Source: Pedobacter sp. SYSU D00535 (GTDB lineage: Bacteria > Bacteroidota > Bacteroidia > Sphingobacteriales > Sphingobacteriaceae). From it: a stretch of 64,000 bases of DNA. Shown here piece after piece: positions 1 to 64,000 of this stretch; positions within the stretch are counted from its first letter, which is position 1; each line of letters opens with the position of its first letter. The notes under the pieces are model-generated. The model did not search any database, was not told the origin of the DNA, and saw nothing but the letters and a program-made list of their open reading frames with translations. Both the position numbers and the translations under genes were made by a program. The stretch is from positions 124,001 through 188,000 of the forward strand of contig NZ_JAFEWD010000008.1 of NCBI RefSeq assembly GCF_017355855.1, given 5' to 3'.

Positions 1-887
1 TTCCAATGATAGCGGTCTTTAGCGAAACCGGCTATTTTATGAAAGCGTTCTTTGCTGTATCGCGGTATTACAGCGGCCTGAGCAATGGTAAGCGTTTTCT
101 TCGCAGGTAATAATTCCATGTCCCTGGCCACAATGTGGTAGTACTTGTCCGCGCTGGTCATTCGGAAGTAGCCTACTTTCAAATTGGTTCTGCTTTTATC
201 GCTGGTGCTCTTTACGGGACTGCTGGTAAAATCCTTAATGAGGATATCGATGTTTCGCAGATGGTCGAACTTGTTCCTGTTTTTATTCACATAGCGGAAA
301 TCAAGGTTGTGTACTTCCATCGTTTTCACATGCATCCTGCTGAACAGGGATTTGAAGGATTTGTACAGCAAAGAGGGGTCGGAAGGACGGTTGTTATTAG
401 GGCGGAGCTTGTTGGTAATGTGTACTTTCGGACTAAGAACTGAGACTTTTCCCACTCCGAAGCGACGTCCCTCAGGCGTTTTTGTAAACCCAAAATCACT
501 CATCACCATTTTTTCCACCCTGATATCTGCTACGTTATTGGGTGCTTTGTTGTTAGCAATAAGCTTTTGAAGAACGCGGTTATCGGCAGTCAAGCGCAGA
601 TTGCTGATGGTGGCATAACCAGAATCAATGTCAATGTTGATGTCTGAGTAGGCAAAGTGATAAAGGCTGTCGCTTGCTTCCACGATCATGTCTTTTATTT
701 TGTCTTCCAGTTTTGCTTTCAAGATCGGTTTGACCTTAGACGGCCGCGGCTTGCCTGTTTTTTTTGATATAGGTTCTGAAAGATCCCGCTTCAAAAAATA
801 AAAGGCAGCAATGGCAATAAGCAGGATGGTAACAAGAGCGGCAATTATCCAGGCAGCAATGCGATAGCCTGTTCTTCTTTGTTTCAT
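1..887 (-). CDS. AsmA/DUF748-like membrane-anchored protein, C-terminus off the edge
   Basis: An open reading frame runs without a stop from the ATG at 887 to the left edge, giving at least 295 residues. It begins MKQRRTGYRIAAW, followed by a single hydrophobic helix (about residues 8-29) and a Lys/Arg-rich stretch. The rest is predicted periplasmic: alternating beta-strand-like segments with repeated 'I.I..L.I' patterns, resembling the N-terminal part of AsmA/DUF748-type proteins of the bacterial envelope. The family call is by general resemblance only; no catalytic motif is visible. The gene faces away from aroB, which lies on the same strand upstream, and about 260 bp separate them. The protein continues beyond the window, so its length and domain content are unknown. 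Confidence 0.7.
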   Translation of the reverse strand, partial: MKQRRTGYRIAAWIIAALVTILLIAIAAFYFLKRDLSEPISKKTGKPRPSKVKPILKAKLEDKIKDMIVEASDSLYHFAYSDINIDIDSGYATISNLRLTADNRVLQKLIANNKAPNNVADIRVEKMVMSDFGFTKTPEGRRFGVGKVSVLSPKVHITNKLRPNNNRPSDPSLLYKSFKSLFSRMHVKTMEVHNLDFRYVNKNRNKFDHLRNIDILIKDFTSSPVKSTSDKSRTNLKVGYFRMTSADKYYHIVARDMELLPAKKTLTIAQAAVIPRYSKERFHKIAGFAKDRYHW

Positions 888-1110
888 AGTATTCTGGGGT
901 AGATTAAGTCATAAGGCGTTTATTTTCAGAAGGTTTATAGTAATTGGAATTTCCGTAAAACTACCTGTATCAAGAGCGTTGTGCGACACCTTTGTTCTTG
1001 TGTGATTGCTAATGATGTTGCAGACAGCTGGTCCGGTTGATAAGGCAGTGGGGGGATAAGGATTGGTGGATAGCAGGGCTGGAGGTGATTATTGGTTTAC
1101 TGCCCGTGTC

Positions 1111-1144
1111 CAAATAAAAAAAGGGATGTTTTAATTCATCCCTT
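1111..1144 (-). terminator. Rho-independent terminator after aroB
   Basis: On the minus strand AAGGGATG (1137-1144) pairs with CATCCCTT (1121-1128) across an 8-nt loop and is followed by a run of T residues. It lies directly after the aroB stop codon. Confidence 0.75.
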
Positions 1145-1149
1145 GTATT

Positions 1150-2217
1150 TTACCCTTTTACGATGCTGTTGTAAAAGTCGAGACTTTCCAGAATCTTGTC
1201 TTCCTCCAGGTAGTTGTTATAGTCGCATTCGCCCAGTCTTTTTAAGAGTGCGAAGCCGATTTTTCCTGAGGTGTTCTTTTTGTCATTCTTCATGAAATCG
1301 ATCAGGTCCGGATAATTTTCCAGCGGAATTTCGTAATCAGGGAAGACTGCCCGGACTAGCAGTATCAGTTCGTCCAGTTCATCCTGACTGAGGGTGTTGT
1401 ATTTATGCGAAAGATAGGCTTCACAGATCATGCCGACCGCAATAGCCTCACCGTGCAGCAAGGAATTTTTATCGTTTTGAAGCGAGTAGCTTTCTACGGC
1501 GTGACCAATTGTATGCCCGAAGTTTAAAGTCTTACGCAGCCCTTTTTCAAAGGGGTCCGTCGTCACCACGTGGTTTTTGATCTCAACGGAACGATAGATG
1601 ATTTCAGGAGCAACGCTTAACGGCGAAACGCTTTTTAATTTTTCAAGATATTCCTTGTCGGCGATAAAGCCGTGTTTGATAATTTCAGCAAAGCCCGAGA
1701 TCAGCTGGCGATTATCCAGGGATTGCAGGAATTCAGTGGAGATGAAGACGGCTTTTGGTTGCGCGAAGGTTCCCACGATGTTTTTCACGCTACCCAGGTC
1801 AATACCAGTTTTTCCTCCCACCGAGGCATCCACCTGCGACAACAGTGTGGTAGGAATCTGCACGAAATCTATTCCCCTTTTGAAAGTGGAGGCCGCGAAT
1901 CCGCCCAGATCGGTAATAACACCACCACCCAGGTTGATCATCAAACTGTTGCGATCTGCCCCGAAATCCAACAGGTTGTGCCATACCCCGATGCAGTAAT
2001 CAATATTCTTGTTTTCTTCTCCCGGATCTATTTCAATGATATCGTACGTGTCCAGCTCGGGCAGGTACTTGCCGATCAGCGGCATGCAGTGCTGAGACGT
2101 GTTCGAATCTGTAAGGAAGAATATTTTGGTATAGTTGGATGAGTTGATGAGGCTTTTTAACTCGCGTAAATCGTTGTCAAAAAATACGGAGTAGCCGTTA
2201 CTTTGAATAGGAAGCAT
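1150..2217 (-). CDS. aroB: 3-dehydroquinate synthase
   Basis: This 355-residue protein catalyses conversion of DAHP to 3-dehydroquinate, the second step of the shikimate pathway, in the cytoplasm. The family signature is clear: the GGGVITDLGGFAAS nucleotide-binding stretch, the following RGIDFVQIPTTLLSQVDASV segment and GGKTGIDLGSVKN, then the metal-ligand His segments FAEIIKHGF and LNFGHTIGHAVE. The length is usual for AroB (about 340-365). The start lies one base after the stop of the upstream S4-domain gene, so the two genes form a tight operon read from the promoter before that gene. A terminator follows immediately. Confidence 0.97.
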   Translation of the reverse strand: MLPIQSNGYSVFFDNDLRELKSLINSSNYTKIFFLTDSNTSQHCMPLIGKYLPELDTYDIIEIDPGEENKNIDYCIGVWHNLLDFGADRNSLMINLGGGVITDLGGFAASTFKRGIDFVQIPTTLLSQVDASVGGKTGIDLGSVKNIVGTFAQPKAVFISTEFLQSLDNRQLISGFAEIIKHGFIADKEYLEKLKSVSPLSVAPEIIYRSVEIKNHVVTTDPFEKGLRKTLNFGHTIGHAVESYSLQNDKNSLLHGEAIAVGMICEAYLSHKYNTLSQDELDELILLVRAVFPDYEIPLENYPDLIDFMKNDKKNTSGKIGFALLKRLGECDYNNYLEEDKILESLDFYNSIVKG

Positions 2218-2218
2218 A

Positions 2219-2425
2219 TTATATTACCAGGATTTTTTGATCTTCAAACTCGATAATGTCTCCGCGTTTTACCTTCAAACGCTTGCGGGTATCCACATTG
2301 CCGTTGTACTTTACAAGGCCCTCGCTCACTACTATTTGCGCCTCGCCGCCAGTTTGTACTAGGTTGGTGGCTTTCAATAGTTGGATGAGTGGGATAAATT
2401 CGCCCTCGAGCTTAAATTCAATCAT
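2219..2425 (-). CDS. small S4 RNA-binding domain protein (YbcJ-like)
   Basis: This 68-residue protein is essentially a single S4 RNA-binding domain, with the typical pattern 'FIPLIQLLKATNLVQTGGEAQIVVSEGLVKYNG..DTRKR.K...GD.I.F'. The family (YbcJ/RNA-binding S4 type) is cytoplasmic and thought to bind structured RNA; the target cannot be told from sequence. It is the first gene of a two-gene unit with aroB. A -7 type promoter box (TAAGTTTG, 2430-2437) ends only 4 nt before the ATG, so the transcript is probably leaderless or nearly so. Confidence 0.9.
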   Translation of the reverse strand: MIEFKLEGEFIPLIQLLKATNLVQTGGEAQIVVSEGLVKYNGNVDTRKRLKVKRGDIIEFEDQKILVI

Positions 2426-2429
2426 TTTG

Positions 2430-2437
2430 CAAACTTA
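2430..2437 (-). promoter_or_regulatory. -7 promoter box for the S4 gene-aroB unit
   Basis: TAAGTTTG on the minus strand fits the Bacteroidota -7 consensus TAnnTTTG. It stands 4 nt before the ATG at 2425. I see no good -33 TTTG at the usual distance. Confidence 0.5.
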
Positions 2438-2529
2438 CAAATACTGATTTAAGATTTTGGAACGTATCATTGCATTATCTCTATTTTGTTTGGCACAACA
2501 TTAGCCGAAGAATTGATTTTGATTTAAGT

Positions 2530-3693
2530 ATGCTGAATTTTGATAATACAGAAATCGCTTTCAGGGGAAAAAGCGATAAAGAGTTGAACCGCGCTTACTG
2601 GCTTTTTAAAATGTTAAGTAATGGCGTGGTGAGCAAGTTGGGTACTTCGGTTGCCTCCTCTGCGCTAAACGTGGGCTTGCCGGTTGGAGGTTTAATAAAA
2701 AATACAGTGTTCAGCCAGTTTTGTGGTGGCGAAAGCATTGAAGAATGTGAACCAACTATCGAAGCATTAGACCGGGGCTTTGTGGGATCCATTCTCGACT
2801 ATTCCGTGGAGGCTGTGCTGAACGAGGAAGGATTTGCAAACACCGTCGAAGAGATTGTTCAAACCATTCGGAGGGCGAAAGAAGACCGGCGTATTCCTTT
2901 TGCGGTGTTTAAGCCCAGCGCGTTAGCCAGGGCAGCGCTGCTTGAGAAGTTGGGGGCAGGACACCCTTTAACAACGGCCGAGCATGCGGAATTTTTCAAG
3001 GTGAAGGGGAGGATCAATCATATTTGTAAAACTGCTTACGATCATGATGTTCCGGTAATGATGGATGCGGAGGAGAGTTGGATCCAGGATCCGATAGATA
3101 CACTTGCTATCGAGATGATGCGTTTGTACAATCGGGAAAAAGCAATTGTGTACAACACCTATCAATTATATCGTACTGATAAGCTGGCATCGCTTAAAGC
3201 GGATGTTTATTTGGCAGAAACCGACGGGTTTATTTTGGGAGCAAAGCTGGTGCGGGGAGCCTACATGGAAAAAGAGCGGGCTAGGGCCGAAGCGCTGGGA
3301 TATGCTTCACCCATTCATGCTACTAAAGATGCTACAGATCGTGATTATAACGAGGGCCTGGTGTTCTGCGCAGCGCATTTGGAACACGTGGCACTGGTGG
3401 CAGGTACGCACAATGAGGCGAGCTGTCTGGTACTAGCCGAGCTGATCAAAAAGAAACAGCTTGTGGAAGACCATCCGCATATTTATTTTGCCCAATTATT
3501 GGGGATGAGCGATAATCTTAGTTTCAATCTGGCTCACGAGGGATACAACGCAGCTAAGTACGTTCCATACGGGCCGATAAAAGCGGTAATGCCGTACCTG
3601 ATGCGAAGGGCAGAAGAAAATAAAGCAATAACGGGTAAAATGGGAAGAGAGCTGGCCCTGATTGCTGCCGAGCGGAAGAGAAGATCATCTTAA
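2530..3693 (+). CDS. proline dehydrogenase
   Basis: This FAD-dependent enzyme oxidises L-proline to 1-pyrroline-5-carboxylate, passing electrons to quinones at the membrane. The PRODH barrel is recognisable from PVMMDAEESWIQDPID, a KLVRGAYMEKER segment (flavin/substrate binding Arg-Gly-Ala-Tyr), AGTHNEASC, FAQLLGMSDNLSF and the C-terminal YVPYGPIKAVMPYLMRRAEEN with paired arginines. I take the ATG at 2530 (MLNFDNTEIAFRGKS) rather than an ATG 60 nt upstream, because the extra 20 residues (MHYLYFVWHNIS...) do not look like the family and fall in the promoter region. The protein has 387 residues, typical for Bacteroidota PRODH. It is transcribed divergently from the S4-aroB unit. No P5C dehydrogenase lies next to it. 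Confidence 0.93.
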   Translation: MLNFDNTEIAFRGKSDKELNRAYWLFKMLSNGVVSKLGTSVASSALNVGLPVGGLIKNTVFSQFCGGESIEECEPTIEALDRGFVGSILDYSVEAVLNEEGFANTVEEIVQTIRRAKEDRRIPFAVFKPSALARAALLEKLGAGHPLTTAEHAEFFKVKGRINHICKTAYDHDVPVMMDAEESWIQDPIDTLAIEMMRLYNREKAIVYNTYQLYRTDKLASLKADVYLAETDGFILGAKLVRGAYMEKERARAEALGYASPIHATKDATDRDYNEGLVFCAAHLEHVALVAGTHNEASCLVLAELIKKKQLVEDHPHIYFAQLLGMSDNLSFNLAHEGYNAAKYVPYGPIKAVMPYLMRRAEENKAITGKMGRELALIAAERKRRSS

Positions 3694-3699
3694 AAATAA

Positions 3700-3734
3700 G
3701 GGTACGAATCAGGCTTAGTTCCTGATTCGTACCC
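3700..3734. terminator. terminator between convergent genes
   Basis: GGGTACGAATCAGG (3700-3713) and CCTGATTCGTACCC (3721-3734) form a perfect 14-bp stem with a 7-nt loop. On the minus strand it is followed by TTATTTTT, so it best ends the gene at 3753-4058; it may also stop the proline dehydrogenase transcript. Confidence 0.75.
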
Positions 3735-3752
3735 CTGACTAAGTGCTGCAAG

Positions 3753-4058
3753 CTAGCCCGGCGTATTAAGTTTTTTTAGTAATTCCTCAGAAACGTCGTC
3801 AGAATAGGCGTTGTATCCGTTTACAAACGATCCCTTCAAGTTGTATTTATCTGATTTTATAGCGTAAACGATCATATTGTCCGCCGGATCTGACATTCCT
3901 TCAAACCTGTGGATTTCGCAAATGCTGAAATCGTCAGGAGAAAGTGCAATGTTCTGATCACTATTATGTAGAACGCCATTGGCGAGGTTGAAGTCTAATG
4001 TGAAGCCCCGTTCTTTTAATCCAGCTAAGGCTTCTACTACTGTTTGATAGTTTTCCAT
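3753..4058 (-). CDS. conserved small protein of unknown function
   Basis: A 101-residue soluble protein beginning MENYQTVVEALAGLKERGF. It has no signal peptide or membrane segment and is mildly acidic. Proteins of this kind (a 'VVEAL.GLK.RG' start, 'FE...DPAD' and 'YNLKG' in the middle) occur widely in Bacteroidota and are often labelled phosphoribosylpyrophosphate synthetase. Nothing in the sequence supports that: there is no PRPP loop, and the protein is a third of the needed length. It stands alone, ends at a strong hairpin, and its function is unknown. Confidence 0.8.
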   Translation of the reverse strand: MENYQTVVEALAGLKERGFTLDFNLANGVLHNSDQNIALSPDDFSICEIHRFEGMSDPADNMIVYAIKSDKYNLKGSFVNGYNAYSDDVSEELLKKLNTPG

Positions 4059-4171
4059 ATCAATTTAACAAGCTCCCACTTTCTTTTGTTTAATTGCTAA
4101 AGCCAGATTTTTCTGAAAGTGTTCGCTTCGCCAGGCCCTATTTTCGTTTTCTTTAAAGAGCGGCAGCAGGT

Positions 4172-4810
4172 CTACGACAATAAGCCGGAGCGGGCCATGA
4201 AGCTTTCCAGGGAATCGTCCGCGGTAAGCAGATGGGTGTGAACAAAACCTGCTTCAATGGCACCTTTGATATGCTGCGGACTGTCGTCAATATAAAGCGT
4301 TTCACTTGGGTCAAGATTGCTGTCCTGCAGCACAAACTGAAATATTTCCGGATGCGGTTTTCTCATTCGGACAAGATGAGAGTAGTACACTTTTTCAAAA
4401 AAAATATCATTGGTGTCCGTATTGAACTCTCTCTTAAGATACTCGGTGATGTAATCGAGGTGAATTTCGTTGATATTACTTAAAAGAAAGGTACGATATC
4501 TCTTTTGCGCAGCAAGAACGATCTGGTGGTTTACAGGCGGAATCCCGACCAGAAGGCTCATCCAGGCTCTGTTTATTTCTTCATCGCTCAACTCGGGTCT
4601 GTTTGTGATCTTTCTGATGCCATCCCTAAACTCAGCCGATGAGATATTTCCTTTTTCGTACTCGTCAAACAAAGGGTTTTGTCCCACATGTGCGAAAACG
4701 TTCTCCACATTCTGGATGCCCAACTCAGTAAAAGTATGTTGTGTTTTTTTGAAATCTATGGTGAAGATGACGTTGCCGTAGTCAAAAATTATATTCTTAA
4801 TGTTGTTCAT
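4172..4810 (-). CDS. HAD-IA family phosphatase
   Basis: A 212-residue cytoplasmic haloacid-dehalogenase-type hydrolase, probably a sugar-phosphate or nucleotide phosphatase. Motif I is IIFDYGNVIF with the nucleophilic Asp near residue 9, followed by an alpha-helical cap. Motif II is TFLLSNINEIH, motif III the MRKPHPEIFQF lysine, and motif IV is LYIDDSPQHIKGA. This arrangement matches the YihX/epoxide-hydrolase-N-type HAD-IA group; the substrate cannot be deduced. A -7 box TACCTTTG ends 4 nt before the ATG, which suggests a near-leaderless mRNA. Confidence 0.9.
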   Translation of the reverse strand: MNNIKNIIFDYGNVIFTIDFKKTQHTFTELGIQNVENVFAHVGQNPLFDEYEKGNISSAEFRDGIRKITNRPELSDEEINRAWMSLLVGIPPVNHQIVLAAQKRYRTFLLSNINEIHLDYITEYLKREFNTDTNDIFFEKVYYSHLVRMRKPHPEIFQFVLQDSNLDPSETLYIDDSPQHIKGAIEAGFVHTHLLTADDSLESFMARSGLLS

Positions 4811-4814
4811 CCTG

Positions 4815-4822
4815 CAAAGGTA
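4815..4822 (-). promoter_or_regulatory. -7 promoter box for the HAD phosphatase
   Basis: TACCTTTG on the minus strand is a perfect TAnnTTTG match, ending 4 nt upstream of the ATG at 4810. Confidence 0.5.
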
Positions 4823-4852
4823 TCAGCCTAAGCAAAACAGCAAACAGAAATT

Positions 4853-5647
4853 TTATTTGTCAGGTCGGTAAATGAGGGATAAGCCTGCCGTGCGGCTTTG
4901 GTAAACGGGACTAAGTTGAAGTTTTTGCGTATTTATTTTTAAAGACTGGTGGACGAATCGCTTCATTCTGGGATAGAGAAAGTAGGCTAGATCGGTAGAT
5001 AGGATTCCTACACCCGCCCCGGCAATCACATCTGTAAACCAGTGTTTGTTATGGTAGATCCGCAGCGCCCCGGTAGTGGCTGCTATGGCATAAGCAGAGA
5101 TCCCAAAGAGCGGTGATGCATCTCGGTATTCCAGTCGCATAAACTCTGCAGCTGCGAAAGCTGTTGTCGTATGGCCGCTCGGAAAGGAGCGCCTGTCGGA
5201 GCCGTCCGGCCGCATGCGACCGCTGATTCCTTTCAGATTATCTGTTGTCGTCTTGCCGATGTAGTGGGATAGTCCGTAAAGAAAAGCCCGGTCCATGAAG
5301 CCGTTGCGGCTTTTAAATCCAAGCAGGTTAAGTGCGAACACCGCTTCAGCAGGTGTGTATTGGAGCGCATCGTCAATCTTCATGTTAACCCGGCGATTTT
5401 TGTCTTCGAGCACTTCGGCCCGGATCTGCTTGTTCAGGTGATGGAGCTTATGACTGTTATTCGCCAGCAAGCCTAACCCAAACATCACGACAGGAGCTGC
5501 ATATTCGGGATTGATTGGCCGGCGAGACTTAGTCGGAGCAGCCGCCGCAAAACTTGAGTCAGAAAGTTCGCTAAAGGAAGTTGGTAACGTCTGCGCTCCC
5601 GCTGCTGATACGAACACAAACAATAGTAGTATTGCAAAAAACTTCAT
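4853..5647 (-). CDS. PAP2 family phosphatase
   Basis: A secreted or membrane-associated acid-phosphatase/lipid-phosphatase family protein. The start at 5647 gives a clean signal peptide (MKFFAILLLFVFVSAAGAQ) and 264 residues; a longer frame from 5707 would bury it. The three PAP2 motifs are present: K-x6-RP (KGISGRMRP), PSGH (FPSGHTTTAFA) and R-x5-H-x3-D (RIYHNKHWFTD). Likely substrates are undecaprenyl pyrophosphate or other lipid or small phosphomonoesters in the periplasm. The sequence cannot say which. It is divergent from the response regulator gene at 5928. Confidence 0.9.
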   Translation of the reverse strand: MKFFAILLLFVFVSAAGAQTLPTSFSELSDSSFAAAAPTKSRRPINPEYAAPVVMFGLGLLANNSHKLHHLNKQIRAEVLEDKNRRVNMKIDDALQYTPAEAVFALNLLGFKSRNGFMDRAFLYGLSHYIGKTTTDNLKGISGRMRPDGSDRRSFPSGHTTTAFAAAEFMRLEYRDASPLFGISAYAIAATTGALRIYHNKHWFTDVIAGAGVGILSTDLAYFLYPRMKRFVHQSLKINTQKLQLSPVYQSRTAGLSLIYRPDK

Positions 5648-5927
5648 CACACTTGAAATATCAGAGGCGGAAAGTCTTTCGATTCTCCACCTCCAAATGG
5701 TTGACAATAAACGCCTGAATTCCCCAATTCTAAAGCTTTAAAGTTACTGAATTGTAAGGGTTTATACTGTTTAAGAAAAATAAGGTTAGGAGTATTTTTA
5801 AATTTTATAAAGAAGCATGTTGGAAGAAGGGATTAAGTAAAAGATGTCGCTTGCTGTTATTGCCCCGCGGGTAGTGAAAGCTTCTCCTGATCCAAACAAA
5901 TTTTGGATAAACGAGCTTAAAGGAGTG

Positions 5928-6575
5928 ATGGAGAAGATTAGATTAATACTTGCCGAAGATCATGTCATTGTTAGAAACGGACTTAAATCGCTGTTGCAAA
6001 CTCAGACTGACATCGATGTGGTAAGAGAGGCGAGTAATGGATTGGACGTGCTATCGGCACTGGATGGAGGTCTCATAGCTGATTTAATCCTGACAGATTT
6101 AGATATGCCCGAAATGGACGGGTTGGAATTGGCTCGACAGGTCCGGGAGAGGTACCCCCAGCTTAAGGTGATTGTTCTCTCGATGATGGATAACGAAAAG
6201 TATATTTTTGATGCCTTTGCTGCAGGCGTGAACGGTTATTTGTTGAAAAATGTGAGTATTGAAGAGCTAGTTTTTTCGATCCGACAGGCCGCCACCGGTA
6301 AAGAGGTGCTGGCCATGGAGCTTGGGATGTCAATGCTGAGAAGGGCAAGTAAGCATCATAATAATACTTTTTTTAATGCTGGCGTGAGCCTAACTGTAAA
6401 AGAAATGGAGGTGTTGACCTTAATCGCAGACGGGTATACCAATCAGGAAATCGCCGAGGTTACTTTCACCAGTCGCCGGACGGTAGAGGGACATAGGCAA
6501 AGCCTGATCGACAAGACGGGTGTTAAAAATACGGCGCAACTAATCCGTTACGCTTGTAAAGAAGGTCTGGTGTAG
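5928..6575 (+). CDS. NarL/FixJ-type response regulator
   Basis: A 215-residue DNA-binding response regulator. Residues 1-120 form the receiver domain, with the acidic pair in ILAEDH, phospho-acceptor Asp57 in LTDLDMPEMDG, and the conserved Lys in GYLLKNVS. Residues 150-215 form a LuxR-type helix-turn-helix (LTVKEMEVLTLIADGYTNQEIAE...SRRTVEGHRQSLIDKTGV). I use the ATG at 5928, which directly follows AGGAG at a normal ribosome-binding distance and starts exactly at the receiver fold; an in-frame ATG at 5844 would add 28 unrelated residues. No histidine kinase gene is adjacent, so its partner is unknown. Confidence 0.92.
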   Translation: MEKIRLILAEDHVIVRNGLKSLLQTQTDIDVVREASNGLDVLSALDGGLIADLILTDLDMPEMDGLELARQVRERYPQLKVIVLSMMDNEKYIFDAFAAGVNGYLLKNVSIEELVFSIRQAATGKEVLAMELGMSMLRRASKHHNNTFFNAGVSLTVKEMEVLTLIADGYTNQEIAEVTFTSRRTVEGHRQSLIDKTGVKNTAQLIRYACKEGLV

Positions 6576-6596
6576 ATCCTGGAACGCATAGCAGTT

Positions 6597-7451
6597 TTAT
6601 AATGCCATAGTTCGCGTTGGTACTTGCAAAAACTCTATCAGATCTTCATTCAATTTTTGTTTGTGCGTGAAGAATAAGCCGTGAGGTGCATCTTCGTACA
6701 CAATAAATTCTGCTCCAGGGATCAGCTCCGCGGCCTTTTCGCTCGTTGCTTTAATCGGCACGGTTTCGTCACTTGCTCCATGAATAATAAGAACGGGAAC
6801 ATTAATACTGTTCATCTCATCGCGAAAGTCTGTTTCAGCAAAAGCGTGGGCACAATCCAGAGTAGCTTTGGGAGAGGCTTGCATAGCCACCGTCAAATTC
6901 CAGTCTAGCATGGCCTGGCTTGCCGGGTGGTTGAGCCAGCTTACACCATAAAATTGCTTGCCGAAATCTGCCAGAAAGCCGGCCCTGTCTGTTTGCAGCT
7001 CAGAAAGAATTTGCTGCAGCTTTTCCGGTGGCACTCCGTCCGGATTATCGTCGGTCTTCATAGTGAGGGGAGTAATTGAACTTATCAGGACCACTTTCGC
7101 CACCCGAGCCCCGTGATGCCGGCTCATATATCGCACTACTTCACCACCTCCCATTGAAAAGCCGACAAGGGTAACGTTGTGGAGGTCGAGCTGGTCAAGC
7201 ACTGCTTTTAGATCGTCGGCCAGTACGTCATAGTTGTAGGGCGCCCACGGCTTATCCGACTTTCCGAATCCTCGCCGGTCATAAGCAACACACCGGAAGC
7301 CCATCTCTGGTAAAACGCTCATTTGGTACTCCCACATCTGGTGATCCAGCGGCCAGCCATGAATGAATACAACCGGTTTTCCTGTTCCCCAGTCTTCGTA
7401 GAATAGGTTTACCGGACTTCCATCGGGATTTTGGGATTTTATGAATTTCAT
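6597..7451 (-). CDS. alpha/beta hydrolase, non-haem chloroperoxidase/arylesterase type
   Basis: A 284-residue alpha/beta-hydrolase without a signal peptide. It shows the oxyanion HGWPLD segment, the nucleophile elbow GFSMGGGEVVRYMSRH (catalytic Ser), an Asp in IIHGASDETVP and the final His in DAPHGLFFTH. The pattern RG.G.SDKPW..Y is typical of the esterase group often named chloroperoxidase. True halide oxidation is not implied; an ester or lactone substrate is more likely. It is convergent with the response regulator gene upstream in coordinates. Confidence 0.9.
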   Translation of the reverse strand: MKFIKSQNPDGSPVNLFYEDWGTGKPVVFIHGWPLDHQMWEYQMSVLPEMGFRCVAYDRRGFGKSDKPWAPYNYDVLADDLKAVLDQLDLHNVTLVGFSMGGGEVVRYMSRHHGARVAKVVLISSITPLTMKTDDNPDGVPPEKLQQILSELQTDRAGFLADFGKQFYGVSWLNHPASQAMLDWNLTVAMQASPKATLDCAHAFAETDFRDEMNSINVPVLIIHGASDETVPIKATSEKAAELIPGAEFIVYEDAPHGLFFTHKQKLNEDLIEFLQVPTRTMAL

Positions 7452-7922
7452 CGCTGAACTAGTTTATTGTCAAAAACCTGTATTCCTCAAATTGGTTTTG
7501 AAAATGAACATCTCTGCTCCAGATCCTCGCCTTCCTACCTTTTTTACCCCGATGGGAGTCAGCAGCTGAAGAAGAACGGCTCTTGGCCGCACATGCTCCG
7601 CTGAACTATCCTTTTTAGCGGAGCTGGTGCGGAGAAGGTGCGGAGAAAGTGCGGCCAAACCCCCCGCTGGACCACAACTTGTCTCGTCCCCACCATCACC
7701 AATACTTACAATTACTGACAGCGATTATCCGGAGTTGGATGGCTAAGATGAAAAGAAGCGGCTCGCGATGATGTTCTTCCTTTCTTTATAAGGTGTTAGT
7801 TAATACGAGGTAATACAGATTTTACATATCGGAATTCTCAATTCAGTTATCTTTCGCTACTCAATTGGATGGACGCTAAGATTCATACCGGTTGAGAACC
7901 AATTATTAAACATTCAAGTTAT
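7452..7922. other. intergenic region with compound inverted repeat
   Basis: This 471-bp gap separates divergently transcribed genes. It contains a nested inverted repeat (7583-7658) described separately. Around 7800-7900 the sequence is AT-rich, as expected for the promoter of the GH2 gene (TTATCTTTCG near 7846 is a poor -7 match). I see no convincing gene; a 62-codon minus-strand frame covers the repeat but is not supported. Confidence 0.5.
7583..7658. repeat. nested inverted repeat with internal short direct repeats
   Basis: The outer arms TTGGCCGCAC (7583-7592) and GTGCGGCCAA (7649-7658) are perfectly complementary. Inside them GCTCCGCT (7595-7602) pairs with AGCGGAGC (7617-7624), and the remaining part holds tandem GGTGCGGAGAA units. 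No T-run follows on either strand, so it is not an ordinary terminator. Confidence 0.6.
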
Positions 7923-10886
7923 ATGAAGAGACACCTGATCCTGCAAGCGGCTTTTTTAATGCTGCTGGGGCTAACAACAGCTTTTGGTTCGGCCCGAATC
8001 AAGTACAACTTCAACCCTGGCTGGAAACTGTTTGTGGGGGATGAAAAGGGGGCAGAAGCACCAAATTACGACGACAGTTCCTGGAAGTCGGTAACACTTC
8101 CGCATGCCTGGAATGAAGATGCCGCCTTCAAAGTGGCGATCGACCACCATCCTACCGGTATTGTTTGGTACCGGAAACGCTTTAAGCTTCCTTCTTCCGA
8201 TAGAGGTAAAAAAGTGTTTCTTGAGTTCGAAGGAGTACGTCAGGCAGGTGAATTCTACTTAAATGGAAAATTTATCGGCTTACATGAAAATGGTGCAATG
8301 GGTTTCGGATTTGATGTTACCGACCTAATAAACCCCAACGGGGAGAACGTGATCGCGGTGAGGATTGATAATGACTGGGCCTACAAAGAAAAAGCCACCG
8401 ACACTAAGTTTCAGTGGAGCGATAAGAACTTCAACGCCAACTATGGGGGGCTTCCTAAAAACGTTTGGCTTCATGTAAGTGATAAACTCTACCAAACGCT
8501 ACCGCTTTACAGCTTTTTAAAAACTACCGGAGTGTATGTTTATGCTAAAGATTTTGATATCCCCGGAAGGGCCGCAACTATTGTAGCAGAATCTGAAGTA
8601 AAAAATGAGCATGGTCGCGAGCAGACCTTTCAATATGAGGTAGAGGTGAAAGATTTGGATGGGAAAACGCTGAAGGTATTCAGATCATCGGCAACGCGAA
8701 TAAAACCGGGAGAAACTAAAACGGTGAGCGCCAGCGCTGCTATGAAAAACCTTAACTTCTGGAGCTGGGGCTACGGATATCTTTACGATGTGCAAACCCG
8801 TCTGAAAGTGAATGGGAAACTGTTGGACGAGGTGAACACGAGAACCGGTTTCCGCAAGGCCGAATACAAAAATGGGATGGTCTACCTGAACGATCGCGTA
8901 CTGGTGATGAAAGGCTATGCACAACGTACCAGTAACGAGTGGCCTGCTCTGGGATTATCCGTACCACCCTGGTTAAGTGATTACAGTAACGGACTGATGG
9001 TAGAAAGCAATGCCAACCTGGTTCGCTGGATGCACATTACACCTTGGAAACAAGATGTAGAATCATGCGATAGGGTGGGTCTGATCCAGGCGATGCCTGC
9101 CGGTGACGCGGAAAAAGACGCAAAGGGTGTACAATGGCAGCAAAGAACAGCGCTGATGCGCGACGCCATCATTTACAATCGGAACAACCCCAGTATCTTG
9201 TTTTACGAAAGTGGCAATGAGTCGATCAGCGAAGAGCATATGGCTGAAATGAAGGCTATCAAATATAAATACGATCCTCACGGCGGTCGCGCTATCGGTT
9301 CGAGAGAGATGCTGGATAGTAAGGTTGCCGAATACGGTGGTGAGATGCTTTATACGAACAAAAGCGCTCATATCCCGATGTGGGCTACTGAATATTCCAG
9401 AGATGAGGGTCTGAGGAAATATTGGGATGAGTTCTCGCCTCCTTTTCACAAAGATGGAGATGGGCCTTTATACCGAAATGCACCTGCAAGTGCTTATAAT
9501 CGTAATCAGGATTCTCATGCCATTGAGAATGTCATCCGTTGGTATGAGTTCTGGAGAGAACGTCCGGGAACGGGCAAACGGGTAAGTTCCGGTGGGGTGA
9601 ATATCATCTTCTCCGACTCCAACACCCACTTCCGTGGGGCGGAGAACTACCGCAGGAGCGGGGAGGTCGATCCGATGCGGATTCCGAAAGATGGCTTTTT
9701 TGCTCACCAGGTAATGTGGGACGGCTGGGTAGATGTGGAAAGACATAGTAGTCATATTATCGGGCATTGGAACTACCAGCAGGGCGTTAAGAAAAATGTG
9801 TACGTGGTATCAAGTGGCGAGAAGACAGAGTTATTGATTAACGGGCAGTCTAAAGGTTTTGGAGAGCGCAGCCACGGCTTTTTGTTTACCTTTAAAGATG
9901 TCGCTTATGAGCCCGGCACAATTAAGGCCGTATCCTACGATGCTCAGGGCAAAATCCTGTCGACAGATGAAATAAAAACAGCGGGAGCTCCGGCAGCTCT
10001 AAGGCTTAGCGTGCAACAGGCGCCTAAGGGACTAAAAGCAGACGGTGCCGATGTAGCACTGGTACAGGTGGAAGTGGTGGATGCGCAGGGAAACCGCTGT
10101 CCTACAGCTCTAAACATGATTGACTTTAAGCTAGAAGGAGCGGCTGAATGGCGCGGCGGGTTAGCGCAAGGTCCCGATAATTACATCCTGGCGAAAAGCC
10201 TTCCGGTAGAAGGCGGCGTCAATCGGGTGCTTATACGGTCTACTACCCAAGCTGGACAGATAGTGCTTACAGCCAATGCCGAAGGACTGAAATCAGCCAC
10301 AGTAGCATTCAAGTCTGTTCCAGTAAAGGTAACGAATGGTCTTTCCCTGGATATGCCTTATGACGGGCTTCGTCCCAGTCTGAAGCGGGGACCGACACCA
10401 GCCGGAGCTTCGTTTAAGCCTTCGCGTATTGCTCATCAGATAGTAAATGCAACAGCAGGTGCCAACAGTGAAAGTGTAAAAGCTTCATTTGACGACAACG
10501 AACTTTCCGATTGGGTGAACGATGGAAAGATATCAACGGCCTGGATAAAGTACGACCTTGAGAAAGAAGGAATAGTAGATGAGGTGACGCTGAAACTGAA
10601 TAACTTCAGAAGCCGTTCTTACCCGATCAGTATTTCGGTAGATGGAAAAGAAGTGTTTCGTGGTAATACGCCGACAACCCTTGGCTATTGCACTCTTATT
10701 TGTGAACCAACAAAGGGAAAGTCGGTAACTATTCGCTTGACGAATGAAAATTCCGGTAAAGACGATTCCAATATCGGAACCGAAGTAAATGGGAAGAAAT
10801 TGGATGACGGTGTAGCCCGCGATGATAAGAATGCCAAAGGAACCTTAAGTATTATTGAAGCTGAGATCTATAGCAGAGTTAAATAG
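7923..10886 (+). CDS. secreted glycoside hydrolase family 2 protein (beta-galactosidase-like)
   Basis: A 987-residue exported GH2 enzyme. The signal peptide is MKRHLILQAAFLMLLGLTTAFG. Next come a jelly-roll sugar-binding domain (about 30-200), an Ig-like sandwich (200-310) and a TIM barrel (310-600). Candidate catalytic acid/base is Glu433 in YESGNES and candidate nucleophile is Glu490 in WATEYS. Beyond 640 are Ig-like/DUF4982-type segments and a C-terminal discoidin-like domain (about 840-987) that may bind glycan. GH2 enzymes of this size release beta-galactose, beta-glucuronate or beta-mannose; the sequence does not decide. It stands alone, with its own terminator and no SusCD next to it. 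Confidence 0.88.
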   Translation: MKRHLILQAAFLMLLGLTTAFGSARIKYNFNPGWKLFVGDEKGAEAPNYDDSSWKSVTLPHAWNEDAAFKVAIDHHPTGIVWYRKRFKLPSSDRGKKVFLEFEGVRQAGEFYLNGKFIGLHENGAMGFGFDVTDLINPNGENVIAVRIDNDWAYKEKATDTKFQWSDKNFNANYGGLPKNVWLHVSDKLYQTLPLYSFLKTTGVYVYAKDFDIPGRAATIVAESEVKNEHGREQTFQYEVEVKDLDGKTLKVFRSSATRIKPGETKTVSASAAMKNLNFWSWGYGYLYDVQTRLKVNGKLLDEVNTRTGFRKAEYKNGMVYLNDRVLVMKGYAQRTSNEWPALGLSVPPWLSDYSNGLMVESNANLVRWMHITPWKQDVESCDRVGLIQAMPAGDAEKDAKGVQWQQRTALMRDAIIYNRNNPSILFYESGNESISEEHMAEMKAIKYKYDPHGGRAIGSREMLDSKVAEYGGEMLYTNKSAHIPMWATEYSRDEGLRKYWDEFSPPFHKDGDGPLYRNAPASAYNRNQDSHAIENVIRWYEFWRERPGTGKRVSSGGVNIIFSDSNTHFRGAENYRRSGEVDPMRIPKDGFFAHQVMWDGWVDVERHSSHIIGHWNYQQGVKKNVYVVSSGEKTELLINGQSKGFGERSHGFLFTFKDVAYEPGTIKAVSYDAQGKILSTDEIKTAGAPAALRLSVQQAPKGLKADGADVALVQVEVVDAQGNRCPTALNMIDFKLEGAAEWRGGLAQGPDNYILAKSLPVEGGVNRVLIRSTTQAGQIVLTANAEGLKSATVAFKSVPVKVTNGLSLDMPYDGLRPSLKRGPTPAGASFKPSRIAHQIVNATAGANSESVKASFDDNELSDWVNDGKISTAWIKYDLEKEGIVDEVTLKLNNFRSRSYPISISVDGKEVFRGNTPTTLGYCTLICEPTKGKSVTIRLTNENSGKDDSNIGTEVNGKKLDDGVARDDKNAKGTLSIIEAEIYSRVK

Positions 10887-10928
10887 GAGGCAGAGGTTTG
10901 TTGAACAGCTAAGCGAATGAATACCAGG

Positions 10929-10966
10929 AATAATCCGGTGCGATGTGGCCCCGGATTATTCTTTTT
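10929..10966 (+). terminator. Rho-independent terminator after the GH2 gene
   Basis: AATAATCCGG (10929-10938) and CCGGATTATT (10951-10960) form a 10-bp stem followed by CTTTTT. Confidence 0.8.
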
Positions 10967-10969
10967 AAG

Positions 10970-11704
10970 CTAGACCTGCTGGGTTTGCTGTACTCTTTTC
11001 AGTTCCTCTTCGTTCGTAAGATCAAGCCTTAGCGGTGTTATGGAAACAAAATTATTCTCTACAGCCCAGCGGTCCGTTCCTTCTTCAGCCGGCTCCAGTG
11101 GGGTAACTGTGAACCAGTAGTGCTTGCGTCCCATCGGATCAGTTCCGGGTATGATGGTACCATCGTACAACCTCACCGATTGTCTTGTCCATTTGATTTC
11201 CTGAGGATCAGGTGGGAAATTTACATTGTACAGGGATAGCTCGTTCTTCTCCAACAACATTGAAAGCGTTTTTTCTACAAAGGGGGCCAGCAAATCAAAG
11301 TTCGGCTCTGTTTTTCCGACAGGAGTGCTTAAAGCGATTCCCTTAATTCCTAAAAGCACTGCCTGTTTAGCTGCTGCTAAGGTTCCTGAATGCCACATCC
11401 CGTTCCCCAGGTTCGGGCCCATATTTATTCCGGATAAGACCACGTCTGTATTATTCCAAAGATGAGTTCCCAATGCAACGCAATCTGCAGGGGTTCCGTT
11501 TACACGGTATGCCTCGATTCCCGGAAATTCGATTGGCGATTTTTTATAAGAAAGCGGACGGGAATGAGTCACCGCATGCCCCATAGAAGACTGTTCTACA
11601 TCGGGGGCTACCACCCGCACTTCTCCAAATTTGGAAGCAACTTTGGCTAAGGCGGCAATCCCCGGACTATAAATCCCGTCATCGTTTGTTACCAATATTC
11701 TCAT
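10970..11704 (-). CDS. surE: 5'/3'-nucleotidase SurE
   Basis: A 244-residue metal-dependent nucleoside monophosphate phosphatase. The SurE N-terminus is textbook: MRILVTNDDGIYSPGI with the Asp-Asp metal site, followed by VVAPDVEQSSMGHAVT. NGTPADCVALG, LSGINMGPNLGNGMWHSGTLAAA and KGIALS complete the fold. The length matches the family. It is convergent with the GH2 gene and divergent from the lipid kinase gene at 11781. Confidence 0.97.
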   Translation of the reverse strand: MRILVTNDDGIYSPGIAALAKVASKFGEVRVVAPDVEQSSMGHAVTHSRPLSYKKSPIEFPGIEAYRVNGTPADCVALGTHLWNNTDVVLSGINMGPNLGNGMWHSGTLAAAKQAVLLGIKGIALSTPVGKTEPNFDLLAPFVEKTLSMLLEKNELSLYNVNFPPDPQEIKWTRQSVRLYDGTIIPGTDPMGRKHYWFTVTPLEPAEEGTDRWAVENNFVSITPLRLDLTNEEELKRVQQTQQV

Positions 11705-11780
11705 AGTATATTTTTAATAAATCCTTCAATCGTGCCAAACAATTAACAGGAGCTATGTTTTAAAGTTTAGAGAATTAACA

Positions 11781-12671
11781 ATGCAGGTAGTTACCCTTTT
11801 ACACAATCCGAAAGCCGGAGATGAGTCCCACTCGAAAAAGGAACTCGAATCAATGATCGAATCAGCCGGAATTAAATGTCATTATTCTTCTCTAAAAAAG
11901 GAAGGTTGGGATCAGCTTGACGAGGAAACGGATTTTGTAGCCGTTGCTGGTGGTGATGGTACTGTTAGAAGAGTGGCAAAGAAGTTTTTGGAGAGAGGGC
12001 TCAACAATAAGTTTCCGCTAGCAGTTTTTCCCGCCGGCACTGCCAATAACATCGCCAAAACCCTGCAAATGCCGGAAGACGATAAAGAGGTGATTCAAAA
12101 ATGGAAGCATCCTGAATTTAAAAAGTTTGACGTCGGCAAGGTTGAAAACGTGCAGGGTGCCAGCTTTTTCCTCGAAGGCTTCGGTTTTGGAATTTTTCCA
12201 TTACTGATGCAAGAGATGGAAAAACAGGACGAAGCCTTGAAAGATACTCCGGACAAGAAGTTGCACCTTGCGCTTGCGTTGCTGCAGCAAATAGCAGAAA
12301 CGTTTCAACCCCTGCAGGCCACCATTGATATAGACGGTACTGTTCATAGTGGAAAATTCTTGATGGTAGAGGTAATGAACATACAGTCTATCGGGCCGAA
12401 TCTTGTGCTTTCACCTTTCGGGGACCCGGGAGATGGTGAATTTGAGGTGATCCTGATTCCGGAAACACAACGTGAGAAATTGCTTGCTTACGTCAAAGCT
12501 AAATTAAATGGGGTGGAGGACCCGGATCTCTTTGACACCTGCAAGGCTAGGGAGCTTCGCATTAGCTGCGATGAATTTATAGCGCACGTAGACGACGAAC
12601 TTGTAGAGGCGAAGCACGTGCCGACGGTTCATCTGAAGTTGATGGAGGGTTTGCTGAAATTTCTAGTTTAA
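11781..12671 (+). CDS. diacylglycerol/lipid kinase family protein
   Basis: A 296-residue cytoplasmic kinase of the DAGK catalytic/YegS group, which phosphorylates diacylglycerol or related lipids. The start VVTLLHNPKAGD is the N-terminal nucleotide-binding strand, AVAGGDGTVRRVAKKF carries the GGDGT phosphate loop, and AVFPAGTANNIAKTL is the second family motif. GDPGDGEFEVILIP and a C-terminal VHLKLMEG close the beta-sandwich domain. The lipid substrate cannot be deduced. The small gene at 12702 follows on the same strand after 30 bp. Confidence 0.9.
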   Translation: MQVVTLLHNPKAGDESHSKKELESMIESAGIKCHYSSLKKEGWDQLDEETDFVAVAGGDGTVRRVAKKFLERGLNNKFPLAVFPAGTANNIAKTLQMPEDDKEVIQKWKHPEFKKFDVGKVENVQGASFFLEGFGFGIFPLLMQEMEKQDEALKDTPDKKLHLALALLQQIAETFQPLQATIDIDGTVHSGKFLMVEVMNIQSIGPNLVLSPFGDPGDGEFEVILIPETQREKLLAYVKAKLNGVEDPDLFDTCKARELRISCDEFIAHVDDELVEAKHVPTVHLKLMEGLLKFLV

Positions 12672-12701
12672 CCTGAATCGCGCACCTAAATCCTAAAAAA
12701 C

Positions 12702-12941
12702 ATGAAATTAAGAATTTTTGATGGTGGTAGTAAAAGCCAGTGGATTGGTTCAGGATATCGGTATGTAAAGATCACCTATTCGAAAGACATTGGCCTAAAA
12801 GACACTCTTACCGGAGAATTCTACCTTCTGGAGCCTTATCTTAACGAGGATGAAGCCCTGGAGGATGAATCAGTAGTGGATATTAATTCTCCGGAAATTG
12901 AGGAGATAATGCAAAACAAAACCGGTCGCTATTACCAGTAG
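12702..12941 (+). CDS. small hypothetical protein
   Basis: A 79-residue protein of unknown function, beginning MKLRIFDGGSKSQWIGSGYRYV. It is soluble, without a signal peptide, and ends in an acidic region (NEDEALEDESVVDINSPEIEEI). It lies 30 bp after the lipid kinase gene on the same strand and may be cotranscribed. It converges with the acidic protein at 12953. Confidence 0.65.
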   Translation: MKLRIFDGGSKSQWIGSGYRYVKITYSKDIGLKDTLTGEFYLLEPYLNEDEALEDESVVDINSPEIEEIMQNKTGRYYQ

Positions 12942-12952
12942 CGGCCCTCTGT

Positions 12953-13180
12953 CTATTCCAGGTTTTCCTCGTTTTTGCCAGGGTGGGGCAGTATGTCCGT
13001 GTCCGATCCTCCGTCCAGGTCCCCATAGTGTTTCTCAAACTCTTCGTCCTCCGGAATCAATTCATCATCGTCGGGCCGTGGCGTGATTTCTTCGGCTTCG
13101 GCATCGTTTGACTGGCCGGGTACTGGATCAGGACCGGGATTTTGAGTTCCTGATTTTTTCAGATGTTCTTCAATTTCCAT
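12953..13180 (-). CDS. small acidic, proline-containing hypothetical protein
   Basis: A 75-residue, very acidic and low-complexity protein (MEIEEHLKKSGTQNPGPDPVPGQ..., then DDDELIPEDEEFEKHYGDLDGG). It is predicted to be disordered. Short acidic proteins of this kind are frequent in Sphingobacteriales and have no assigned role. Its stop lies 11 bp from that of the convergent gene at 12702. Confidence 0.6.
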   Translation of the reverse strand: MEIEEHLKKSGTQNPGPDPVPGQSNDAEAEEITPRPDDDELIPEDEEFEKHYGDLDGGSDTDILPHPGKNEENLE

Positions 13181-13430
13181 AAAATACCAGCTTTATTATT
13201 AAACTTCCCGGGGATGTATTGGTTTTTTGTTTTTGTCCTTTAATAGAAGAGACAAATTTGAAGTTCTAGAAGCAGGTTGTGTAGAAAAAGGGGAGCACTT
13301 GCGAGCATATAGAGCCCTTTATTTTTAATTAAGTTTAATTTGTTTCTTATTTTTTGTTTTTTTATCGAAAATTTCATTCTTGCTCTTTTGGATGGAGAAT
13401 GATTCCCAAACTTCAATCGGACGAAAGTAA

Positions 13431-14174
13431 ATGCTCAAAGAAGAACGCCAGGCCTACATCATTAAACAGATCAACCTTCACAATAAAGTATTATCATCAG
13501 ACCTAAGCACTGAGCTGAATGTTTCTGAAGATACCATAAGACGGGATTTGAACGAGCTTGCAGAAACAGGTAAGATTATTAAAGTGTATGGGGGCGCCTT
13601 GTCCAAATCCTTTCACTATCCTTTTACCGAGAAGGAAACCTATGCAAAGGACTCGAAGAAGGAGATCGCTAAAAAAGCCTTGAGTCTTATCAAAGATGAG
13701 ATGGTATTGCTTGTAGGTGGCGGAACAACGATGATCGAGATTGCACGCATGGTGCCAAAGAACTTGCGTTGTACTTTTTTTACGATTAGTCCTTTAGTAG
13801 CACTGGAACTGGTAGAAAATTCGAACATCAACGTGATTCTTCTTGGTGGACAGCTTTCGCCTAATGCTCATATTAGTATAGGATCGATGGTGATTAACCA
13901 GCTGGCAGATATACACGTTGATCTGTGTTTTCTGGGAACAAATGGTTTATCTCTTGAAGCCGGAATCACCGATTCTGATATTGAGGTAGTTCAGGTAAAG
14001 AAAGCAATGTTGAAGGCTGCGAAAAAAACAGCGATAGTAAGTATTGCCGAAAAACTAAATTCTGTGCAAAAGATGAAGGTGTGTAATCTGAACGCCATTC
14101 ATTATTTGGTAACAGACCTCGAGCCTTCTGATGCGGCTTTGCACGGCTACTCAAAATTTGTCGAACTTATCTGA
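13431..14174 (+). CDS. DeoR/GlpR-family sugar-phosphate-responsive repressor
   Basis: A 247-residue transcription regulator. The N-terminal helix-turn-helix (LKEERQAYIIKQI..., VSEDTIRRDLNELAETGKI, then VYGGAL) is the DeoR signature. The C-terminal half is the sugar-phosphate isomerase-like effector domain (GGGTTMIEIARMVP, LLGGQLSP, CFLGTNGLS...GITDSDIEVVQVKKAML). The family usually represses catabolic genes until a sugar phosphate binds. It stands at the head of the amino-sugar locus on the same strand, so a GlcNAc-6-P, GlcN-6-P or MurNAc-6-P ligand is the natural guess. A candidate operator (ATGC-N8-GCAT) lies in the namZ promoter. Confidence 0.93.
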   Translation: MLKEERQAYIIKQINLHNKVLSSDLSTELNVSEDTIRRDLNELAETGKIIKVYGGALSKSFHYPFTEKETYAKDSKKEIAKKALSLIKDEMVLLVGGGTTMIEIARMVPKNLRCTFFTISPLVALELVENSNINVILLGGQLSPNAHISIGSMVINQLADIHVDLCFLGTNGLSLEAGITDSDIEVVQVKKAMLKAAKKTAIVSIAEKLNSVQKMKVCNLNAIHYLVTDLEPSDAALHGYSKFVELI

Positions 14175-14648
14175 TAGACCGTATTCCGTCTTATTTTGTA
14201 AAACCTGGATAGTTAAGGGTAACTCTTGCAGTTGGGGCTGAATTTCGAAAACCGAACCTGGTCGCACTATTGACCGTTTTATGTCTTTCAATTTTTTTAA
14301 AAGGCCCAGGGATAAATCTGCACAAAGGTGCATTTTTAGTCCGCTTGTGCGTATTTTTTTTTTGTTTCTCCCCCTTTCTGTGTGTGTTTTTGCATGTTTT
14401 AAAGAAAAAAATGCGTTTTCTTGCATTTTATAATTTTATTCCATAAGTTTGAATTGTGCGCCTGAGCGCAGCTAACCAACTAAAATTATTAACTAATTAA
14501 CAAGCTCGCTTTTGAAAGAAAGCAGTATTGTCGACCTCTTTAAACAAGGTAAACTCAATCTCAAATAGTTGTAGGGTGATTTTTGATCTGGCGGGAGCTG
14601 TTTCTGATTGTCATAAAAACTGTAATGCATAGGTATTAATGTTTAGAT
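14175..14648 (+). promoter_or_regulatory. regulatory region before the namZ-like gene
   Basis: This 474-bp gap contains a canonical promoter: TTG at 14421-14423, a 20-bp spacer, and TAAGTTTG at 14444-14451, which predicts transcription starting near 14457 with a leader of about 190 nt. The palindrome ATGCGTTTTCTTGCAT (14411-14426) overlaps the -33 element. T-rich, low-complexity tracts (14310-14400) lie upstream. A minus-strand frame of 91 codons runs through the region but looks spurious. Confidence 0.6.
14411..14426. promoter_or_regulatory. candidate DeoR operator in the namZ promoter
   Basis: ATGCGTTTTCTTGCAT is an imperfect palindrome (ATGC-N8-GCAT) covering the -33 box. It is 14/16 identical to the sequence at 24284-24299, before the metallophosphoesterase gene. 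Confidence 0.45.
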
Positions 14649-15866
14649 ATGAAAAAGATCCTGCTATTGACCTTGTTATTCGCCGGCGTTCTAACCCCGT
14701 CTGAGGGGCGGGATACGGAGCCGAGGTCCAAGAAAACTTCAATTATTACCGGAGCTGATCAGACAGAAAAGTACCTGCCCTATTTAAAAGGTAAGCGAGT
14801 AGGACTCGTCGTCAATCAAACTTCTATCATCGGGCACCGTCATAGCGTAGATAGTCTTAAAGCGCTGGGTGTGAATATTGTCAAAATATTTGGTCCTGAA
14901 CACGGCTTTAGGGGAAATGCAAGTGCCGGTGTTCATGTGGACGATGAAAGAGATCCCAAAACAGGCATTCAGGTAGTTTCTCTTTACGGGAAAAATAGCA
15001 AGCCATCTAAAGAAAGTTTACAGGATGTCGATCTGATGGTTTTTGATATTCAGGACGTGGGCGCTCGTTTCTATACCTACACAATTACCATGCATCGCGT
15101 GATGGAGGCTTGTGCCGAGAATGGAAAGGAATTGCTCATTCTGGATCGTCCGAATCCTAACGGGTATCTGATAGACGGCCCGGTCCTAAACCCGGATTTG
15201 AAGTCGGGTATTGGCATTCATCCCGTTCCTATAGCCCATGGAATGACCGTTGGAGAGTATGCTAAAATGATAAATGGGGAAAAGTGGCTGGCAAATGGCG
15301 TTCAGTGCAAAATCACAATTATTCCTGTCGCTAATTATTCACACCACCTGCCCTACGAGCTCCCGGTTAGTCCTTCGCCAAATCTCAATACTCCTGAATC
15401 CATAATTCTTTATCCATCCACCTGTCTCTTTGAAGGAACGGTGATAAGTCAGGGTAGGGGTACATATACTCCTTTTACAGTGCTTGGGAATCCGGAGTTG
15501 AAAGGTAAATATCCCTTTTCATTTACACCAAAGAGCATCAAAGGAATGAGTGAAACTCCGCTGCATATGAATAAGGAGTGTTTCGGGCTGAATCTGCGAA
15601 GCGAGGAGGTGGTTGCGGCTTTGCGAAAGAGTGGAAAGATTAATCTCAGTTGGATGATGGAGCTGTATGCCGCCTATCCAGATAAAGAGAGGTTTTTTGA
15701 CTTTACGCAAAGTAAGGAGATGGGAAATATAGATAAGCTGGCAGGCGTGAAGGAATTTAGGGAGCAAATTATTGCCGGCGTTTCTGAAAAGGAGATCAGG
15801 AAAAGTTGGAAGAAAGGATTGTCGAAGTATAAATCGATTAGAAAGAAATATTTGCTTTATAAATAG
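14649..15866 (+). CDS. namZ: exo-beta-N-acetylmuramidase, NamZ-like (DUF1343/GH171)
   Basis: A 405-residue exported protein with signal peptide MKKILLLTLLFAGVLTPSEG. The DUF1343 fold is clear: GKRVGLVVNQTS, then KIFGPEHGFRG with the conserved Glu84-His85, DLMVFDIQDVGARFYTY, ILDRPNPNGY..DGPVL, HGMTVGEYAKMINGE, and SPSPNLNTPES...YPSTCLFEGT. B. subtilis NamZ, of this family, cleaves terminal MurNAc from peptidoglycan chains. Here it lies in a run with NagZ, MurQ and NagB, which fits that role. The family assignment is strong; the substrate is inferred from family and context. An independent promoter precedes it. Confidence 0.88.
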   Translation: MKKILLLTLLFAGVLTPSEGRDTEPRSKKTSIITGADQTEKYLPYLKGKRVGLVVNQTSIIGHRHSVDSLKALGVNIVKIFGPEHGFRGNASAGVHVDDERDPKTGIQVVSLYGKNSKPSKESLQDVDLMVFDIQDVGARFYTYTITMHRVMEACAENGKELLILDRPNPNGYLIDGPVLNPDLKSGIGIHPVPIAHGMTVGEYAKMINGEKWLANGVQCKITIIPVANYSHHLPYELPVSPSPNLNTPESIILYPSTCLFEGTVISQGRGTYTPFTVLGNPELKGKYPFSFTPKSIKGMSETPLHMNKECFGLNLRSEEVVAALRKSGKINLSWMMELYAAYPDKERFFDFTQSKEMGNIDKLAGVKEFREQIIAGVSEKEIRKSWKKGLSKYKSIRKKYLLYK

Positions 15867-16133
15867 CCTTTTTTGGTGTTGGTTTTTCTTGTTGCTGTAG
15901 GAATTGACTAAAAAAATGTCGTTTTGTTTGAATTTATTTGTGGGAGTGCGGTGATGGGGACTTTTTTTTGATTTTTCTTGCGTTTTTTTTCTTGTTTTGT
16001 TTTAATGTTGCAAATTCAAATAATATATTTGAGGTATATCGCGAATTTGAGGTGATTTGGTGTTCGTGTTTATGCGGCTTTATTCATTTTGTTAGAAATT
16101 TTTAATTATATATAAACTCAATCATTCATTTTT
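15867..16133 (+). promoter_or_regulatory. leader/promoter region of susC (peptidoglycan locus)
   Basis: This 267-bp gap is very T-rich. TATATTTG at 16024-16031 fits the -7 consensus, but no TTTG stands at the normal spacing. A TTGCGTTTTTTTTCTTG stretch around 15979 partly resembles the candidate DeoR operator. No gene is seen. Confidence 0.4.
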
Positions 16134-19100
16134 ATGAAAAGAAGGCTACTCGCATTTATCCTGGGCCTGCTCGTGTCGATCCCCGTCTTTGCTCAGCAGC
16201 GACAGATCACAGGGACGGTTACTTCGGCAGAAGATCGGCTCCCCTTGCCGGGCGTCTCTGTCAAGGTGAAAGGAACTAACCTAGGGGTTAGTACCGCGGC
16301 CGACGGAACGTACTCCATTCGCGCCTCTACGGGACAGGTTCTTCAGTTTTCTTTCGTTGGTACGACGCCTGAAGAAAGGACGGTTGGAGAGGCAGACGTC
16401 ATTAATGTGTCGCTTAAAGCGGATGCACAAGTATTAAACGAGGTAGTAGTGACCACAGCCCTCGGGATTGAGAGAAGCAAGCGGACGCTCACATATTCGG
16501 TACAAAAAGTACAGGGTGAGGATCTGCGTGCCTCCAACCAGGCCAATATTATTAATGGTTTGCAGGGGCAGATTGCCGGCGCTCAGATCACCTCTGCAGG
16601 CGGTTCGCCGGGCCTTCCTTCCGAGATTATTTTAAGGGGGGTATCCTCCTTAACTGGCGATAACCAGCCTTTAATGATCGTCGACGGAATCCGGGTAAGT
16701 AACGCATCTACGGATGGGACAGTGAACCGTCTAGCCGACTTCAATCCGGAAGACATTGAAGATATTTCGATCCTGAAAGGTGCAGCTGCCGCAGCCTTAT
16801 ATGGCATTGATGCCGCTTCTGGGGCGATCATTATTACGACCAAAAGGGGAAAAGAGGGGAAGATGAGCGTAAACGCTTCTTTGCGGTCGTATGTAGAAAC
16901 GGTAGGACGCCTGCCTGAGCAGCAGAAATTGTATACTAACGGACTCGGAGGTACCTTTGACGAAAGCTCTGTTTCTTCCTGGGGAAGGAAGTTTAGGAGC
17001 GATGAGCTGATCTATAATAATATGGAGCGGTTCTTTCAGACCGGGCTGGTGAACGATGTGAACCTTAATGTTAACGGCGGCACGCAAACGTATAGTTACT
17101 ATATGTCGGGTAATTACCGCTCGGGGAGTTCGATTATCCCCAATACGGAGTCAGACAAACTTTCCCTGTTGATCAAGGGTACAGCGAACCTGACGAAAAA
17201 ACTTGAGTTAACGGCCTCGGCCAACTATATAAGGAACGATATCCAGGAAGGATTGGTGGGCAGCAATTCAGGGGGGTGGGCAAACAGCATCTATTTTTAT
17301 CCGCTTCGCTACGATATCGAAAGATATCAATATGAAAACGGCAATCCTTATTATGAGTACTTCGAGGAAACCAACTCCCAAACCACAGCGAGGATATCAC
17401 CAATGTGGGGGGTGCAAAAAAATCCGAGGAATTCAGGAACACAGCGGGTGGTGATTAACGGAAATCTGAATTATAAACCGGTGAAGTGGATTAATCTGTC
17501 TTACCGGCTTGGCCAGGATTATTATAATCAGGGTTATGGCAATGTGACGGTTGCAGGGACGCCGGGTTTTATGGATGGAAGAATCTATGAGAGCAAGGGT
17601 AATTATGTAAATCTTACCTCGATCTTCAACAGTACCTTCGACCGCGAGATTGTGAAGAATCTGCGAGGTACACTGATCCTCGGCACCAGTCAGGAATACT
17701 ATGAGGGGAGATCCAATACTTTTTCTGGGGAGAATTTTTTGGTTCCCGGGGTTTACAGTATTAATAATATAGCTCCCGCAAATCTGATAGTAGCAGAGGG
17801 GAACCCGAAAAGAAGGAGGTATGCTGTTTACGGCGACTTTAAGCTAGACTACAAAAATATGCTGAGTGTCGGTGTGACCGGTAGAAATGACTGGACCTCT
17901 ACCTTGCTTGGTGATAACCGGACATTCTATTCTCCTTCCGTTTCCGGGAGCTTCACGTTTTCAGAGTTGTTCAACAATCGGGGCGACTGGTTTGGAAAAG
18001 TTCGGGCGAGCTACGCTAAAGTAGGTAAAGACGCACCGATATATGCTACCAATACGGTATTGACCCAATATTTCGGTATAGGCGGAGGATTTCAGAATAA
18101 CGCCACAGGTGGAAACCCCAACCTTGTTCCTGAAACTACAATTGAGAAGGAATATGGTCTGGAGTTTAGCCTCTTTAAAAATCGCTTACGTTTAGAAACT
18201 GCGTATTACGATAAGGAAAGTAACGATCAGATCATTACTGCCCGCGTACCCTTACCCACTGGTTTCGTCATCCAGACCTTTAATGCCGGCAGCCTGCGAA
18301 ACCGCGGGGTTGAGCTTTCGCTGAGTGGAACTCCTCTAAAGAACAGAAACCTAACCTGGGATGTCACCCTGAACGGCTGGAGGAACCGGTCTAAAATGCT
18401 CGAATTTCCAGGACAGATTGAAGTATTCCCCTATACCTTCGGGCAGCCGTATTCAGCGGCCATCGCGGGCTCGATGATCAACATGCCGGTGCTCGGCATT
18501 ATCGGTATCGAGTATGAGAAAAATCCGGACGGATACACAGTTATTGGTGACGATGGTTACCCGGTGATCAACTCGGAAGGCAGGCAAAGCTATATCGGGA
18601 ACAGGGAACCTAAAGTTAATTTTGGTTTGTTAAATAAGTTCAACTACAAGAATATGTCCCTTTCCTTCCTCTGGGACTTTAGGTTGGGCGGAGACGTTTA
18701 CAATGCTACCAGACTTGGCATGATCTCACGCGGAATTGCGGCCGACGTCGGAGAATGGAGAGATAAGGAGTTTGTCTTTGATGGAGTTGTGCGTCAGCCT
18801 GACGGATCGTATGTTAAAAACACCAGGGTTGTTCCGCTGGACTATAATTATTTCACTACCAACTATACTTCTGTGGGAACGAATTTCGTGGAGGAGGTAA
18901 ACTGGGCTCGGGTGCGTTACATCACCTTTGGTTATTCTCTTCCCCAAAGTCTGACGAGCAAACTCCGTGTAAACAGCCTTCGTCTTGAGCTTTCGGCTCA
19001 GAATCCGATCCTCATTACCAACTATTCAGGAGGTGATCCCGAAGTAAACAGCGCCGGCCCGAATGCTGGCGGGGGTGGAGGAAGCACTATGGGTGTCGAC

Positions 19101-19157
19101 TTTGGAGCTATTCCGATTTCAAGAACTTATTCACTTGGACTGAGCGTTGGACTATAA
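16134..19157 (+). CDS. SusC/RagA-type TonB-linked outer-membrane transporter
   Basis: A 1007-residue outer-membrane importer. After the signal peptide (ending ...SIPVFAQQ) comes a carboxypeptidase-D-like regulatory domain (RQITGTVTSAEDRLPLPGVSV...GTYSIRA, about 22-100), then the plug (LNEVVVTTALGIERSKRTLTY, ...IILRGVSSLTGDNQPLMIVDGI, AAAALYGIDAASGAIIITTKRG) and a beta-barrel ending in a Leu-rich strand with hydrophobic last residue. It forms a lidded importer with the SusD-like protein 11 bp downstream. By context the cargo is peptidoglycan fragments or MurNAc/GlcNAc saccharides, which is an inference. Confidence 0.95.
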   Translation: MKRRLLAFILGLLVSIPVFAQQRQITGTVTSAEDRLPLPGVSVKVKGTNLGVSTAADGTYSIRASTGQVLQFSFVGTTPEERTVGEADVINVSLKADAQVLNEVVVTTALGIERSKRTLTYSVQKVQGEDLRASNQANIINGLQGQIAGAQITSAGGSPGLPSEIILRGVSSLTGDNQPLMIVDGIRVSNASTDGTVNRLADFNPEDIEDISILKGAAAAALYGIDAASGAIIITTKRGKEGKMSVNASLRSYVETVGRLPEQQKLYTNGLGGTFDESSVSSWGRKFRSDELIYNNMERFFQTGLVNDVNLNVNGGTQTYSYYMSGNYRSGSSIIPNTESDKLSLLIKGTANLTKKLELTASANYIRNDIQEGLVGSNSGGWANSIYFYPLRYDIERYQYENGNPYYEYFEETNSQTTARISPMWGVQKNPRNSGTQRVVINGNLNYKPVKWINLSYRLGQDYYNQGYGNVTVAGTPGFMDGRIYESKGNYVNLTSIFNSTFDREIVKNLRGTLILGTSQEYYEGRSNTFSGENFLVPGVYSINNIAPANLIVAEGNPKRRRYAVYGDFKLDYKNMLSVGVTGRNDWTSTLLGDNRTFYSPSVSGSFTFSELFNNRGDWFGKVRASYAKVGKDAPIYATNTVLTQYFGIGGGFQNNATGGNPNLVPETTIEKEYGLEFSLFKNRLRLETAYYDKESNDQIITARVPLPTGFVIQTFNAGSLRNRGVELSLSGTPLKNRNLTWDVTLNGWRNRSKMLEFPGQIEVFPYTFGQPYSAAIAGSMINMPVLGIIGIEYEKNPDGYTVIGDDGYPVINSEGRQSYIGNREPKVNFGLLNKFNYKNMSLSFLWDFRLGGDVYNATRLGMISRGIAADVGEWRDKEFVFDGVVRQPDGSYVKNTRVVPLDYNYFTTNYTSVGTNFVEEVNWARVRYITFGYSLPQSLTSKLRVNSLRLELSAQNPILITNYSGGDPEVNSAGPNAGGGGGSTMGVDFGAIPISRTYSLGLSVGL

Positions 19158-19168
19158 CAATTACAGCA

Positions 19169-20692
19169 ATGAAAAAGATATTTAGACTTATTCCGGTACT
19201 GGTTCTCTTGATTGCGACATCGTGCGAGAAACTGGATATCAACACCAATCCGGTTCAACCGGTAACCACCTCCTCCAACTTGAGGCTACCTGCGATTCTA
19301 GGGAACATGGCCTACCATGCCTATTCACATGCGCGCTATTCGAGCTTCCATTCATTTTATCTGACCAGTAGGTATAATACACTTGCGGAGGAAGCTCGCT
19401 GGGACTATAACCAGATCACCCGTATGGGTGCATGGCGCTGGCATTATTTTGATGTGGGCAGTAACTGCATTGGGCTGATAGAAAGGGCAGAAGAGGAAGG
19501 TTCTCATAACTATATGGGAGTGGCGAAGATCATCCTGGCCCTTTCTTATCTCACTGCTACGGACTCCTTCGGAGATATGCCCTTCAATCAGGCATATACC
19601 GGAACATTCAACCCGGTGTACGATCCGCAGGAGGTGGTTTATCAGGGAGTGGCTAAGCTGCTGGATGAAGGAATTGCAGATATTCAGCGGAGTGGTTCAG
19701 GCGCTCAGGTGATGAACGAAAAATCGGATCTGCTCTATAAAGGCGATATGAGTAAATGGATAGCCTTCGCTCATGCGATAAAAGCACGGATGCTCTTGCA
19801 TACTGCCAATTTTCAGGATGGTTACGATGAGGTGTTAGCAGAAGCGGGTGCCGCTCTGAATGGTTTTGGTGATGCAATATTTAATTACAGTACTGCACCC
19901 ACAAAAGACTGGGAACGCAACATGTGGGGGCCGACCATTCCCAGACCTGAGTGGAATTTTGCGGATATCGTCAATGAATTAAATAATACCGTTTCTACGG
20001 ATTTCTTCATCAACTATATGAAGGTGAACGATCAGGGCCTGGTCCATGATCCCCGGCTCTACAAGCTTACAACGCCCGGTGCGAAAAATGCCTATAATGG
20101 CGCACGCGCTTCCGAGGGTTTAACTGTAGAGGGCTGGCCTACGCCTACCACCCCTCCTACAATGGACGATTTTGCAAATCTATATAATGGGTACTGGACT
20201 GCCGATAATTCTCCTTATCCATTATTTCTAAAAGAGGAGCTGTATTTCATTAAAGCAGAAGCTGCTTTTTATAAGAACGATAAAAATACAGCTTACGAAG
20301 CCTATAGGGATGGCATTATGGCGAATATGACGCGGCTAGGGGTAGCAAGCGCCGACATAGCGAGCTATATGGCTTCCAGCAAAGTAAAGCAGAGCGCTGG
20401 AGAGCTGCTGATCAGTGATATTATGATGCAAAAGTATGTCGCTTTGTACCTGCAACCGGAGACCTGGGTGGATATGCGAAGGTACGGCTACAGTGCGACG
20501 GCATATCCCGGTATTTATCGTCCCCTGAATGTGCTGCCCGAATTTGGGGACAAGTGGATCCAGCGTTTTCCTTATGATCCTCAGACGGAATATATTTATA
20601 ATCCCCAGGAGATCAAAAGGCTGGGAGCCACTGCGCGAAACTGGGTGTTAACACCCGTTTGGTGGGCTGAAAAATCACAACTTAAGAACTAA
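19169..20692 (+). CDS. SusD/RagB-like lipoprotein (SusD-like_2 type)
   Basis: A 507-residue surface lipoprotein, the glycan-capturing lid of the SusC transporter. The signal peptide MKKIFRLIPVLVLLIATSC ends in a lipobox Cys followed by EKLDINTNP, the hallmark of the SusD-like_2 subgroup. Helical TPR-like segments include LTATDSFGDMPFNQAYTGTF...YDPQEVVYQGVAKLLDEGI, AFAHAIKARMLLH and LFLKEELYFIKAEAAF. It lies 11 bp after susC and 5 bp before the next lipoprotein gene, so it is in the same operon. Confidence 0.93.
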   Translation: MKKIFRLIPVLVLLIATSCEKLDINTNPVQPVTTSSNLRLPAILGNMAYHAYSHARYSSFHSFYLTSRYNTLAEEARWDYNQITRMGAWRWHYFDVGSNCIGLIERAEEEGSHNYMGVAKIILALSYLTATDSFGDMPFNQAYTGTFNPVYDPQEVVYQGVAKLLDEGIADIQRSGSGAQVMNEKSDLLYKGDMSKWIAFAHAIKARMLLHTANFQDGYDEVLAEAGAALNGFGDAIFNYSTAPTKDWERNMWGPTIPRPEWNFADIVNELNNTVSTDFFINYMKVNDQGLVHDPRLYKLTTPGAKNAYNGARASEGLTVEGWPTPTTPPTMDDFANLYNGYWTADNSPYPLFLKEELYFIKAEAAFYKNDKNTAYEAYRDGIMANMTRLGVASADIASYMASSKVKQSAGELLISDIMMQKYVALYLQPETWVDMRRYGYSATAYPGIYRPLNVLPEFGDKWIQRFPYDPQTEYIYNPQEIKRLGATARNWVLTPVWWAEKSQLKN

Positions 20693-20697
20693 ATTCT

Positions 20698-21483
20698 ATG
20701 AAATTATACATGATAGCTTTGATGGCCGGCCTGATGATGTCAATGGCGGCCTGTAAAAAACAAAGCCCTGTGGAGGAATTGGGAGCGACAAGTGGGAGGT
20801 TAAGGGCGGAAGTTCGTGTAACGCTCAGCAACAGAAGACCAGCTCTGGAGGAAACCGTCCGCGTGACAGCTTCCAGCTGGCATACGGAGGATAGGATATC
20901 GAAGGTCGAGTTCCTTCACACGCTGATAGAGAAGTTTGGCGTAAAACTACAGCTGGACAATACCACTTTTAGCACCTGGAGCAGTACCGACCCTGTAATG
21001 GTAGTGACTGACACCATCAAAAAGAATGAAGTTTGGAAGTCGGTGAGTAGTGTCAACAAGGAACTTGATAACTATTTCGTAACTGCGACGAACAACTATG
21101 TTATCTCCGGCGATTACACACTCTTTAAGCCTGTTCCCGGAACCTATGCAATGGAGGGTCAGGAACTACTGATGAAACTGTCGGAGGAGGCGTTCTCGAT
21201 CCTCAGAAACCAGTTGTCATTCGTGATAGCCGTTGCGGATTATCAAAAACTGTTTCCTAATGCTCCCGCAGCAAACTACACAACCAGCGGTACGACTAGA
21301 ACAGGCATTTCCGATGCCGGTCGTGCTTATCTGAGGGCAAACCTGACCCGCCAGCTTTTAGTGGATACCGGTTTCAAATCGCTTAAGAAAGAAGGTACGC
21401 TGCGGGCCATTTTAACAGTTCGAACTATCGTTGATTCGGGCGCAGCGGCAGAAGTTGTCAACGAGTTTGAGTCCACTTTTTAA
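20698..21483 (+). CDS. lipoprotein of unknown function, SGBP candidate
   Basis: A 261-residue lipoprotein. The signal peptide MKLYMIALMAGLMMSMAAC has its lipobox Cys at residue 19. The mature part has a beta-rich beginning (LRAEVRVTLSNRRPALEETVRVTASS) that may be an Ig/PKD-like domain, followed by a mixed region. I do not recognise the family. The gene directly follows susD in the operon; that position is usually taken by surface glycan-binding proteins, which is the best guess for its role. Confidence 0.8.
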   Translation: MKLYMIALMAGLMMSMAACKKQSPVEELGATSGRLRAEVRVTLSNRRPALEETVRVTASSWHTEDRISKVEFLHTLIEKFGVKLQLDNTTFSTWSSTDPVMVVTDTIKKNEVWKSVSSVNKELDNYFVTATNNYVISGDYTLFKPVPGTYAMEGQELLMKLSEEAFSILRNQLSFVIAVADYQKLFPNAPAANYTTSGTTRTGISDAGRAYLRANLTRQLLVDTGFKSLKKEGTLRAILTVRTIVDSGAAAEVVNEFESTF

Positions 21484-21494
21484 TCTGAAGTACG

Positions 21495-23084
21495 ATGAAA
21501 AGAATTAATTTTTTATATCTGATCGCTGCCTTCCTTTTTTTGCTGGGAGGTTGTAAGGAGGAGGAGTTTACAAGAATTGAACCAGACGGGGAATTTGCTG
21601 TAAACTTCGATTTTCCGCAGGCCGAGGTCTTTGCACCTGCGAAAATAGTCCTCACCAATCGATCCAAGTATAGTGAATCCTATAACTGGAAGTTTGAAGG
21701 TGGCAAGACGCTGACTGCTGAGGGGCTTTCTGACCTGAACACCAGCACTTCTTTGGTTCCGGATACGATCTATTACGCTCTTCCTGGAAAATACACGGTT
21801 ACCTTGACCGCGACGCAGGGTGGCAGATCGGAAACTATCTCTAAAGAGATCACTATTCAGAAGATGCAGCCGAAGATAGTCGTACCGGCAAATCTCGGTA
21901 TCATGCAGGAAGCCACCTTCTCTGCGAATGTTTTCAAGTATCCTAACCAGGATGTTACCTATGCCTGGGATTTTGGAGAGCCTGGTTTAACTTCTACCGA
22001 GGCTTCACCTAAAGTCACTTTCCAGGATGAAGGCATGCATACGGTGACTTTAACGATAAACGACGGTCAGGAAACCTTGACAGCTACTGCGCAGGTAGTG
22101 GTGCTTGGGGAGCTTGTTAAAACCTTGTACTTCACTGACGTGAGGACGGGAAAACTATACAAGAAAAGATTCACGCAATTGAAACCAAGTAGTGCGCTAC
22201 AACTTCCGGCTAATGTAGGTTTACACCCGCTTGGGATAAATGTATTTAATAATAGGGTTTATATATCCGATGCCGGAACGGGAGTCGTATTCACTTCGTT
22301 GAAATCCGATGGACGCGTTTTCTCTGTAAACCTTGAGGGGGGAGATGAAAAGACGATCACACAGCCAGCGCCAAATAGTGCTTATGGGGATGATCCGTTC
22401 TACAGTACTGTGGATGCGAACGGAACGGTTTATTTTGTTACTCGATTTGGGGGAGTAAGAACCATCTCAGCTTCTGCTGTCGATGCAGCTTACCCTCCGG
22501 TACGTTTTAGCGTCACTGCTGCACATGCAGGAACCACAAGTACTTTCGGATGGTTAGATGGAGGGCTTCAGGTGATAGACGGAACGCTTTGGTATTCCAA
22601 ACATGGATCCGCCGGGAAAGGCTTGTATAAGTATAACGCCAGCACTGCTGCTTTCATTGAGGCTGTACCCGGGCTAAAGGATGCAAAGATTCGGAACTTC
22701 GCCGTTGACACGAAGAATGGTAAGATCTATTTCGCCATCAACTTTGTGGGGGGCGGATTGAATAAGGGCTTTTACAGGTCGAACCTTGACGGAAGTAATA
22801 TCGAGCTCCTGGACGCTATGCCTAATTTTTCAACCGAGGGAGGAGCAAATGAACAGACGTATGTGACAGGAATAGCTATCGATAGCGCACCTGACGATGG
22901 CACTGCAGGCTATGTGTATTGGGGATACCGCGATGCTGCGGATATAAGTGCGACAGGTGTAGTAGTTGGTGATGGTAGTAACTCCGGAATCAAGCGCTAT
23001 GCTCTTGACGGTAGCAAGCCCGTCGAATTTTTCCTAAAAGGTTTTATTCCATATGGTATTGCGATCGATCACACCAAGAGATAA
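21495..23084 (+). CDS. lipoprotein with PKD domains and beta-propeller
   Basis: A 529-residue lipoprotein (MKRINFLYLIAAFLFLLGGC, lipobox Cys at residue 20). Two PKD-type domains follow: SYNWKFEGG...GKYTVTLTATQGG (about 45-115) and VTYAWDFGEPG...GMHTVTLTINDG (about 130-200). From about 210 on, repeated strands such as TLYFTDVRTGKLYK, NRVYISDAGTGVV and GKIYFAINFVGG form a YWTD/NHL-like beta-propeller. It is probably surface exposed and binds a ligand, for example peptidoglycan or glycan, for the SusCD importer. No enzyme motif is visible. Confidence 0.85.
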   Translation: MKRINFLYLIAAFLFLLGGCKEEEFTRIEPDGEFAVNFDFPQAEVFAPAKIVLTNRSKYSESYNWKFEGGKTLTAEGLSDLNTSTSLVPDTIYYALPGKYTVTLTATQGGRSETISKEITIQKMQPKIVVPANLGIMQEATFSANVFKYPNQDVTYAWDFGEPGLTSTEASPKVTFQDEGMHTVTLTINDGQETLTATAQVVVLGELVKTLYFTDVRTGKLYKKRFTQLKPSSALQLPANVGLHPLGINVFNNRVYISDAGTGVVFTSLKSDGRVFSVNLEGGDEKTITQPAPNSAYGDDPFYSTVDANGTVYFVTRFGGVRTISASAVDAAYPPVRFSVTAAHAGTTSTFGWLDGGLQVIDGTLWYSKHGSAGKGLYKYNASTAAFIEAVPGLKDAKIRNFAVDTKNGKIYFAINFVGGGLNKGFYRSNLDGSNIELLDAMPNFSTEGGANEQTYVTGIAIDSAPDDGTAGYVYWGYRDAADISATGVVVGDGSNSGIKRYALDGSKPVEFFLKGFIPYGIAIDHTKR

Positions 23085-23147
23085 TCATTCCATCATTTAA
23101 TATGACCCGAGAGTTCCAATAGGTGCTCACGGGTTAATCTAAGTTTT

Positions 23148-24182
23148 ATGAGAAAAATTACTTTTTTATCATTCGTTCTACTATTAGGGCTTCTGTCCTG
23201 CACAAAGGAGAATGAGGGGGTGCCAGATGGGTACTCCTATGCAGCACACGTTTTGCCGGAAGGGGAGTACGTTCCGGATAACAGCTTTAAGATTGTGGCC
23301 TATTATTCTGAAGCGCGGGTACCCGATTCCATTGAACTAGTAAAGTTCAAAATGATCACCCATTTGCACTACGCTTTCGCCTATCCCAATACGGACGGCA
23401 CTTTAAAAGCGATTGCCCAACCTGCTAGATTTGAAACAATGATTCAGCGGGCAAAGGAAAACGGCGTTAAAACGGCTATTTCTTTATCGGGCGGAGAGGC
23501 TGTATACTCTGCTCTTGCCGCCGATCCCTTACTGAGAACGAAGCTTATAAAGAATATAAAGGATTTCGTACTGAAGTACCAGTTAGATGGCGTGGACATC
23601 GATTGGGAGTATCCACGATTAAATAAGGCTAATGATATTACTTACGAGGCCTTTGTGGTAGAACTCTCTGATACCCTGCACCGCTGGCATAAATACCTGA
23701 GTGCTGCGGTGACCCCCGCTCTGTATCAGGGGTCAGTAAAAGAAGGGATAACTCCTGCCGCGGTAGCAGCGATGGATTTTGTCAACATCATGGCTTATGA
23801 CGGTATTGGATGGGACAACCAAAATCCCAATCACCACTCGACGTATCGTATGGCGGAAACAGCGTTGAATGTATGGCTTACCGAGAAGGGGTTGCCGAAG
23901 GAAAAAGCCGTGCTTGGTTTTCCTGCTTATGGGAAAACTACCGCTAATGTAGCTCTGGCCTACAGAGACCTTCTGTTTCAGGGAAAGGCTAATCCTCTTG
24001 AAAATTCCGTTACTATCCAAAACGCTACCTACTACTACAATAGCTTGGACGTGGTGAAACAAAAGGCCGTACTGGCGAAGCAAAATGCCAACGGCTTGAT
24101 GGTATGGGAGTTTTATCAGGATGCAAACGGGCCTCAGTCGATGATCAAGGCGGCCAATGATGCGATTGGCAGAACGTACTAG
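23148..24182 (+). CDS. GH18 family lipoprotein (chitinase/endo-N-acetylglucosaminidase-like)
   Basis: A 344-residue lipoprotein (signal peptide to LLGLLSC, Cys18) with a GH18 barrel. The catalytic DxxDxDxE motif is intact: DGVDIDWEYPR with Glu154 as acid and Asp152 assisting through the substrate N-acetyl group. SLSGGEA and VNIMAYDGIGWD are further barrel motifs. GH18 enzymes cleave beta-1,4 bonds after GlcNAc, in chitin, N-glycans or, for some members, peptidoglycan. In this locus an endo-acting cleavage of GlcNAc-containing wall chains is plausible. It ends the SusCD operon, with a terminator behind it. Confidence 0.9.
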   Translation: MRKITFLSFVLLLGLLSCTKENEGVPDGYSYAAHVLPEGEYVPDNSFKIVAYYSEARVPDSIELVKFKMITHLHYAFAYPNTDGTLKAIAQPARFETMIQRAKENGVKTAISLSGGEAVYSALAADPLLRTKLIKNIKDFVLKYQLDGVDIDWEYPRLNKANDITYEAFVVELSDTLHRWHKYLSAAVTPALYQGSVKEGITPAAVAAMDFVNIMAYDGIGWDNQNPNHHSTYRMAETALNVWLTEKGLPKEKAVLGFPAYGKTTANVALAYRDLLFQGKANPLENSVTIQNATYYYNSLDVVKQKAVLAKQNANGLMVWEFYQDANGPQSMIKAANDAIGRTY

Positions 24183-24194
24183 TTAGATCAAAGG

Positions 24195-24232
24195 TCTTCG
24201 GAAGTGCACTAATACTTCCGAAGATTCTTTTT
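24195..24232 (+). terminator. Rho-independent terminator after the SusCD-GH18 operon
   Basis: TCTTCGGAAGT (24195-24205) and ACTTCCGAAGA (24214-24224) form an 11-bp stem with an 8-nt loop, followed by TTCTTTTT. Confidence 0.85.
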
Positions 24233-24283
24233 GGTAGATGAGGCAGAAGAAGGATTTAAAACAAGGGAGTCTCGGCTTCTTAT

Positions 24284-24299
24284 ATGCGTTTTTCTGCAT
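24284..24299. promoter_or_regulatory. candidate DeoR operator before the metallophosphoesterase gene
   Basis: ATGCGTTTTTCTGCAT repeats the palindrome at 14411-14426 with two differences. As there, it is followed by a TTGCATTTT stretch (24315-24323), at a distance of about 16 bp here; in the namZ copy the two overlap. Confidence 0.4.
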
Positions 24300-24392
24300 G
24301 TTTGTTTTAAACTATTGCATTTTTATGAATTATTTTTCTTATTTTTATGCCGGGTTCTGCGGATCTTCTGGTGCTTTTATGCTTTTGTAGAT

Positions 24393-26252
24393 ATGCTTGC
24401 TAAGACACTCTTCATATTAGTGCAACTTATAGCCGCCTCGGGTATCCTGCTCGCTCAGTCCCTGAAGTTCGCTTTCGTAACCGATACCCACATCGGGGGG
24501 CAGACGGCGGCAGAGGATCTTCGCCGTACCGTGAACGACATCAACTCACTTCCTGATCTGCAATTCGTGATTCTTTCAGGGGATATTACGGAATTTGGTT
24601 CAGACGAGGAGTTGAGGCTGGCAAAACAGATCCTTGACAGCTTAAATAAGCCTTGGCATATCATTGCAGGGAATCACGATTCTAACTGGTCAGAGAGTGG
24701 TAGTAATAGTTTTCTTAAGGTATTCGGGGGTGAAACGTTCTCTTTTGCTGCCGGCGGATATTTTTTTGCCGCAACCAGTTCTGGTCCGAACATGCGGATG
24801 GGACCAGGCCAGGTGCCAAGAGAAAATTTAGTATGGCTGGATTCGGTGCTAGCCGCTATGCCTGATCCGGAAATGCCTTTGATTTATATAAACCACTATC
24901 CGCAGGATTCTTCTCAGAACAACTGGTACGAAGCAATTGACAGGGTGAAAAAGAAGAACGTTCAGCTATTACTTTGCGGACACGGGCATTCTAACCGAAG
25001 GTTTAAGGTAGAAGGAATTCCTTCTGTGATGGGACGCTCTAATCTGAGGGCGAAAGATAGCATTGGTGGGTATAATATTGTCACGATTCAAAATGGAATA
25101 GCCAGCTTCGATGAAAGGAAGCCCGTTATTCCGACTAATAGAAAGTGGACTGAGGTAGTCCTGGCAGATCACCATTTCGATAAAGATACTACCTCCTATT
25201 TCAGACCTTCATTTGCGGTAAATAATAAATATGCTCAGGTCAGGCAGATTTGGGGGTATCAGGACCAGAGCGATATCGGAGCTGGTACGGCAAAGTCGAA
25301 GGATTTAGTTTTTGCAACTAACACAAAAGGACTAATATATGCGCTTAATAGAAAAACAGGTGCCCGGGTTTGGCAGTACCAAACCGGTGGTAAAATTTAT
25401 TCAACTCCTGAGTATACTGGTGGTTGTCTTCTTGCTGGTTCATCTGACAACTTTATTTATTGCCTTTCTGCTACAACCGGCAATCTGAAATGGAAGTTTC
25501 CGGCACGAAAGGCTGTTCTCGGTTCGGTTGTTGTAAAAGATAGCCGGGTCTTTATTGGAAGTTCCGACGGTCATTTTCGTGCAATCGACCTGAAATCGGG
25601 TAAACTTATTTGGGATTTTGACAAGGTTAAGGGTTTTGTGGTTACTAAGCCGCTAATTTACAAAGGGTTGATCTACTTCGGTTGTTGGGCTAATGATTTT
25701 TATGCGTTGGACCTGAAAACAGGAGCACTGGCCTGGAAGTGGAACAACGGCGCCTCCAACCGGATGTTTTCTCCAGCTGCCTGCTACCCTGTAGCTGCAA
25801 AGGGAAGGGTGTTTATAGTGGCACCCGACAGATATATGACGTCCTTTGATGCAAAAACGGGAAGGGTAATCTGGCGCACGCAAATGAAAAACGTAAGAGT
25901 TCGTGAATCGATGGGTTCATCTCACGATAAGAGCCTGGTGTTCGTCAAAACAATGGACGGGGAACTTTACGGGATCTCTACCACGGCATCAGAAATGGAA
26001 CTAAGTTGGAAGGCTCAACTCCGCCTGCCTTACGAACTTACACCTTCGGCAATCGTTGAAGACAGGGGCGTTGTATATGTGCCCAGCCATTCCGGTCTCG
26101 CTTCGGCTATTGATAGGAAAACGGGCAAGGTGCTTTGGCAGTACAAAACATCCAATTGTTTAATGAATCCGATAATGCCGCTGGAAAAAAATAAGGTTAT
26201 TGTTAGTACGATGGACGGGAAAATCGCTTGCCTGGAGTACTCTTCCAGATAG
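24393..26252 (+). CDS. metallophosphoesterase fused to PQQ-like beta-propeller
   Basis: An exported two-domain protein of 619 residues from the ATG at 24393, which gives a signal peptide (MLAKTLFILVQLIAASGILLAQ); an ATG at 24231 would add 54 residues that run through the terminator and operator. Residues 25-265 are a calcineurin-like phosphoesterase with all metal motifs: FVTDTHIGG, ILSGDITEFG, IAGNHDSNW, INHYPQ and LCGHGHSN. Residues 290-619 form a PQQ-type propeller with recurring 'LNRKTGARVWQYQTGG' and 'IDRKTGKVLWQY' blades. The substrate is unknown; in this locus a phosphoester on wall glycan or a muropeptide is conceivable. Confidence 0.88.
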   Translation: MLAKTLFILVQLIAASGILLAQSLKFAFVTDTHIGGQTAAEDLRRTVNDINSLPDLQFVILSGDITEFGSDEELRLAKQILDSLNKPWHIIAGNHDSNWSESGSNSFLKVFGGETFSFAAGGYFFAATSSGPNMRMGPGQVPRENLVWLDSVLAAMPDPEMPLIYINHYPQDSSQNNWYEAIDRVKKKNVQLLLCGHGHSNRRFKVEGIPSVMGRSNLRAKDSIGGYNIVTIQNGIASFDERKPVIPTNRKWTEVVLADHHFDKDTTSYFRPSFAVNNKYAQVRQIWGYQDQSDIGAGTAKSKDLVFATNTKGLIYALNRKTGARVWQYQTGGKIYSTPEYTGGCLLAGSSDNFIYCLSATTGNLKWKFPARKAVLGSVVVKDSRVFIGSSDGHFRAIDLKSGKLIWDFDKVKGFVVTKPLIYKGLIYFGCWANDFYALDLKTGALAWKWNNGASNRMFSPAACYPVAAKGRVFIVAPDRYMTSFDAKTGRVIWRTQMKNVRVRESMGSSHDKSLVFVKTMDGELYGISTTASEMELSWKAQLRLPYELTPSAIVEDRGVVYVPSHSGLASAIDRKTGKVLWQYKTSNCLMNPIMPLEKNKVIVSTMDGKIACLEYSSR

Positions 26253-26525
26253 TTTAAGCGAGAAGCTCAGTCTTCGGAATCATTTTAACGATGACTTGTA
26301 CTCTTGTCCGTGCCGGATTTGCCCAGCTTGAGGTATGATCGAGTTTAGGAATTGGTACCAGCCGACGAGGCTGATCTGGATGCCCTTTGAATATCAGTAA
26401 CACTATACAAAGGAACAGAGGTAATTAACAGGAAAGTGACCTTAAGCGAGCTTCCCCGGTATCGGAATAAAAAAATCTAGTTCAATAAGAAAACTGGCTA
26501 AATGAATTTTTTCAATACAAACAGC

Positions 26526-29456
26526 ATGAATAGGAAAGGCTTGCTGAGAGCGCTTCTGCTCTCGCTCTTAGTCAACGGTATTGTTGCGGTCGCTAACGCA
26601 CAGCAGTTTTTGCAAAAAACGCCTGCTGCCCAGGCATGGGTTGAGCAATCGTTAAAGAAGCTTACCAGGAGACAGAAAATTGCTCAGCTGATGGTGATCC
26701 GCCTGTCGGAGAGAAAAGGAAAGGAAGTAGTTTTCTATGATAAGGAGGTGGGAAAATATGTCCGCAAGTATAACGTTGGTTCCGTTTGTCTTTTTCAGGG
26801 AAATTCTCCTCAACAGGCAACGGTATTAAATAGATTGCAAGCTGCTGCAAAAACACCTTTACTTGTTTGCATTGATGGAGAAACAGGTTTGGGCATGCGT
26901 TTCGGAGATGTGAAGCCTTTTCCGGACCAGCTTACTATAGGTGCTGCTCCTGATGCAGCCCTTGCATACCAGGTAGGGAGGGCAATTGCTGAACAATGCA
27001 AACGGGCTGGAATTCATGTTGATTATGCGCCGGTTGTCGACATCAACAACAACCCGAATAATCCCGTGATTAATTTCAGATCTTTTGGGGAGGACAAATA
27101 CAAAGTAGCAAGCTTCGGCACGCAGATCATGAAGGGTATGCAGGATGGAGGCGTGATGGCTTGCGCCAAACACTTTCCCGGTCACGGTGATGTAGCGGTC
27201 GATTCTCATCTCGATCTTCCCGTTATCAACAAATCGCTGGCCTCTTTAGATTCCCTGGAAATATATCCTTTCCGGGAGCTGGCAAAGGCAGGTGTTGGAA
27301 GTATGATGGTTGCCCACCTTTATATTCCGGCAATCGACACGGTCGCTAATCAGGCAACATCTTTATCCAGAAAAAATGTCACCGGGCTGCTCAGAGAGCA
27401 GCTTGGCTACCAGGGCTTAACGTTTACGGATGCCCTGGAGATGAAAGGTGTATCTAAGTTTTATCCTCAGGGAGAGGCTGCAGTGCAGTCGCTCATAGCA
27501 GGAAATGACATGCTATGCCTTCCCGGAGATATAAAAGGAAGTATAAAAAAAGTACGCAAAGCGATCAGGCAGCATAAACTTTCCTGGGGAGACATAGATG
27601 AAAAAGTGCGGAAAGTACTTATTTCTAAGTTCCATCTTGGAGCGGCAAGCTTTCAACCAATTGACACGATAGGTATCGCTGCAGACTTAAATAAAGATGT
27701 GAACCGCTTGAAAAAGGAAATTTACGAGAACGCTATCACGGCAGTCCGCTTGACAAATAGCTCTTTGCTGCCTTTAAATTCTGTAAAGAAAATAGCTTTT
27801 TTAGGAATAGGTCTTTCAGGCGAAAACGAGTTTGGAAAATTGCTGCGGGAAAACTATAAAGCCGACTGTTATTACCTCGACTACGCTGCTGATGCGGCCG
27901 CTATTGATGGGGCCAGAAAAAGCCTGCAAGGGAAGTATGACGTGCTAATTACCGGATTACATGCCTACAAAAAATATCCTGCTAACAATTTCGGTATTAG
28001 TGCCACTTCTATAGAGTTGCTGCGTCCTTTAGCAGAGGATTCTAACACCATCAATTTTGTGTTTGGAAATCCCTATGCTATAAAGAATATTACAAGTGCA
28101 AAGAACATCATCGCTTGTTATGAAGACGATCCCGTCATGCATCAGGCTGCGCTCAAACTGCTTCAGGGAGTGATAAGCGCAAAAGGAAAGCTTCCCGTTA
28201 CTGTTTCCCCGGAACTTCCTTACGGCACAGGTGTTTCTTCAGCTCGTCTGAGCTCCGTAAGCCCGGAAGCTGTGGGTCTAAACGGGCAGCAACTAAATAA
28301 AATCGATTCTGTTGCGCTAGACGCGATTGAAAAAGGGGCTACCCCGGGGGCAGTGGTGCTGGTCGCAAGAAAGGGCAAGATTGCTTTTCATCGGGCATAC
28401 GGCAGCATGGATGCCGAAAAAAAGGAAGCGGTGACTACCGAAACAGTTTACGATTTAGCTTCGGTTACCAAAACGTCGGCCACAACTTTAAGCGTAATGA
28501 AGCTTTACGAGGAAGGTAGGTTAGACCTGAATAAGACTCTTGGCGACTACCTTCCCTGGACAAAGGGAAGCGATAAAGCAGGGCTAACAATAAAAGATAT
28601 CCTGTTACATCAGGCGGGCCTTGTTTCGTTCATCCCTTTTTATCGCGAAACGCTGGGTGCAAGCGGAAAACCGAAGCCAGGAGCGTACAGCTCTGTTCAA
28701 AATTCAGTTTATTCGGTTCGGGTAGGCGAAAATATGTACATGCCGGCAGCCAGGATCGATAGTATGTATCAACGGATCCTTACCAGTAAACTCGGCCCTC
28801 GCAACAAGTATGTTTATAGCGATAACGACTTTATTTTCCTTGGGGAAGTTGTAGAGCAGATCACTGGTCAAGGACTGGATCAGTACACGCGGAATACATT
28901 CTATCTTCCGCTCGGAATGACGACCACCACTTTTAAGCCGCTGGAGCATCTTTCCCTAAATCAGATTGCGCCTACTGAGAATGAAAAATACTTTCGTCTT
29001 CAGCAGATAAGGGGCGACGTGCACGATCAGGGAGCAGCTATGTTTGGCGGAGTTGCCGGCCATGCCGGCCTGTTTAGTAATGCTGCTGATCTGGCCAAAC
29101 TCTATGTGCTTTTGCTGAACGGGGGAGAGCTAAACGGGCTCAGACTTCTTAAAAAAGAGACGATAGATTATTTTACCGCTTACCACAGTGATATCAGCCG
29201 AAGAGGTTTGGGCTTTGATAAACCTGAAAAAGACAACAAGAGCCCGGAAACAGCCTATCCCTGCTTCAGTGCCTCGCCGCAAACGTTTGGACACACTGGT
29301 TTTACAGGAATTGGTGTTTGGGCCGATCCCAAATACGACTTGGTATATATATTCCTGTCTAACCGCGTCTGCCCGGATGGAGCGAACAACCAACTGTCAA
29401 GCATGAGCGTGAGAGGTAAAATTCAGGAACTGGTTTATCAGTCGCTTGTTAAATAG
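26526..29456 (+). CDS. GH3 beta-N-acetylglucosaminidase (NagZ-like) fused to beta-lactamase-fold hydrolase (AmiE-like)
   Basis: A 976-residue exported protein (signal peptide MNRKGLLRALLLSLLVNGIVAVANA; an ATG at 26502 is also possible). Residues 40-370 are a GH3 domain with KHFPGHGDVAVDSH (NagZ-type catalytic His loop) and TDALEM (nucleophile Asp); a GH3 C-terminal alpha/beta domain follows to about 560. Residues 570-976 are a class-C beta-lactamase/esterase fold with Ser646-x-x-Lys649 (SVTK), Tyr764-Ser-Asp-Asn767 and the HTGFTG triad loop. In B. subtilis NagZ and AmiE, a serine amidase of this fold, are adjacent separate proteins acting on muropeptides before NamZ. Here both are joined, so one polypeptide could remove peptides and GlcNAc. 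Confidence 0.9.
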   Translation: MNRKGLLRALLLSLLVNGIVAVANAQQFLQKTPAAQAWVEQSLKKLTRRQKIAQLMVIRLSERKGKEVVFYDKEVGKYVRKYNVGSVCLFQGNSPQQATVLNRLQAAAKTPLLVCIDGETGLGMRFGDVKPFPDQLTIGAAPDAALAYQVGRAIAEQCKRAGIHVDYAPVVDINNNPNNPVINFRSFGEDKYKVASFGTQIMKGMQDGGVMACAKHFPGHGDVAVDSHLDLPVINKSLASLDSLEIYPFRELAKAGVGSMMVAHLYIPAIDTVANQATSLSRKNVTGLLREQLGYQGLTFTDALEMKGVSKFYPQGEAAVQSLIAGNDMLCLPGDIKGSIKKVRKAIRQHKLSWGDIDEKVRKVLISKFHLGAASFQPIDTIGIAADLNKDVNRLKKEIYENAITAVRLTNSSLLPLNSVKKIAFLGIGLSGENEFGKLLRENYKADCYYLDYAADAAAIDGARKSLQGKYDVLITGLHAYKKYPANNFGISATSIELLRPLAEDSNTINFVFGNPYAIKNITSAKNIIACYEDDPVMHQAALKLLQGVISAKGKLPVTVSPELPYGTGVSSARLSSVSPEAVGLNGQQLNKIDSVALDAIEKGATPGAVVLVARKGKIAFHRAYGSMDAEKKEAVTTETVYDLASVTKTSATTLSVMKLYEEGRLDLNKTLGDYLPWTKGSDKAGLTIKDILLHQAGLVSFIPFYRETLGASGKPKPGAYSSVQNSVYSVRVGENMYMPAARIDSMYQRILTSKLGPRNKYVYSDNDFIFLGEVVEQITGQGLDQYTRNTFYLPLGMTTTTFKPLEHLSLNQIAPTENEKYFRLQQIRGDVHDQGAAMFGGVAGHAGLFSNAADLAKLYVLLLNGGELNGLRLLKKETIDYFTAYHSDISRRGLGFDKPEKDNKSPETAYPCFSASPQTFGHTGFTGIGVWADPKYDLVYIFLSNRVCPDGANNQLSSMSVRGKIQELVYQSLVK

Positions 29457-29621
29457 ATCAATCGCAGAGCAGGATCAGCAACCTCTAAAAAAAGCTTTTA
29501 ATCGGCTTTATACTGGGTGTGATAAGCAGTTTGAAGAGCTTTATTTATACGGACGAGTTAAAACACAAAAGGAAACATAAACCAAAGTTCCCATTGAGAC
29601 ATAAAAAATTGAAGGGCGAGT

Positions 29622-30458
29622 ATGCAAAATAAAAATTTAAACGGAATGGAATTTACAACAGAGAAAGATTCAAATTATAAAGACCTTGATAAAATGACTG
29701 TGACCGAGATTCTTCAGAATATCAATAAAGAAGATCAAACGGTACCACAGGCAGTTGCGAAATCCATTCCTCAGATAGAAAAACTGGCAACAGCGGTCGC
29801 GGAAAAAATGAAGGATGGGGGGCGTTTATTTTATATCGGTGCCGGAACGAGTGGACGTCTTGGGGTAGTGGATGCATCAGAATGTCCACCAACATTTGGT
29901 GTTCCCTTCGACTGGGTAGTTGGCATTATCGCAGGCGGAGACGGGGCGATACGCAGAGCGGTTGAGTTTGCGGAGGACGACATGGAACAAGCATGGAAAG
30001 ACCTTCAGGAGTTCGATATAAATGAAAAAGACGTGCTGGTAGGCATAGCGGCCTCCGGAACTACGCCTTATGTTATCGGAGGGTTGCGAACAGCTAACGA
30101 AAAAGGGATTTTGACAGGATGTGTGGTCTGTAACTCCGGCAGTCCGGTAGCCGCAGAAGCAAAGTTGCCGGTAGAAGTAGTGGTAGGGCCGGAGTTCCTT
30201 TCCGGTTCAACGCGGATGAAATCAGGAACGGCGCAGAAACTCGTGTTAAATATGTTGAGCACTACCGTGATGATCCAATTAGGCCGTGTGAAGGGGAATA
30301 AGATGGTGGATATGCAGCTGACTAACAATAAGCTTTTCCATCGGGGTGTGAGAATGATTATGAAAGAGACCGGCACAGACGAAAAAACGGCAACTCAACT
30401 TCTCGAAAAGTATGGGAGCGTAAGGCTTGCCATAGACAATTTAATGCAGGCACTCTAA
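29622..30458 (+). CDS. murQ: N-acetylmuramic acid 6-phosphate etherase
   Basis: A 278-residue cytoplasmic enzyme that splits the D-lactyl ether of MurNAc-6-phosphate to give GlcNAc-6-phosphate and D-lactate. The SIS-domain signature is intact: IGAGTSGRLGVVDASECPPTFG, IIAGGDGAIRRAVEFAEDD, GIAASGTTPYVIGGL, VGPEFLSGSTRMKSGTAQKLVLNMLST and NKMVDMQLTNNKL. An ATG at 29646 (MEFTTEKDS) is an alternative start. The symporter gene starts 9 bp after its stop, implying one transcript. Its presence shows that MurNAc, not only GlcNAc, is catabolised. Confidence 0.96.
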   Translation: MQNKNLNGMEFTTEKDSNYKDLDKMTVTEILQNINKEDQTVPQAVAKSIPQIEKLATAVAEKMKDGGRLFYIGAGTSGRLGVVDASECPPTFGVPFDWVVGIIAGGDGAIRRAVEFAEDDMEQAWKDLQEFDINEKDVLVGIAASGTTPYVIGGLRTANEKGILTGCVVCNSGSPVAAEAKLPVEVVVGPEFLSGSTRMKSGTAQKLVLNMLSTTVMIQLGRVKGNKMVDMQLTNNKLFHRGVRMIMKETGTDEKTATQLLEKYGSVRLAIDNLMQAL

Positions 30459-30467
30459 ACGCAGATT

Positions 30468-31985
30468 ATGTCACCAATAGTCCTTTTAAGTTTTCTGATA
30501 GCCTACTTTGGGGTGCTGATATTTATATCCCATTTAACCTCAAAGGGTTCTTCAGATAATTCAAGCTTTTTCATAGCCAACCGGAACTCCAAATGGTACT
30601 TTGTTGCCTTTGGTATGATCGGTACCGCCTTGTCTGGGGTTACTTTTATCTCCGTTCCGGGAGCGGTAGCAAAAAGCAATTTTGGGTATTTTCAGTTTGT
30701 ACTGGGGAATGCGGTAGGCTTTGTTCTGATTGCGTTGGTGCTGCTACCCCTGTATTACCGGATGAATCTTATCTCCATTTACACTTATCTTGAACAGCGG
30801 CTGGGGTACTGGAGCTACAAGACAGGGGCCGCTATATTTCTTATTTCCCGCACCATTGGCTCTGCTTTCCGGCTGTACCTGGTCGCTATCGTTCTTCAGA
30901 AATTCATTTTCGACGCATGGCAGGTACCGTTCTGGGCTACCATTGCCATCTGCCTGGCACTCATATGGTCGTACACTTACAAAGGAGGACTGAAAACGAT
31001 CATCATCACGGATACTCTTCAAACGGTCTTTCTGTTGTCAGCTGTCATTTTATCGATCTGGTTTATTTCCGAAAGTTTAAATCTGGACCTTGCGCAAACT
31101 TTTGAGACGGTAAAAAATAGCTCGTATTCTACTGTTTTCCATTGGGATAGCTTCCTGGGAAGTAAGAATCACTTCCTTAAGCAGTTTCTGGGCGGGATAT
31201 TCGTGACCGTGGCAATGACAGGGCTCGATCAGGACCTGATGCAGAAGAATCTGAGCTGCAAAAATATCGGCGAAGCACAAAAGAACATGCTCACGTTCAC
31301 AGCCGTTTTTGTGGTGATAAATATTTTCTTTCTCAGTGTAGGAGCCTTGCTGTATGAATTTGCAGGGGCCAACAATCTCCCGCTCGCTAGTATGAAGACG
31401 CCCGACCATCTCTTCCCCGAAATAGCGCTCAATCATCTCACGATGCTTCCCGCGATCATTTTTATGCTCGGCCTTACAGCCGCCACTTTCGCTACTACCG
31501 ATTCTGCACTGACGGCCCTTACCACTTCTTTTTGTGTGGATTTCCTGGGCTTTGGCAAAAGGGAGGATCAAAATAGCGCAGGTCTGGTGAGGACGCGTCA
31601 CGCCGTTCACGTAGGATTTTCATTTTTGATGCTGCTGGTGATAATGATCTTCAGACTGATCAATAATGATTCGGTGGTGAACGCCATCTTCAAAGCCGCT
31701 GGTTATACTTACGGTCCGCTGTTAGGTTTATTCGTATTTGGTATGGCAACGACGAGAACGGTAAAGGATAGGGCCGTTCCGCTGATCTGTCTCATTTCAC
31801 CAGTTCTATCCTTTCTAATTGATACTAATTCAATAAGCCTTACGGGTTATGCGATAGGGTTCGAACTGATTGTAATCAACGGATTTATTACCTTCCTTCT
31901 TCTCTTGCTAAGCAGTAGCAAGCAACAGAAAGTTCAGGCAAAAACAGCGGAACCGAAGGCGGTATTAGTGCCCGAACTTAATTAG
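30468..31985 (+). CDS. sodium:solute symporter, candidate MurNAc/amino-sugar permease
   Basis: A 505-residue inner-membrane protein of the SSS family with about 13 hydrophobic helices. Typical segments are NRNSKWYFVAFGMIGTALSG, ISRTIGSAFRLYLVAI, GGLKTIIITDTLQTVFLL, VAMTGLDQDLMQKNLSCK and LGLTAATFATTDSALTALTTSF, the last holding the Na2-site serine/threonine pair. Members carry sugars, amino acids or anions with Na+. Its place directly behind murQ and before nagB suggests MurNAc or muropeptide sugar uptake from the periplasm. A MurNAc taken up this way is unphosphorylated and would need a kinase, which is not found in the window. Confidence 0.92.
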   Translation: MSPIVLLSFLIAYFGVLIFISHLTSKGSSDNSSFFIANRNSKWYFVAFGMIGTALSGVTFISVPGAVAKSNFGYFQFVLGNAVGFVLIALVLLPLYYRMNLISIYTYLEQRLGYWSYKTGAAIFLISRTIGSAFRLYLVAIVLQKFIFDAWQVPFWATIAICLALIWSYTYKGGLKTIIITDTLQTVFLLSAVILSIWFISESLNLDLAQTFETVKNSSYSTVFHWDSFLGSKNHFLKQFLGGIFVTVAMTGLDQDLMQKNLSCKNIGEAQKNMLTFTAVFVVINIFFLSVGALLYEFAGANNLPLASMKTPDHLFPEIALNHLTMLPAIIFMLGLTAATFATTDSALTALTTSFCVDFLGFGKREDQNSAGLVRTRHAVHVGFSFLMLLVIMIFRLINNDSVVNAIFKAAGYTYGPLLGLFVFGMATTRTVKDRAVPLICLISPVLSFLIDTNSISLTGYAIGFELIVINGFITFLLLLLSSSKQQKVQAKTAEPKAVLVPELN

Positions 31986-32046
31986 CATCGCTACTTGAGT
32001 GGGTGTATATAAGTATTAAAATAGTTAACAAGAGCCAAAAATTAAT

Positions 32047-33966
32047 ATGTCACGATTAAACCTCTTAGAAGAAACAAGATTTGAAAAACTGCCGGTATCT
32101 ATTTTTCCAGATAAGGAGATTGCCTCGAAGGCAGTGGCAGCAAAAATTGCGACGATCATCCGGGCCAAACAGGCTGCCGGTGAAAAAGCTATTCTGGGAC
32201 TTGCAACTGGTGTAACGCCCCTACAGGTTTACGCAGAATTGATCCGCTTGCATAAGGAAGAGGGATTAAGCTTTCACAACGTGGTAACTTTTAACCTGGA
32301 TGAGTACTATCCAATGCAACCGCAGGCCGAGCAAAGCTACGTGCGCTTCATGCACGAAAACCTGTTTGATCATGTAGACATTGATCCTGCAAACATCAAT
32401 ATCCCAAATGGAACCCTTCAGCCCGAGAAGATTAACGAATACTGTCTGGAGTACGAGAAAAAGATTACAGAAATGGGCGGTCTCGATATTCAAATTCTTG
32501 GTATTGGTCGTACAGGGCATATTGGTTTCAACGAGCCAGGTTCTGCCCCAAACTCCGGGACGCGTGTTGTTACTCTCCATGATCTGACCAGGAGAGATGC
32601 TGCCCACGACTTTGGAGGAAAAGCAAACGTTCCCGTTAAAGCCATTACCATGGGTATCGGCACGATCTTCAAAGCCCGCGAGATCGTCCTGATGGCCTGG
32701 AGTGGAAAAAAGGCGCCAATCATCCGGAAGGCGGTTGAAGGTGAAATCTCGTCGGATGTTCCGGCAACTTATCTTCAGTTATCTGATAATGTAGAATTTG
32801 TTCTGGATCAGGAGGCGGCCGCCGAACTGACGAGATTCAATACTCCCTGGCTGGTAAAAGATTTGATTTGGGATGAAAAAACCATAAAAAAGGCGGTCAT
32901 CTGGCTCGCTAAGACGTTGAACAAACCGATCCTTAAGCTGACAGAAGAAGATTATAATAACCACGGAATGTCGCAGCTGGCGACGGAAAAGGGCCCGGTT
33001 TACGATATTAACATCCATATTTTCAACAAAATTCAGCATACCATTACGGGCTGGCCAGGAGGAAAGCCAAACGCAGACGACTCTCAGCGCCCGGAAAGAA
33101 GGGATCCCGCCAAAAAACGTGTTCTTCTGTTTTCGCCTCACCCGGACGATGATGTCATCTCGATGGGAGGGACCTTTATCCGGCTGGCAGATCAGGGACA
33201 CGAGGTTCATGTCGCCTATCAAACTTCGGGTAATACGGCCGTTTGGGATGATGATGCTTTGCGCTTCGTCGAGTTTGCTGTAGATTTCGGAAAGTCTGTA
33301 GGACAAAACACCGACGGCCTGGAGAAACTCTACGGAGATATGAAGTCGTTTATGGACGGGAAGTCGCCGAACCAGGAAGATATCCCACAAATACTTAAGG
33401 TAAAAGGATTAATTCGTAAGGGAGAAGCTATTGCAGGAGCCCGTTTCGCGGGTTTACCCGACGAAAACATTCACTTCATGGATCTGCCTTTCTACGACAG
33501 GGCCAAGAAACAGAAAAAAGTAAGTTATGAGGATGATATACTCCAGACAATGGAACTGTTGAAGCAAATAAAGCCCCATCAGGTTTATGCTGCGGGAGAT
33601 TTTGCTGATCCGCACGGAACCCATAAAATCTGCTTTAATATTATCCACGAGGCGCTAAGAAGATTGAAAGCAACTGAAGACTGGATTTCTGATTGCTGGC
33701 TGTGGTTGTACCGGGGCGCCTGGCATGAATTTGACATTCATGAGATTGAGATGGCCGTGCCGCTTTCTCCACAAGAAGTGGAACGCAAACGTTTTGCCAT
33801 CTTCAAACATCAATCTCAAAAAGATCGGCCTGTTTTCCCAGGGGATGATGCAAGGGAATTCTGGGTTCGGGCAGAGGACCGGACAAAAGAAACGGCGAGA
33901 GGATATAATCAGCTCGGTTTGGCAGAATATGAGGCGATAGAGGCATTTGTTCGATTTAAATACTAG
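32047..33966 (+). CDS. nagB: glucosamine-6-phosphate deaminase fused to PIG-L/LmbE deacetylase-like domain
   Basis: A 639-residue two-domain protein. Residues 20-275 are NagB: ILGLATGVTPLQVYAEL, VVTFNLDEYYPM, GIGRTGHIGFNEPGS with the catalytic Asp/His/Glu set, and VPVKAITMGIGTI; it converts GlcN-6-P to fructose-6-P and ammonia. Residues 355-639 resemble the PIG-L/LmbE zinc deacetylase fold, with the metal motif HPDDD at 365-369 and DPHGTHK, which brings a further His ligand. Enzymes of that fold remove acetyl from GlcNAc groups, so the second domain might deacetylate GlcNAc-6-P; this is a hypothesis. The fused form is known in Bacteroidota. The transporter gene follows 4 bp later. Confidence 0.93.
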   Translation: MSRLNLLEETRFEKLPVSIFPDKEIASKAVAAKIATIIRAKQAAGEKAILGLATGVTPLQVYAELIRLHKEEGLSFHNVVTFNLDEYYPMQPQAEQSYVRFMHENLFDHVDIDPANINIPNGTLQPEKINEYCLEYEKKITEMGGLDIQILGIGRTGHIGFNEPGSAPNSGTRVVTLHDLTRRDAAHDFGGKANVPVKAITMGIGTIFKAREIVLMAWSGKKAPIIRKAVEGEISSDVPATYLQLSDNVEFVLDQEAAAELTRFNTPWLVKDLIWDEKTIKKAVIWLAKTLNKPILKLTEEDYNNHGMSQLATEKGPVYDINIHIFNKIQHTITGWPGGKPNADDSQRPERRDPAKKRVLLFSPHPDDDVISMGGTFIRLADQGHEVHVAYQTSGNTAVWDDDALRFVEFAVDFGKSVGQNTDGLEKLYGDMKSFMDGKSPNQEDIPQILKVKGLIRKGEAIAGARFAGLPDENIHFMDLPFYDRAKKQKKVSYEDDILQTMELLKQIKPHQVYAAGDFADPHGTHKICFNIIHEALRRLKATEDWISDCWLWLYRGAWHEFDIHEIEMAVPLSPQEVERKRFAIFKHQSQKDRPVFPGDDAREFWVRAEDRTKETARGYNQLGLAEYEAIEAFVRFKY

Positions 33967-33970
33967 CAGA

Positions 33971-35275
33971 ATGGCCTTTGATCCTCATAGTACTAAAACG
34001 CAAAGCGCAGAGAAGGGACTAAAGCCGATTATAATTATCGGCATCTTATTCTTCGTGTTCGGCTTCATCACTTGGGTGAACGGAACCTTGATCCCTTATT
34101 TGAAAATCGCCTGCGAGCTGAAGTCTGATACCGAATCGTATCTGGTAGCTACCGCCTTTTTTATTGCCTACACCGTAATGGCTTTACCTTCATCTTACGT
34201 GTTGAACAAAACAGGTTACAAGAAGGGAATGGCGCTCGGGCTACTCATTATGGCGGTAGGAGCCGTGATTTTTGTTCCGGCAGCTCAGGCGCGTAGTTTT
34301 AATATGTTCCTCAGCGGCTTGTTCATTATAGGCACCGGACTGGCATTGTTGCAAACCGCTTCTAATCCCTATGCTGCTATTCTTGGTCCGCCGGAAAGTG
34401 CGGCAAAGCGAATCAGTATCATGGGCATCTGTAATAAGATTGCAGGGATACTGGCAGGACTTATTTTCGGATACATAGCACTAAAAGACTCAGACAATAT
34501 TGAGCAAAGGCTAGCAGGTATGACAGCGCAGGCCCGGTCGGCGGCTCTCGATGAGCTTGCCTCAAGGGTTATCGTGCCTTATATGGTGATTGCCGTAGCG
34601 CTCGTTCTCTTGGCTATTGCTGTTTTAAGATCTTCATTGCCAGACATACGGGATGAGGAGGCTGGGGAGGAGCTGCTCGATGAAAACAGAGCGGGAAAAA
34701 CCATTTTCAGCTTTTCTAATCTCTGGCTCGGTGTGCTGGCACTGTTTCTTTATGTGGGTGTGGAAGTGATGGCGGGGGATACGATCATCAGCTATGGAAA
34801 GGCCATTGGCATCCCACTTTCTACCGCCCGGTTTTTCACCCAGGGGACGCTTGCTTTTATGCTGCTAGGCTATATTATCGGGATCGTGTGTATACCGAAA
34901 TACGTTTCCCAGCAAAAAGCTTTGCAAATCTGCGCGCTCTCGGGCGTTCTTTTCACCATCTGTACTATCTACACAAGTGGCTATGTTTCAGTCTTCTTTC
35001 TTGCCCTTCTGGGACTGTCGAATTCACTGATGTGGCCCGCAATATTCCCTCTCGCGATCAAGGGGTTGGGTCGGTTCACAAAAACCGGATCAGCTCTCCT
35101 GGTAATGGCAATTGCCGGAGGTGCCGTGCTTCCTCTTTTGTACGGCAGCTTCTCTCAATACCTAAGCTTACACTTCGGGCCGGCAGTTGCAGTGTCAAAA
35201 GCCTATTGGATAATGGTTCCCTGTTATCTCTACATCTGGTACTTCGGAGTTAAAGGCCATCTTATTAAACATTAA
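33971..35275 (+). CDS. FucP/NagP-type sugar:H+ symporter (MFS)
   Basis: A 434-residue inner-membrane permease with 12 predicted helices. The start at 33971 lies 4 bp after the nagB stop; an earlier ATG overlaps nagB. GILFFVFGFITWVNGTLIPYLKIACEL is the characteristic first helix of the FucP/NagP/GlcP group (positions 26-53), and GTGLALLQTASNPYAAILG and LGLSNSLMWPAIFPLAIKGLG are also typical. Being translationally close to nagB, it most likely carries N-acetylglucosamine or another amino sugar across the inner membrane. It ends the operon, with a hairpin behind it. Confidence 0.9.
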   Translation: MAFDPHSTKTQSAEKGLKPIIIIGILFFVFGFITWVNGTLIPYLKIACELKSDTESYLVATAFFIAYTVMALPSSYVLNKTGYKKGMALGLLIMAVGAVIFVPAAQARSFNMFLSGLFIIGTGLALLQTASNPYAAILGPPESAAKRISIMGICNKIAGILAGLIFGYIALKDSDNIEQRLAGMTAQARSAALDELASRVIVPYMVIAVALVLLAIAVLRSSLPDIRDEEAGEELLDENRAGKTIFSFSNLWLGVLALFLYVGVEVMAGDTIISYGKAIGIPLSTARFFTQGTLAFMLLGYIIGIVCIPKYVSQQKALQICALSGVLFTICTIYTSGYVSVFFLALLGLSNSLMWPAIFPLAIKGLGRFTKTGSALLVMAIAGGAVLPLLYGSFSQYLSLHFGPAVAVSKAYWIMVPCYLYIWYFGVKGHLIKH

Positions 35276-35288
35276 CATTAATCTAGCG

Positions 35289-35327
35289 ATCAGGAGTTCC
35301 GCCCCCAGGTGGAACCCTGATTTATTT
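35289..35327 (+). terminator. terminator after the murQ-nagB operon
   Basis: ATCAGG-a-GTTCC (35289-35300) pairs with GGAACCCTGAT (35311-35321) with one bulge and is followed by TTATTT. Confidence 0.6.
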
Positions 35328-35416
35328 CGGTAATCCTGGCTAAAGCTCGCTTGTGAAGTTGCACCTACAGCTTTTCAGGAAGGGGCACCTATAATGAGCT
35401 AAAGCAACAAGGTCGT

Positions 35417-35707
35417 TTAGCTTCCGGCAAAGGGAGAGCCGAAGAGGCCCACCGCCAGTTCAACCCAGATCAGAAAAAGCGCCGCCAGAATGAGACCGCA
35501 GATAAGCAGGCGGGAGCGGCTTCTTCTTACATTTCGCAATACCAGCTCACAACTAAGTCCAGTTCCAAACAGCAATACTGCCGCAATAACGAAATCTGAT
35601 AAGGTCCAGTTGACCTCCTCGCTGAACTGCATCGCCACTGCCGGAATCAATAGTAGAATAACTACCGTAAGCAAAATTCCACCGAGTCTTTGGTTTTTCG
35701 TGATCAT
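35417..35707 (-). CDS. small integral membrane protein
   Basis: A 96-residue protein with three predicted membrane helices (LGGILLTVVILLLIPAVAM, FVIAAVLLFGTGLSCELVL, LLICGLILAALFLIWVELAVG). The family is not recognised beyond small Bacteroidota membrane proteins. Its interest lies in its promoter: two 17-bp palindromes cover the -33 and -7 elements, pointing to tight repression by an unidentified dimeric regulator. Confidence 0.7.
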   Translation of the reverse strand: MITKNQRLGGILLTVVILLLIPAVAMQFSEEVNWTLSDFVIAAVLLFGTGLSCELVLRNVRRSRSRLLICGLILAALFLIWVELAVGLFGSPFAGS

Positions 35708-36236
35708 ATGTCTTAAGTTTTAAAGTTACTTGTGCTCGTTACTGGTCGGCACCTACCATCGTGTACCGTTGGGTCGTCTTTCTATGACCTCGTCAAAAGT
35801 ACTTTGTATTGCAAAGTTAGTAGATTTTACTTTGCATTACAAAGTGAAATAAAAAATATTTGTCGGAAGAGTGTCGTTAAGGTAAGTGCTAAAAAGCTTC
35901 AATACCCAAGCGCTGGTACTTCCTGGACGTGGATGCGATTTGTATCTCCCTTCTATGCAGAGTCCTTTCATTCCGGCCCTTCCTTGTTCCTCAATTCCTT
36001 AAATTCTCCTCTTTAACAAGCTGTTAACGACGACTGCGTCTTAATTTAACCTGCAACTGCCAGCCTCGTCGCATGCTTTTTTACACTTTCAAAAAAACGC
36101 AACCTTTTTAGGTTGATATTTTGAATTCTTCATTCTGAAAACCTTTTTATTATTTATTTTTCATAAAAAGTAAAAATTATTTTAGAATATGTTATTAAAA
36201 GTGGATGTTTGTTGTGAAATTAAATCACACGAAAAA
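35708..36236. promoter_or_regulatory. divergent regulatory region with paired palindromes
   Basis: This gap serves the small membrane protein (minus) and the PepSY-like protein (plus). It contains the double palindrome at 35801-35845. Near 36103 AACCTTTTTAGGTT makes a short hairpin, and 36150-36190 is AT-rich promoter-like sequence before the plus-strand gene. A plus-strand frame at 35732-36016 is not credible. Confidence 0.6.
35801..35845 (-). promoter_or_regulatory. double palindromic operator over a minus-strand promoter
   Basis: ACTTTGTATTGCAAAGT (35801-35817) and ACTTTGCATTACAAAGT (35829-35845) are palindromes of the form ACTTTG-N5-CAAAGT, 28 bp apart centre to centre. On the minus strand the second supplies a TTTG -33 box and the first part of a TAACTTTG -7 box (35812-35819), spaced by 20 bp. 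Confidence 0.65.
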
Positions 36237-36728
36237 ATGAAAAAAACAATCGTATCGGCCTTATTTGTTCTGGCGTTGATTGTAAACGGGTTTGCAACCG
36301 ACAAAAACAAATTTGTAAGCAAAGAATTGAAAGTGGCTTCTACTGTTCAAAACAGTTTCAAGGCGCGTTATAAAAATGCTCAGGACGTTCAGTGGAGCGA
36401 GGTGGATGGCTACTACAAAGCCAGTTTTACTCTGGACGGACTTAAAAAAGCTGCGTACTTCGACAGAACAGGTAAGTATGTAGCCACTAGTGATTATATA
36501 AAAGCCGACGCGCTTCCAACGTCATCTGTTGTTCAGTTGAAGAACAATTATAAAGACTATCGTATCGATCAGGTACTGCGTTATGAGGTGGAGTCGTCTG
36601 ATGTTAACGTCCTTTCAGATGAAGGATCGGTAAAAACATATTACTTCGTTAGTCTTTCAAACACAGAAAAGCATATAGCTGTGAAAGTTTCTCCTGACAA
36701 TGCTATAAGTTACTACAAAAGCTTTTAA
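36237..36728 (+). CDS. secreted PepSY-like protein
   Basis: A 163-residue exported protein, using the ATG at 36237 that opens a signal peptide (MKKTIVSALFVLALIVNGFA). The mature protein has a pattern 'FKARYKNAQDVQWSEVDGYYKASFTLDG.KKAAYFDRTGKYVATS', common in the small PepSY-like/BLIP-like periplasmic proteins of Bacteroidota. Their role is unclear; binding of peptides or inhibition of proteases has been suggested for the fold. It is monocistronic, with a terminator behind it. Confidence 0.8.
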   Translation: MKKTIVSALFVLALIVNGFATDKNKFVSKELKVASTVQNSFKARYKNAQDVQWSEVDGYYKASFTLDGLKKAAYFDRTGKYVATSDYIKADALPTSSVVQLKNNYKDYRIDQVLRYEVESSDVNVLSDEGSVKTYYFVSLSNTEKHIAVKVSPDNAISYYKSF

Positions 36729-36749
36729 CACCATCTACCTATTTGGGAG

Positions 36750-36771
36750 GCCGGCTTGTCCGGCTTTTTTT
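36750..36771 (+). terminator. terminator after the PepSY-like gene
   Basis: GCCGG (36750-36754) and CCGGC (36760-36764) form a short GC-rich stem followed by seven T residues. Confidence 0.8.
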
Positions 36772-36877
36772 ATGAATTGACTTTTCGAAATAAAGAAGAT
36801 TTTTAGGGCTTGCCATCGGTCGTCTTACCTACTCATCCCCATTCGAAGTTCCGTTATTCACTTTGACGGCATATTAC

Positions 36878-36885
36878 TATCTTTG
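36878..36885 (+). promoter_or_regulatory. -7 box before the DUF6660-like gene
   Basis: TATCTTTG matches TAnnTTTG and ends 6 nt before the ATG at 36892. A TTTG at 36862-36865 is too close for a normal -33 element. Confidence 0.5.
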
Positions 36886-36891
36886 CAAGCA

Positions 36892-37200
36892 ATGAAAGTG
36901 CTGGCCCTTTTCATGACTGTCATTATGCTTTTTACAGGTTTTGACCTGTGTAAGGATGAGGAGTCGTGTGGCAGCAAGAAGCAGGTGGAGCTCAGTAGGA
37001 CCCAAGATGAACATCCACAGGATTCTGATTTGTGCAGTCCTTTTTGTAACTGCACCCGTTGTCCTTTTTCTGTTCTTCTTCCTCAGGGACTCGGCGCATT
37101 GCAAAGCTTTCATACCCTCGTTCCTCAGTACCAGAAGGAACGGTCCGCTAACCCCATTCGAGTAAGCCCCTCTGTGTGGCAGCCTCCTAAGCTTGCTTAA
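36892..37200 (+). CDS. small exported Cys-containing protein, DUF6660-like
   Basis: A 102-residue protein with a short hydrophobic N-terminus (MKVLALFMTVIMLFTGFDLC) and a Cys-rich segment DLCSPFCNCTRCPF that could bind a metal ion. This arrangement, with 'DxCSPFCxC', resembles the DUF6660 family, which is often found directly before TonB-dependent receptors and metal genes in Bacteroidota. That is the position here. I use the ATG at 36892; the frame extends back to a TTG at 36883 inside the -7 box. Its function is unknown, perhaps metal sensing or delivery. Confidence 0.75.
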   Translation: MKVLALFMTVIMLFTGFDLCKDEESCGSKKQVELSRTQDEHPQDSDLCSPFCNCTRCPFSVLLPQGLGALQSFHTLVPQYQKERSANPIRVSPSVWQPPKLA

Positions 37201-37271
37201 AAAAGCCATCTTCAAGTAACTAAATTTATTTAATCCTTTCCTGGTTGTTGCCGGGTGATCAATGATATTCA

Positions 37272-39449
37272 ATGAAAGTAATCTCTATGCTTTTTATAGC
37301 GATGGCCTGTACCATTACAGCCTTCGCACAAAACAACCTAAGGGTTGTGTTAAAAGATGCTGAAACAACAGAGCCGCTGATCGGAGCGAGCGTCTCTATG
37401 CCTGGTATCAATAAAACTGCATCAACGGATGCTACAGGCACTGTTAACTTTACAGATATCCCGAATGGGATCCATCATATCGAGTACCGTTACCTGGGCT
37501 ACACCACCCGTCAGGATAGCCTGACATTTCCCCGAGCTACCACTCAGCCTCTGGTGGTTTTACTCCAGGCAGCAGAGGGCGAGGAGCTGGAGGAAGTGGT
37601 AGTGTCGACTACACGCAGCAGCCGGACCATTGCTAATATCCCTACCCGTATTGAGGTAATTGCGGGTGAAGAATTGGATGAAAAAGCTAACATGAAGCCA
37701 GGGGATATTCGAATGGTGCTAAATGAAAGCACCGGAATCCAAACACAGCAAACCTCTGCCACCAGTGCAAATGCTTCTATCCGTATCCAGGGACTGGACG
37801 GACGGTACACACAGATCCTCAAAGACGGATTTCCTTTATACTCCGGTGCGGCAACTGGCCTGGGCTTATTACAAACGCCACCCCTGGATCTTAAACAGGT
37901 GGAAGTGATTAAAGGTTCCGCTTCCACATTGTATGGGGCGGGGGCCATTGCCGGACTCGTCAATCTGGTCAGTAAAACGCCAGGAGAAGAGCGCGCACTA
38001 AATGTTCATCTCAACGGCACTTCGGCAGGCGGGCTGGACTTGAATGGTTTTTATTCCGAGCGATACGGTAAGGCCGGTCTCACTGTTTTTGCATCCAAAA
38101 ATAGCAATCGTCCCTATGATCCGGGTGATATCGACCTCACGGCGATTCCGGAATTTACCCGCTACACGTTCAATCCCAAGCTATTTTTATATTTCAATGA
38201 TAAAACCAGCCTGAACTTCGGTATCAATTCGAGCTTTGAGGACAGGACGGGTGGTGATCTGCATTACATCAAAGGTGAAGGAGATGCTACCCATCGTTTT
38301 TTTGAACGCAACAATTCTGATCGTTTGTCGAGTCAGTTCGCACTTAAACAGCAACTTGGAGCGCAAACGGAACTTAATCTTCGCAATAGCATCAGCTACT
38401 TTAATCGCAAAATAAGTATTCCAGACCACGCTTTTGAAGGCACTCAGTATGGCACGTTCACCGAGGCGAATATTATAAGCGGGGGAGAGAGATCGGAGTG
38501 GGTTGCGGGTCTGAATTTATGGACCGACCAGTTCCGGGAACAGCCGAAGGCAGCTTTTCCTTTACGTGATTACTCACAAACCACTGTCGGTGCTTTTATC
38601 CAAAATAACCTGCACGCCACTGATTGGCTCGAGTTGGAAACGGGGCTGCGGGGAGATTATGTGCTGGACTACGGCTTTGCACTATTGCCACGGGTTTCAG
38701 CGCTGGTCAAGTTCAACGAAAAGTTTAATTCAAGGATAGGCGGAGGTCTCGGCTATAAAGCGCCAACCATCTTTACTGAGGAGAGCGAGCGGATCCAATA
38801 TCAGAACGTGCTGCCTGTTTCCAGTAACATCAATAAGCTGGAGCGTAGTTATGGCCTAAACTGGGATCTTAACTATCGTACCGGTCTATTTAATGATCAG
38901 GTTGGTTTTAGTTTGAACCATTTGTTTTTCTACACTTTTTTAAATCACCCGCTGGTGATGGAGCCGGAGCAAGGAGGCGTTTACAGGTTCACCAACCTTC
39001 CCGGGCATATGGATAGCAGGGGCATGGAGACTAACCTGAAGCTGACCTACGAGGACTTTAAGCTTTTCGTGGGATACAGCTTTACGGATGCCGAGATCCA
39101 TTCAGGTGGCCTACGACGTCAGAACCCACTGACTGCTAAACACCGGTTAAACAATGTGCTGATGTACGAGGTGGAGGAGAAATGGAAGTTAGGTCTGGAA
39201 GGCTATTATTACAGTAAACAGCAACTGAACGACGGCAGCACCGGGAGGTCATATTGGATTTTCGGCTTCATGGCCGAAAAGTTATGGGAGCGTTTTTCGC
39301 TTTACATCAATTTTGAGAACTTTACTGATACACGTCAAACCCGTTTCGGCAATATCTATACAGGAAGTATTTCCAATCCCGTGTTCCGGGATATCTATGC
39401 TCCTTTGGACGGTTTTGTCATCAACGGAGGATTAAAATTAAGGTTATGA
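37272..39449 (+). CDS. TonB-dependent receptor, probably for a metal chelate or ion
   Basis: A 725-residue outer-membrane receptor. It has a signal peptide (MKVISMLFIAMACTITAFAQ), a carboxypeptidase-D-like domain (VVLKDAETTEPLIGASVS, about 25-105), the plug (EEVVVSTTRSSRTIANIPTRIEVI, RIQGLDGRYTQILKDGFPLY, VIKGSASTLYGAGAIAGLVNLVSKTP) and a barrel ending in VINGGLKLRL. It is smaller than SusC proteins and lacks a SusD partner. It overlaps the Fur-family gene by 4 nt (ATGA), so uptake and regulation are coupled; zinc, copper or an iron chelate are the likely cargoes. Confidence 0.92.
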   Translation: MKVISMLFIAMACTITAFAQNNLRVVLKDAETTEPLIGASVSMPGINKTASTDATGTVNFTDIPNGIHHIEYRYLGYTTRQDSLTFPRATTQPLVVLLQAAEGEELEEVVVSTTRSSRTIANIPTRIEVIAGEELDEKANMKPGDIRMVLNESTGIQTQQTSATSANASIRIQGLDGRYTQILKDGFPLYSGAATGLGLLQTPPLDLKQVEVIKGSASTLYGAGAIAGLVNLVSKTPGEERALNVHLNGTSAGGLDLNGFYSERYGKAGLTVFASKNSNRPYDPGDIDLTAIPEFTRYTFNPKLFLYFNDKTSLNFGINSSFEDRTGGDLHYIKGEGDATHRFFERNNSDRLSSQFALKQQLGAQTELNLRNSISYFNRKISIPDHAFEGTQYGTFTEANIISGGERSEWVAGLNLWTDQFREQPKAAFPLRDYSQTTVGAFIQNNLHATDWLELETGLRGDYVLDYGFALLPRVSALVKFNEKFNSRIGGGLGYKAPTIFTEESERIQYQNVLPVSSNINKLERSYGLNWDLNYRTGLFNDQVGFSLNHLFFYTFLNHPLVMEPEQGGVYRFTNLPGHMDSRGMETNLKLTYEDFKLFVGYSFTDAEIHSGGLRRQNPLTAKHRLNNVLMYEVEEKWKLGLEGYYYSKQQLNDGSTGRSYWIFGFMAEKLWERFSLYINFENFTDTRQTRFGNIYTGSISNPVFRDIYAPLDGFVINGGLKLRL

Positions 39450-39862
39450 TTGCAGACGTAGAGAAGAGATTAGAAGCGGCGGGCATCAAACCAACGGCTA
39501 TGCGCAACCTGGTTCTGGAGTACTTGTTGAAGCAGGGATCGGCCATCAGTCTGGCGGAACTTGAAAGAGGACTGGCGCCGGTAGATCGGGTCACGGTCTA
39601 TCGCACGCTAAAAACTTTCGAGGAGCATTGTCTGGTGCATTCCATCAATGATGGAACAGGAGCTGCAAAGTACGCCTTGTGTCAGGAGGATTCCGGGGAA
39701 GTGCGCCACCATGACCTGCATGTGCATTTCTACTGCAATAGCTGCAAAGAAACCTTTTGTCTTCCCAAAACCTTGATTCCCGCTGTTGTGCTTCCCCAGG
39801 GTTTTATATCCGAAGAGGTAAGCCTGGTGATGAAGGGAGTCTGCGAACGTTGTTCGGCCTGA
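39446..39862 (+). CDS. Fur-family metal-responsive regulator
   Basis: A 138-residue regulator of the Fur/Zur/PerR family. The winged helix is at 10-75 (GIKPTAMRNLVLEYLLKQG, RVTVYRTLKTFEEHCLVH). The dimerisation domain keeps HHDLHVHFYCNSC and a final CERC, i.e. the two CxxC pairs of the structural zinc site. Which metal it senses is not decided, but its neighbours (receptor before, Zn/Cd-type P1B ATPase behind) favour a zinc-type regulator. Clustered TTGCA elements between this gene and the ATPase gene could be its operator. Confidence 0.92.
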   Translation: MIADVEKRLEAAGIKPTAMRNLVLEYLLKQGSAISLAELERGLAPVDRVTVYRTLKTFEEHCLVHSINDGTGAAKYALCQEDSGEVRHHDLHVHFYCNSCKETFCLPKTLIPAVVLPQGFISEEVSLVMKGVCERCSA

Positions 39863-39865
39863 TGT

Positions 39866-39919
39866 TTGCAATTCTGTTGCATGCGCTACAGGCGTAGTTT
39901 TGTTGCATTAGAACTTGCA
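39866..39919 (+). promoter_or_regulatory. promoter and candidate Fur-family operator before the P1B ATPase
   Basis: Four TTGCA copies start at 39866, 39877, 39903 and 39915, in two pairs spaced 11-12 bp, flanking a -7-like box TAGTTTTG (39895-39902). The ATG of the ATPase is at 39922. Confidence 0.45.
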
Positions 39920-39921
39920 AA

Positions 39922-41886
39922 ATGAAACCGACCACGATAACTGATAATAGTGCAACAAATGATTGTTGCGGGGGAGGAACGAAAGCCCCCGCAATACATG
40001 TGTCTCCAACAGCGGCTACTCCAAAGGATGCGGATGGATGGCGAAGTCACCCGGACCTGCTGGCTGCTCTTGCCATCCTGTTTTTGATGCTGACATTAGA
40101 GTATGGCTTCAAGATCACCTTTTCGACTCCCGTTAACTTTCTCATCTATGCTGTAGCTTATCTCCTTTCTGGATGGAACGTGCTGCGGCTTGCTTTTCGA
40201 AAGGCTTCCCGTGGCGACTTCTTCAATGAATTTGTGCTGATGAGTGTGGCCACCCTCGGGGCGTTCTACATTGGCGAATTTTCAGAAGGAGTAGCTGTGA
40301 TGGTCTTTTATTCTATTGGCGAGTGGTTCCAGGATTCGGCGGTAAGCAGGGCCAAGAGAAGTATTAAAGCACTTCTTGATATTCGGCCGGATCAGGCAAC
40401 CGTTGTAAGAAACGGAACTACGGAGCTGGTAAGATCATCGCAGGTACAGCTGGGAGAAAGCATTCGCCTGAAGCCTGGTGAAAAGGTAGCACTGGATGGA
40501 GAACTTCTTTCCGACAATTCTTCGTTCAATACTGCGGCTCTAACCGGGGAAAGTAAGCCGGATACCAAATACCGGGGAGAGCAGATCTTAGCCGGGATGA
40601 TCAATCTCTATACCGTGGCGGACGTGAAGGTGACCGCATTGTTTAAGGACAGCAAGCTAAGCAGGATCCTGGAAATGGTTCAGGATGCTACCAGCCGCAA
40701 ATCTCAAACTCAGTTATTTATCTCGCGATTTGCTAAAGTGTACACGCCCATTGTGTTCTTTCTGGCATTGACGCTGGTAGTGCTGCCTTATTTCTTTGTT
40801 CAATCGTACGACTTTACCGACTGGCTATATCGGGGATTGGTATTTCTGGTTATCAGTTGTCCCTGCGCGCTGGTGGTATCCATTCCCCTCGGTTATTTTG
40901 GCGGGATAGGGCTGGCTTCACGGAGTGGTATCCTGTTTAAAGGAGGGAATTTTCTGGATGTAATGACGAGGGTAAACACCGTGATACTGGATAAGACAGG
41001 AACACTTACAAAAGGTGTCTTTCGGGTGCAGCGGGTGGTGTCAGAAGATGGTGATGAACGAGCATTGCTGCGGGTTGTGTCGGCGCTGGAGAAAAATTCG
41101 ACCCATCCGGTAGGTAAAGCAGTAGTAGAATATGCTGCAGTCGATCTGCAACAACTAAGCGCAAGTGAAGTGGAAGAACTTGCCGGGCAGGGCCTTAAAG
41201 GAAGGGTAGAAGGGAAGATGGTGCTGGCCGGAAACCTGAAACTGCTTAGGAAGTTTAATGTCGCTTATCCGGCTGAGCTGGAGAAGTTAGTTGACACCGT
41301 GATAGCGATCGCAATCGAAAATAGGTATGCAGGCTACATCACTATTGCCGACGAGATAAAAGAAGATGCTGCAGCTACGATACGGGCGCTACATGCACGG
41401 AATATTAAGACGGTAATGCTGTCAGGCGACAAACAAGCGGTGGTGGATAAGGTAGCACAGCAGCTTGGAATTGATGAAGCGTATGGAGATTTGCTTCCGG
41501 AAGACAAGGTGGCAAAGGTTCAGCAGTTCAAAGATCAGGGCAGACGGATTGCTTTTGTGGGTGATGGCGTGAATGATGCGCCGGTAATAGCATTAGCCGA
41601 TGCAGGGATAGCGATGGGAGGTTTGGGTAGCGATGCCGCGATTGAAACGGCAGACATCGTGATCCAAAATGATCAGCCTTCGAAAATTGTTACAGCCATA
41701 AGGACAGGGAAAATCACCAGGAATATTGTGTGGCAGAATATCACGATGGCTATGCTTGTTAAGGTGATTGTGCTTAGCCTGGGAGCAGGAGGCGTAGCGA
41801 ACCTCTGGGAAGCAGTAATCGCCGACGTGGGCGTGGCCTTGCTTGCAATTCTGAACGCAGTGCGGATACAACGGATAAAGCTCTAG
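39922..41886 (+). CDS. P1B-type heavy-metal-translocating ATPase (Zn/Cd/Pb type)
   Basis: A 654-residue inner-membrane pump that exports soft divalent metals. It contains the actuator loop LTGESKP, the intramembrane Cys313-Pro-Cys315 (ISCPCALV), phosphorylation Asp357 (DKTGTLTKG), the STHPVGKAV His-Pro motif and GDGVNDAPVIALADAG. The last helices carry a Lys (NITMAMLVKVIVL) and an Asp-x-Gly (AVIADVGVALLAILNA), marking the P1B-2 group (Zn, Cd, Pb) rather than the copper group. The N-terminus has no HMA domain, only a short Cys-rich NDCCGGG. It follows the Fur-family gene on the same strand. Confidence 0.94.
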   Translation: MKPTTITDNSATNDCCGGGTKAPAIHVSPTAATPKDADGWRSHPDLLAALAILFLMLTLEYGFKITFSTPVNFLIYAVAYLLSGWNVLRLAFRKASRGDFFNEFVLMSVATLGAFYIGEFSEGVAVMVFYSIGEWFQDSAVSRAKRSIKALLDIRPDQATVVRNGTTELVRSSQVQLGESIRLKPGEKVALDGELLSDNSSFNTAALTGESKPDTKYRGEQILAGMINLYTVADVKVTALFKDSKLSRILEMVQDATSRKSQTQLFISRFAKVYTPIVFFLALTLVVLPYFFVQSYDFTDWLYRGLVFLVISCPCALVVSIPLGYFGGIGLASRSGILFKGGNFLDVMTRVNTVILDKTGTLTKGVFRVQRVVSEDGDERALLRVVSALEKNSTHPVGKAVVEYAAVDLQQLSASEVEELAGQGLKGRVEGKMVLAGNLKLLRKFNVAYPAELEKLVDTVIAIAIENRYAGYITIADEIKEDAAATIRALHARNIKTVMLSGDKQAVVDKVAQQLGIDEAYGDLLPEDKVAKVQQFKDQGRRIAFVGDGVNDAPVIALADAGIAMGGLGSDAAIETADIVIQNDQPSKIVTAIRTGKITRNIVWQNITMAMLVKVIVLSLGAGGVANLWEAVIADVGVALLAILNAVRIQRIKL

Positions 41887-41937
41887 CTGCAGATTACCTC
41901 TTTGGATGACTGCCTGAATTTCTCTAGCTTCGGTTAA

Positions 41938-41971
41938 GGAACAGTATAGATACGGTATAGGAACAGTATAG
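41938..41971 (+). repeat. three GTATAG repeats in 11-bp phase
   Basis: GTATAG begins at 41944, 41955 and 41966. The first and third are part of the 12-mer GGAACAGTATAG, repeated 22 bp apart. The array lies about 100 bp before the gene at 42072. Confidence 0.6.
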
Positions 41972-42055
41972 CAATAGTCGGCCTTCAGTCTTCCAGCTTC
42001 AGAACGAAGCGTTATAAGCTTCTCACTTCCTGTTTAAAATATTACTACAGAATCT

Positions 42056-42063
42056 TACCTTTG
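42056..42063 (+). promoter_or_regulatory. -7 box before the Cys-containing small gene
   Basis: TACCTTTG matches TAnnTTTG and ends 8 nt before the ATG at 42072. Confidence 0.55.
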
Positions 42064-42071
42064 CCGCGTCT

Positions 42072-42440
42072 ATGCTGAAAAAGGCGACTGCATATCTGTT
42101 AATTCTGTTAATAGTGACGATGGGCCTCTCCCGTTGTTTCATCTATGCCGGTTTCGCCATCAATAAAGATTACATTGCCAACACCCTCTGCGTCAATAAA
42201 GCGAAGCCCAAAATAAACTGTAAGGGTAAGTGTTACCTGTCGAAGAAGTTGAAGCAGGCAGAAGAAAAAGAAAAAAATACAGAGGGAGAAGGGCAGAAGT
42301 CTAAATACCAGGAAGCCTTTTTGTCTCGGGTAGAACGACTTCAAATTCCACTTGTCGAACTTAGTTTTGCTTATGCAGAGCTGATGCCTGATGCGGCTAT
42401 TCATCGCTCATCGTTAATCTTCCATCCTCCCAAAGCCTAA
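42072..42440 (+). CDS. small membrane-anchored protein with conserved Cys motif
   Basis: A 122-residue protein with an N-terminal hydrophobic helix (ATAYLLILLIVTMGL) and then INKDYIANTLCVNKAKPKIN and CKGKCYLSKKLKQAEEKEK. The spaced cysteines (C...C-K-G-K-C) and charged tail are typical of small hypothetical proteins found beside copper genes in Bacteroidota; I know no assigned function. It starts the transcription unit leading to the MbnP/MbnH-type pair, so a part in copper handling is a reasonable guess. Confidence 0.75.
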   Translation: MLKKATAYLLILLIVTMGLSRCFIYAGFAINKDYIANTLCVNKAKPKINCKGKCYLSKKLKQAEEKEKNTEGEGQKSKYQEAFLSRVERLQIPLVELSFAYAELMPDAAIHRSSLIFHPPKA

Positions 42441-42531
42441 CTCGCTTTTTATATTCCCCTTTTAATTTAAGTAATTCAAACGGTGTTACTGGCACTGCTA
42501 TGTGCTGTTATGCACCTGTAATTCTATAAAC

Positions 42532-43305
42532 ATGAAACTAAATACCCTACTATATTTAGCTGCTACGCTATTGTTTGGCAGCGCTAACTTATCTTCCTGC
42601 AAAAAAGATGATGGCGGACCTTTAAAGTCAGAGACTGGAGCTTTACAAATAGAATTCGAAAACCGGGTGGGCAATCAGGCATTGGTTTTGAACTCGCAAA
42701 CCTATGAAAATGCTAACGGGGACGACTTTAAAGTAAGCATGTTTAAATATTACGTTAGCAACTTGACCTTTATCAAAGATGACGGTACCGAAGTCCTTGT
42801 TCCTGAATCCTATTTTCTTATTGATGCGGCCGATCCTGCTACCCGTACTCCACGCGTTGATAGTGTCCCTGTTGGGGATTATAAAGCCATCAAACTGACA
42901 ATCGGTGTTGATAGCTTGCGCAATTTCGCTGGTGCACAGGATGGGGCTCTCGATCCTGCAAAAGGTATGTTCTGGACCTGGAACAGCGGCTATATCTTCG
43001 TGAAGTTTGAAGGTTCCTCCAGCAAATCTACTGCCGCTGCTAACAAGCTTACTTTTCACATTGGAGGCGCAAAAGCACCTCACAATACGATCAGAACTGT
43101 TACCCAGACATTCAGCAGTCCTTTACGTATTCGGAAAGACAGTGAACCTGAACTTCATTTTATTGTAGATGCAGGGGCTTTATTCAGAGGGGCGACAACC
43201 GTCAATTTTGCAGAACTGAATTTTACGATGGGAGGAGCGGCCTCGGTGCTGGTTGCTGATAACTACGCGAGCAGGATGTTTCGTTTAGACCACGTACACA
43301 ACTAA
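42532..43305 (+). CDS. MbnP-like periplasmic copper-binding lipoprotein
   Basis: A 257-residue lipoprotein; the start at 42532 opens MKLNTLLYLAATLLFGSANLSSC with a lipobox Cys, followed by KKDDGG. The body matches the MbnP family (GALQIEFENRVGNQALVLN, ..FKYYVSNLTFI, LTIGVDSLRNFAGAQDGALDP, GMFWTWNSGYIFVKFEG). In studied MbnP proteins a tryptophan is oxidised to kynurenine by the partner MbnH, creating a copper site; a Trp pair is present in FWTWNSGY. The partner gene follows after one base. Despite the name, no methanobactin genes are seen here. Confidence 0.85.
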   Translation: MKLNTLLYLAATLLFGSANLSSCKKDDGGPLKSETGALQIEFENRVGNQALVLNSQTYENANGDDFKVSMFKYYVSNLTFIKDDGTEVLVPESYFLIDAADPATRTPRVDSVPVGDYKAIKLTIGVDSLRNFAGAQDGALDPAKGMFWTWNSGYIFVKFEGSSSKSTAAANKLTFHIGGAKAPHNTIRTVTQTFSSPLRIRKDSEPELHFIVDAGALFRGATTVNFAELNFTMGGAASVLVADNYASRMFRLDHVHN

Positions 43306-43306
43306 G

Positions 43307-44353
43307 ATGTTCAGGAACTGGAAAGTGGCCGGTATTATCGCAAGTGTGATCATACTAGGCTATTCCTGCGAGAAAGACAGAAGCAGCGGTCCCGAAGGGG
43401 AGACCGTTGCCTTTGTGCGGCCCTCTAACTTCCCCGAGCCCGTCTACCAATTTGAGGGGAATAAGCTGACGGCTGAAGGCTTCGAGCTGGGAAGAAAGTT
43501 GTTTTACGATCAGGCGCTTTCCCTTGATAACAGTACGTCTTGTGGGAGTTGTCATCAGCAGTTTGCAGCCTTCGCCAATCTGGATCATTCGGTAAGTCAC
43601 GGAATAGACAATTGCCTCGGCACCCGCAATGCTCCCCCGCTGTTCAATATGGTTTGGCAATCAGAGTTCATGTGGGATGGAGGGGTGCACCATATTGAAT
43701 TTTCTTCCCTAAATGCCTTGACGAACCCCTGTGAGATGGGCATGGACCTCGATTCACTTACTGCCAGGTTAAGCCGAACGAGCCCCTATCCTCATTTATT
43801 TCAAAAGGCGTTTGGCAGCGCTGGTATCACTTCCCAGCGGGTGTTAAAAGCCCTTACTCAGTTCATGGGGGCAATGGTTTCCGCGAATTCGAAGTATGAT
43901 AAATACGTCAGGAGGGAGCCGGGAGGGGAGTTTACCCAGGCAGAACAGGCGGGCTATCAGCTGTTCAAAGCGAAATGTGCTTCCTGTCATACCGAGCCTT
44001 TGTTTTCAGATTTCAGTTACCGGAGTAACGGTCTGGACCTGAACCCGCTCGACCGTGGCCGGGACAGCATTACGAATTCAAGTGCTGACCGGGGAACGTT
44101 TCGGGTTCCTTCGCTCCGCAACATAGAGGTGAGCCGACCCTACATGCACGATGGACGTTTCTTTTTCCTGGAGGATGTCCTGGAGCATTACAATTCGGGT
44201 GTGAAGGCCCATCGAAATCTGGACCCGAGCCTCCGAAATGGCGAGCGACGGGGTATCCCCTTATCAAAAACAGACCAGAGCAACATCATTGCTTTTTTAA
44301 AAACACTTACAGATCATGAATTTCTTCGTGCTAAAAAGTTTTCAGAACCCTAA
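43307..44353 (+). CDS. MbnH/MauG-like di-haem cytochrome c peroxidase
   Basis: A 348-residue exported di-haem protein. The N-terminal lipobox (IILGYSC) suggests a lipoprotein. Two CxxCH haem sites are present: CGSCH with Cys79/His83 and CASCH with Cys224/His228, at the usual distance for the bacterial cytochrome c peroxidase/MauG superfamily. LGTRNAPPLFNMVWQSEFMWDGG and RGTFRVPSLRNIEVSRPYMHDGR are family motifs. Adjacency to the MbnP gene marks it as MbnH-like, catalysing oxidation of the partner's Trp rather than simple peroxide removal. It overlaps the next gene by 38 nt. Confidence 0.88.
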   Translation: MFRNWKVAGIIASVIILGYSCEKDRSSGPEGETVAFVRPSNFPEPVYQFEGNKLTAEGFELGRKLFYDQALSLDNSTSCGSCHQQFAAFANLDHSVSHGIDNCLGTRNAPPLFNMVWQSEFMWDGGVHHIEFSSLNALTNPCEMGMDLDSLTARLSRTSPYPHLFQKAFGSAGITSQRVLKALTQFMGAMVSANSKYDKYVRREPGGEFTQAEQAGYQLFKAKCASCHTEPLFSDFSYRSNGLDLNPLDRGRDSITNSSADRGTFRVPSLRNIEVSRPYMHDGRFFFLEDVLEHYNSGVKAHRNLDPSLRNGERRGIPLSKTDQSNIIAFLKTLTDHEFLRAKKFSEP

Positions 44354-45332
44354 GCTGGCAGTGCTTGCCCTATTGTTCACCCTATTGGGCGGTAATGTTA
44401 TGGCTTGTGATATTTGTGGTTGCTTTATGGGTATCACGCCCTACGACAACCAAAGTAGTATAGCCTTCCTGTATCGGTACCGTTCATTTAGCGGCTATCA
44501 GGGACAGTCACATCCGGTCTTCCCCGAAGGCTCAAAGTTCTTCCGTTTAGGTAGTCAGACCGATGGGGAAATCAGTCACCACAACAGTGATCCTTCCGAC
44601 TATGAGGTCTACCGGGCGCTGGAGGTTCGCGCTCGCTATTTCTTGAGCCAGCGGATGGAGCTCAACGCCATCCTTCCTTATAACTCCAATTCCGAACAGT
44701 ATAACGGAAATTTGAACACCGTAGCAGGAATCGGGGATGCAAACCTCTATGGCGGTTACCACTTGCTGCGCAAACTGGACCGTAAACTGAATCAGCGCTT
44801 AATAGTTGGCCTGGGAGTAAAACTTCCCACCGGAAAAAGCGATGTCACCAACTATAAAGGTTTACGTTATAGTACGCTGACCCAAACCGGTACCGGAAGC
44901 ACGGACGGCTTTGCTTATTTCAATTATCTGGCTGGTTACAAAAAGTTGGGACTCAGTTTAAGCGGAACTTATAAAGTAAATGGAGAGAACAGGGACGAGG
45001 AAAGCATTGCCAACAGCACTACTGGTTTTTTGAATTTATTCTATAACCAGTCGTTAAATACATCGCTGAAAATGGTTCCTTCGGTGCAATTTGCCTATGA
45101 GTATTCAGCTGGAGAAAAGTATAAGGGTGTGAAAACCGGCGAGCATGTGATGAATAATTTGATGGCTGGTGCCGGATTGGATTTCTTCGTTAAGAATGTC
45201 ACTCTAAATATGGCTTACCAGGTGAAAGCCTGGACGGTGAAAGATGATCATCCCCAACCGGCAGGAAGGGTGGTGTTAGGGGTGACTTACAACTTCAATC
45301 AACTCTACTACGCCTTGAATCCACGGAAGTAG
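44316..45332 (+). CDS. outer-membrane beta-barrel protein with N-terminal CxxCxC motif
   Basis: A 338-residue exported protein. The signal peptide ends just before ACDICGCFMGITPY, so the mature N-terminus bears a CxxCxC motif that may bind copper. The remainder consists of amphipathic strands with glycine and aromatic residues (MELNAILPYNSNSEQYN, RLIVGLGVKLPTGKSDVTNYKG, TLNMAYQVKAWTV), like a transporter/porin-type barrel. The start lies inside the end of the di-haem gene; later ATGs would lose the signal peptide. Function is unknown; it is the last gene of the cluster. Confidence 0.8.
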   Translation: MNFFVLKSFQNPKLAVLALLFTLLGGNVMACDICGCFMGITPYDNQSSIAFLYRYRSFSGYQGQSHPVFPEGSKFFRLGSQTDGEISHHNSDPSDYEVYRALEVRARYFLSQRMELNAILPYNSNSEQYNGNLNTVAGIGDANLYGGYHLLRKLDRKLNQRLIVGLGVKLPTGKSDVTNYKGLRYSTLTQTGTGSTDGFAYFNYLAGYKKLGLSLSGTYKVNGENRDEESIANSTTGFLNLFYNQSLNTSLKMVPSVQFAYEYSAGEKYKGVKTGEHVMNNLMAGAGLDFFVKNVTLNMAYQVKAWTVKDDHPQPAGRVVLGVTYNFNQLYYALNPRK

Positions 45333-45347
45333 CAAGATCCGAGAAAT

Positions 45348-45388
45348 AAAAAAACCGGTGGGAGCCTCTCAGCCATCCACCGGTTTTT
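45348..45388. terminator. bidirectional terminator between convergent genes
   Basis: CCGGTGG (45355-45361) pairs with CCACCGG (45377-45383), flanked by seven A residues before and five T residues after, so it works for either strand. Confidence 0.85.
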
Positions 45389-45417
45389 ATAAAGCTAACC
45401 TAAGGTCGCTTCTTTTT

Positions 45418-46602
45418 TTAGATTCCGGATCTTTCAATCCCGAGCTCCAAACCGCGCAGCTCTGCTAAGCCTCTCAGTCTGCCGATTGCTGAATATCCCG
45501 GATTTGTTTTCTTGTTCAGGTCGTCCAGCATTTTATGTCCGTGATCCGGACGGAACGGCATCCGCAAATCTTGACGACCCGCCTCGATGCGTTTCTTCTG
45601 TTCTTTTAGTAAGGCTTTCATCACAGCATACATATCTACATCGCCTGTCAGGTGGTCCGCCTCGTGGAAGTTTCCTTCCGCATCTTTCTTGGTAGCCCGC
45701 AAGTGGATGAAGTGGATCCGGTCTCCCAGGCGCTCGATCATACCAGGAAGGTCATTGTCTGCACGAACACCAAAAGAACCGGTACAATACGTCAGTCCGT
45801 TATTTAACGAAGGCACTGCTGCGTATAGCTCATGAATGTCCGCTTCAGTACTTACTACCCGTGGTAATCCCAGAATCGGGTAGGGAGGATCGTCAGGGTG
45901 GATACACAGCAGCACTCCTGCTTCTTCTGCCGCAGGTACGACCTCCGAAAGGAAGCTATATAAGTTCGCTTTTAGTTCTTTGGGGCCAATACCATCGTAA
46001 CCTGCCAGTACTTTCAAAAACTCTTCCAGGGTGTAACCTTCTTCAGAGCCCGGCAGACCTGCAATGATGTTTCTTACCAGCAGTTTTTGATTTTCTTCTG
46101 TCAGGTTATCCAGGTAGGCTTTCGCCTTTGCTTTTTGCTCCTCGTTGTAATCGTTCTCTGCTCCGGGTCTCTTCAAAATGTACAACTCAAATGCTGCGAA
46201 TGCCGCTGCTTCAAAACGAAGGGCCGTCGAGCCGTCTTCCATCCGGTAGTCCAGGTCAGTACGCGTCCAGTCCAGTACCGGCATGAAGTTGTAACAGACG
46301 ATATCGATGCCGCAGGCACCCAGGTTTTTCAAGCTCTGCTTGTAGTTCTCGATATATGTTTTGTAGTTGCCTGTTCGTTTTTTGATGTCTTCATGAACCG
46401 GCACACTTTCTACTACCGACCAGGTTAAGCCTACTGCTTCCACTTCGGCTTTTCGTTTTAAAATTTCTTCCTTTGTCCATACTTCTCCATTCGGAACATG
46501 GTGCAAGGCTGTCACCACTCCGGTAGCGCCCGCCTGCTTTACATCCCACAGGGAAACAGGATCTTTGGGGCCGTACCAACGCCAGGTTTGCTCTAAGCTC
46601 AT
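45418..46602 (-). CDS. uxuA: D-mannonate dehydratase
   Basis: A 394-residue enzyme that dehydrates D-mannonate to 2-keto-3-deoxy-D-gluconate in the glucuronate pathway. It begins [33 protein letters not shown], the typical UxuA start, and contains the metal-binding segments [33 protein letters not shown]...[16 protein letters not shown] and [12 protein letters not shown]. The length is that of the family. It is the second gene of a minus-strand pair; the oxidoreductase that makes mannonate is directly upstream. Confidence 0.96.
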
Positions 46603-46632
46603 TGTAATATGATTAAATGTTTTCTAATTCGT

Positions 46633-47475
46633 TTATACTCCGCTATAAGCGCTGAATCCACCATCGATGGGAATTACTACGCCTGTTACAAATTTTGATC
46701 CTTCTCCGCACAGGTACAACAAGGTTCCAGTCAGATCGTCAGGGGTTCCGAAGCGTCCCATCGGGGTATGACTGATGATGGTATTTCCACGATCGGTAAG
46801 ACTTCCATCTGCATTAGTAAGCAAGGTGCGGTTCTGCTCTGTCAGAAAGAAACCAGGAGCAAGTGCATTCACCCGGATACCCACTTTGCTGAAGTGTGTC
46901 GCCAGCCATTGCGTGAAGTTAGAGATTGCGGCCTTGGCGCCACTGTAGGCAGGAATTTTGGTTAGCGGTCGGAAAGCGTTCATCGAAGAGATGTTAATGA
47001 TTACCGATCCCGGTTTCTTCACCATGTCTTTCGCGAACACCTGGGTTGGTAGTAAACTTCCGATAAAGTTCAGGTCAAATACAAACTTGATCCCCTCAGG
47101 GTCGAGGTCAAAGAAGGTCCTGAGCCCTTCCTGCTGAGCGTCAAGGTCGCTTTCAAGAAAATGAGTATTGGAAGTGGTACCTTTCGGGTGGTTTCCGCCA
47201 GCACCGTTGATTAAGATATCACAGCCGCCTAATTTCTGAAGAACTACCTCGTGCGCTGCTTTGATGCTTTCAATATCCAGCACGTTGCAGGCCACGCCAA
47301 TAGCTGTTCCTCCGGTCGCTGTAATTTCTGCTGCCACCTGCTCTGCATTTTCTGCTTTCAGGTCGAGTATGGCTACCTTTACGCCTTCGTTAGCCAGGGC
47401 TTTTGCCATGGTACTGCACAGTACACCACCGCCCCCGGTGATTACCGCCACTTTGCCGTTAAATTCTGATGACAT
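46633..47475 (-). CDS. SDR oxidoreductase, probable D-mannonate/fructuronate reductase
   Basis: A 280-residue short-chain dehydrogenase. It has the TGGGGVLC nucleotide loop after the first strand, ILINGAGGNHPKG, the catalytic Ser in NISSMN and the Tyr-x-x-x-Lys in AYSGAKAA. It ends with VTGVVIPIDGGFSAYSGV. SDR enzymes next to uxuA interconvert D-fructuronate and D-mannonate in place of the unrelated UxuB, so that reaction is assigned from context. Thirty bp separate it from uxuA; an AraC-type regulator gene is divergent. Confidence 0.88.
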   Translation of the reverse strand: MSSEFNGKVAVITGGGGVLCSTMAKALANEGVKVAILDLKAENAEQVAAEITATGGTAIGVACNVLDIESIKAAHEVVLQKLGGCDILINGAGGNHPKGTTSNTHFLESDLDAQQEGLRTFFDLDPEGIKFVFDLNFIGSLLPTQVFAKDMVKKPGSVIINISSMNAFRPLTKIPAYSGAKAAISNFTQWLATHFSKVGIRVNALAPGFFLTEQNRTLLTNADGSLTDRGNTIISHTPMGRFGTPDDLTGTLLYLCGEGSKFVTGVVIPIDGGFSAYSGV

Positions 47476-47614
47476 ATCTAAGTTTTGATGTAAGCTAAGT
47501 TTACAATTATTTTGATGATGGAAAGATTATACAAATAAATCGCGTAAGCGCTATAAAATTTGTAACGATTTTAACATGATTATAAACTATTTTAGCCTCA
47601 GGAAATAAAGCGAC

Positions 47615-48481
47615 ATGAGGGCAGAGTTACGAAAGGTAAGTTCGGGCGCAACGGAGTCTTTCAGCGTGCGAAGAGACCTGGTTCCGGATATCAATAACCG
47701 CTGGCATTACCATGATGTGGTCGAGTTGATTTGTTTTAAGGAAGGCAGTGGAACCCATTTCATCGGCGACAACATTCGCAGGTTCCACAACAACGACGTT
47801 GTGCTTATTGGCTCCAATCTTCCGCATTTTACCCGCTTTGATTCTTCTTACTTTACCCAGGTGAATCCAAATATGCTGGTGTTGCATTTTCGGGAAGATT
47901 TTTGGGGGAACACCTTCTTAAATATCCCCGAGAATGCGCCTGTCAAGTCGCTGCTTGAGCGAAGCAGAAGAGGTATTCTGATTAATGGGGAAGCAGGAAA
48001 GAAAGTTGCGCACCTGATGGAGGAAATGCTCGAAGCAAGTCCGCAGTCGCGGTTGCTGATGTTGATGCAGATCCTGTATGCTATTGCTGAAGGGAAAGCG
48101 GAAGAACGTTTGCTGTCGTCGATGGGTTTCTCAGCAGAGTACAGCGAGAGCGAACAAGACCGGATTTCGGCCATCTACGACTATACATTAAACCATTTCC
48201 AGCGTAAAATTTATCTGGAAGAAATTGCTGAAGTGGCGAAGCTGGCGCCAGAATCTTTCTGCCGCTATTTCAAATCCAGAATGAAAAAAACATACTCGGA
48301 CTTTGTTCTGGAAATCCGGGTAGGGCACGCTTGTAAATTGCTGATTGAAGATAATTTCAACCTGAAGCAAATATGTTACGAAAGTGGATTCAATAATGGC
48401 GTGACATTTCACCGCTACTTCAAGCGTTACACGGGCATGTCGCCTACCAATTACCGCAAGGAATTTGGCTTGGGCAGGTAG
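47615..48481 (+). CDS. AraC-family transcriptional regulator
   Basis: A 288-residue regulator. The N-terminal part is a cupin-like sugar-sensing domain (RWHYHDVVELICFKEGSGTHFIGDN...VVLIGSNLPHF), the C-terminal part an AraC helix-turn-helix pair (YLEEIAEVAKLAPESFCRYFKSRMKKTYSDFV and NLKQICYESGFNNGVTFHRYFKRYTGMSPTNYRKE). It is divergent from the uronate pair and is the likely activator or repressor of those genes. TATTTTAG at 47588 may be its -7 element. Confidence 0.92.
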   Translation: MRAELRKVSSGATESFSVRRDLVPDINNRWHYHDVVELICFKEGSGTHFIGDNIRRFHNNDVVLIGSNLPHFTRFDSSYFTQVNPNMLVLHFREDFWGNTFLNIPENAPVKSLLERSRRGILINGEAGKKVAHLMEEMLEASPQSRLLMLMQILYAIAEGKAEERLLSSMGFSAEYSESEQDRISAIYDYTLNHFQRKIYLEEIAEVAKLAPESFCRYFKSRMKKTYSDFVLEIRVGHACKLLIEDNFNLKQICYESGFNNGVTFHRYFKRYTGMSPTNYRKEFGLGR

Positions 48482-48543
48482 CAGAGTCCAGCCTCTCTGC
48501 ATTTGGTGCTCATAAAACCGTTGAACTTAGTACTTTTAGCCCG

Positions 48544-49362
48544 ATGGATGTGATCAGTATACTTGGCGCCGGTTGGTTAGGCCTTCCGCTGGGGCGCTTT
48601 CTCAAACGGCAGGGATACGAGCTTAAAGGCTCGGTAACCAGTTTCGAGAAATTCGGACTTTTGCAGGAAGCAGGAATTCAACCTTTTCGGCTAATGCTTT
48701 CCCCGGAACTGGAGGGCGAGAACACAGATAGTTTTTTTCAATGCGACCTCCTGATCGTGAACTTTCCCCCTAAAAGACGTCCGGATATCGAAGAATACCA
48801 TTCCGCTCAAATGACGGCTTTGCTTGAAGAAATCAGGAAACACGGAATCAAAAAGGTTCTTTTCGTCAGCTCAAGCTCGGTATATCCGGATGTGAACCGT
48901 GAAGTGTTTGAGTACGAAGATCTCGAGCCGGAGAAGGGAAGCGGGAAAGCCCTGCGGATGGTGGAGCAGCTACTCATGGACGAGGCGGGCTTGCAAACGA
49001 CCATCCTTCGGTTTGGGGGGCTGGTGGGGCACGACCGGCAGCCGGGCCGCTTCCTGGCGGCTAAGAAAGATGTTCCAAACGGAGATGCACCTGTAAACCT
49101 CATCCATCAGGACGATTGTATCGGCATCATTCATCAACTAATAAAACAGCAAGTTGCGGGTGGAATATTTAATGCCTGTGCCGAAAAACATCCGCTACGC
49201 AAGGATTACTACCGGCAGGCCGCCCTGCAGATTGGGTTAGAACCACCTGAGTTTGCTCAGTTTGGCGAAGTCCGGTTTAAGATCGTGAACTCGGAGAAGA
49301 TCAGGAAGACGCTCAATTACACCTTCAAGTATCCAGATCCAATGGGAATGCTTAAGCCTTAA
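48544..49362 (+). CDS. NAD(P)-dependent epimerase-like protein
   Basis: A 272-residue extended-SDR protein of the YeeZ-like group. The Rossmann loop is ILGAGWLGLPLGRFL; VLFVSSSSVYPD follows, and TTILRFGGLVGHDRQPGRFL is the substrate-side motif. The usual Tyr-x-x-x-Lys is not clear (SGKALRMVEQLL occupies its place), so ordinary epimerase chemistry is uncertain. A -7-like box TACTTTTA (48531-48538) ends 5 nt before the ATG. No functional link to its neighbours is visible. Confidence 0.8.
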   Translation: MDVISILGAGWLGLPLGRFLKRQGYELKGSVTSFEKFGLLQEAGIQPFRLMLSPELEGENTDSFFQCDLLIVNFPPKRRPDIEEYHSAQMTALLEEIRKHGIKKVLFVSSSSVYPDVNREVFEYEDLEPEKGSGKALRMVEQLLMDEAGLQTTILRFGGLVGHDRQPGRFLAAKKDVPNGDAPVNLIHQDDCIGIIHQLIKQQVAGGIFNACAEKHPLRKDYYRQAALQIGLEPPEFAQFGEVRFKIVNSEKIRKTLNYTFKYPDPMGMLKP

Positions 49363-49749
49363 CAGGGAAAAGCTTTTAGTTTTTCATGCCCTTTCGTTTT
49401 GTCATCTTTTCGATTTACTCTCAAACCTGATATTGTCTTTTTTTGAAAGTTAAACCATATCTTGAAAATCACTCGCCTTTAAAATTTTAGCCCCCAAATT
49501 AACATTAGCTACCTGTTTTTTGAAGAATACGGTGCGGGCCAGGACGTAGTTTTACACTGCGAGCCTGGAGGATGAGTCGCGGGCAGCGGCACCGGAAGAG
49601 AACAAGTGTGCACAACTAATCAATTAAAGATACAGTGGAAGCGGAGTCGATGGACCTGGTAGCGCAAGAAATTGCTCAGGTTTCTCACGGAGGGGAATGC
49701 GATTTCAATAGCCAATAAAATCTATAACCAATTTCTAAACTATTAAACC
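49363..49749 (+). promoter_or_regulatory. promoter region of the mannan-locus permease
   Basis: This 387-bp gap holds the shared mannan-locus element TTAACATT (49499-49506) and its -7-like box TAGTTTTA (49547-49554), leaving a leader of about 190 nt before the ATG. No gene is seen. Confidence 0.65.
49499..49554 (+). promoter_or_regulatory. shared mannan-locus operator/promoter, copy 1
   Basis: TTAACATT at 49499, a degenerate second copy TGAAGAAT at 49521 (22 bp later) and TAGTTTTA at 49547, 46 bp after AACATT. The same layout recurs at 52080, 54509 and 60387. Confidence 0.65.
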
Positions 49750-51024
49750 ATGATGAATACAGTCGAGGCAGCTCCGGAAAAAGAGCTTATCCTTCAGTCA
49801 AAGCCTGCTTTTACTGATAAAAAATATCTGACCACCCTGATCTTCGTAACCTCACTGTTCATGTTCTGGGGGATAGCCATCACCATGGGCGATATCCTTA
49901 ATCGACATTTTCAACACACGCTAAGTCTGTCCAAGGCGCAGTCGGCCTTTGTACAGTTCGCAATCTTTGGTGCCTATTTCGTTATGGGAATACCGGCTGG
50001 CCTGTTTATGAAGCGTTACGGCTATAAGAATGGGGTAATATTGGGACTATCACTATTTGCACTTGGAGCTTTCCTTTTTGTTCCAGCTGCTAATGCAGCC
50101 TCATTTTCTTTCTTTGGGGTGGCTCTGTTCATTTTGGGCTGTGGACTGTCTACTCTGGAGACGGTAGCTCATCCCTTCATGGCCTCGCTGGGAGACCAGC
50201 GGACGAGTGACCAGCGCGTCAATTTTGCCCAAGCATTCAATGCGTTAGGTACTATTATAGGGCCGGCCATTGGAACCTATTTCCTGCTACGACACAATAC
50301 CAGCGGTAGTACCGATTTAGGCTCTGTAAAAAGTCTTTATATGGCAATTGGTGGAACTATTGCGTTAATCGCCATAGGTTTTTCTTTTGTTAAAGTTCCT
50401 CCACTTGGCAATTATGTTCAGCTTCCAGAGCAGGAGCAAGGTGGACACAGCTTCGCAAACTATACCCAGAAGAGGCTTTTTCAGCATCGGCATTTTAGAT
50501 GGGCAATTGCGGCGCAGTTTTTTAATGTAGCGGCTCAGGGTGGAATCTGGGCGTTCTTTATCAACTATGGACATGAAGAAATGGGCTTTCCGGAAGACAC
50601 GGCAGGAAGCTATATGATCATCTTTATGAGCCTGATGCTGGGTGGCAGGTTTGTGGGAACTTTCTTAATGCGCTATACAAAGCCTTACACCTTGTTGGCT
50701 GCCTTTGCTTTTGCAAATATTCTCATGTGCATGCTCGTAGCACAAGGGGCCGGCTGGATTTCTTTTGCCGCTTTGCTCGCTACCAATTTCTTTATCAGTA
50801 TCATGTTTCCTACCATCTACAGTCTGGGTATTAAAAACCTGGGAAATCAAACTCAGCAGGCTTCTTCTTTCATTTCGATGGGTGTGGTGGGAGGCGCGCT
50901 ATTCCCCCTGCTAATGGGTAAGGCCGCCGACATGTTCAACATAGCAGAGGCTTTCTACTTACCTATTATCTGCTATACCGTGATATTCCTATTTGGATTT
51001 AAATTTTATAAAGTAGTTGATTAA
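49750..51024 (+). CDS. FucP-type sugar:H+ symporter (MFS)
   Basis: A 424-residue inner-membrane permease with 12 predicted helices. LIFVTSLFMFWGIAITMGDILNRHF and KAQSAFVQFAIFGAYFVMGIPAGLFMKRYGYK are the FucP-family N-terminal segments; ALFILGCGLSTLETVAHPFMASLG is the conserved fourth/fifth helix. It heads the mannan locus, shares its operator motif with the GH26 and susC promoters, and therefore probably imports mannose or short beta-manno-oligosaccharides. The ROK-like gene follows 109 bp downstream. Confidence 0.9.
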   Translation: MMNTVEAAPEKELILQSKPAFTDKKYLTTLIFVTSLFMFWGIAITMGDILNRHFQHTLSLSKAQSAFVQFAIFGAYFVMGIPAGLFMKRYGYKNGVILGLSLFALGAFLFVPAANAASFSFFGVALFILGCGLSTLETVAHPFMASLGDQRTSDQRVNFAQAFNALGTIIGPAIGTYFLLRHNTSGSTDLGSVKSLYMAIGGTIALIAIGFSFVKVPPLGNYVQLPEQEQGGHSFANYTQKRLFQHRHFRWAIAAQFFNVAAQGGIWAFFINYGHEEMGFPEDTAGSYMIIFMSLMLGGRFVGTFLMRYTKPYTLLAAFAFANILMCMLVAQGAGWISFAALLATNFFISIMFPTIYSLGIKNLGNQTQQASSFISMGVVGGALFPLLMGKAADMFNIAEAFYLPIICYTVIFLFGFKFYKVVD

Positions 51025-51132
51025 GAGGCAGCCCCGGGCTAAAGGATAATAGCAAGAGTTTCCTCTTGTTTAAAGGACCCGCCGTTTAGCGATAAAAGTA
51101 AGATTGAATAATGTTAGGAAAGGGAAATAATT

Positions 51133-51999
51133 ATGATGAAAGCAGTTATTGGAGCTATTCTAGAAGACTCGTTCTTGTCTTCAGGCTATGTAAACCTCGA
51201 GGCAAGGGAAATAGTACAGTCCACTGTACGACGGGAAAAGATAAATCCCAGAGGCACGAAGCCGGAGTTGTTGGAAACTCTAACAAAAACGTTAAAAGAA
51301 GTATTTGACAACGTTCCTGATCCACAGGAACTGGTAGTAGGTCTCGGTATTCTTGGCCCTTGTGACTACGAATCAGGTGTTTTTCAGGGGAATGATTTAG
51401 CCCGTTTCGGTAGTTTGCACGACGTCGATTTGAAGCAGGAAATATCCTCTGCCTTGAATATTCCGAAATCCTCTGTTCGCTTGGTGAACGATTCTGTGTG
51501 CTTCCTTCGGGGAGAAGTGTTTGGCGGCGCTGTCCGATCTTACTCTAAATCAATTGGAATCACATTAGGGGCAGGACTAGGCTCGGCGATTTATGAGTTC
51601 AATAAGGTTCGGGATGCTAACTACTTCAGGACTCCCTTTAAATCGGGGACTGCAGAAGATCTTTTGTCAGTCGCCTGGCTTACGCGGCAGTTTTATGAGC
51701 GAACAGGTATCCCGGCACGCACTATTCTTGAAATGAAGATGCACGATCGTCCGGCAGTTCTCGAGGAAGTATTTGATCTCTTCGGGCACAATCTGGCAGA
51801 GTTTTTAATCCAGGTGAGCCTTGATGAAAGGCCGGAGGCAATTATTGTAGGTGGTCACATGCAGGCTTCTAACAAGCTGTTCTTCGACAAAGTTATCACC
51901 AAAGTGCATGCAGCCGGTATTTCTATTCCGATTCTTCGGACTTATCTCGGTGAGAAAGCAACGATCCTTGGGGCTGCATCAATCTGGAGCGAGAGTTGA
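51133..51999 (+). CDS. ROK-family protein lacking the usual ATP phosphate loop
   Basis: A 288-residue protein of the ROK (repressor/ORF/kinase) superfamily. The sugar-binding half keeps GLGILGPCD, the catalytic-type Asp in VRLVNDSVCFLRGE and the nucleotide motif ITLGAGLGSAI. However, the N-terminal DxGGT phosphate loop is replaced (MMKAVIGAILEDSFLSSG), and the ExxGH and CxCG zinc motif of classical ROK kinases is not found. It may be a divergent kinase, or an inactive sugar-binding regulator. It lies between the permease and the first mannanase, so mannose is the likely ligand. Confidence 0.8.
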   Translation: MMKAVIGAILEDSFLSSGYVNLEAREIVQSTVRREKINPRGTKPELLETLTKTLKEVFDNVPDPQELVVGLGILGPCDYESGVFQGNDLARFGSLHDVDLKQEISSALNIPKSSVRLVNDSVCFLRGEVFGGAVRSYSKSIGITLGAGLGSAIYEFNKVRDANYFRTPFKSGTAEDLLSVAWLTRQFYERTGIPARTILEMKMHDRPAVLEEVFDLFGHNLAEFLIQVSLDERPEAIIVGGHMQASNKLFFDKVITKVHAAGISIPILRTYLGEKATILGAASIWSES

Positions 52000-52079
52000 A
52001 GGCTACCCGGGTTTTATTAAGTTAGGAATCGAAGAGCATAGCGTAGTTTTCTAAAGCAAATCGCCATGTTCGTTCTAAT

Positions 52080-52135
52080 TTAACATTTGAAGCCCCATTT
52101 CTAACCAAATACTTCTGCAAGCAGGAGCAATTTTG
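52080..52135 (+). promoter_or_regulatory. shared mannan-locus operator/promoter, copy 2
   Basis: TTAACATT at 52080, second half-site TAACCAAA at 52102 and a -7-like box CAATTTTG at 52128-52135, again 46 bp after AACATT; the first GH26 gene starts at 52219. Confidence 0.6.
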
Positions 52136-52218
52136 TATCGCTAACCGGAGGCGACCTTTTGCATTACCGATAAGCTGAACAAGTGTGAACCTCGACGAAC
52201 CATAAAGCGACGGATGGT

Positions 52219-53301
52219 ATGACTAAAATTAAATTCAGAATATTGCTGCTTTTTGCTACCGTGACTTTCAGTCTCGTTTTCTGCCGGAAGGGGGAAAAAG
52301 GCGATACGAAGTTGGCCGGAACAATGCCGCCGCCAGCGCCAACTAATAAATTTTCAATTTTAAATAAGGCATTGGTCACTCAGAATTCCATCTACGAAGC
52401 GAATGCCCTTTACCAGTTCTTGCTGCAGAACTACGGAAAAAAAATAGTTTCAGGAGTAATGACGCTGGATAGCTTTGACGAAACCAATTGGCTTAAAGCG
52501 AATACAGGAAAAGAACCGGCTATTATCGGGCTCGATTTTATGCATTGCTACCAGGGATATACCTGGTACGATAATGAGCGGCCAATAAAGGATGCAAAAA
52601 TTTATTGGGAGAAAAAGGGAATTCCCGCCATCACCTGGCATTGGAGAGACCCTTCTAATCTTACAGAAAATTTCTACACTGCAGGAACCAGCTTTGACGT
52701 TTCCAGGATAAACAATCCGGATTCAGACGAGTATAAAGCAATGATCAGGGATATAGATGCTGTGTCAGGTCTGTTGAAAAAGCTTCAGGAACAGCAGGTG
52801 CCAGTTATTTGGCGGCCACTTCATGAGGCAGCAGGGGGCTGGTTCTGGTGGGGAGCCAAAGGAGCGCAACCTTGCAAGAAGCTATATCAGTTGATGTACG
52901 ATCGTATGGTGAATCATCATGGATTGAGGAACCTGATTTGGGTATGGACGCACGAGCCAAATGATAACGCATGGTATCCCGGTGATGAATACGTGGACAT
53001 TGTAGGAAGAGACAATTATAAGCAAGGGGACCATTCTTCGCAGTTGGCTCAATTCAACGCAATGCATACCCTTTATTCTTCTAAAAAAATGGTGACACTG
53101 AGTGAATGTGGGTCGATGCCCGACGTGGACAACCTGGTAAAGGATGGAGCTGCCTGGTCGTGGTTTATGCCCTGGTATGGTGAATTCACGCGAAAGGTAG
53201 ACGGAAAATACGAGCACAATAGTTTAGATTTATGGAAGAAGATGATGGCAAGCGATTATGTTATTACATTGGATGAAATGCCTTCGTTGAAGCGTCCTTA
53301 G
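52219..53301 (+). CDS. GH26 beta-mannanase, lipoprotein
   Basis: A 360-residue lipoprotein (signal to SLVFC, Cys22) with a GH26 barrel. The acid/base is Glu203 in IWRPLHEAAGGWFWW and the nucleophile Glu296 in LSECGS; both are intact. VWTHEPNDNAWYPGDEYVDIVGRDNY is a further family segment. GH26 enzymes cleave internal or terminal beta-1,4-mannosidic bonds. The lipid anchor suggests attachment to the outer membrane, possibly on the cell surface, where it would open the polymer. The second GH26 gene follows 50 bp downstream on the same strand. Confidence 0.93.
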   Translation: MTKIKFRILLLFATVTFSLVFCRKGEKGDTKLAGTMPPPAPTNKFSILNKALVTQNSIYEANALYQFLLQNYGKKIVSGVMTLDSFDETNWLKANTGKEPAIIGLDFMHCYQGYTWYDNERPIKDAKIYWEKKGIPAITWHWRDPSNLTENFYTAGTSFDVSRINNPDSDEYKAMIRDIDAVSGLLKKLQEQQVPVIWRPLHEAAGGWFWWGAKGAQPCKKLYQLMYDRMVNHHGLRNLIWVWTHEPNDNAWYPGDEYVDIVGRDNYKQGDHSSQLAQFNAMHTLYSSKKMVTLSECGSMPDVDNLVKDGAAWSWFMPWYGEFTRKVDGKYEHNSLDLWKKMMASDYVITLDEMPSLKRP

Positions 53302-53351
53302 AAATTTTGAACATACCAATAAATACACATACTTAAAAGGTACCGGAGGGG

Positions 53352-54479
53352 ATGAGGAAGTTTTATTTTCTACTTTTTACAGCAATGCTAGTCATTGCGC
53401 AAGTAAAGGCGCAGTCAGCAGGGTTAATTGATGGCAATGCTACGCCGGAGACAAAGGCATTATTCAGCAATCTGTACCATTTATCCAAAAAGCACACCTT
53501 GTTCGGTCATCAACATGCTACCGAATATGGGCACGGCTGGATGGGCGATTGGGATCGGTCAGATGTTAAGTCTGTCGTAGGCTCGCACCCGGCAGTAATT
53601 GGTGTTGATATTTCCGGACTAAGCGGATTGCCAGAGCAGGTGATCCGTTCCAATGAGGATAAACTTCGGAAGAACATAGTGGACACTTACCACCGTGGCG
53701 GGGTTACCACCATCGCCTGGCATTTTTCGAACCCTTTGTCCGGGGGCGGTTTTTACTGGAAGGATTCAGTTTCAGTGCCAGCTGTGAAGTACCTTATTCC
53801 AGGTGGAAAGGAACATCAGAAGTATAAACAAATTTTAAAGGGTATCGCCGACTGGGCAAAGACGCTGCGGGCTTCCGATGGTACGCTTGTTCCGGTTATT
53901 TTCAGGCCTTTTCATGAGTTCGATGGCGACTGGTTTTGGTGGGGCAAGGCGCATTGCACAGCAGAAGAATTTAAGTCGCTTTGGAAGTTTACAGTCTCTT
54001 ACCTGAGGGATGAGCAGCAGGTACATAACTTTATTTATGCCTTTTCTCCGGACAGCAAGTTTACTAACGAGCAGGAGTATTTAGAAAGGTACCCGGGGAA
54101 CGAATGGGTAGATATGCTCGGGACAGATAATTATGGAGATATGGGCAGGGATGCCTACCGGCTGGATCTTGCTGCTGCCAAGCTGAAGATTGTATCGAAA
54201 CTTGCGCGGAGGAACAAAAAACTAGCGGCCTTTACAGAAACCGGATTAGAGTCGATTCCAAACAGCACCTGGTGGACAGACGTGTTGTTGAAGGTGATGA
54301 AAAAGAGTCGCGGTCGCATAGCCTACGTGTTAGTTTGGAGGAACGATTCCAGAAGTCCTACCCACTACTATGCTCCCTTTCCGGGACATCCCAGTACTGC
54401 TGACTTCAAGAAGTTTTACAACCACCCCTATACGTTGTTTGAGAAAGATCTGAAGGATATTTATAAAAAGCAGCTTTAA
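53352..54479 (+). CDS. GH26 beta-mannanase, exported, no lipobox
   Basis: A 375-residue exported protein (signal peptide MRKFYFLLFTAMLVIAQVKAQ, signal-peptidase-I type). Catalytic Glu189 (IFRPFHEFDGDWFWW) and Glu296 (FTETGLES) are present. KHTLFGHQHATEYGHG and GVDISGLSGLPEQV are typical of the Bacteroidota GH26 group acting on manno-oligosaccharides. Without a lipid anchor it is probably periplasmic. It is cotranscribed with the preceding GH26 gene (50 bp gap); an AGCAGCTT-TA-AGCTGCT hairpin straddles its stop codon at about 54470-54486. Confidence 0.92.
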   Translation: MRKFYFLLFTAMLVIAQVKAQSAGLIDGNATPETKALFSNLYHLSKKHTLFGHQHATEYGHGWMGDWDRSDVKSVVGSHPAVIGVDISGLSGLPEQVIRSNEDKLRKNIVDTYHRGGVTTIAWHFSNPLSGGGFYWKDSVSVPAVKYLIPGGKEHQKYKQILKGIADWAKTLRASDGTLVPVIFRPFHEFDGDWFWWGKAHCTAEEFKSLWKFTVSYLRDEQQVHNFIYAFSPDSKFTNEQEYLERYPGNEWVDMLGTDNYGDMGRDAYRLDLAAAKLKIVSKLARRNKKLAAFTETGLESIPNSTWWTDVLLKVMKKSRGRIAYVLVWRNDSRSPTHYYAPFPGHPSTADFKKFYNHPYTLFEKDLKDIYKKQL

Positions 54480-54508
54480 GCTGCTCTGATGGCGTTTTAG
54501 CCAATTGT

Positions 54509-54564
54509 TTAACATTCCGGACCTGATTATTGAACATTTCTTTCCGCTGTGCAAGTTACCTTCA
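54509..54564 (+). promoter_or_regulatory. shared mannan-locus operator/promoter, copy 3
   Basis: TTAACATT at 54509, second copy TGAACATT at 54531 (the best second half-site, 22 bp later) and TACCTTCA at 54557-54564, 46 bp after AACATT. The GH26 start is at 54654. Confidence 0.6.
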
Positions 54565-54653
54565 CCATTGAATTAACTAATGAACCTCAGCTTCCCGTAT
54601 TAACATCGAACGGTATTAGGTGAAGCGAGATAGTGGTATAGATACGTCCAATT

Positions 54654-55784
54654 ATGAATTTAGCACGCGCGGTATTATCATGCCTGATGGCAAGCTTTTT
54701 CTTTGCCTCTGCCCAGACGCTTACAGATCCACTTGCTACAAGTGAGACTTTAAACCTTTATGCAAAACTGTCAAAGTTATCCGGTAAAGCTTATCTGGTA
54801 GGCCATCAGGATGCTTTAGCCTACGGTGTGAAGTGGAAATATGAGCCCGGTAGATCGGATGTGAAAGACGTGACCGATGACTATCCGGGCTTATACGGAT
54901 GGGAAATCGGGGGGATAGAGAACGCGGCGGCGCTGAATCTGGATAGCGTACCCTTTGACGAGATGCGGAGCTTTATAAAACAAGGTTATGAGCGCGGAGG
55001 AGTAATTACAATTAGCTGGCATGGCGACAATCCGCTTACAGGTAAATCAGCCTGGGATGCTGCTCCGGGATCGGTGGCGGCCGTTCTTCCGGGACAAACC
55101 AAACATGCGGTTTTTGTGAAGCAACTGGACGCTGTAGCCGACTTTTTGGGCCGCTTGAAGGGAGATCAGGGAGAGCCGATACCAGTTTTGTTCCGTCCTT
55201 TTCACGAGTTAACAGGTGGCTGGTTTTGGTGGGGAACAAAAGGAAATACTGCAGAGGAGTACAAAGCTTTATTTCGTTTTACGGTCGACTATTTACGCAA
55301 TAAGAGACAGCTGCATAACCTGATTATGGTGTATAATACCAGCAACGGACTGAAATCTAAAGACAATTTTTTGGAGCGTTATCCCGGTGATGAATATGTG
55401 GATTTGATCTCTTTCGACGCTTACCAGCGAGGAGAACCCGAACTAAGTAAGTCTTTTGCTAAAAGCCTCGATCATGATCTTTCGATTCTCGGAAAAGTCG
55501 CAAAGGAGCGTAAAAAGATTCCGGCGGTAGGAGAGCTGGGCTACAATCAGATTCCCGATACCCGATGGTTCAGTAAAACACTGCATCCCGTATTTAAAAA
55601 GCATCAAATGGCTTATGTGCTTTTCTGGCGGAATGCCGGTTTTAAAGCAAAGGAAAATGAGATGGAGTACTATGTGCCTTACATTGGTCATCCAGCCGCT
55701 CCGGACTTTAGGACTTACTACCAGGCGCCTGAAACGTTGTTTCAAAAAGAGGCTGCCCACCTGAAACTATATCAGAAGGACTAG
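54654..55784 (+). CDS. GH26 beta-mannanase, exported, paralogue of the preceding gene
   Basis: A 376-residue exported GH26 enzyme (signal peptide MNLARAVLSCLMASFFFASAQ). Catalytic Glu185 (LFRPFHELTGGWFWW) and Glu294 (VGELGYNQIPD) are present. KAYLVGHQDALAYGVKW and IVMVYN-type barrel strands parallel those of the protein at 53352, so the two are paralogues that may differ in chain-length preference. It has its own copy of the shared operator/promoter, separate from the GH26 pair before it. Confidence 0.92.
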   Translation: MNLARAVLSCLMASFFFASAQTLTDPLATSETLNLYAKLSKLSGKAYLVGHQDALAYGVKWKYEPGRSDVKDVTDDYPGLYGWEIGGIENAAALNLDSVPFDEMRSFIKQGYERGGVITISWHGDNPLTGKSAWDAAPGSVAAVLPGQTKHAVFVKQLDAVADFLGRLKGDQGEPIPVLFRPFHELTGGWFWWGTKGNTAEEYKALFRFTVDYLRNKRQLHNLIMVYNTSNGLKSKDNFLERYPGDEYVDLISFDAYQRGEPELSKSFAKSLDHDLSILGKVAKERKKIPAVGELGYNQIPDTRWFSKTLHPVFKKHQMAYVLFWRNAGFKAKENEMEYYVPYIGHPAAPDFRTYYQAPETLFQKEAAHLKLYQKD

Positions 55785-56080
55785 CCAGAGTTGGAAGGTT
55801 AACATAAGTGCCCCTGATAATTAGCAATTGGTGCGGAAGATAAATGGGGCCTTTGTTTCCTGCCAAAAGAAAAATAGGTATTTTGTGTCGGCCTTAAACG
55901 TTGTGTTGCTACCTGATATAAACATTTAACCAATTGTAAATCAGCGATCTTTTAGTTGTGTTGATCGGTCTGTCCTTGCGCTCAGTTTCAATGATAAAGT
56001 AATTAGGAGCTTTTGCTGGCAACCGTAAAAATTAAAAGGCGTATAACATCGAATTATCCAAATCGGCTAAGGCTGAACGT

Positions 56081-59000
56081 ATGGAATTAAGGAGCGTATT
56101 TGTATTCATTCTGCTGATTGTTTTTAAGGCAGTTTCTGCTCAGGTTGGGAACTACAAATTTTCCCATCTGACGGTGAAAGACGGACTGCCCCACAACCAG
56201 ATTAACTGTGTTTTCAAGGACGATAAGGGCTTCCTTTGGTTTGGTACGATGGCAGGGTTAGCCCGTTTTGACGGTTATGCTTTTAAGGTTTACCAGCATA
56301 AACTGAATGATTCCTCCACGATTGGCGACAATGATGTGGTGAGTATTACGCAGGGACCTGGCAACAAACTGTGGGTGCAAAGCCGGGCGGGCATGCAGGT
56401 TTATGATCCTAAAAAGGACCGGTTTTATCGGAGGGTTTGGGACGAACTCCGGCAAATGAACATTAATGAGAATTCCGTCCGAAAAGTGTTCCGAGACAAG
56501 AAGGGATCTTTCTGGTTTATCCCCGAACATGCCGGACTCTATCATTATAACCCGAAATCTAACAGATCCTCTTATTTTCAGCACCAACTTAAGAACAGTA
56601 AAAGCCTGGCCGCCTCCCCCATTATCGATTTGGCCGAAGGGCCCAATGGAGAGATTTGGGTGATCCACGCTGATGGTTTACTAGAGCAGATTGAGCCCGT
56701 AAGTAAAACTGTTGTTAAACGGATCCGGGGGCTAGCGAATGTGATGGGCGCTGAAAACGATACTTACCGCCTTTTCGTGGATAAGCAGGGCTGGGTGTGG
56801 ATATACAACACGCTTGTTTCTGGCGGGATGTTCTACGTGGACCCTGTAAAAGGTCAGCTGGTGAACATTAATAAAAATTCTGTCGGCTGGAGGCTCAATT
56901 CAAACATCATTTCCGGAATTGTTCAGGTTAAGAACAATGAGATCTGGATTGCCACGGATCATGGCGGAATAAATATTATTGATAAGGCTAGTCCGAGGGT
57001 GAAGTATATCGCCAATAATGAGGACAGTGATAAGGATGTAATCGGGCAGAACAACCTCTCTTCCATTTACTATGACAACCTGGGAACGGTTTGGATTGGG
57101 ACCTACAGACGGGGAATCAGCTATTATCACCCGGGTATTGTTAAATTCCCGCTTATAAAACCTTCCTCGGCTTCCAATAGCCTCGTTTATAACGATGTCA
57201 ACTACCTCGCTGAGGATAAGAAGGGGAATCTCTGGATTGCAACAAATGGCAAGGGCATCGCTTATTTTGACCGTCAACGCAATACTTTCAAAACCTACCG
57301 GCATGATCCGGGGAACGCCAACAGCTTATCGCATGATGCTATTGTTAGTCTGTATGTCGATAAGGGCGGTAAGCTATGGGTTGGAACTTACTCGGGAGGC
57401 TTGGACTGTTTTGACGGACAAAGATTTTCGCACTACAGGAATATTCCCAATGATCCGACCAGTCTTAGTGATAACCGGGTAGCTGCTATTTACGAAGATT
57501 CCTCTGACCGTTTCTGGGTGCTAACGATGGGAGGCGGTATTAACCTCTTTGACCGAAGCAGCAATAAGTTCAAGCGTCTTACAGTTCAGTCGAAGGATCT
57601 GAAATCGAACTACGTATTCAGCATTCTCGAAGATTCAAAGAAGAACCTTTGGTTTGGCACCGGTTATGGCCTGGCTATCTTACCTTATAAATCAACCCGC
57701 TTCAAATCCATAATTAATACCGCCGATAGTCCTGAAGGCTTAATCAACAACACTGTGAACTGCCTGGTAGAAGATAAAAAAGGCAATATCCTGATCGGCA
57801 CCAGGGAAGGTTTGAGCTTGTATAACCCCCGTAGCCAGAAGTTTAAAAATTTCACCACGGCGGACGGATTGCCCGATAACAATATCCAGGGGATGGAGAT
57901 GGACGCTGCAGGATATTTCTGGTTGAGCACCTCCAATGGCCTGTCAAAAGTGGCAGTTAGGTATGAACCGGAAGTAGTATTAGAATGCAAAAACTTTGAC
58001 GAGAGCGATGGTTTGCAGGGAAAGGAGTTCAACAGGAACGCCTCTTTGAAATTGAAAAGCGGGGAGCTGGCTTTTGGCGGGGCGGACGGCTTCAATCTGT
58101 TTGATCCCGCCAAAGTGAAAACCTTTAACACTCCCGCACGCTTGTTTATTACCGGTTTCCAATTATTCAATAGACCGGTACAGGTGGATGAGCGGATCGA
58201 CGGCAGTGTCTTGCTGAGTACCTCCATTACCGAAACAAAGAGTGTTACCCTGAAGAGTTACCAAAACGTTTTTACAATCGAATTTGCTTCCCTCAACTAT
58301 ATCGAACCACACAAGGTGAAACATCAGTATATGATGGAAGGCTTTGATAAGGGCTGGATCAATGCCGATAACAGCGTGCGCAAGGCCACATATACCAACC
58401 TTGACGCCGGCGACTATGTGTTTAAGGTCAGAGCTTCTAATCCTGATGGACGCTGGACAGCGAAGCCGGTAGAACTTCATATCCGTATTTTACCTCCCTT
58501 CTATAAATCCAACTTCGCTTATTTTATTTATCTCCTGATGATTGCCGGCGGCTTGTATCTGCTGCGGCAGCGCGGGATCGAGAAGCTGAAAAGACAGTTT
58601 GCGGCCGAGCAGGAGAAAAAAGAGGTGCAACGTTTACTGGAGCAGGAAAAACTGGAAGTGCAGCGGGTCATTGAGCAGGAGCGGATGGAAGCGATGCGCT
58701 TCAGAGAACTGGATGCTTTAAAGATCAAATTCCTCACGAATATCAGTCACGAGTTCCGAACACCTCTTTCCCTGATCCTGGCCCCGATTGACAAGCTGCT
58801 GAAACAATTGGAAAATAGTCAGGCGATGGAACAGGTGCTCGTCATCCAGCGCAATGCTCGGCGACTGCTGAGTTTGGTGAACCAGCTTCTGGATTTTCGC
58901 CGGATGGAACTTAACGAGTTGAAACTTCAAAAGCGGACTGACAACATCGTGTCGTTTGTGAAGGAGATAGCGCTATCGTTCAAAGATATCGCTGAACAGA

Positions 59001-60274
59001 AAAATATTCAGCTATCGTTCAATTCCTCCAGTGAGGAGGTTTACACTGCGTTTGACCATGACAAGGTAGAACGTATTCTCTTTAATCTGATCTCCAACGC
59101 GTTCAAGTTTACCCTGGAGAATGGGAAGGTAAATGTTTCTCTGGATTTAACCGCAGGCAGGGACCAGGTCACAATAAAGGTTCGGGACACGGGGATCGGT
59201 ATTGCCGCAGATAAACAGGAAAAGATCTTTGATAGCTTCTTCCAGAGCGATGTTCCCGATGCTATTATTAACCAGGGTAGCGGAATCGGATTATCCATTG
59301 CCAAGGAATTTGCAAAGCTGCACGGCGGGGATATTCAGCTGGAAAGCGAACTCAATTTCGGCAGTTGCTTTACGGTGTTTCTACCGGTAGAAGAGCTGTC
59401 GGTGGAAGAATCATCAGACGATTTTATCGAAGAAATAATCACTGAAGGGAAAACAGCTGATGCGGTTTTGCAACCTGCTGATGTGCCACTCTCGGCCAAA
59501 AAACTTACTGTCCTTATCCTCGAAGACGATGTTGATTTTAGGTTTTACCTGAAAGATAACCTGAAAGAAGAATACAATGTCATAGAAGCAGGTAATGGCA
59601 AGGATGGCTGGCAAAAAGCGCTGTTCCACCATCCTAATATTATTGTTAGCGATATATCGATGCCGGAGATGGACGGCATCGAATTCTGTAAAAAGGTTAA
59701 AAATGACAGTCGGACTTTCCATATTCCCATTATTCTGCTGACTGCTGCCGGAGGAGAGGAACAACAGATTAAGGGTTTAGGCTCTGGCGCTAACGATTAC
59801 ATGACCAAGCCCTTCAGCTTTGAAATCCTGCATACGAAGATCCGGAATATGATCAGGCAACAGGAATCTTTCAAAAAGACGTATCAGAAACAGGTGGAAA
59901 TTAAGCCCTTGGATGTAGAGGTGGAGTCACCGGATGAAAAGTTTTTGCAGGATGTGATCAAGGAGTTGGAGAAAAACATGTCTAATTCTAATTTCTCTGT
60001 AGATGAGTTAAGCAGCTTGCTTTTTGTAAGCCGCGTAACCTTGTACAAACGAATTCTAAATCTGACTGGTAAAACTCCTTTAGAGTTTATCAAATCATAC
60101 CGTCTTAACCGGGCCGTTCAACTTCTTGAGCGAGGCGACTTTACTATTTCGCAGATTTGCTACAAAGTAGGTTTTAAAACTTCTAAAAACTTCGTTAAAT
60201 CGTTCAAAGCGGAATTTGGAGTTATTCCATCCAAGTATGTTGAGAACAGAGAGCTTTTAGATACTACCGACTAA
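56081..60274 (+). CDS. hybrid two-component system regulator (HTCS), AraC output
   Basis: A 1397-residue single-polypeptide sensor-regulator. After a signal peptide come two periplasmic seven-bladed Reg_prop propellers (about 25-680, recurring 'DDKGFLWFGT..GLARFDG' repeats), a Y_Y_Y domain (about 690-790) and one membrane helix (FAYFIYLLMIAGGLYLL). A coiled coil rich in Gln/Glu leads into the histidine kinase (His890 in NISHEFRTPLS; DTGIGIAADKQEKIFDSFFQ), a receiver (LILEDDVDF, Asp1191 in VSDISMPEMDG) and an AraC-type HTH pair (about 1290-1390). It probably senses manno-oligosaccharides and activates the four promoters carrying TTAACATT. Confidence 0.95.
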   Translation: MELRSVFVFILLIVFKAVSAQVGNYKFSHLTVKDGLPHNQINCVFKDDKGFLWFGTMAGLARFDGYAFKVYQHKLNDSSTIGDNDVVSITQGPGNKLWVQSRAGMQVYDPKKDRFYRRVWDELRQMNINENSVRKVFRDKKGSFWFIPEHAGLYHYNPKSNRSSYFQHQLKNSKSLAASPIIDLAEGPNGEIWVIHADGLLEQIEPVSKTVVKRIRGLANVMGAENDTYRLFVDKQGWVWIYNTLVSGGMFYVDPVKGQLVNINKNSVGWRLNSNIISGIVQVKNNEIWIATDHGGINIIDKASPRVKYIANNEDSDKDVIGQNNLSSIYYDNLGTVWIGTYRRGISYYHPGIVKFPLIKPSSASNSLVYNDVNYLAEDKKGNLWIATNGKGIAYFDRQRNTFKTYRHDPGNANSLSHDAIVSLYVDKGGKLWVGTYSGGLDCFDGQRFSHYRNIPNDPTSLSDNRVAAIYEDSSDRFWVLTMGGGINLFDRSSNKFKRLTVQSKDLKSNYVFSILEDSKKNLWFGTGYGLAILPYKSTRFKSIINTADSPEGLINNTVNCLVEDKKGNILIGTREGLSLYNPRSQKFKNFTTADGLPDNNIQGMEMDAAGYFWLSTSNGLSKVAVRYEPEVVLECKNFDESDGLQGKEFNRNASLKLKSGELAFGGADGFNLFDPAKVKTFNTPARLFITGFQLFNRPVQVDERIDGSVLLSTSITETKSVTLKSYQNVFTIEFASLNYIEPHKVKHQYMMEGFDKGWINADNSVRKATYTNLDAGDYVFKVRASNPDGRWTAKPVELHIRILPPFYKSNFAYFIYLLMIAGGLYLLRQRGIEKLKRQFAAEQEKKEVQRLLEQEKLEVQRVIEQERMEAMRFRELDALKIKFLTNISHEFRTPLSLILAPIDKLLKQLENSQAMEQVLVIQRNARRLLSLVNQLLDFRRMELNELKLQKRTDNIVSFVKEIALSFKDIAEQKNIQLSFNSSSEEVYTAFDHDKVERILFNLISNAFKFTLENGKVNVSLDLTAGRDQVTIKVRDTGIGIAADKQEKIFDSFFQSDVPDAIINQGSGIGLSIAKEFAKLHGGDIQLESELNFGSCFTVFLPVEELSVEESSDDFIEEIITEGKTADAVLQPADVPLSAKKLTVLILEDDVDFRFYLKDNLKEEYNVIEAGNGKDGWQKALFHHPNIIVSDISMPEMDGIEFCKKVKNDSRTFHIPIILLTAAGGEEQQIKGLGSGANDYMTKPFSFEILHTKIRNMIRQQESFKKTYQKQVEIKPLDVEVESPDEKFLQDVIKELEKNMSNSNFSVDELSSLLFVSRVTLYKRILNLTGKTPLEFIKSYRLNRAVQLLERGDFTISQICYKVGFKTSKNFVKSFKAEFGVIPSKYVENRELLDTTD

Positions 60275-60615
60275 TATCAGTATGATGATTTTTTAACACA
60301 TAACCCCGGGGAAGAGATGTAGACAGATCAGACTTTGTTCCAGTGTTTTTAGTATAAATCGTTGATTTTCAATCCATTTTCAGCTATTAACATTTCGGCA
60401 CCTTTTTTTTAGCAATGCGATTTCGGAGGTAGCATAGTTTTACTTTCGAAAACCAATTACAACTCTAAAAAAGGCGAACCTTATACCGAAACTAACCAGC
60501 TTTTGTAATCAGCTTTTTAGGAGTTGCGAACTAACAGAATTATCAACCATTTAAAGCAATTAACGCGTGAGCACTACAATCTTTTTTGACCCAATTATCA
60601 CTCCAAAAAACTAAG
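60275..60615 (+). promoter_or_regulatory. promoter region of the mannan-locus susC
   Basis: This gap of about 340 bp between the HTCS gene and susC contains the fourth copy of the shared operator (60387-60442) and a leader of about 170 nt. No terminator is visible behind the HTCS gene and no other gene is seen. Confidence 0.65.
60387..60442 (+). promoter_or_regulatory. shared mannan-locus operator/promoter, copy 4
   Basis: TTAACATT at 60387, second half-site TTAGCAAT at 60409 and TAGTTTTA at 60435-60442, 46 bp after AACATT. Its -7 box is identical to that of copy 1. Confidence 0.65.
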
Positions 60616-63600
60616 ATGAACATGAAAAGGAATAAGCTTAGAGAACTAATACCCATTGTTCTAATGGTACTTTCCCTGCTGGGAACGGGCCATCTGACTT
60701 TCGCACAAGGTGTGAGAATAATAAAGGGAACGGTTACCGATGAAAACGGGGAGGCTCTTCCCGGGGCCTCTGTTGTTGCAAAAGGAACAAAGGCAGCCAC
60801 TACTACCAATATTGAGGGGCAGTATACCATTAACGTTCCGGAAGGAGCATCGACCCTGGTGTTCACCTTCATCGGGATGGAGGCGCAAGAAGTTGCAATA
60901 GGAAACAGTGCAACGATTAACATACGCTTAAGAACTACTGCTACGGCCCTCAATGATGTGGTAGTGGTCGGTTACGGAACACAGCGGAAATCTGATCTCA
61001 CCGGAGCAGTGCAACGCGTGTCACGTGAAGATCTGATTCGCGAGGCTCCAACCAATGTCCTGCAGGCAATGCAAGGGAAGATGGCCGGTGTCACCGTTAC
61101 GCAAAGCGAGGGTGCCCCAGGAGCGGGAATCAACATTCGCGTACGCGGTACCAACTCCTTTCAAGGAACATCCGAGCCACTTTATGTAATTGACGGTATT
61201 CCGTTCAATAATTCAAGTAGTGCTGCACCCTCCTCCATGTTAGCTGAAGAAAAGCAGTCGATCAACGCACTGGCTTTCATAAATCCAAGTGATATCGAAT
61301 CCATTGATGTGCTGAAGGATGCCTCGGCTACTGCTATTTATGGATCAAGAGGAGCCAATGGGGTAGTTTTGATTACTACCCGTAAAGGTAAGTCGGGCAA
61401 GGATAAGCTGGAGTTCAACCTGGTTTCCGGGGTGTCCAGCGTATCGAAGCGTTACAGTATGCTTTCTCCGTACGACTATGCCTTTTACCAGAATCTGGCT
61501 CACCTGAACGCCAACAAATATGCAGGCATGAATTACACGCAGGATCAGCTGCCCTACCCGGGAATGACGGTTACCGGCCCCAATGGTCCGTATTATAAAA
61601 ACGGTCCGGATGATTACGGAAGTCAGACTACCAATTGGCAGGATGACATTTTCCGAAATGGTGTGTATCAAAACTACTCCATGAATGTGTCAGGAGGATC
61701 AGATGCAGGAAACCATAGTATTTCATTCAACTACCTGAATCAGGAAGGAACGATCATCAACTCCAACTACAAGAAGTACGGTCTGAACCTGAACCTAAAT
61801 CGTAACGTTGGCAGAGTATTCACCATTGGAACCAGCACTTCGATTGCCAACTCGGTGAATAACGGTGTTAAAACGAACGTTCAGCGAAGTGATAATGCCG
61901 ACGCAGGGGTGATCCGGGCAGCTTTAACTTTCCCATCCACGATAGACAGCGTGCAGACTTTTGCGGACGCTTCTGCCGGAGGACAGGCATTCTTTATCAC
62001 TAATCCGGTTATTTACTCTAATGATGTATTAAACAGAATAACGAGCCTTAATCTTTTCAGTGCCAACTATATTGAAGCTACCATTACAAAAAATTTAAAG
62101 TTTCGCCAGAATCTGGGCGCCAACCTGGCTTCCAATAACCGCGATCAATACTACCCTAAAACGGTATTTGAGGGATTCAACAGGGGAGGAGCAGGTTTGA
62201 AAGGAGTAGACAGCTGGAATAACATCGCTTCCGAAAGTATGCTAACTTTCAACCAGCAGATTGAGAAGCATAGCATTAATGCCGTGGTAGTCGGAACCTA
62301 TGAGGTGACGAGCTCCTACTGGAGAAATCAGCAGGCTTCGAATTTCCCGACAGAGCTTTTAAGAAATGAAGATTTGAGCTTGGGGCAGAACCAGGCTACA
62401 CCTCAAATGCAACGTTCAAAATCGCAATTGCAGTCGTTTCTGGGAAGGATTAACTATTCATTTGCAGACAAATACTTATTCACGGCGTCTTTCAGACGGG
62501 ACGGTTCAAGCAAGTTTGGAGCGAATAATAAATACGCCAATTTCCCTTCGGCCTCTATAGCCTGGAGAGTGATTAACGAACCGTTTCTGAAAGATAAAAG
62601 TACCTACTTGTCCGATTTGAAATTGCGTTTCAGTTACGGGCAAACCGGAAATCAGGGTATTGCGCCTTATGGTACCCTGGATAAACTCATCAACTATCCT
62701 TACGTACTGGGTGGTGCTCAGGTGGTGGGTATCGGGCCGGATTATTGGAGCGGTCCGGGAAATCCTGATTTGAAATGGGAGACTACGGAGGCGGTTAACC
62801 TCGGTCTGGATCTGGGACTATTTCAAAACAAGCTTACGCTTACCGTGGACGCTTACCACAAGGATACCAAAGATCTGCTCCAGCAGGTTACCGTACCTAC
62901 CTCAACGGGTTTTCCTTTTAAGTTGATAAACGCAGGAAATATCACCAACAGAGGCTTGGAGTTTACGCTAAATGCAGTTCCTTTCAGAACTAAAGATTTC
63001 GATTGGAGCTCTAACTTCAATATTTCCTTCAACAGAAATAGAATAGAAAGTTTGGGCGGAAGCACGGAAAGAAACTTCGCTCCCAATATTTCCACCAACG
63101 ACGCTCCCTTCATTCAAATTCCCGGACGTCCGATAGGGGCTCTTTATGGCTATGTTGAGGACGGCTACTACGACAATGAAGCGGAAGTAAGGAACGATTT
63201 GAGGAATGCCGGATTGAACGATGCCCTGGTAAAAAAGATGATCGGTGAGATCAAATACAAAGATCTGGACGGCGATCCTACTACACTCACCGAGAAAGAT
63301 CGGACCTTTATTGGAAACGTAAATCCCGACTATACACTAGGTTTCTCCAATAACTTCCGGTATAGAAGCTGGGATGCCAGCTTCCTGGTGAATGCCGTAG
63401 TTGGGAACGATATCATCAATATGAACACCCGTTTTATGGGGCTTCCTGGAAATTTTCAAAATATTACTCAGGAGATGTATGAGGGTGCGTGGCAGGAAGG
63501 AGCAGATAATTCAAAAGCCACAGGGCCAAAGATTATTCGCGATTTCTCCAGACAGACAGCCTTCTTCTCCAGACGCTATATCGAAGATGGTTCTTTTGTT

Positions 63601-63825
63601 CGCCTGAAAAACCTGACTATCGGATATAATGTGAAGACCAAACTGGCAGGTATGCAGGGATTGAAGATTTCGGTGATGGCCAATAACCTGTTCACGATCA
63701 CTAAATATACCGGCTATGATCCAGAGGTGAATAGCTATGGAAATCAGGCGGCTTTATCAGGTGTAGACCTTGGCGGTTATCCAAACATCCGTTCGTTCAA
63801 TTTAAATGTTCGTGCTAACTTTTAA
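60616..63825 (+). CDS. SusC/RagA-type TonB-linked outer-membrane transporter (mannan locus)
   Basis: A 1069-residue outer-membrane importer from the ATG at 60616 (MNMKRNKLRELIPIVLMVLSLLG..., cleavage near TFAQG); the frame opens 30 nt earlier. A carboxypeptidase-D-like domain (IIKGTVTDENGEALPGASVVAKG) is followed by the plug (DVVVVGYGTQRKSDLTGAV, NIRVRGTNSFQGTSEPLYVIDGI, DVLKDASATAIYGSRGANGVVLITT) and a barrel ending in RSFNLNVRANF. With the SusD-like protein starting 11 bp later it would import beta-manno-oligosaccharides made by the surface GH26; the cargo is inferred from the neighbours. Confidence 0.95.
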   Translation: MNMKRNKLRELIPIVLMVLSLLGTGHLTFAQGVRIIKGTVTDENGEALPGASVVAKGTKAATTTNIEGQYTINVPEGASTLVFTFIGMEAQEVAIGNSATINIRLRTTATALNDVVVVGYGTQRKSDLTGAVQRVSREDLIREAPTNVLQAMQGKMAGVTVTQSEGAPGAGINIRVRGTNSFQGTSEPLYVIDGIPFNNSSSAAPSSMLAEEKQSINALAFINPSDIESIDVLKDASATAIYGSRGANGVVLITTRKGKSGKDKLEFNLVSGVSSVSKRYSMLSPYDYAFYQNLAHLNANKYAGMNYTQDQLPYPGMTVTGPNGPYYKNGPDDYGSQTTNWQDDIFRNGVYQNYSMNVSGGSDAGNHSISFNYLNQEGTIINSNYKKYGLNLNLNRNVGRVFTIGTSTSIANSVNNGVKTNVQRSDNADAGVIRAALTFPSTIDSVQTFADASAGGQAFFITNPVIYSNDVLNRITSLNLFSANYIEATITKNLKFRQNLGANLASNNRDQYYPKTVFEGFNRGGAGLKGVDSWNNIASESMLTFNQQIEKHSINAVVVGTYEVTSSYWRNQQASNFPTELLRNEDLSLGQNQATPQMQRSKSQLQSFLGRINYSFADKYLFTASFRRDGSSKFGANNKYANFPSASIAWRVINEPFLKDKSTYLSDLKLRFSYGQTGNQGIAPYGTLDKLINYPYVLGGAQVVGIGPDYWSGPGNPDLKWETTEAVNLGLDLGLFQNKLTLTVDAYHKDTKDLLQQVTVPTSTGFPFKLINAGNITNRGLEFTLNAVPFRTKDFDWSSNFNISFNRNRIESLGGSTERNFAPNISTNDAPFIQIPGRPIGALYGYVEDGYYDNEAEVRNDLRNAGLNDALVKKMIGEIKYKDLDGDPTTLTEKDRTFIGNVNPDYTLGFSNNFRYRSWDASFLVNAVVGNDIINMNTRFMGLPGNFQNITQEMYEGAWQEGADNSKATGPKIIRDFSRQTAFFSRRYIEDGSFVRLKNLTIGYNVKTKLAGMQGLKISVMANNLFTITKYTGYDPEVNSYGNQAALSGVDLGGYPNIRSFNLNVRANF

Positions 63826-63836
63826 TCTATCAAGTA

Positions 63837-64000
63837 ATGAATAAGCTTTTAAAATATATAACAATCTCGGCCGGCTGTTTAAGCATCCTGTCTAATACCG
63901 GTTGTGAAAAGGCGCTCGAAGAGGAAGTGTACAGCGCGATCACCCCCGTAAACTTCTACAAAACAGAAGACGATGCCAAAGCTGCCGTGAATTCGGTGTA
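63837..64000 (+). CDS. SusD/RagB-like lipoprotein, C-terminus off the edge
   Basis: The first 54 residues of a surface lipoprotein are visible: a signal peptide MNKLLKYITISAGCLSILSN ending at TGC (lipobox Cys23), then EKALEEEVYSAITPVNFYKT. The 'E.VYS.ITP.NFYKTE.DA..AVN' pattern is the classical N-terminal start of SusD family proteins. It follows susC by 11 bp and continues past the right edge. It would form the substrate-capturing lid of the mannan importer. Confidence 0.9.
   Translation, partial: MNKLLKYITISAGCLSILSNTGCEKALEEEVYSAITPVNFYKTEDDAKAAVNSV

Follow-up and report, generated by a model that had tools for sequence, protein, structure and literature searches.

In Bacteroidota, HTCSs form a major family of regulators for glycan utilization; few of their operators have been mapped. 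Class II activation by AraC-family proteins (AraC at I1-I2, MarA) relies on activators with two HTHs per monomer; AraC occupies tandem half-sites about 21 bp apart, with the proximal site over the -35 position. For B. thetaiotaomicron, the accessible part of Ravcheev et al. 2013 (PMC3878776) describes the HTCS operators that precede PUL units as direct repeats spaced by about 21 bp, infers a tandem dimer on one face of the DNA, and reports that motif similarity tracks the HTH tree. For HTCS_Man it gives two 16-bp sites separated by 5 bp, and this part of the paper reports no fixed distance to the -7 box and no link to HTH2. DNA binding by receiver-AraC fragments of BT4124 and BT4663 has been studied by EMSA on susCD promoters (mBio 2024, PMC11253607); the proposal in the accessible sections of that study is that the receiver keeps the HTH1 recognition helix buried until phosphorylation.

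The mannan locus and its repeated element

The window analyzed here, a stretch of 64,000 nt from Pedobacter sp. SYSU D00535, codes by Pfam for an MFS permease, a ROK protein, three GH26 proteins, an HTCS and SusC. Past the window, the same contig continues with SusD, a TIG protein, a GH5-like protein, GH3, GH27 and a CE2 esterase, and further on with an SSF symporter, GH130, an AGE-type epimerase, a divergent GH5, a SASA esterase and GH2. From the established roles of these families, we take this to be a beta-(galacto/gluco)mannan utilization locus. The HTCS at 56081 scores above the Pfam cut-off for Reg_prop, Y_Y_Y, HisKA, HATPase_c, Response_reg and HTH_18, and its His and Asp motifs are present. 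Alignment identifies its HTH2 as YKVGFKTSKNF, and its nearest solved relative by sequence is 12aw, an HTCS receiver-HTH protein. An AraC-family gene at 47615 (AraC_binding cupin plus HTH_18) adjoins mannonate dehydratase. The features are as follows, in window coordinates unless prefixed L003; position x of L003 equals window coordinate x + 63,500.

49499..49528, + strand: predicted operator before MFS permease (49750) and ROK protein (51133); TTAACATT AGCTACCTGTTTTT TGAAGAAT
49547..49554, + strand: -7 box TAGTTTTA, 48 nt past the operator start at 49499
52080..52109, + strand: predicted operator before the GH26 pair (52219, 53352); TTAACATT TGAAGCCCCATTTC TAACCAAA
52128..52135, + strand: -7-like box CAATTTTG
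54509..54538, + strand: predicted operator before the third GH26 (54654); TTAACATT CCGGACCTGATTAT TGAACATT
54557..54564, + strand: -7-like box TACCTTCA
55799..55828, + strand: predicted operator before the HTCS gene; TTAACATA AGTGCCCCTGATAA TTAGCAAT
56081..60274, + strand: HTCS gene (periplasmic propeller, Y_Y_Y, HisKA, HATPase, receiver, AraC-type HTH)
60362..60373, + strand: extra element TTGATTTTCAAT, 13 nt ahead of the operator before susC
60387..60416, + strand: predicted operator before susC (60586; likely ATG 60616); TTAACATT TCGGCACCTTTTTT TTAGCAAT
60435..60442, + strand: -7 box TAGTTTTA of the susC promoter
L003:9606, beyond the window: site before the SSF symporter/GH130/epimerase operon, found with the pattern from the first four sites
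L003:15347, beyond the window: site before the acetylesterase (SASA)/GH2 pair, found with the same pattern
L003:15306, - strand, beyond the window: site before the divergent GH5, found with a matrix

An earlier note on this DNA had reported four copies of TTAACATT (49499, 52080, 54509 and 60387), each followed 22 bp on by a degenerate copy (the last block of each operator above) and by a -7-like box; coordinates and distances are exactly as it gave them. At all four sites, the -7 box starts 48 nt past the first T of TTAACATT, which is 46 nt past the first A of AACATT. The Bacteroidota primary-sigma -7 box is TAnnTTTG (PMC7366714). This consensus is met at locus sites by TAGTTTTA (twice), TAGTTTTG and TATTTTTA, and with one or two mismatches by CAATTTTG, CAAATTTG and TACCTTCA. 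The boxes at 52080 and 54509 are poor, and the one at 55799 (GGCCTTTG, shifted one base later) is poorer still; the 48-nt distance to the -7 box applies to every locus site except 55799. When the aligned sites were inspected, no TTTG was seen at -33. This position is held by the second half-site, whose box A overlaps it 26 nt before the -7 box, and the missing -33 TTTG is what one expects of an activator-dependent promoter.

Judging from complete double half-sites in the susC promoters of relatives, the half-site is 16 bp long, TTAACATTTGnnnCCC, with box A (AACATT) followed about one turn later by box B (CC). The partly conserved CC that the earlier note had seen between the two copies belongs to the first half-site, as its box B. 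In relatives whose operators start 59 nt before the -7 box, both half-sites are complete, as in TTAACATTTGCATACC-N6-TAAACATTTGCATACC. In the 48-nt class, the upstream half-site is complete, and the promoter-proximal one is degenerate, with box A and no box B. The extra element before the susC operator resembles TTGATAATCAAT, and many 48-nt relatives have TTGATAATCAAT or a close form of it at the equivalent place ahead of their susC operators; the element is possibly the site of a second factor or a third half-site.

By itself, TTAACATT is ordinary, with 7 occurrences in the window against 3.4 expected. The full arrangement occurs 4 times, whereas 200 dinucleotide shuffles of the window average 0.005 and never contain more than 1. 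Allowing up to 3 mismatches, the composite motif has 6 matches in the 4.89-Mb genome, all 6 in the mannan locus, with zero matches on the reverse strand and zero for a backwards control pattern. Scanning for the 30-bp operator alone, with the -7 box left off, gives 7 matches, again all in this locus, and control patterns have zero. As a sufficient signature, TTAACATT-N40-TAnnTTTR was discarded: one of its 4 exact genome matches lies in unrelated DNA, and with up to one mismatch it has 17, including unrelated loci such as C12:263680. Since this short pattern is not unique, a usable signature has to take in the second half-site along with the CC box. A genome-wide count had been suggested as a check on the element; the composite and the operator are confined to the locus, but the looser pattern, which omits the second half-site, also turns up elsewhere. 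These scans also brought up another recurring element, roughly TTAAC.TTA...TAAT, 48 nt before -7 boxes at G000:C12:263680, C12:269221, C13:176932 and C20:69852. Our guess is that it is another regulator's box, perhaps PhoB-like.

The fixed distance to the -7 box, and a second box A that overlaps -33, could also mean that the element belongs to the core promoter of sugar-controlled genes and is no specific operator. We give this explanation almost no credence, as the strict scans found no match outside the locus, no other HTCS locus of this genome has the element apart from a second mannan locus, and its sequence and distance covary with the HTH2 of the HTCS (see below).

Extent of the regulon and its probable regulator

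The earlier note had drawn the regulon as four units. All four carry the site, but the count was too low: it missed 55799, L003:9606, L003:15347 and L003:15306. The 55799 site is also found with the pattern built from the first four sites, and L003:15347 and L003:15306 flank the divergent GH5/acetylesterase-GH2 promoter, one on each side. The predicted regulon therefore comprises at least eight sites, the HTCS gene included. Through the 55799 site, the HTCS gene is probably autoregulated; a site precedes the HTCS gene in the present locus (C18), in the second mannan locus (C20) and in G001, which suggests that autoregulation is conserved.

Orthologous GH26 loci in three other genomes keep both motif and distance. 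G001, with an HTCS that is 68% identical, has six sites at 48 nt; G283 and G259 (HTCS about 60%) have two sites each. The second GH26 mannan locus of the same genome, on contig C20 (L079, G000:C20:124001-144000), encodes a paralogous HTCS that is 65% identical and contains five sites at 48-49 nt, four of them with TTAACATTT. An automated search for shared repeats in the promoters of the other HTCS loci of this genome returned mostly noise (14-18 of 34 matches), and C20 alone yielded a clear family (24 of 34). Two HTCS genes, L084 and L085 (G000:C11 near 20672 and C12 near 701806), have identical match scores and the same internal TAA, and are apparently a recent duplication or an assembly copy.

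This second locus raises the question of whether its HTCS might be the main or joint regulator of the present sites. The two proteins have nearly the same recognition helices (HTH1 helix SRVTLYKR identical; HTH2 KTARNF in C20 vs KTSKNF in C18) and could bind the same sites, and the C20 promoters have half-sites of their own, TTAACATTTG, 48-49 nt before their -7 boxes, with the same first half-site as the present locus. Box B and the second half-site differ, however (TAAATGAT, TAAACGAT and TTATCAAA in C20 vs TNAGCAAT here), so that no C20 site passes the strict genome scans. We consider control by the C20 protein unlikely. Cross-regulation between the two loci is possible on the basis of these similarities. 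The earlier note's description of the regulon as local may be too narrow, since C20 shares the first half-site.

A second candidate is the AraC-family gene at 47615, which lies within 2 kb of the first site. AraC-family proteins likewise read direct repeats of about 21 bp. In G001, however, an 82%-identical ortholog lies about 600 kb from the mannan locus, which nevertheless keeps six sites, and G004 has 48-nt sites beside its HTCS yet no match to this AraC protein at E 1e-30. In dozens of genomes the motif goes with the HTCS, and it varies with the HTH2 of that protein. With the gene unlinked in G001 and absent in G004, we rejected it as the main regulator; that the sites belong to it is highly improbable.

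We conclude that the HTCS encoded at 56081 very probably has the 30-bp element as its operator. The confinement of the motif to the locus, the same distance in orthologous loci and the covariation with HTH2 all point to this protein, and they support the earlier proposal of an HTCS operator read by an AraC-type dimer. The sensor would bind a mannan-derived ligand in the periplasm, whereupon the HTCS would autophosphorylate and hand the phosphate to its own receiver domain. By analogy with the family, the phosphorylated receiver would release the AraC-type domain, which would then bind DNA as a tandem dimer, each domain reading one 16-bp half-site, presumably with HTH1 on box A (AACATT) and HTH2 on box B (CCC). 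Since the second box A lies at the -33 position, a placement like that of the proximal site in AraC class II activation, the bound dimer would touch RNA polymerase in place of the missing -33 contact. One switch would thereby serve all units of the locus together with the HTCS gene, and the 55799 site would add positive feedback.

HTH2 sequence and the distance to the -7 box

The distance between operator and -7 box follows the HTH2 of the linked HTCS. For the 80 related HTCSs whose susC promoter has a detectable site, a basic HTH2 (K..GFK) goes with 48-49 nt (29/29), NNPK with 59 nt (23/23), and the rest with 57-58 nt (28/28). The 48-nt class is that of the window, 59 nt that of complete repeats, and 57-58 nt that of 21-bp repeats; C-terminal HTH sequences divide along the same classes. 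Box B also follows HTH2, being GCCCC with the basic type, TACC with NNPK and TAT in most others. Tabulating basic HTH2 against a 48/49-nt site for 103 HTCSs, 22 of which (about a fifth) had no site under the criteria used, gave 29, 1, 0 and 73; the 1 is a locus whose 48-nt site sits one gene further on. The Fisher value of 9e-25 for this rule ignores the kinship of the loci. The 48-nt loci are partly near kin, so the counts are not independent, and mapped onto a kinase plus receiver tree the 48-nt class takes five changes, of which two or more fall on well-supported branches, so that only a few independent events lie behind the rule. In the final scoring the best site was chosen among the allowed distances; unselected histograms give the same split.

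The rule was also fixed in advance, as GFK only, and held when scored on 40 newly added loci, with the one exception given below. The sole GFK protein had its site at 48 nt. Of the 39 non-GFK loci, 13 had sites at 57 nt and 14 at 59 nt (a few loci both), and one at 48 nt. In this last locus, a strict exception to the GFK rule, HTH2 reads YRVGFRSHKYF, with R replacing both lysines, and the class was afterwards widened to K or R. Since the set held only two basic HTCSs, the 57-59 side of the rule is better tested than the 48 side.

On balance, we favor the view that HTH2 in this HTCS clade sets both the box-B sequence that is read and the required distance between operator and promoter. A basic, proline-free HTH2 would place the operator exactly one turn closer (48 vs 59 nt) with a half-used proximal half-site, giving discrete geometries that are predictable from sequence. 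A limited literature search found no description of this rule. Among distant Bacteroidota HTCSs (about 27-41% identity), almost no recognizable TTAACATT sites were found. In many relatives, most from one orthologous group, TAATCAAT occurs about 21 bp before the operator; we leave open whether it is a third tandem half-site upstream. Downstream of an HTCS in a genome of another family, L303 contains a TAT.ATTT-type 22-bp repeat with C-rich boxes, 59 nt before TACTTTAG, so the 59-nt geometry may extend beyond the family.

Comparison with described operators and PULs

With operator, promoter distance and matching helix readable from sequence, regulons could be predicted for many unstudied PULs. 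The rule also raises the question of why there are two promoter positions one turn apart, and how a change in HTH2 allows the shift.

HTCS direct-repeat operators are already known in Bacteroides, and the putative mannan operator is not new in kind. Like the operators in the accessible part of PMC3878776, it is a direct repeat, here of 22 bp, found at eight sites before PUL units and kept in G001, G283, G259 and C20. HTCS_Man, as described there, concerns alpha-mannan in gut Bacteroides, whereas the present locus concerns beta-mannan (GH26, GH130, GH27, GH5), and the present operator differs from that of HTCS_Man in its 22-bp repeat and truncated second half-site. BT4124 and BT4663 belong to a different clade from the present HTCS, and the accessible sections of PMC11253607 contain no operator geometry. 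The beta-mannan PULs of Bacteroides ovatus and Muricauda (PMC5217682, PMC9860051) share the substrate and enzyme types (GH26, and in B. ovatus also alpha-galactosidase) with this locus, and the available portion of the B. ovatus paper mentions hybrid two-component systems. Both PULs differ from the present locus in gene content and taxon, and operators are not a topic of the accessible parts of these papers. Finally, unlike AraC and MarA, the present system works with a Bacteroidota sigma factor (-7/-33) and has its regulator fused to a membrane kinase.
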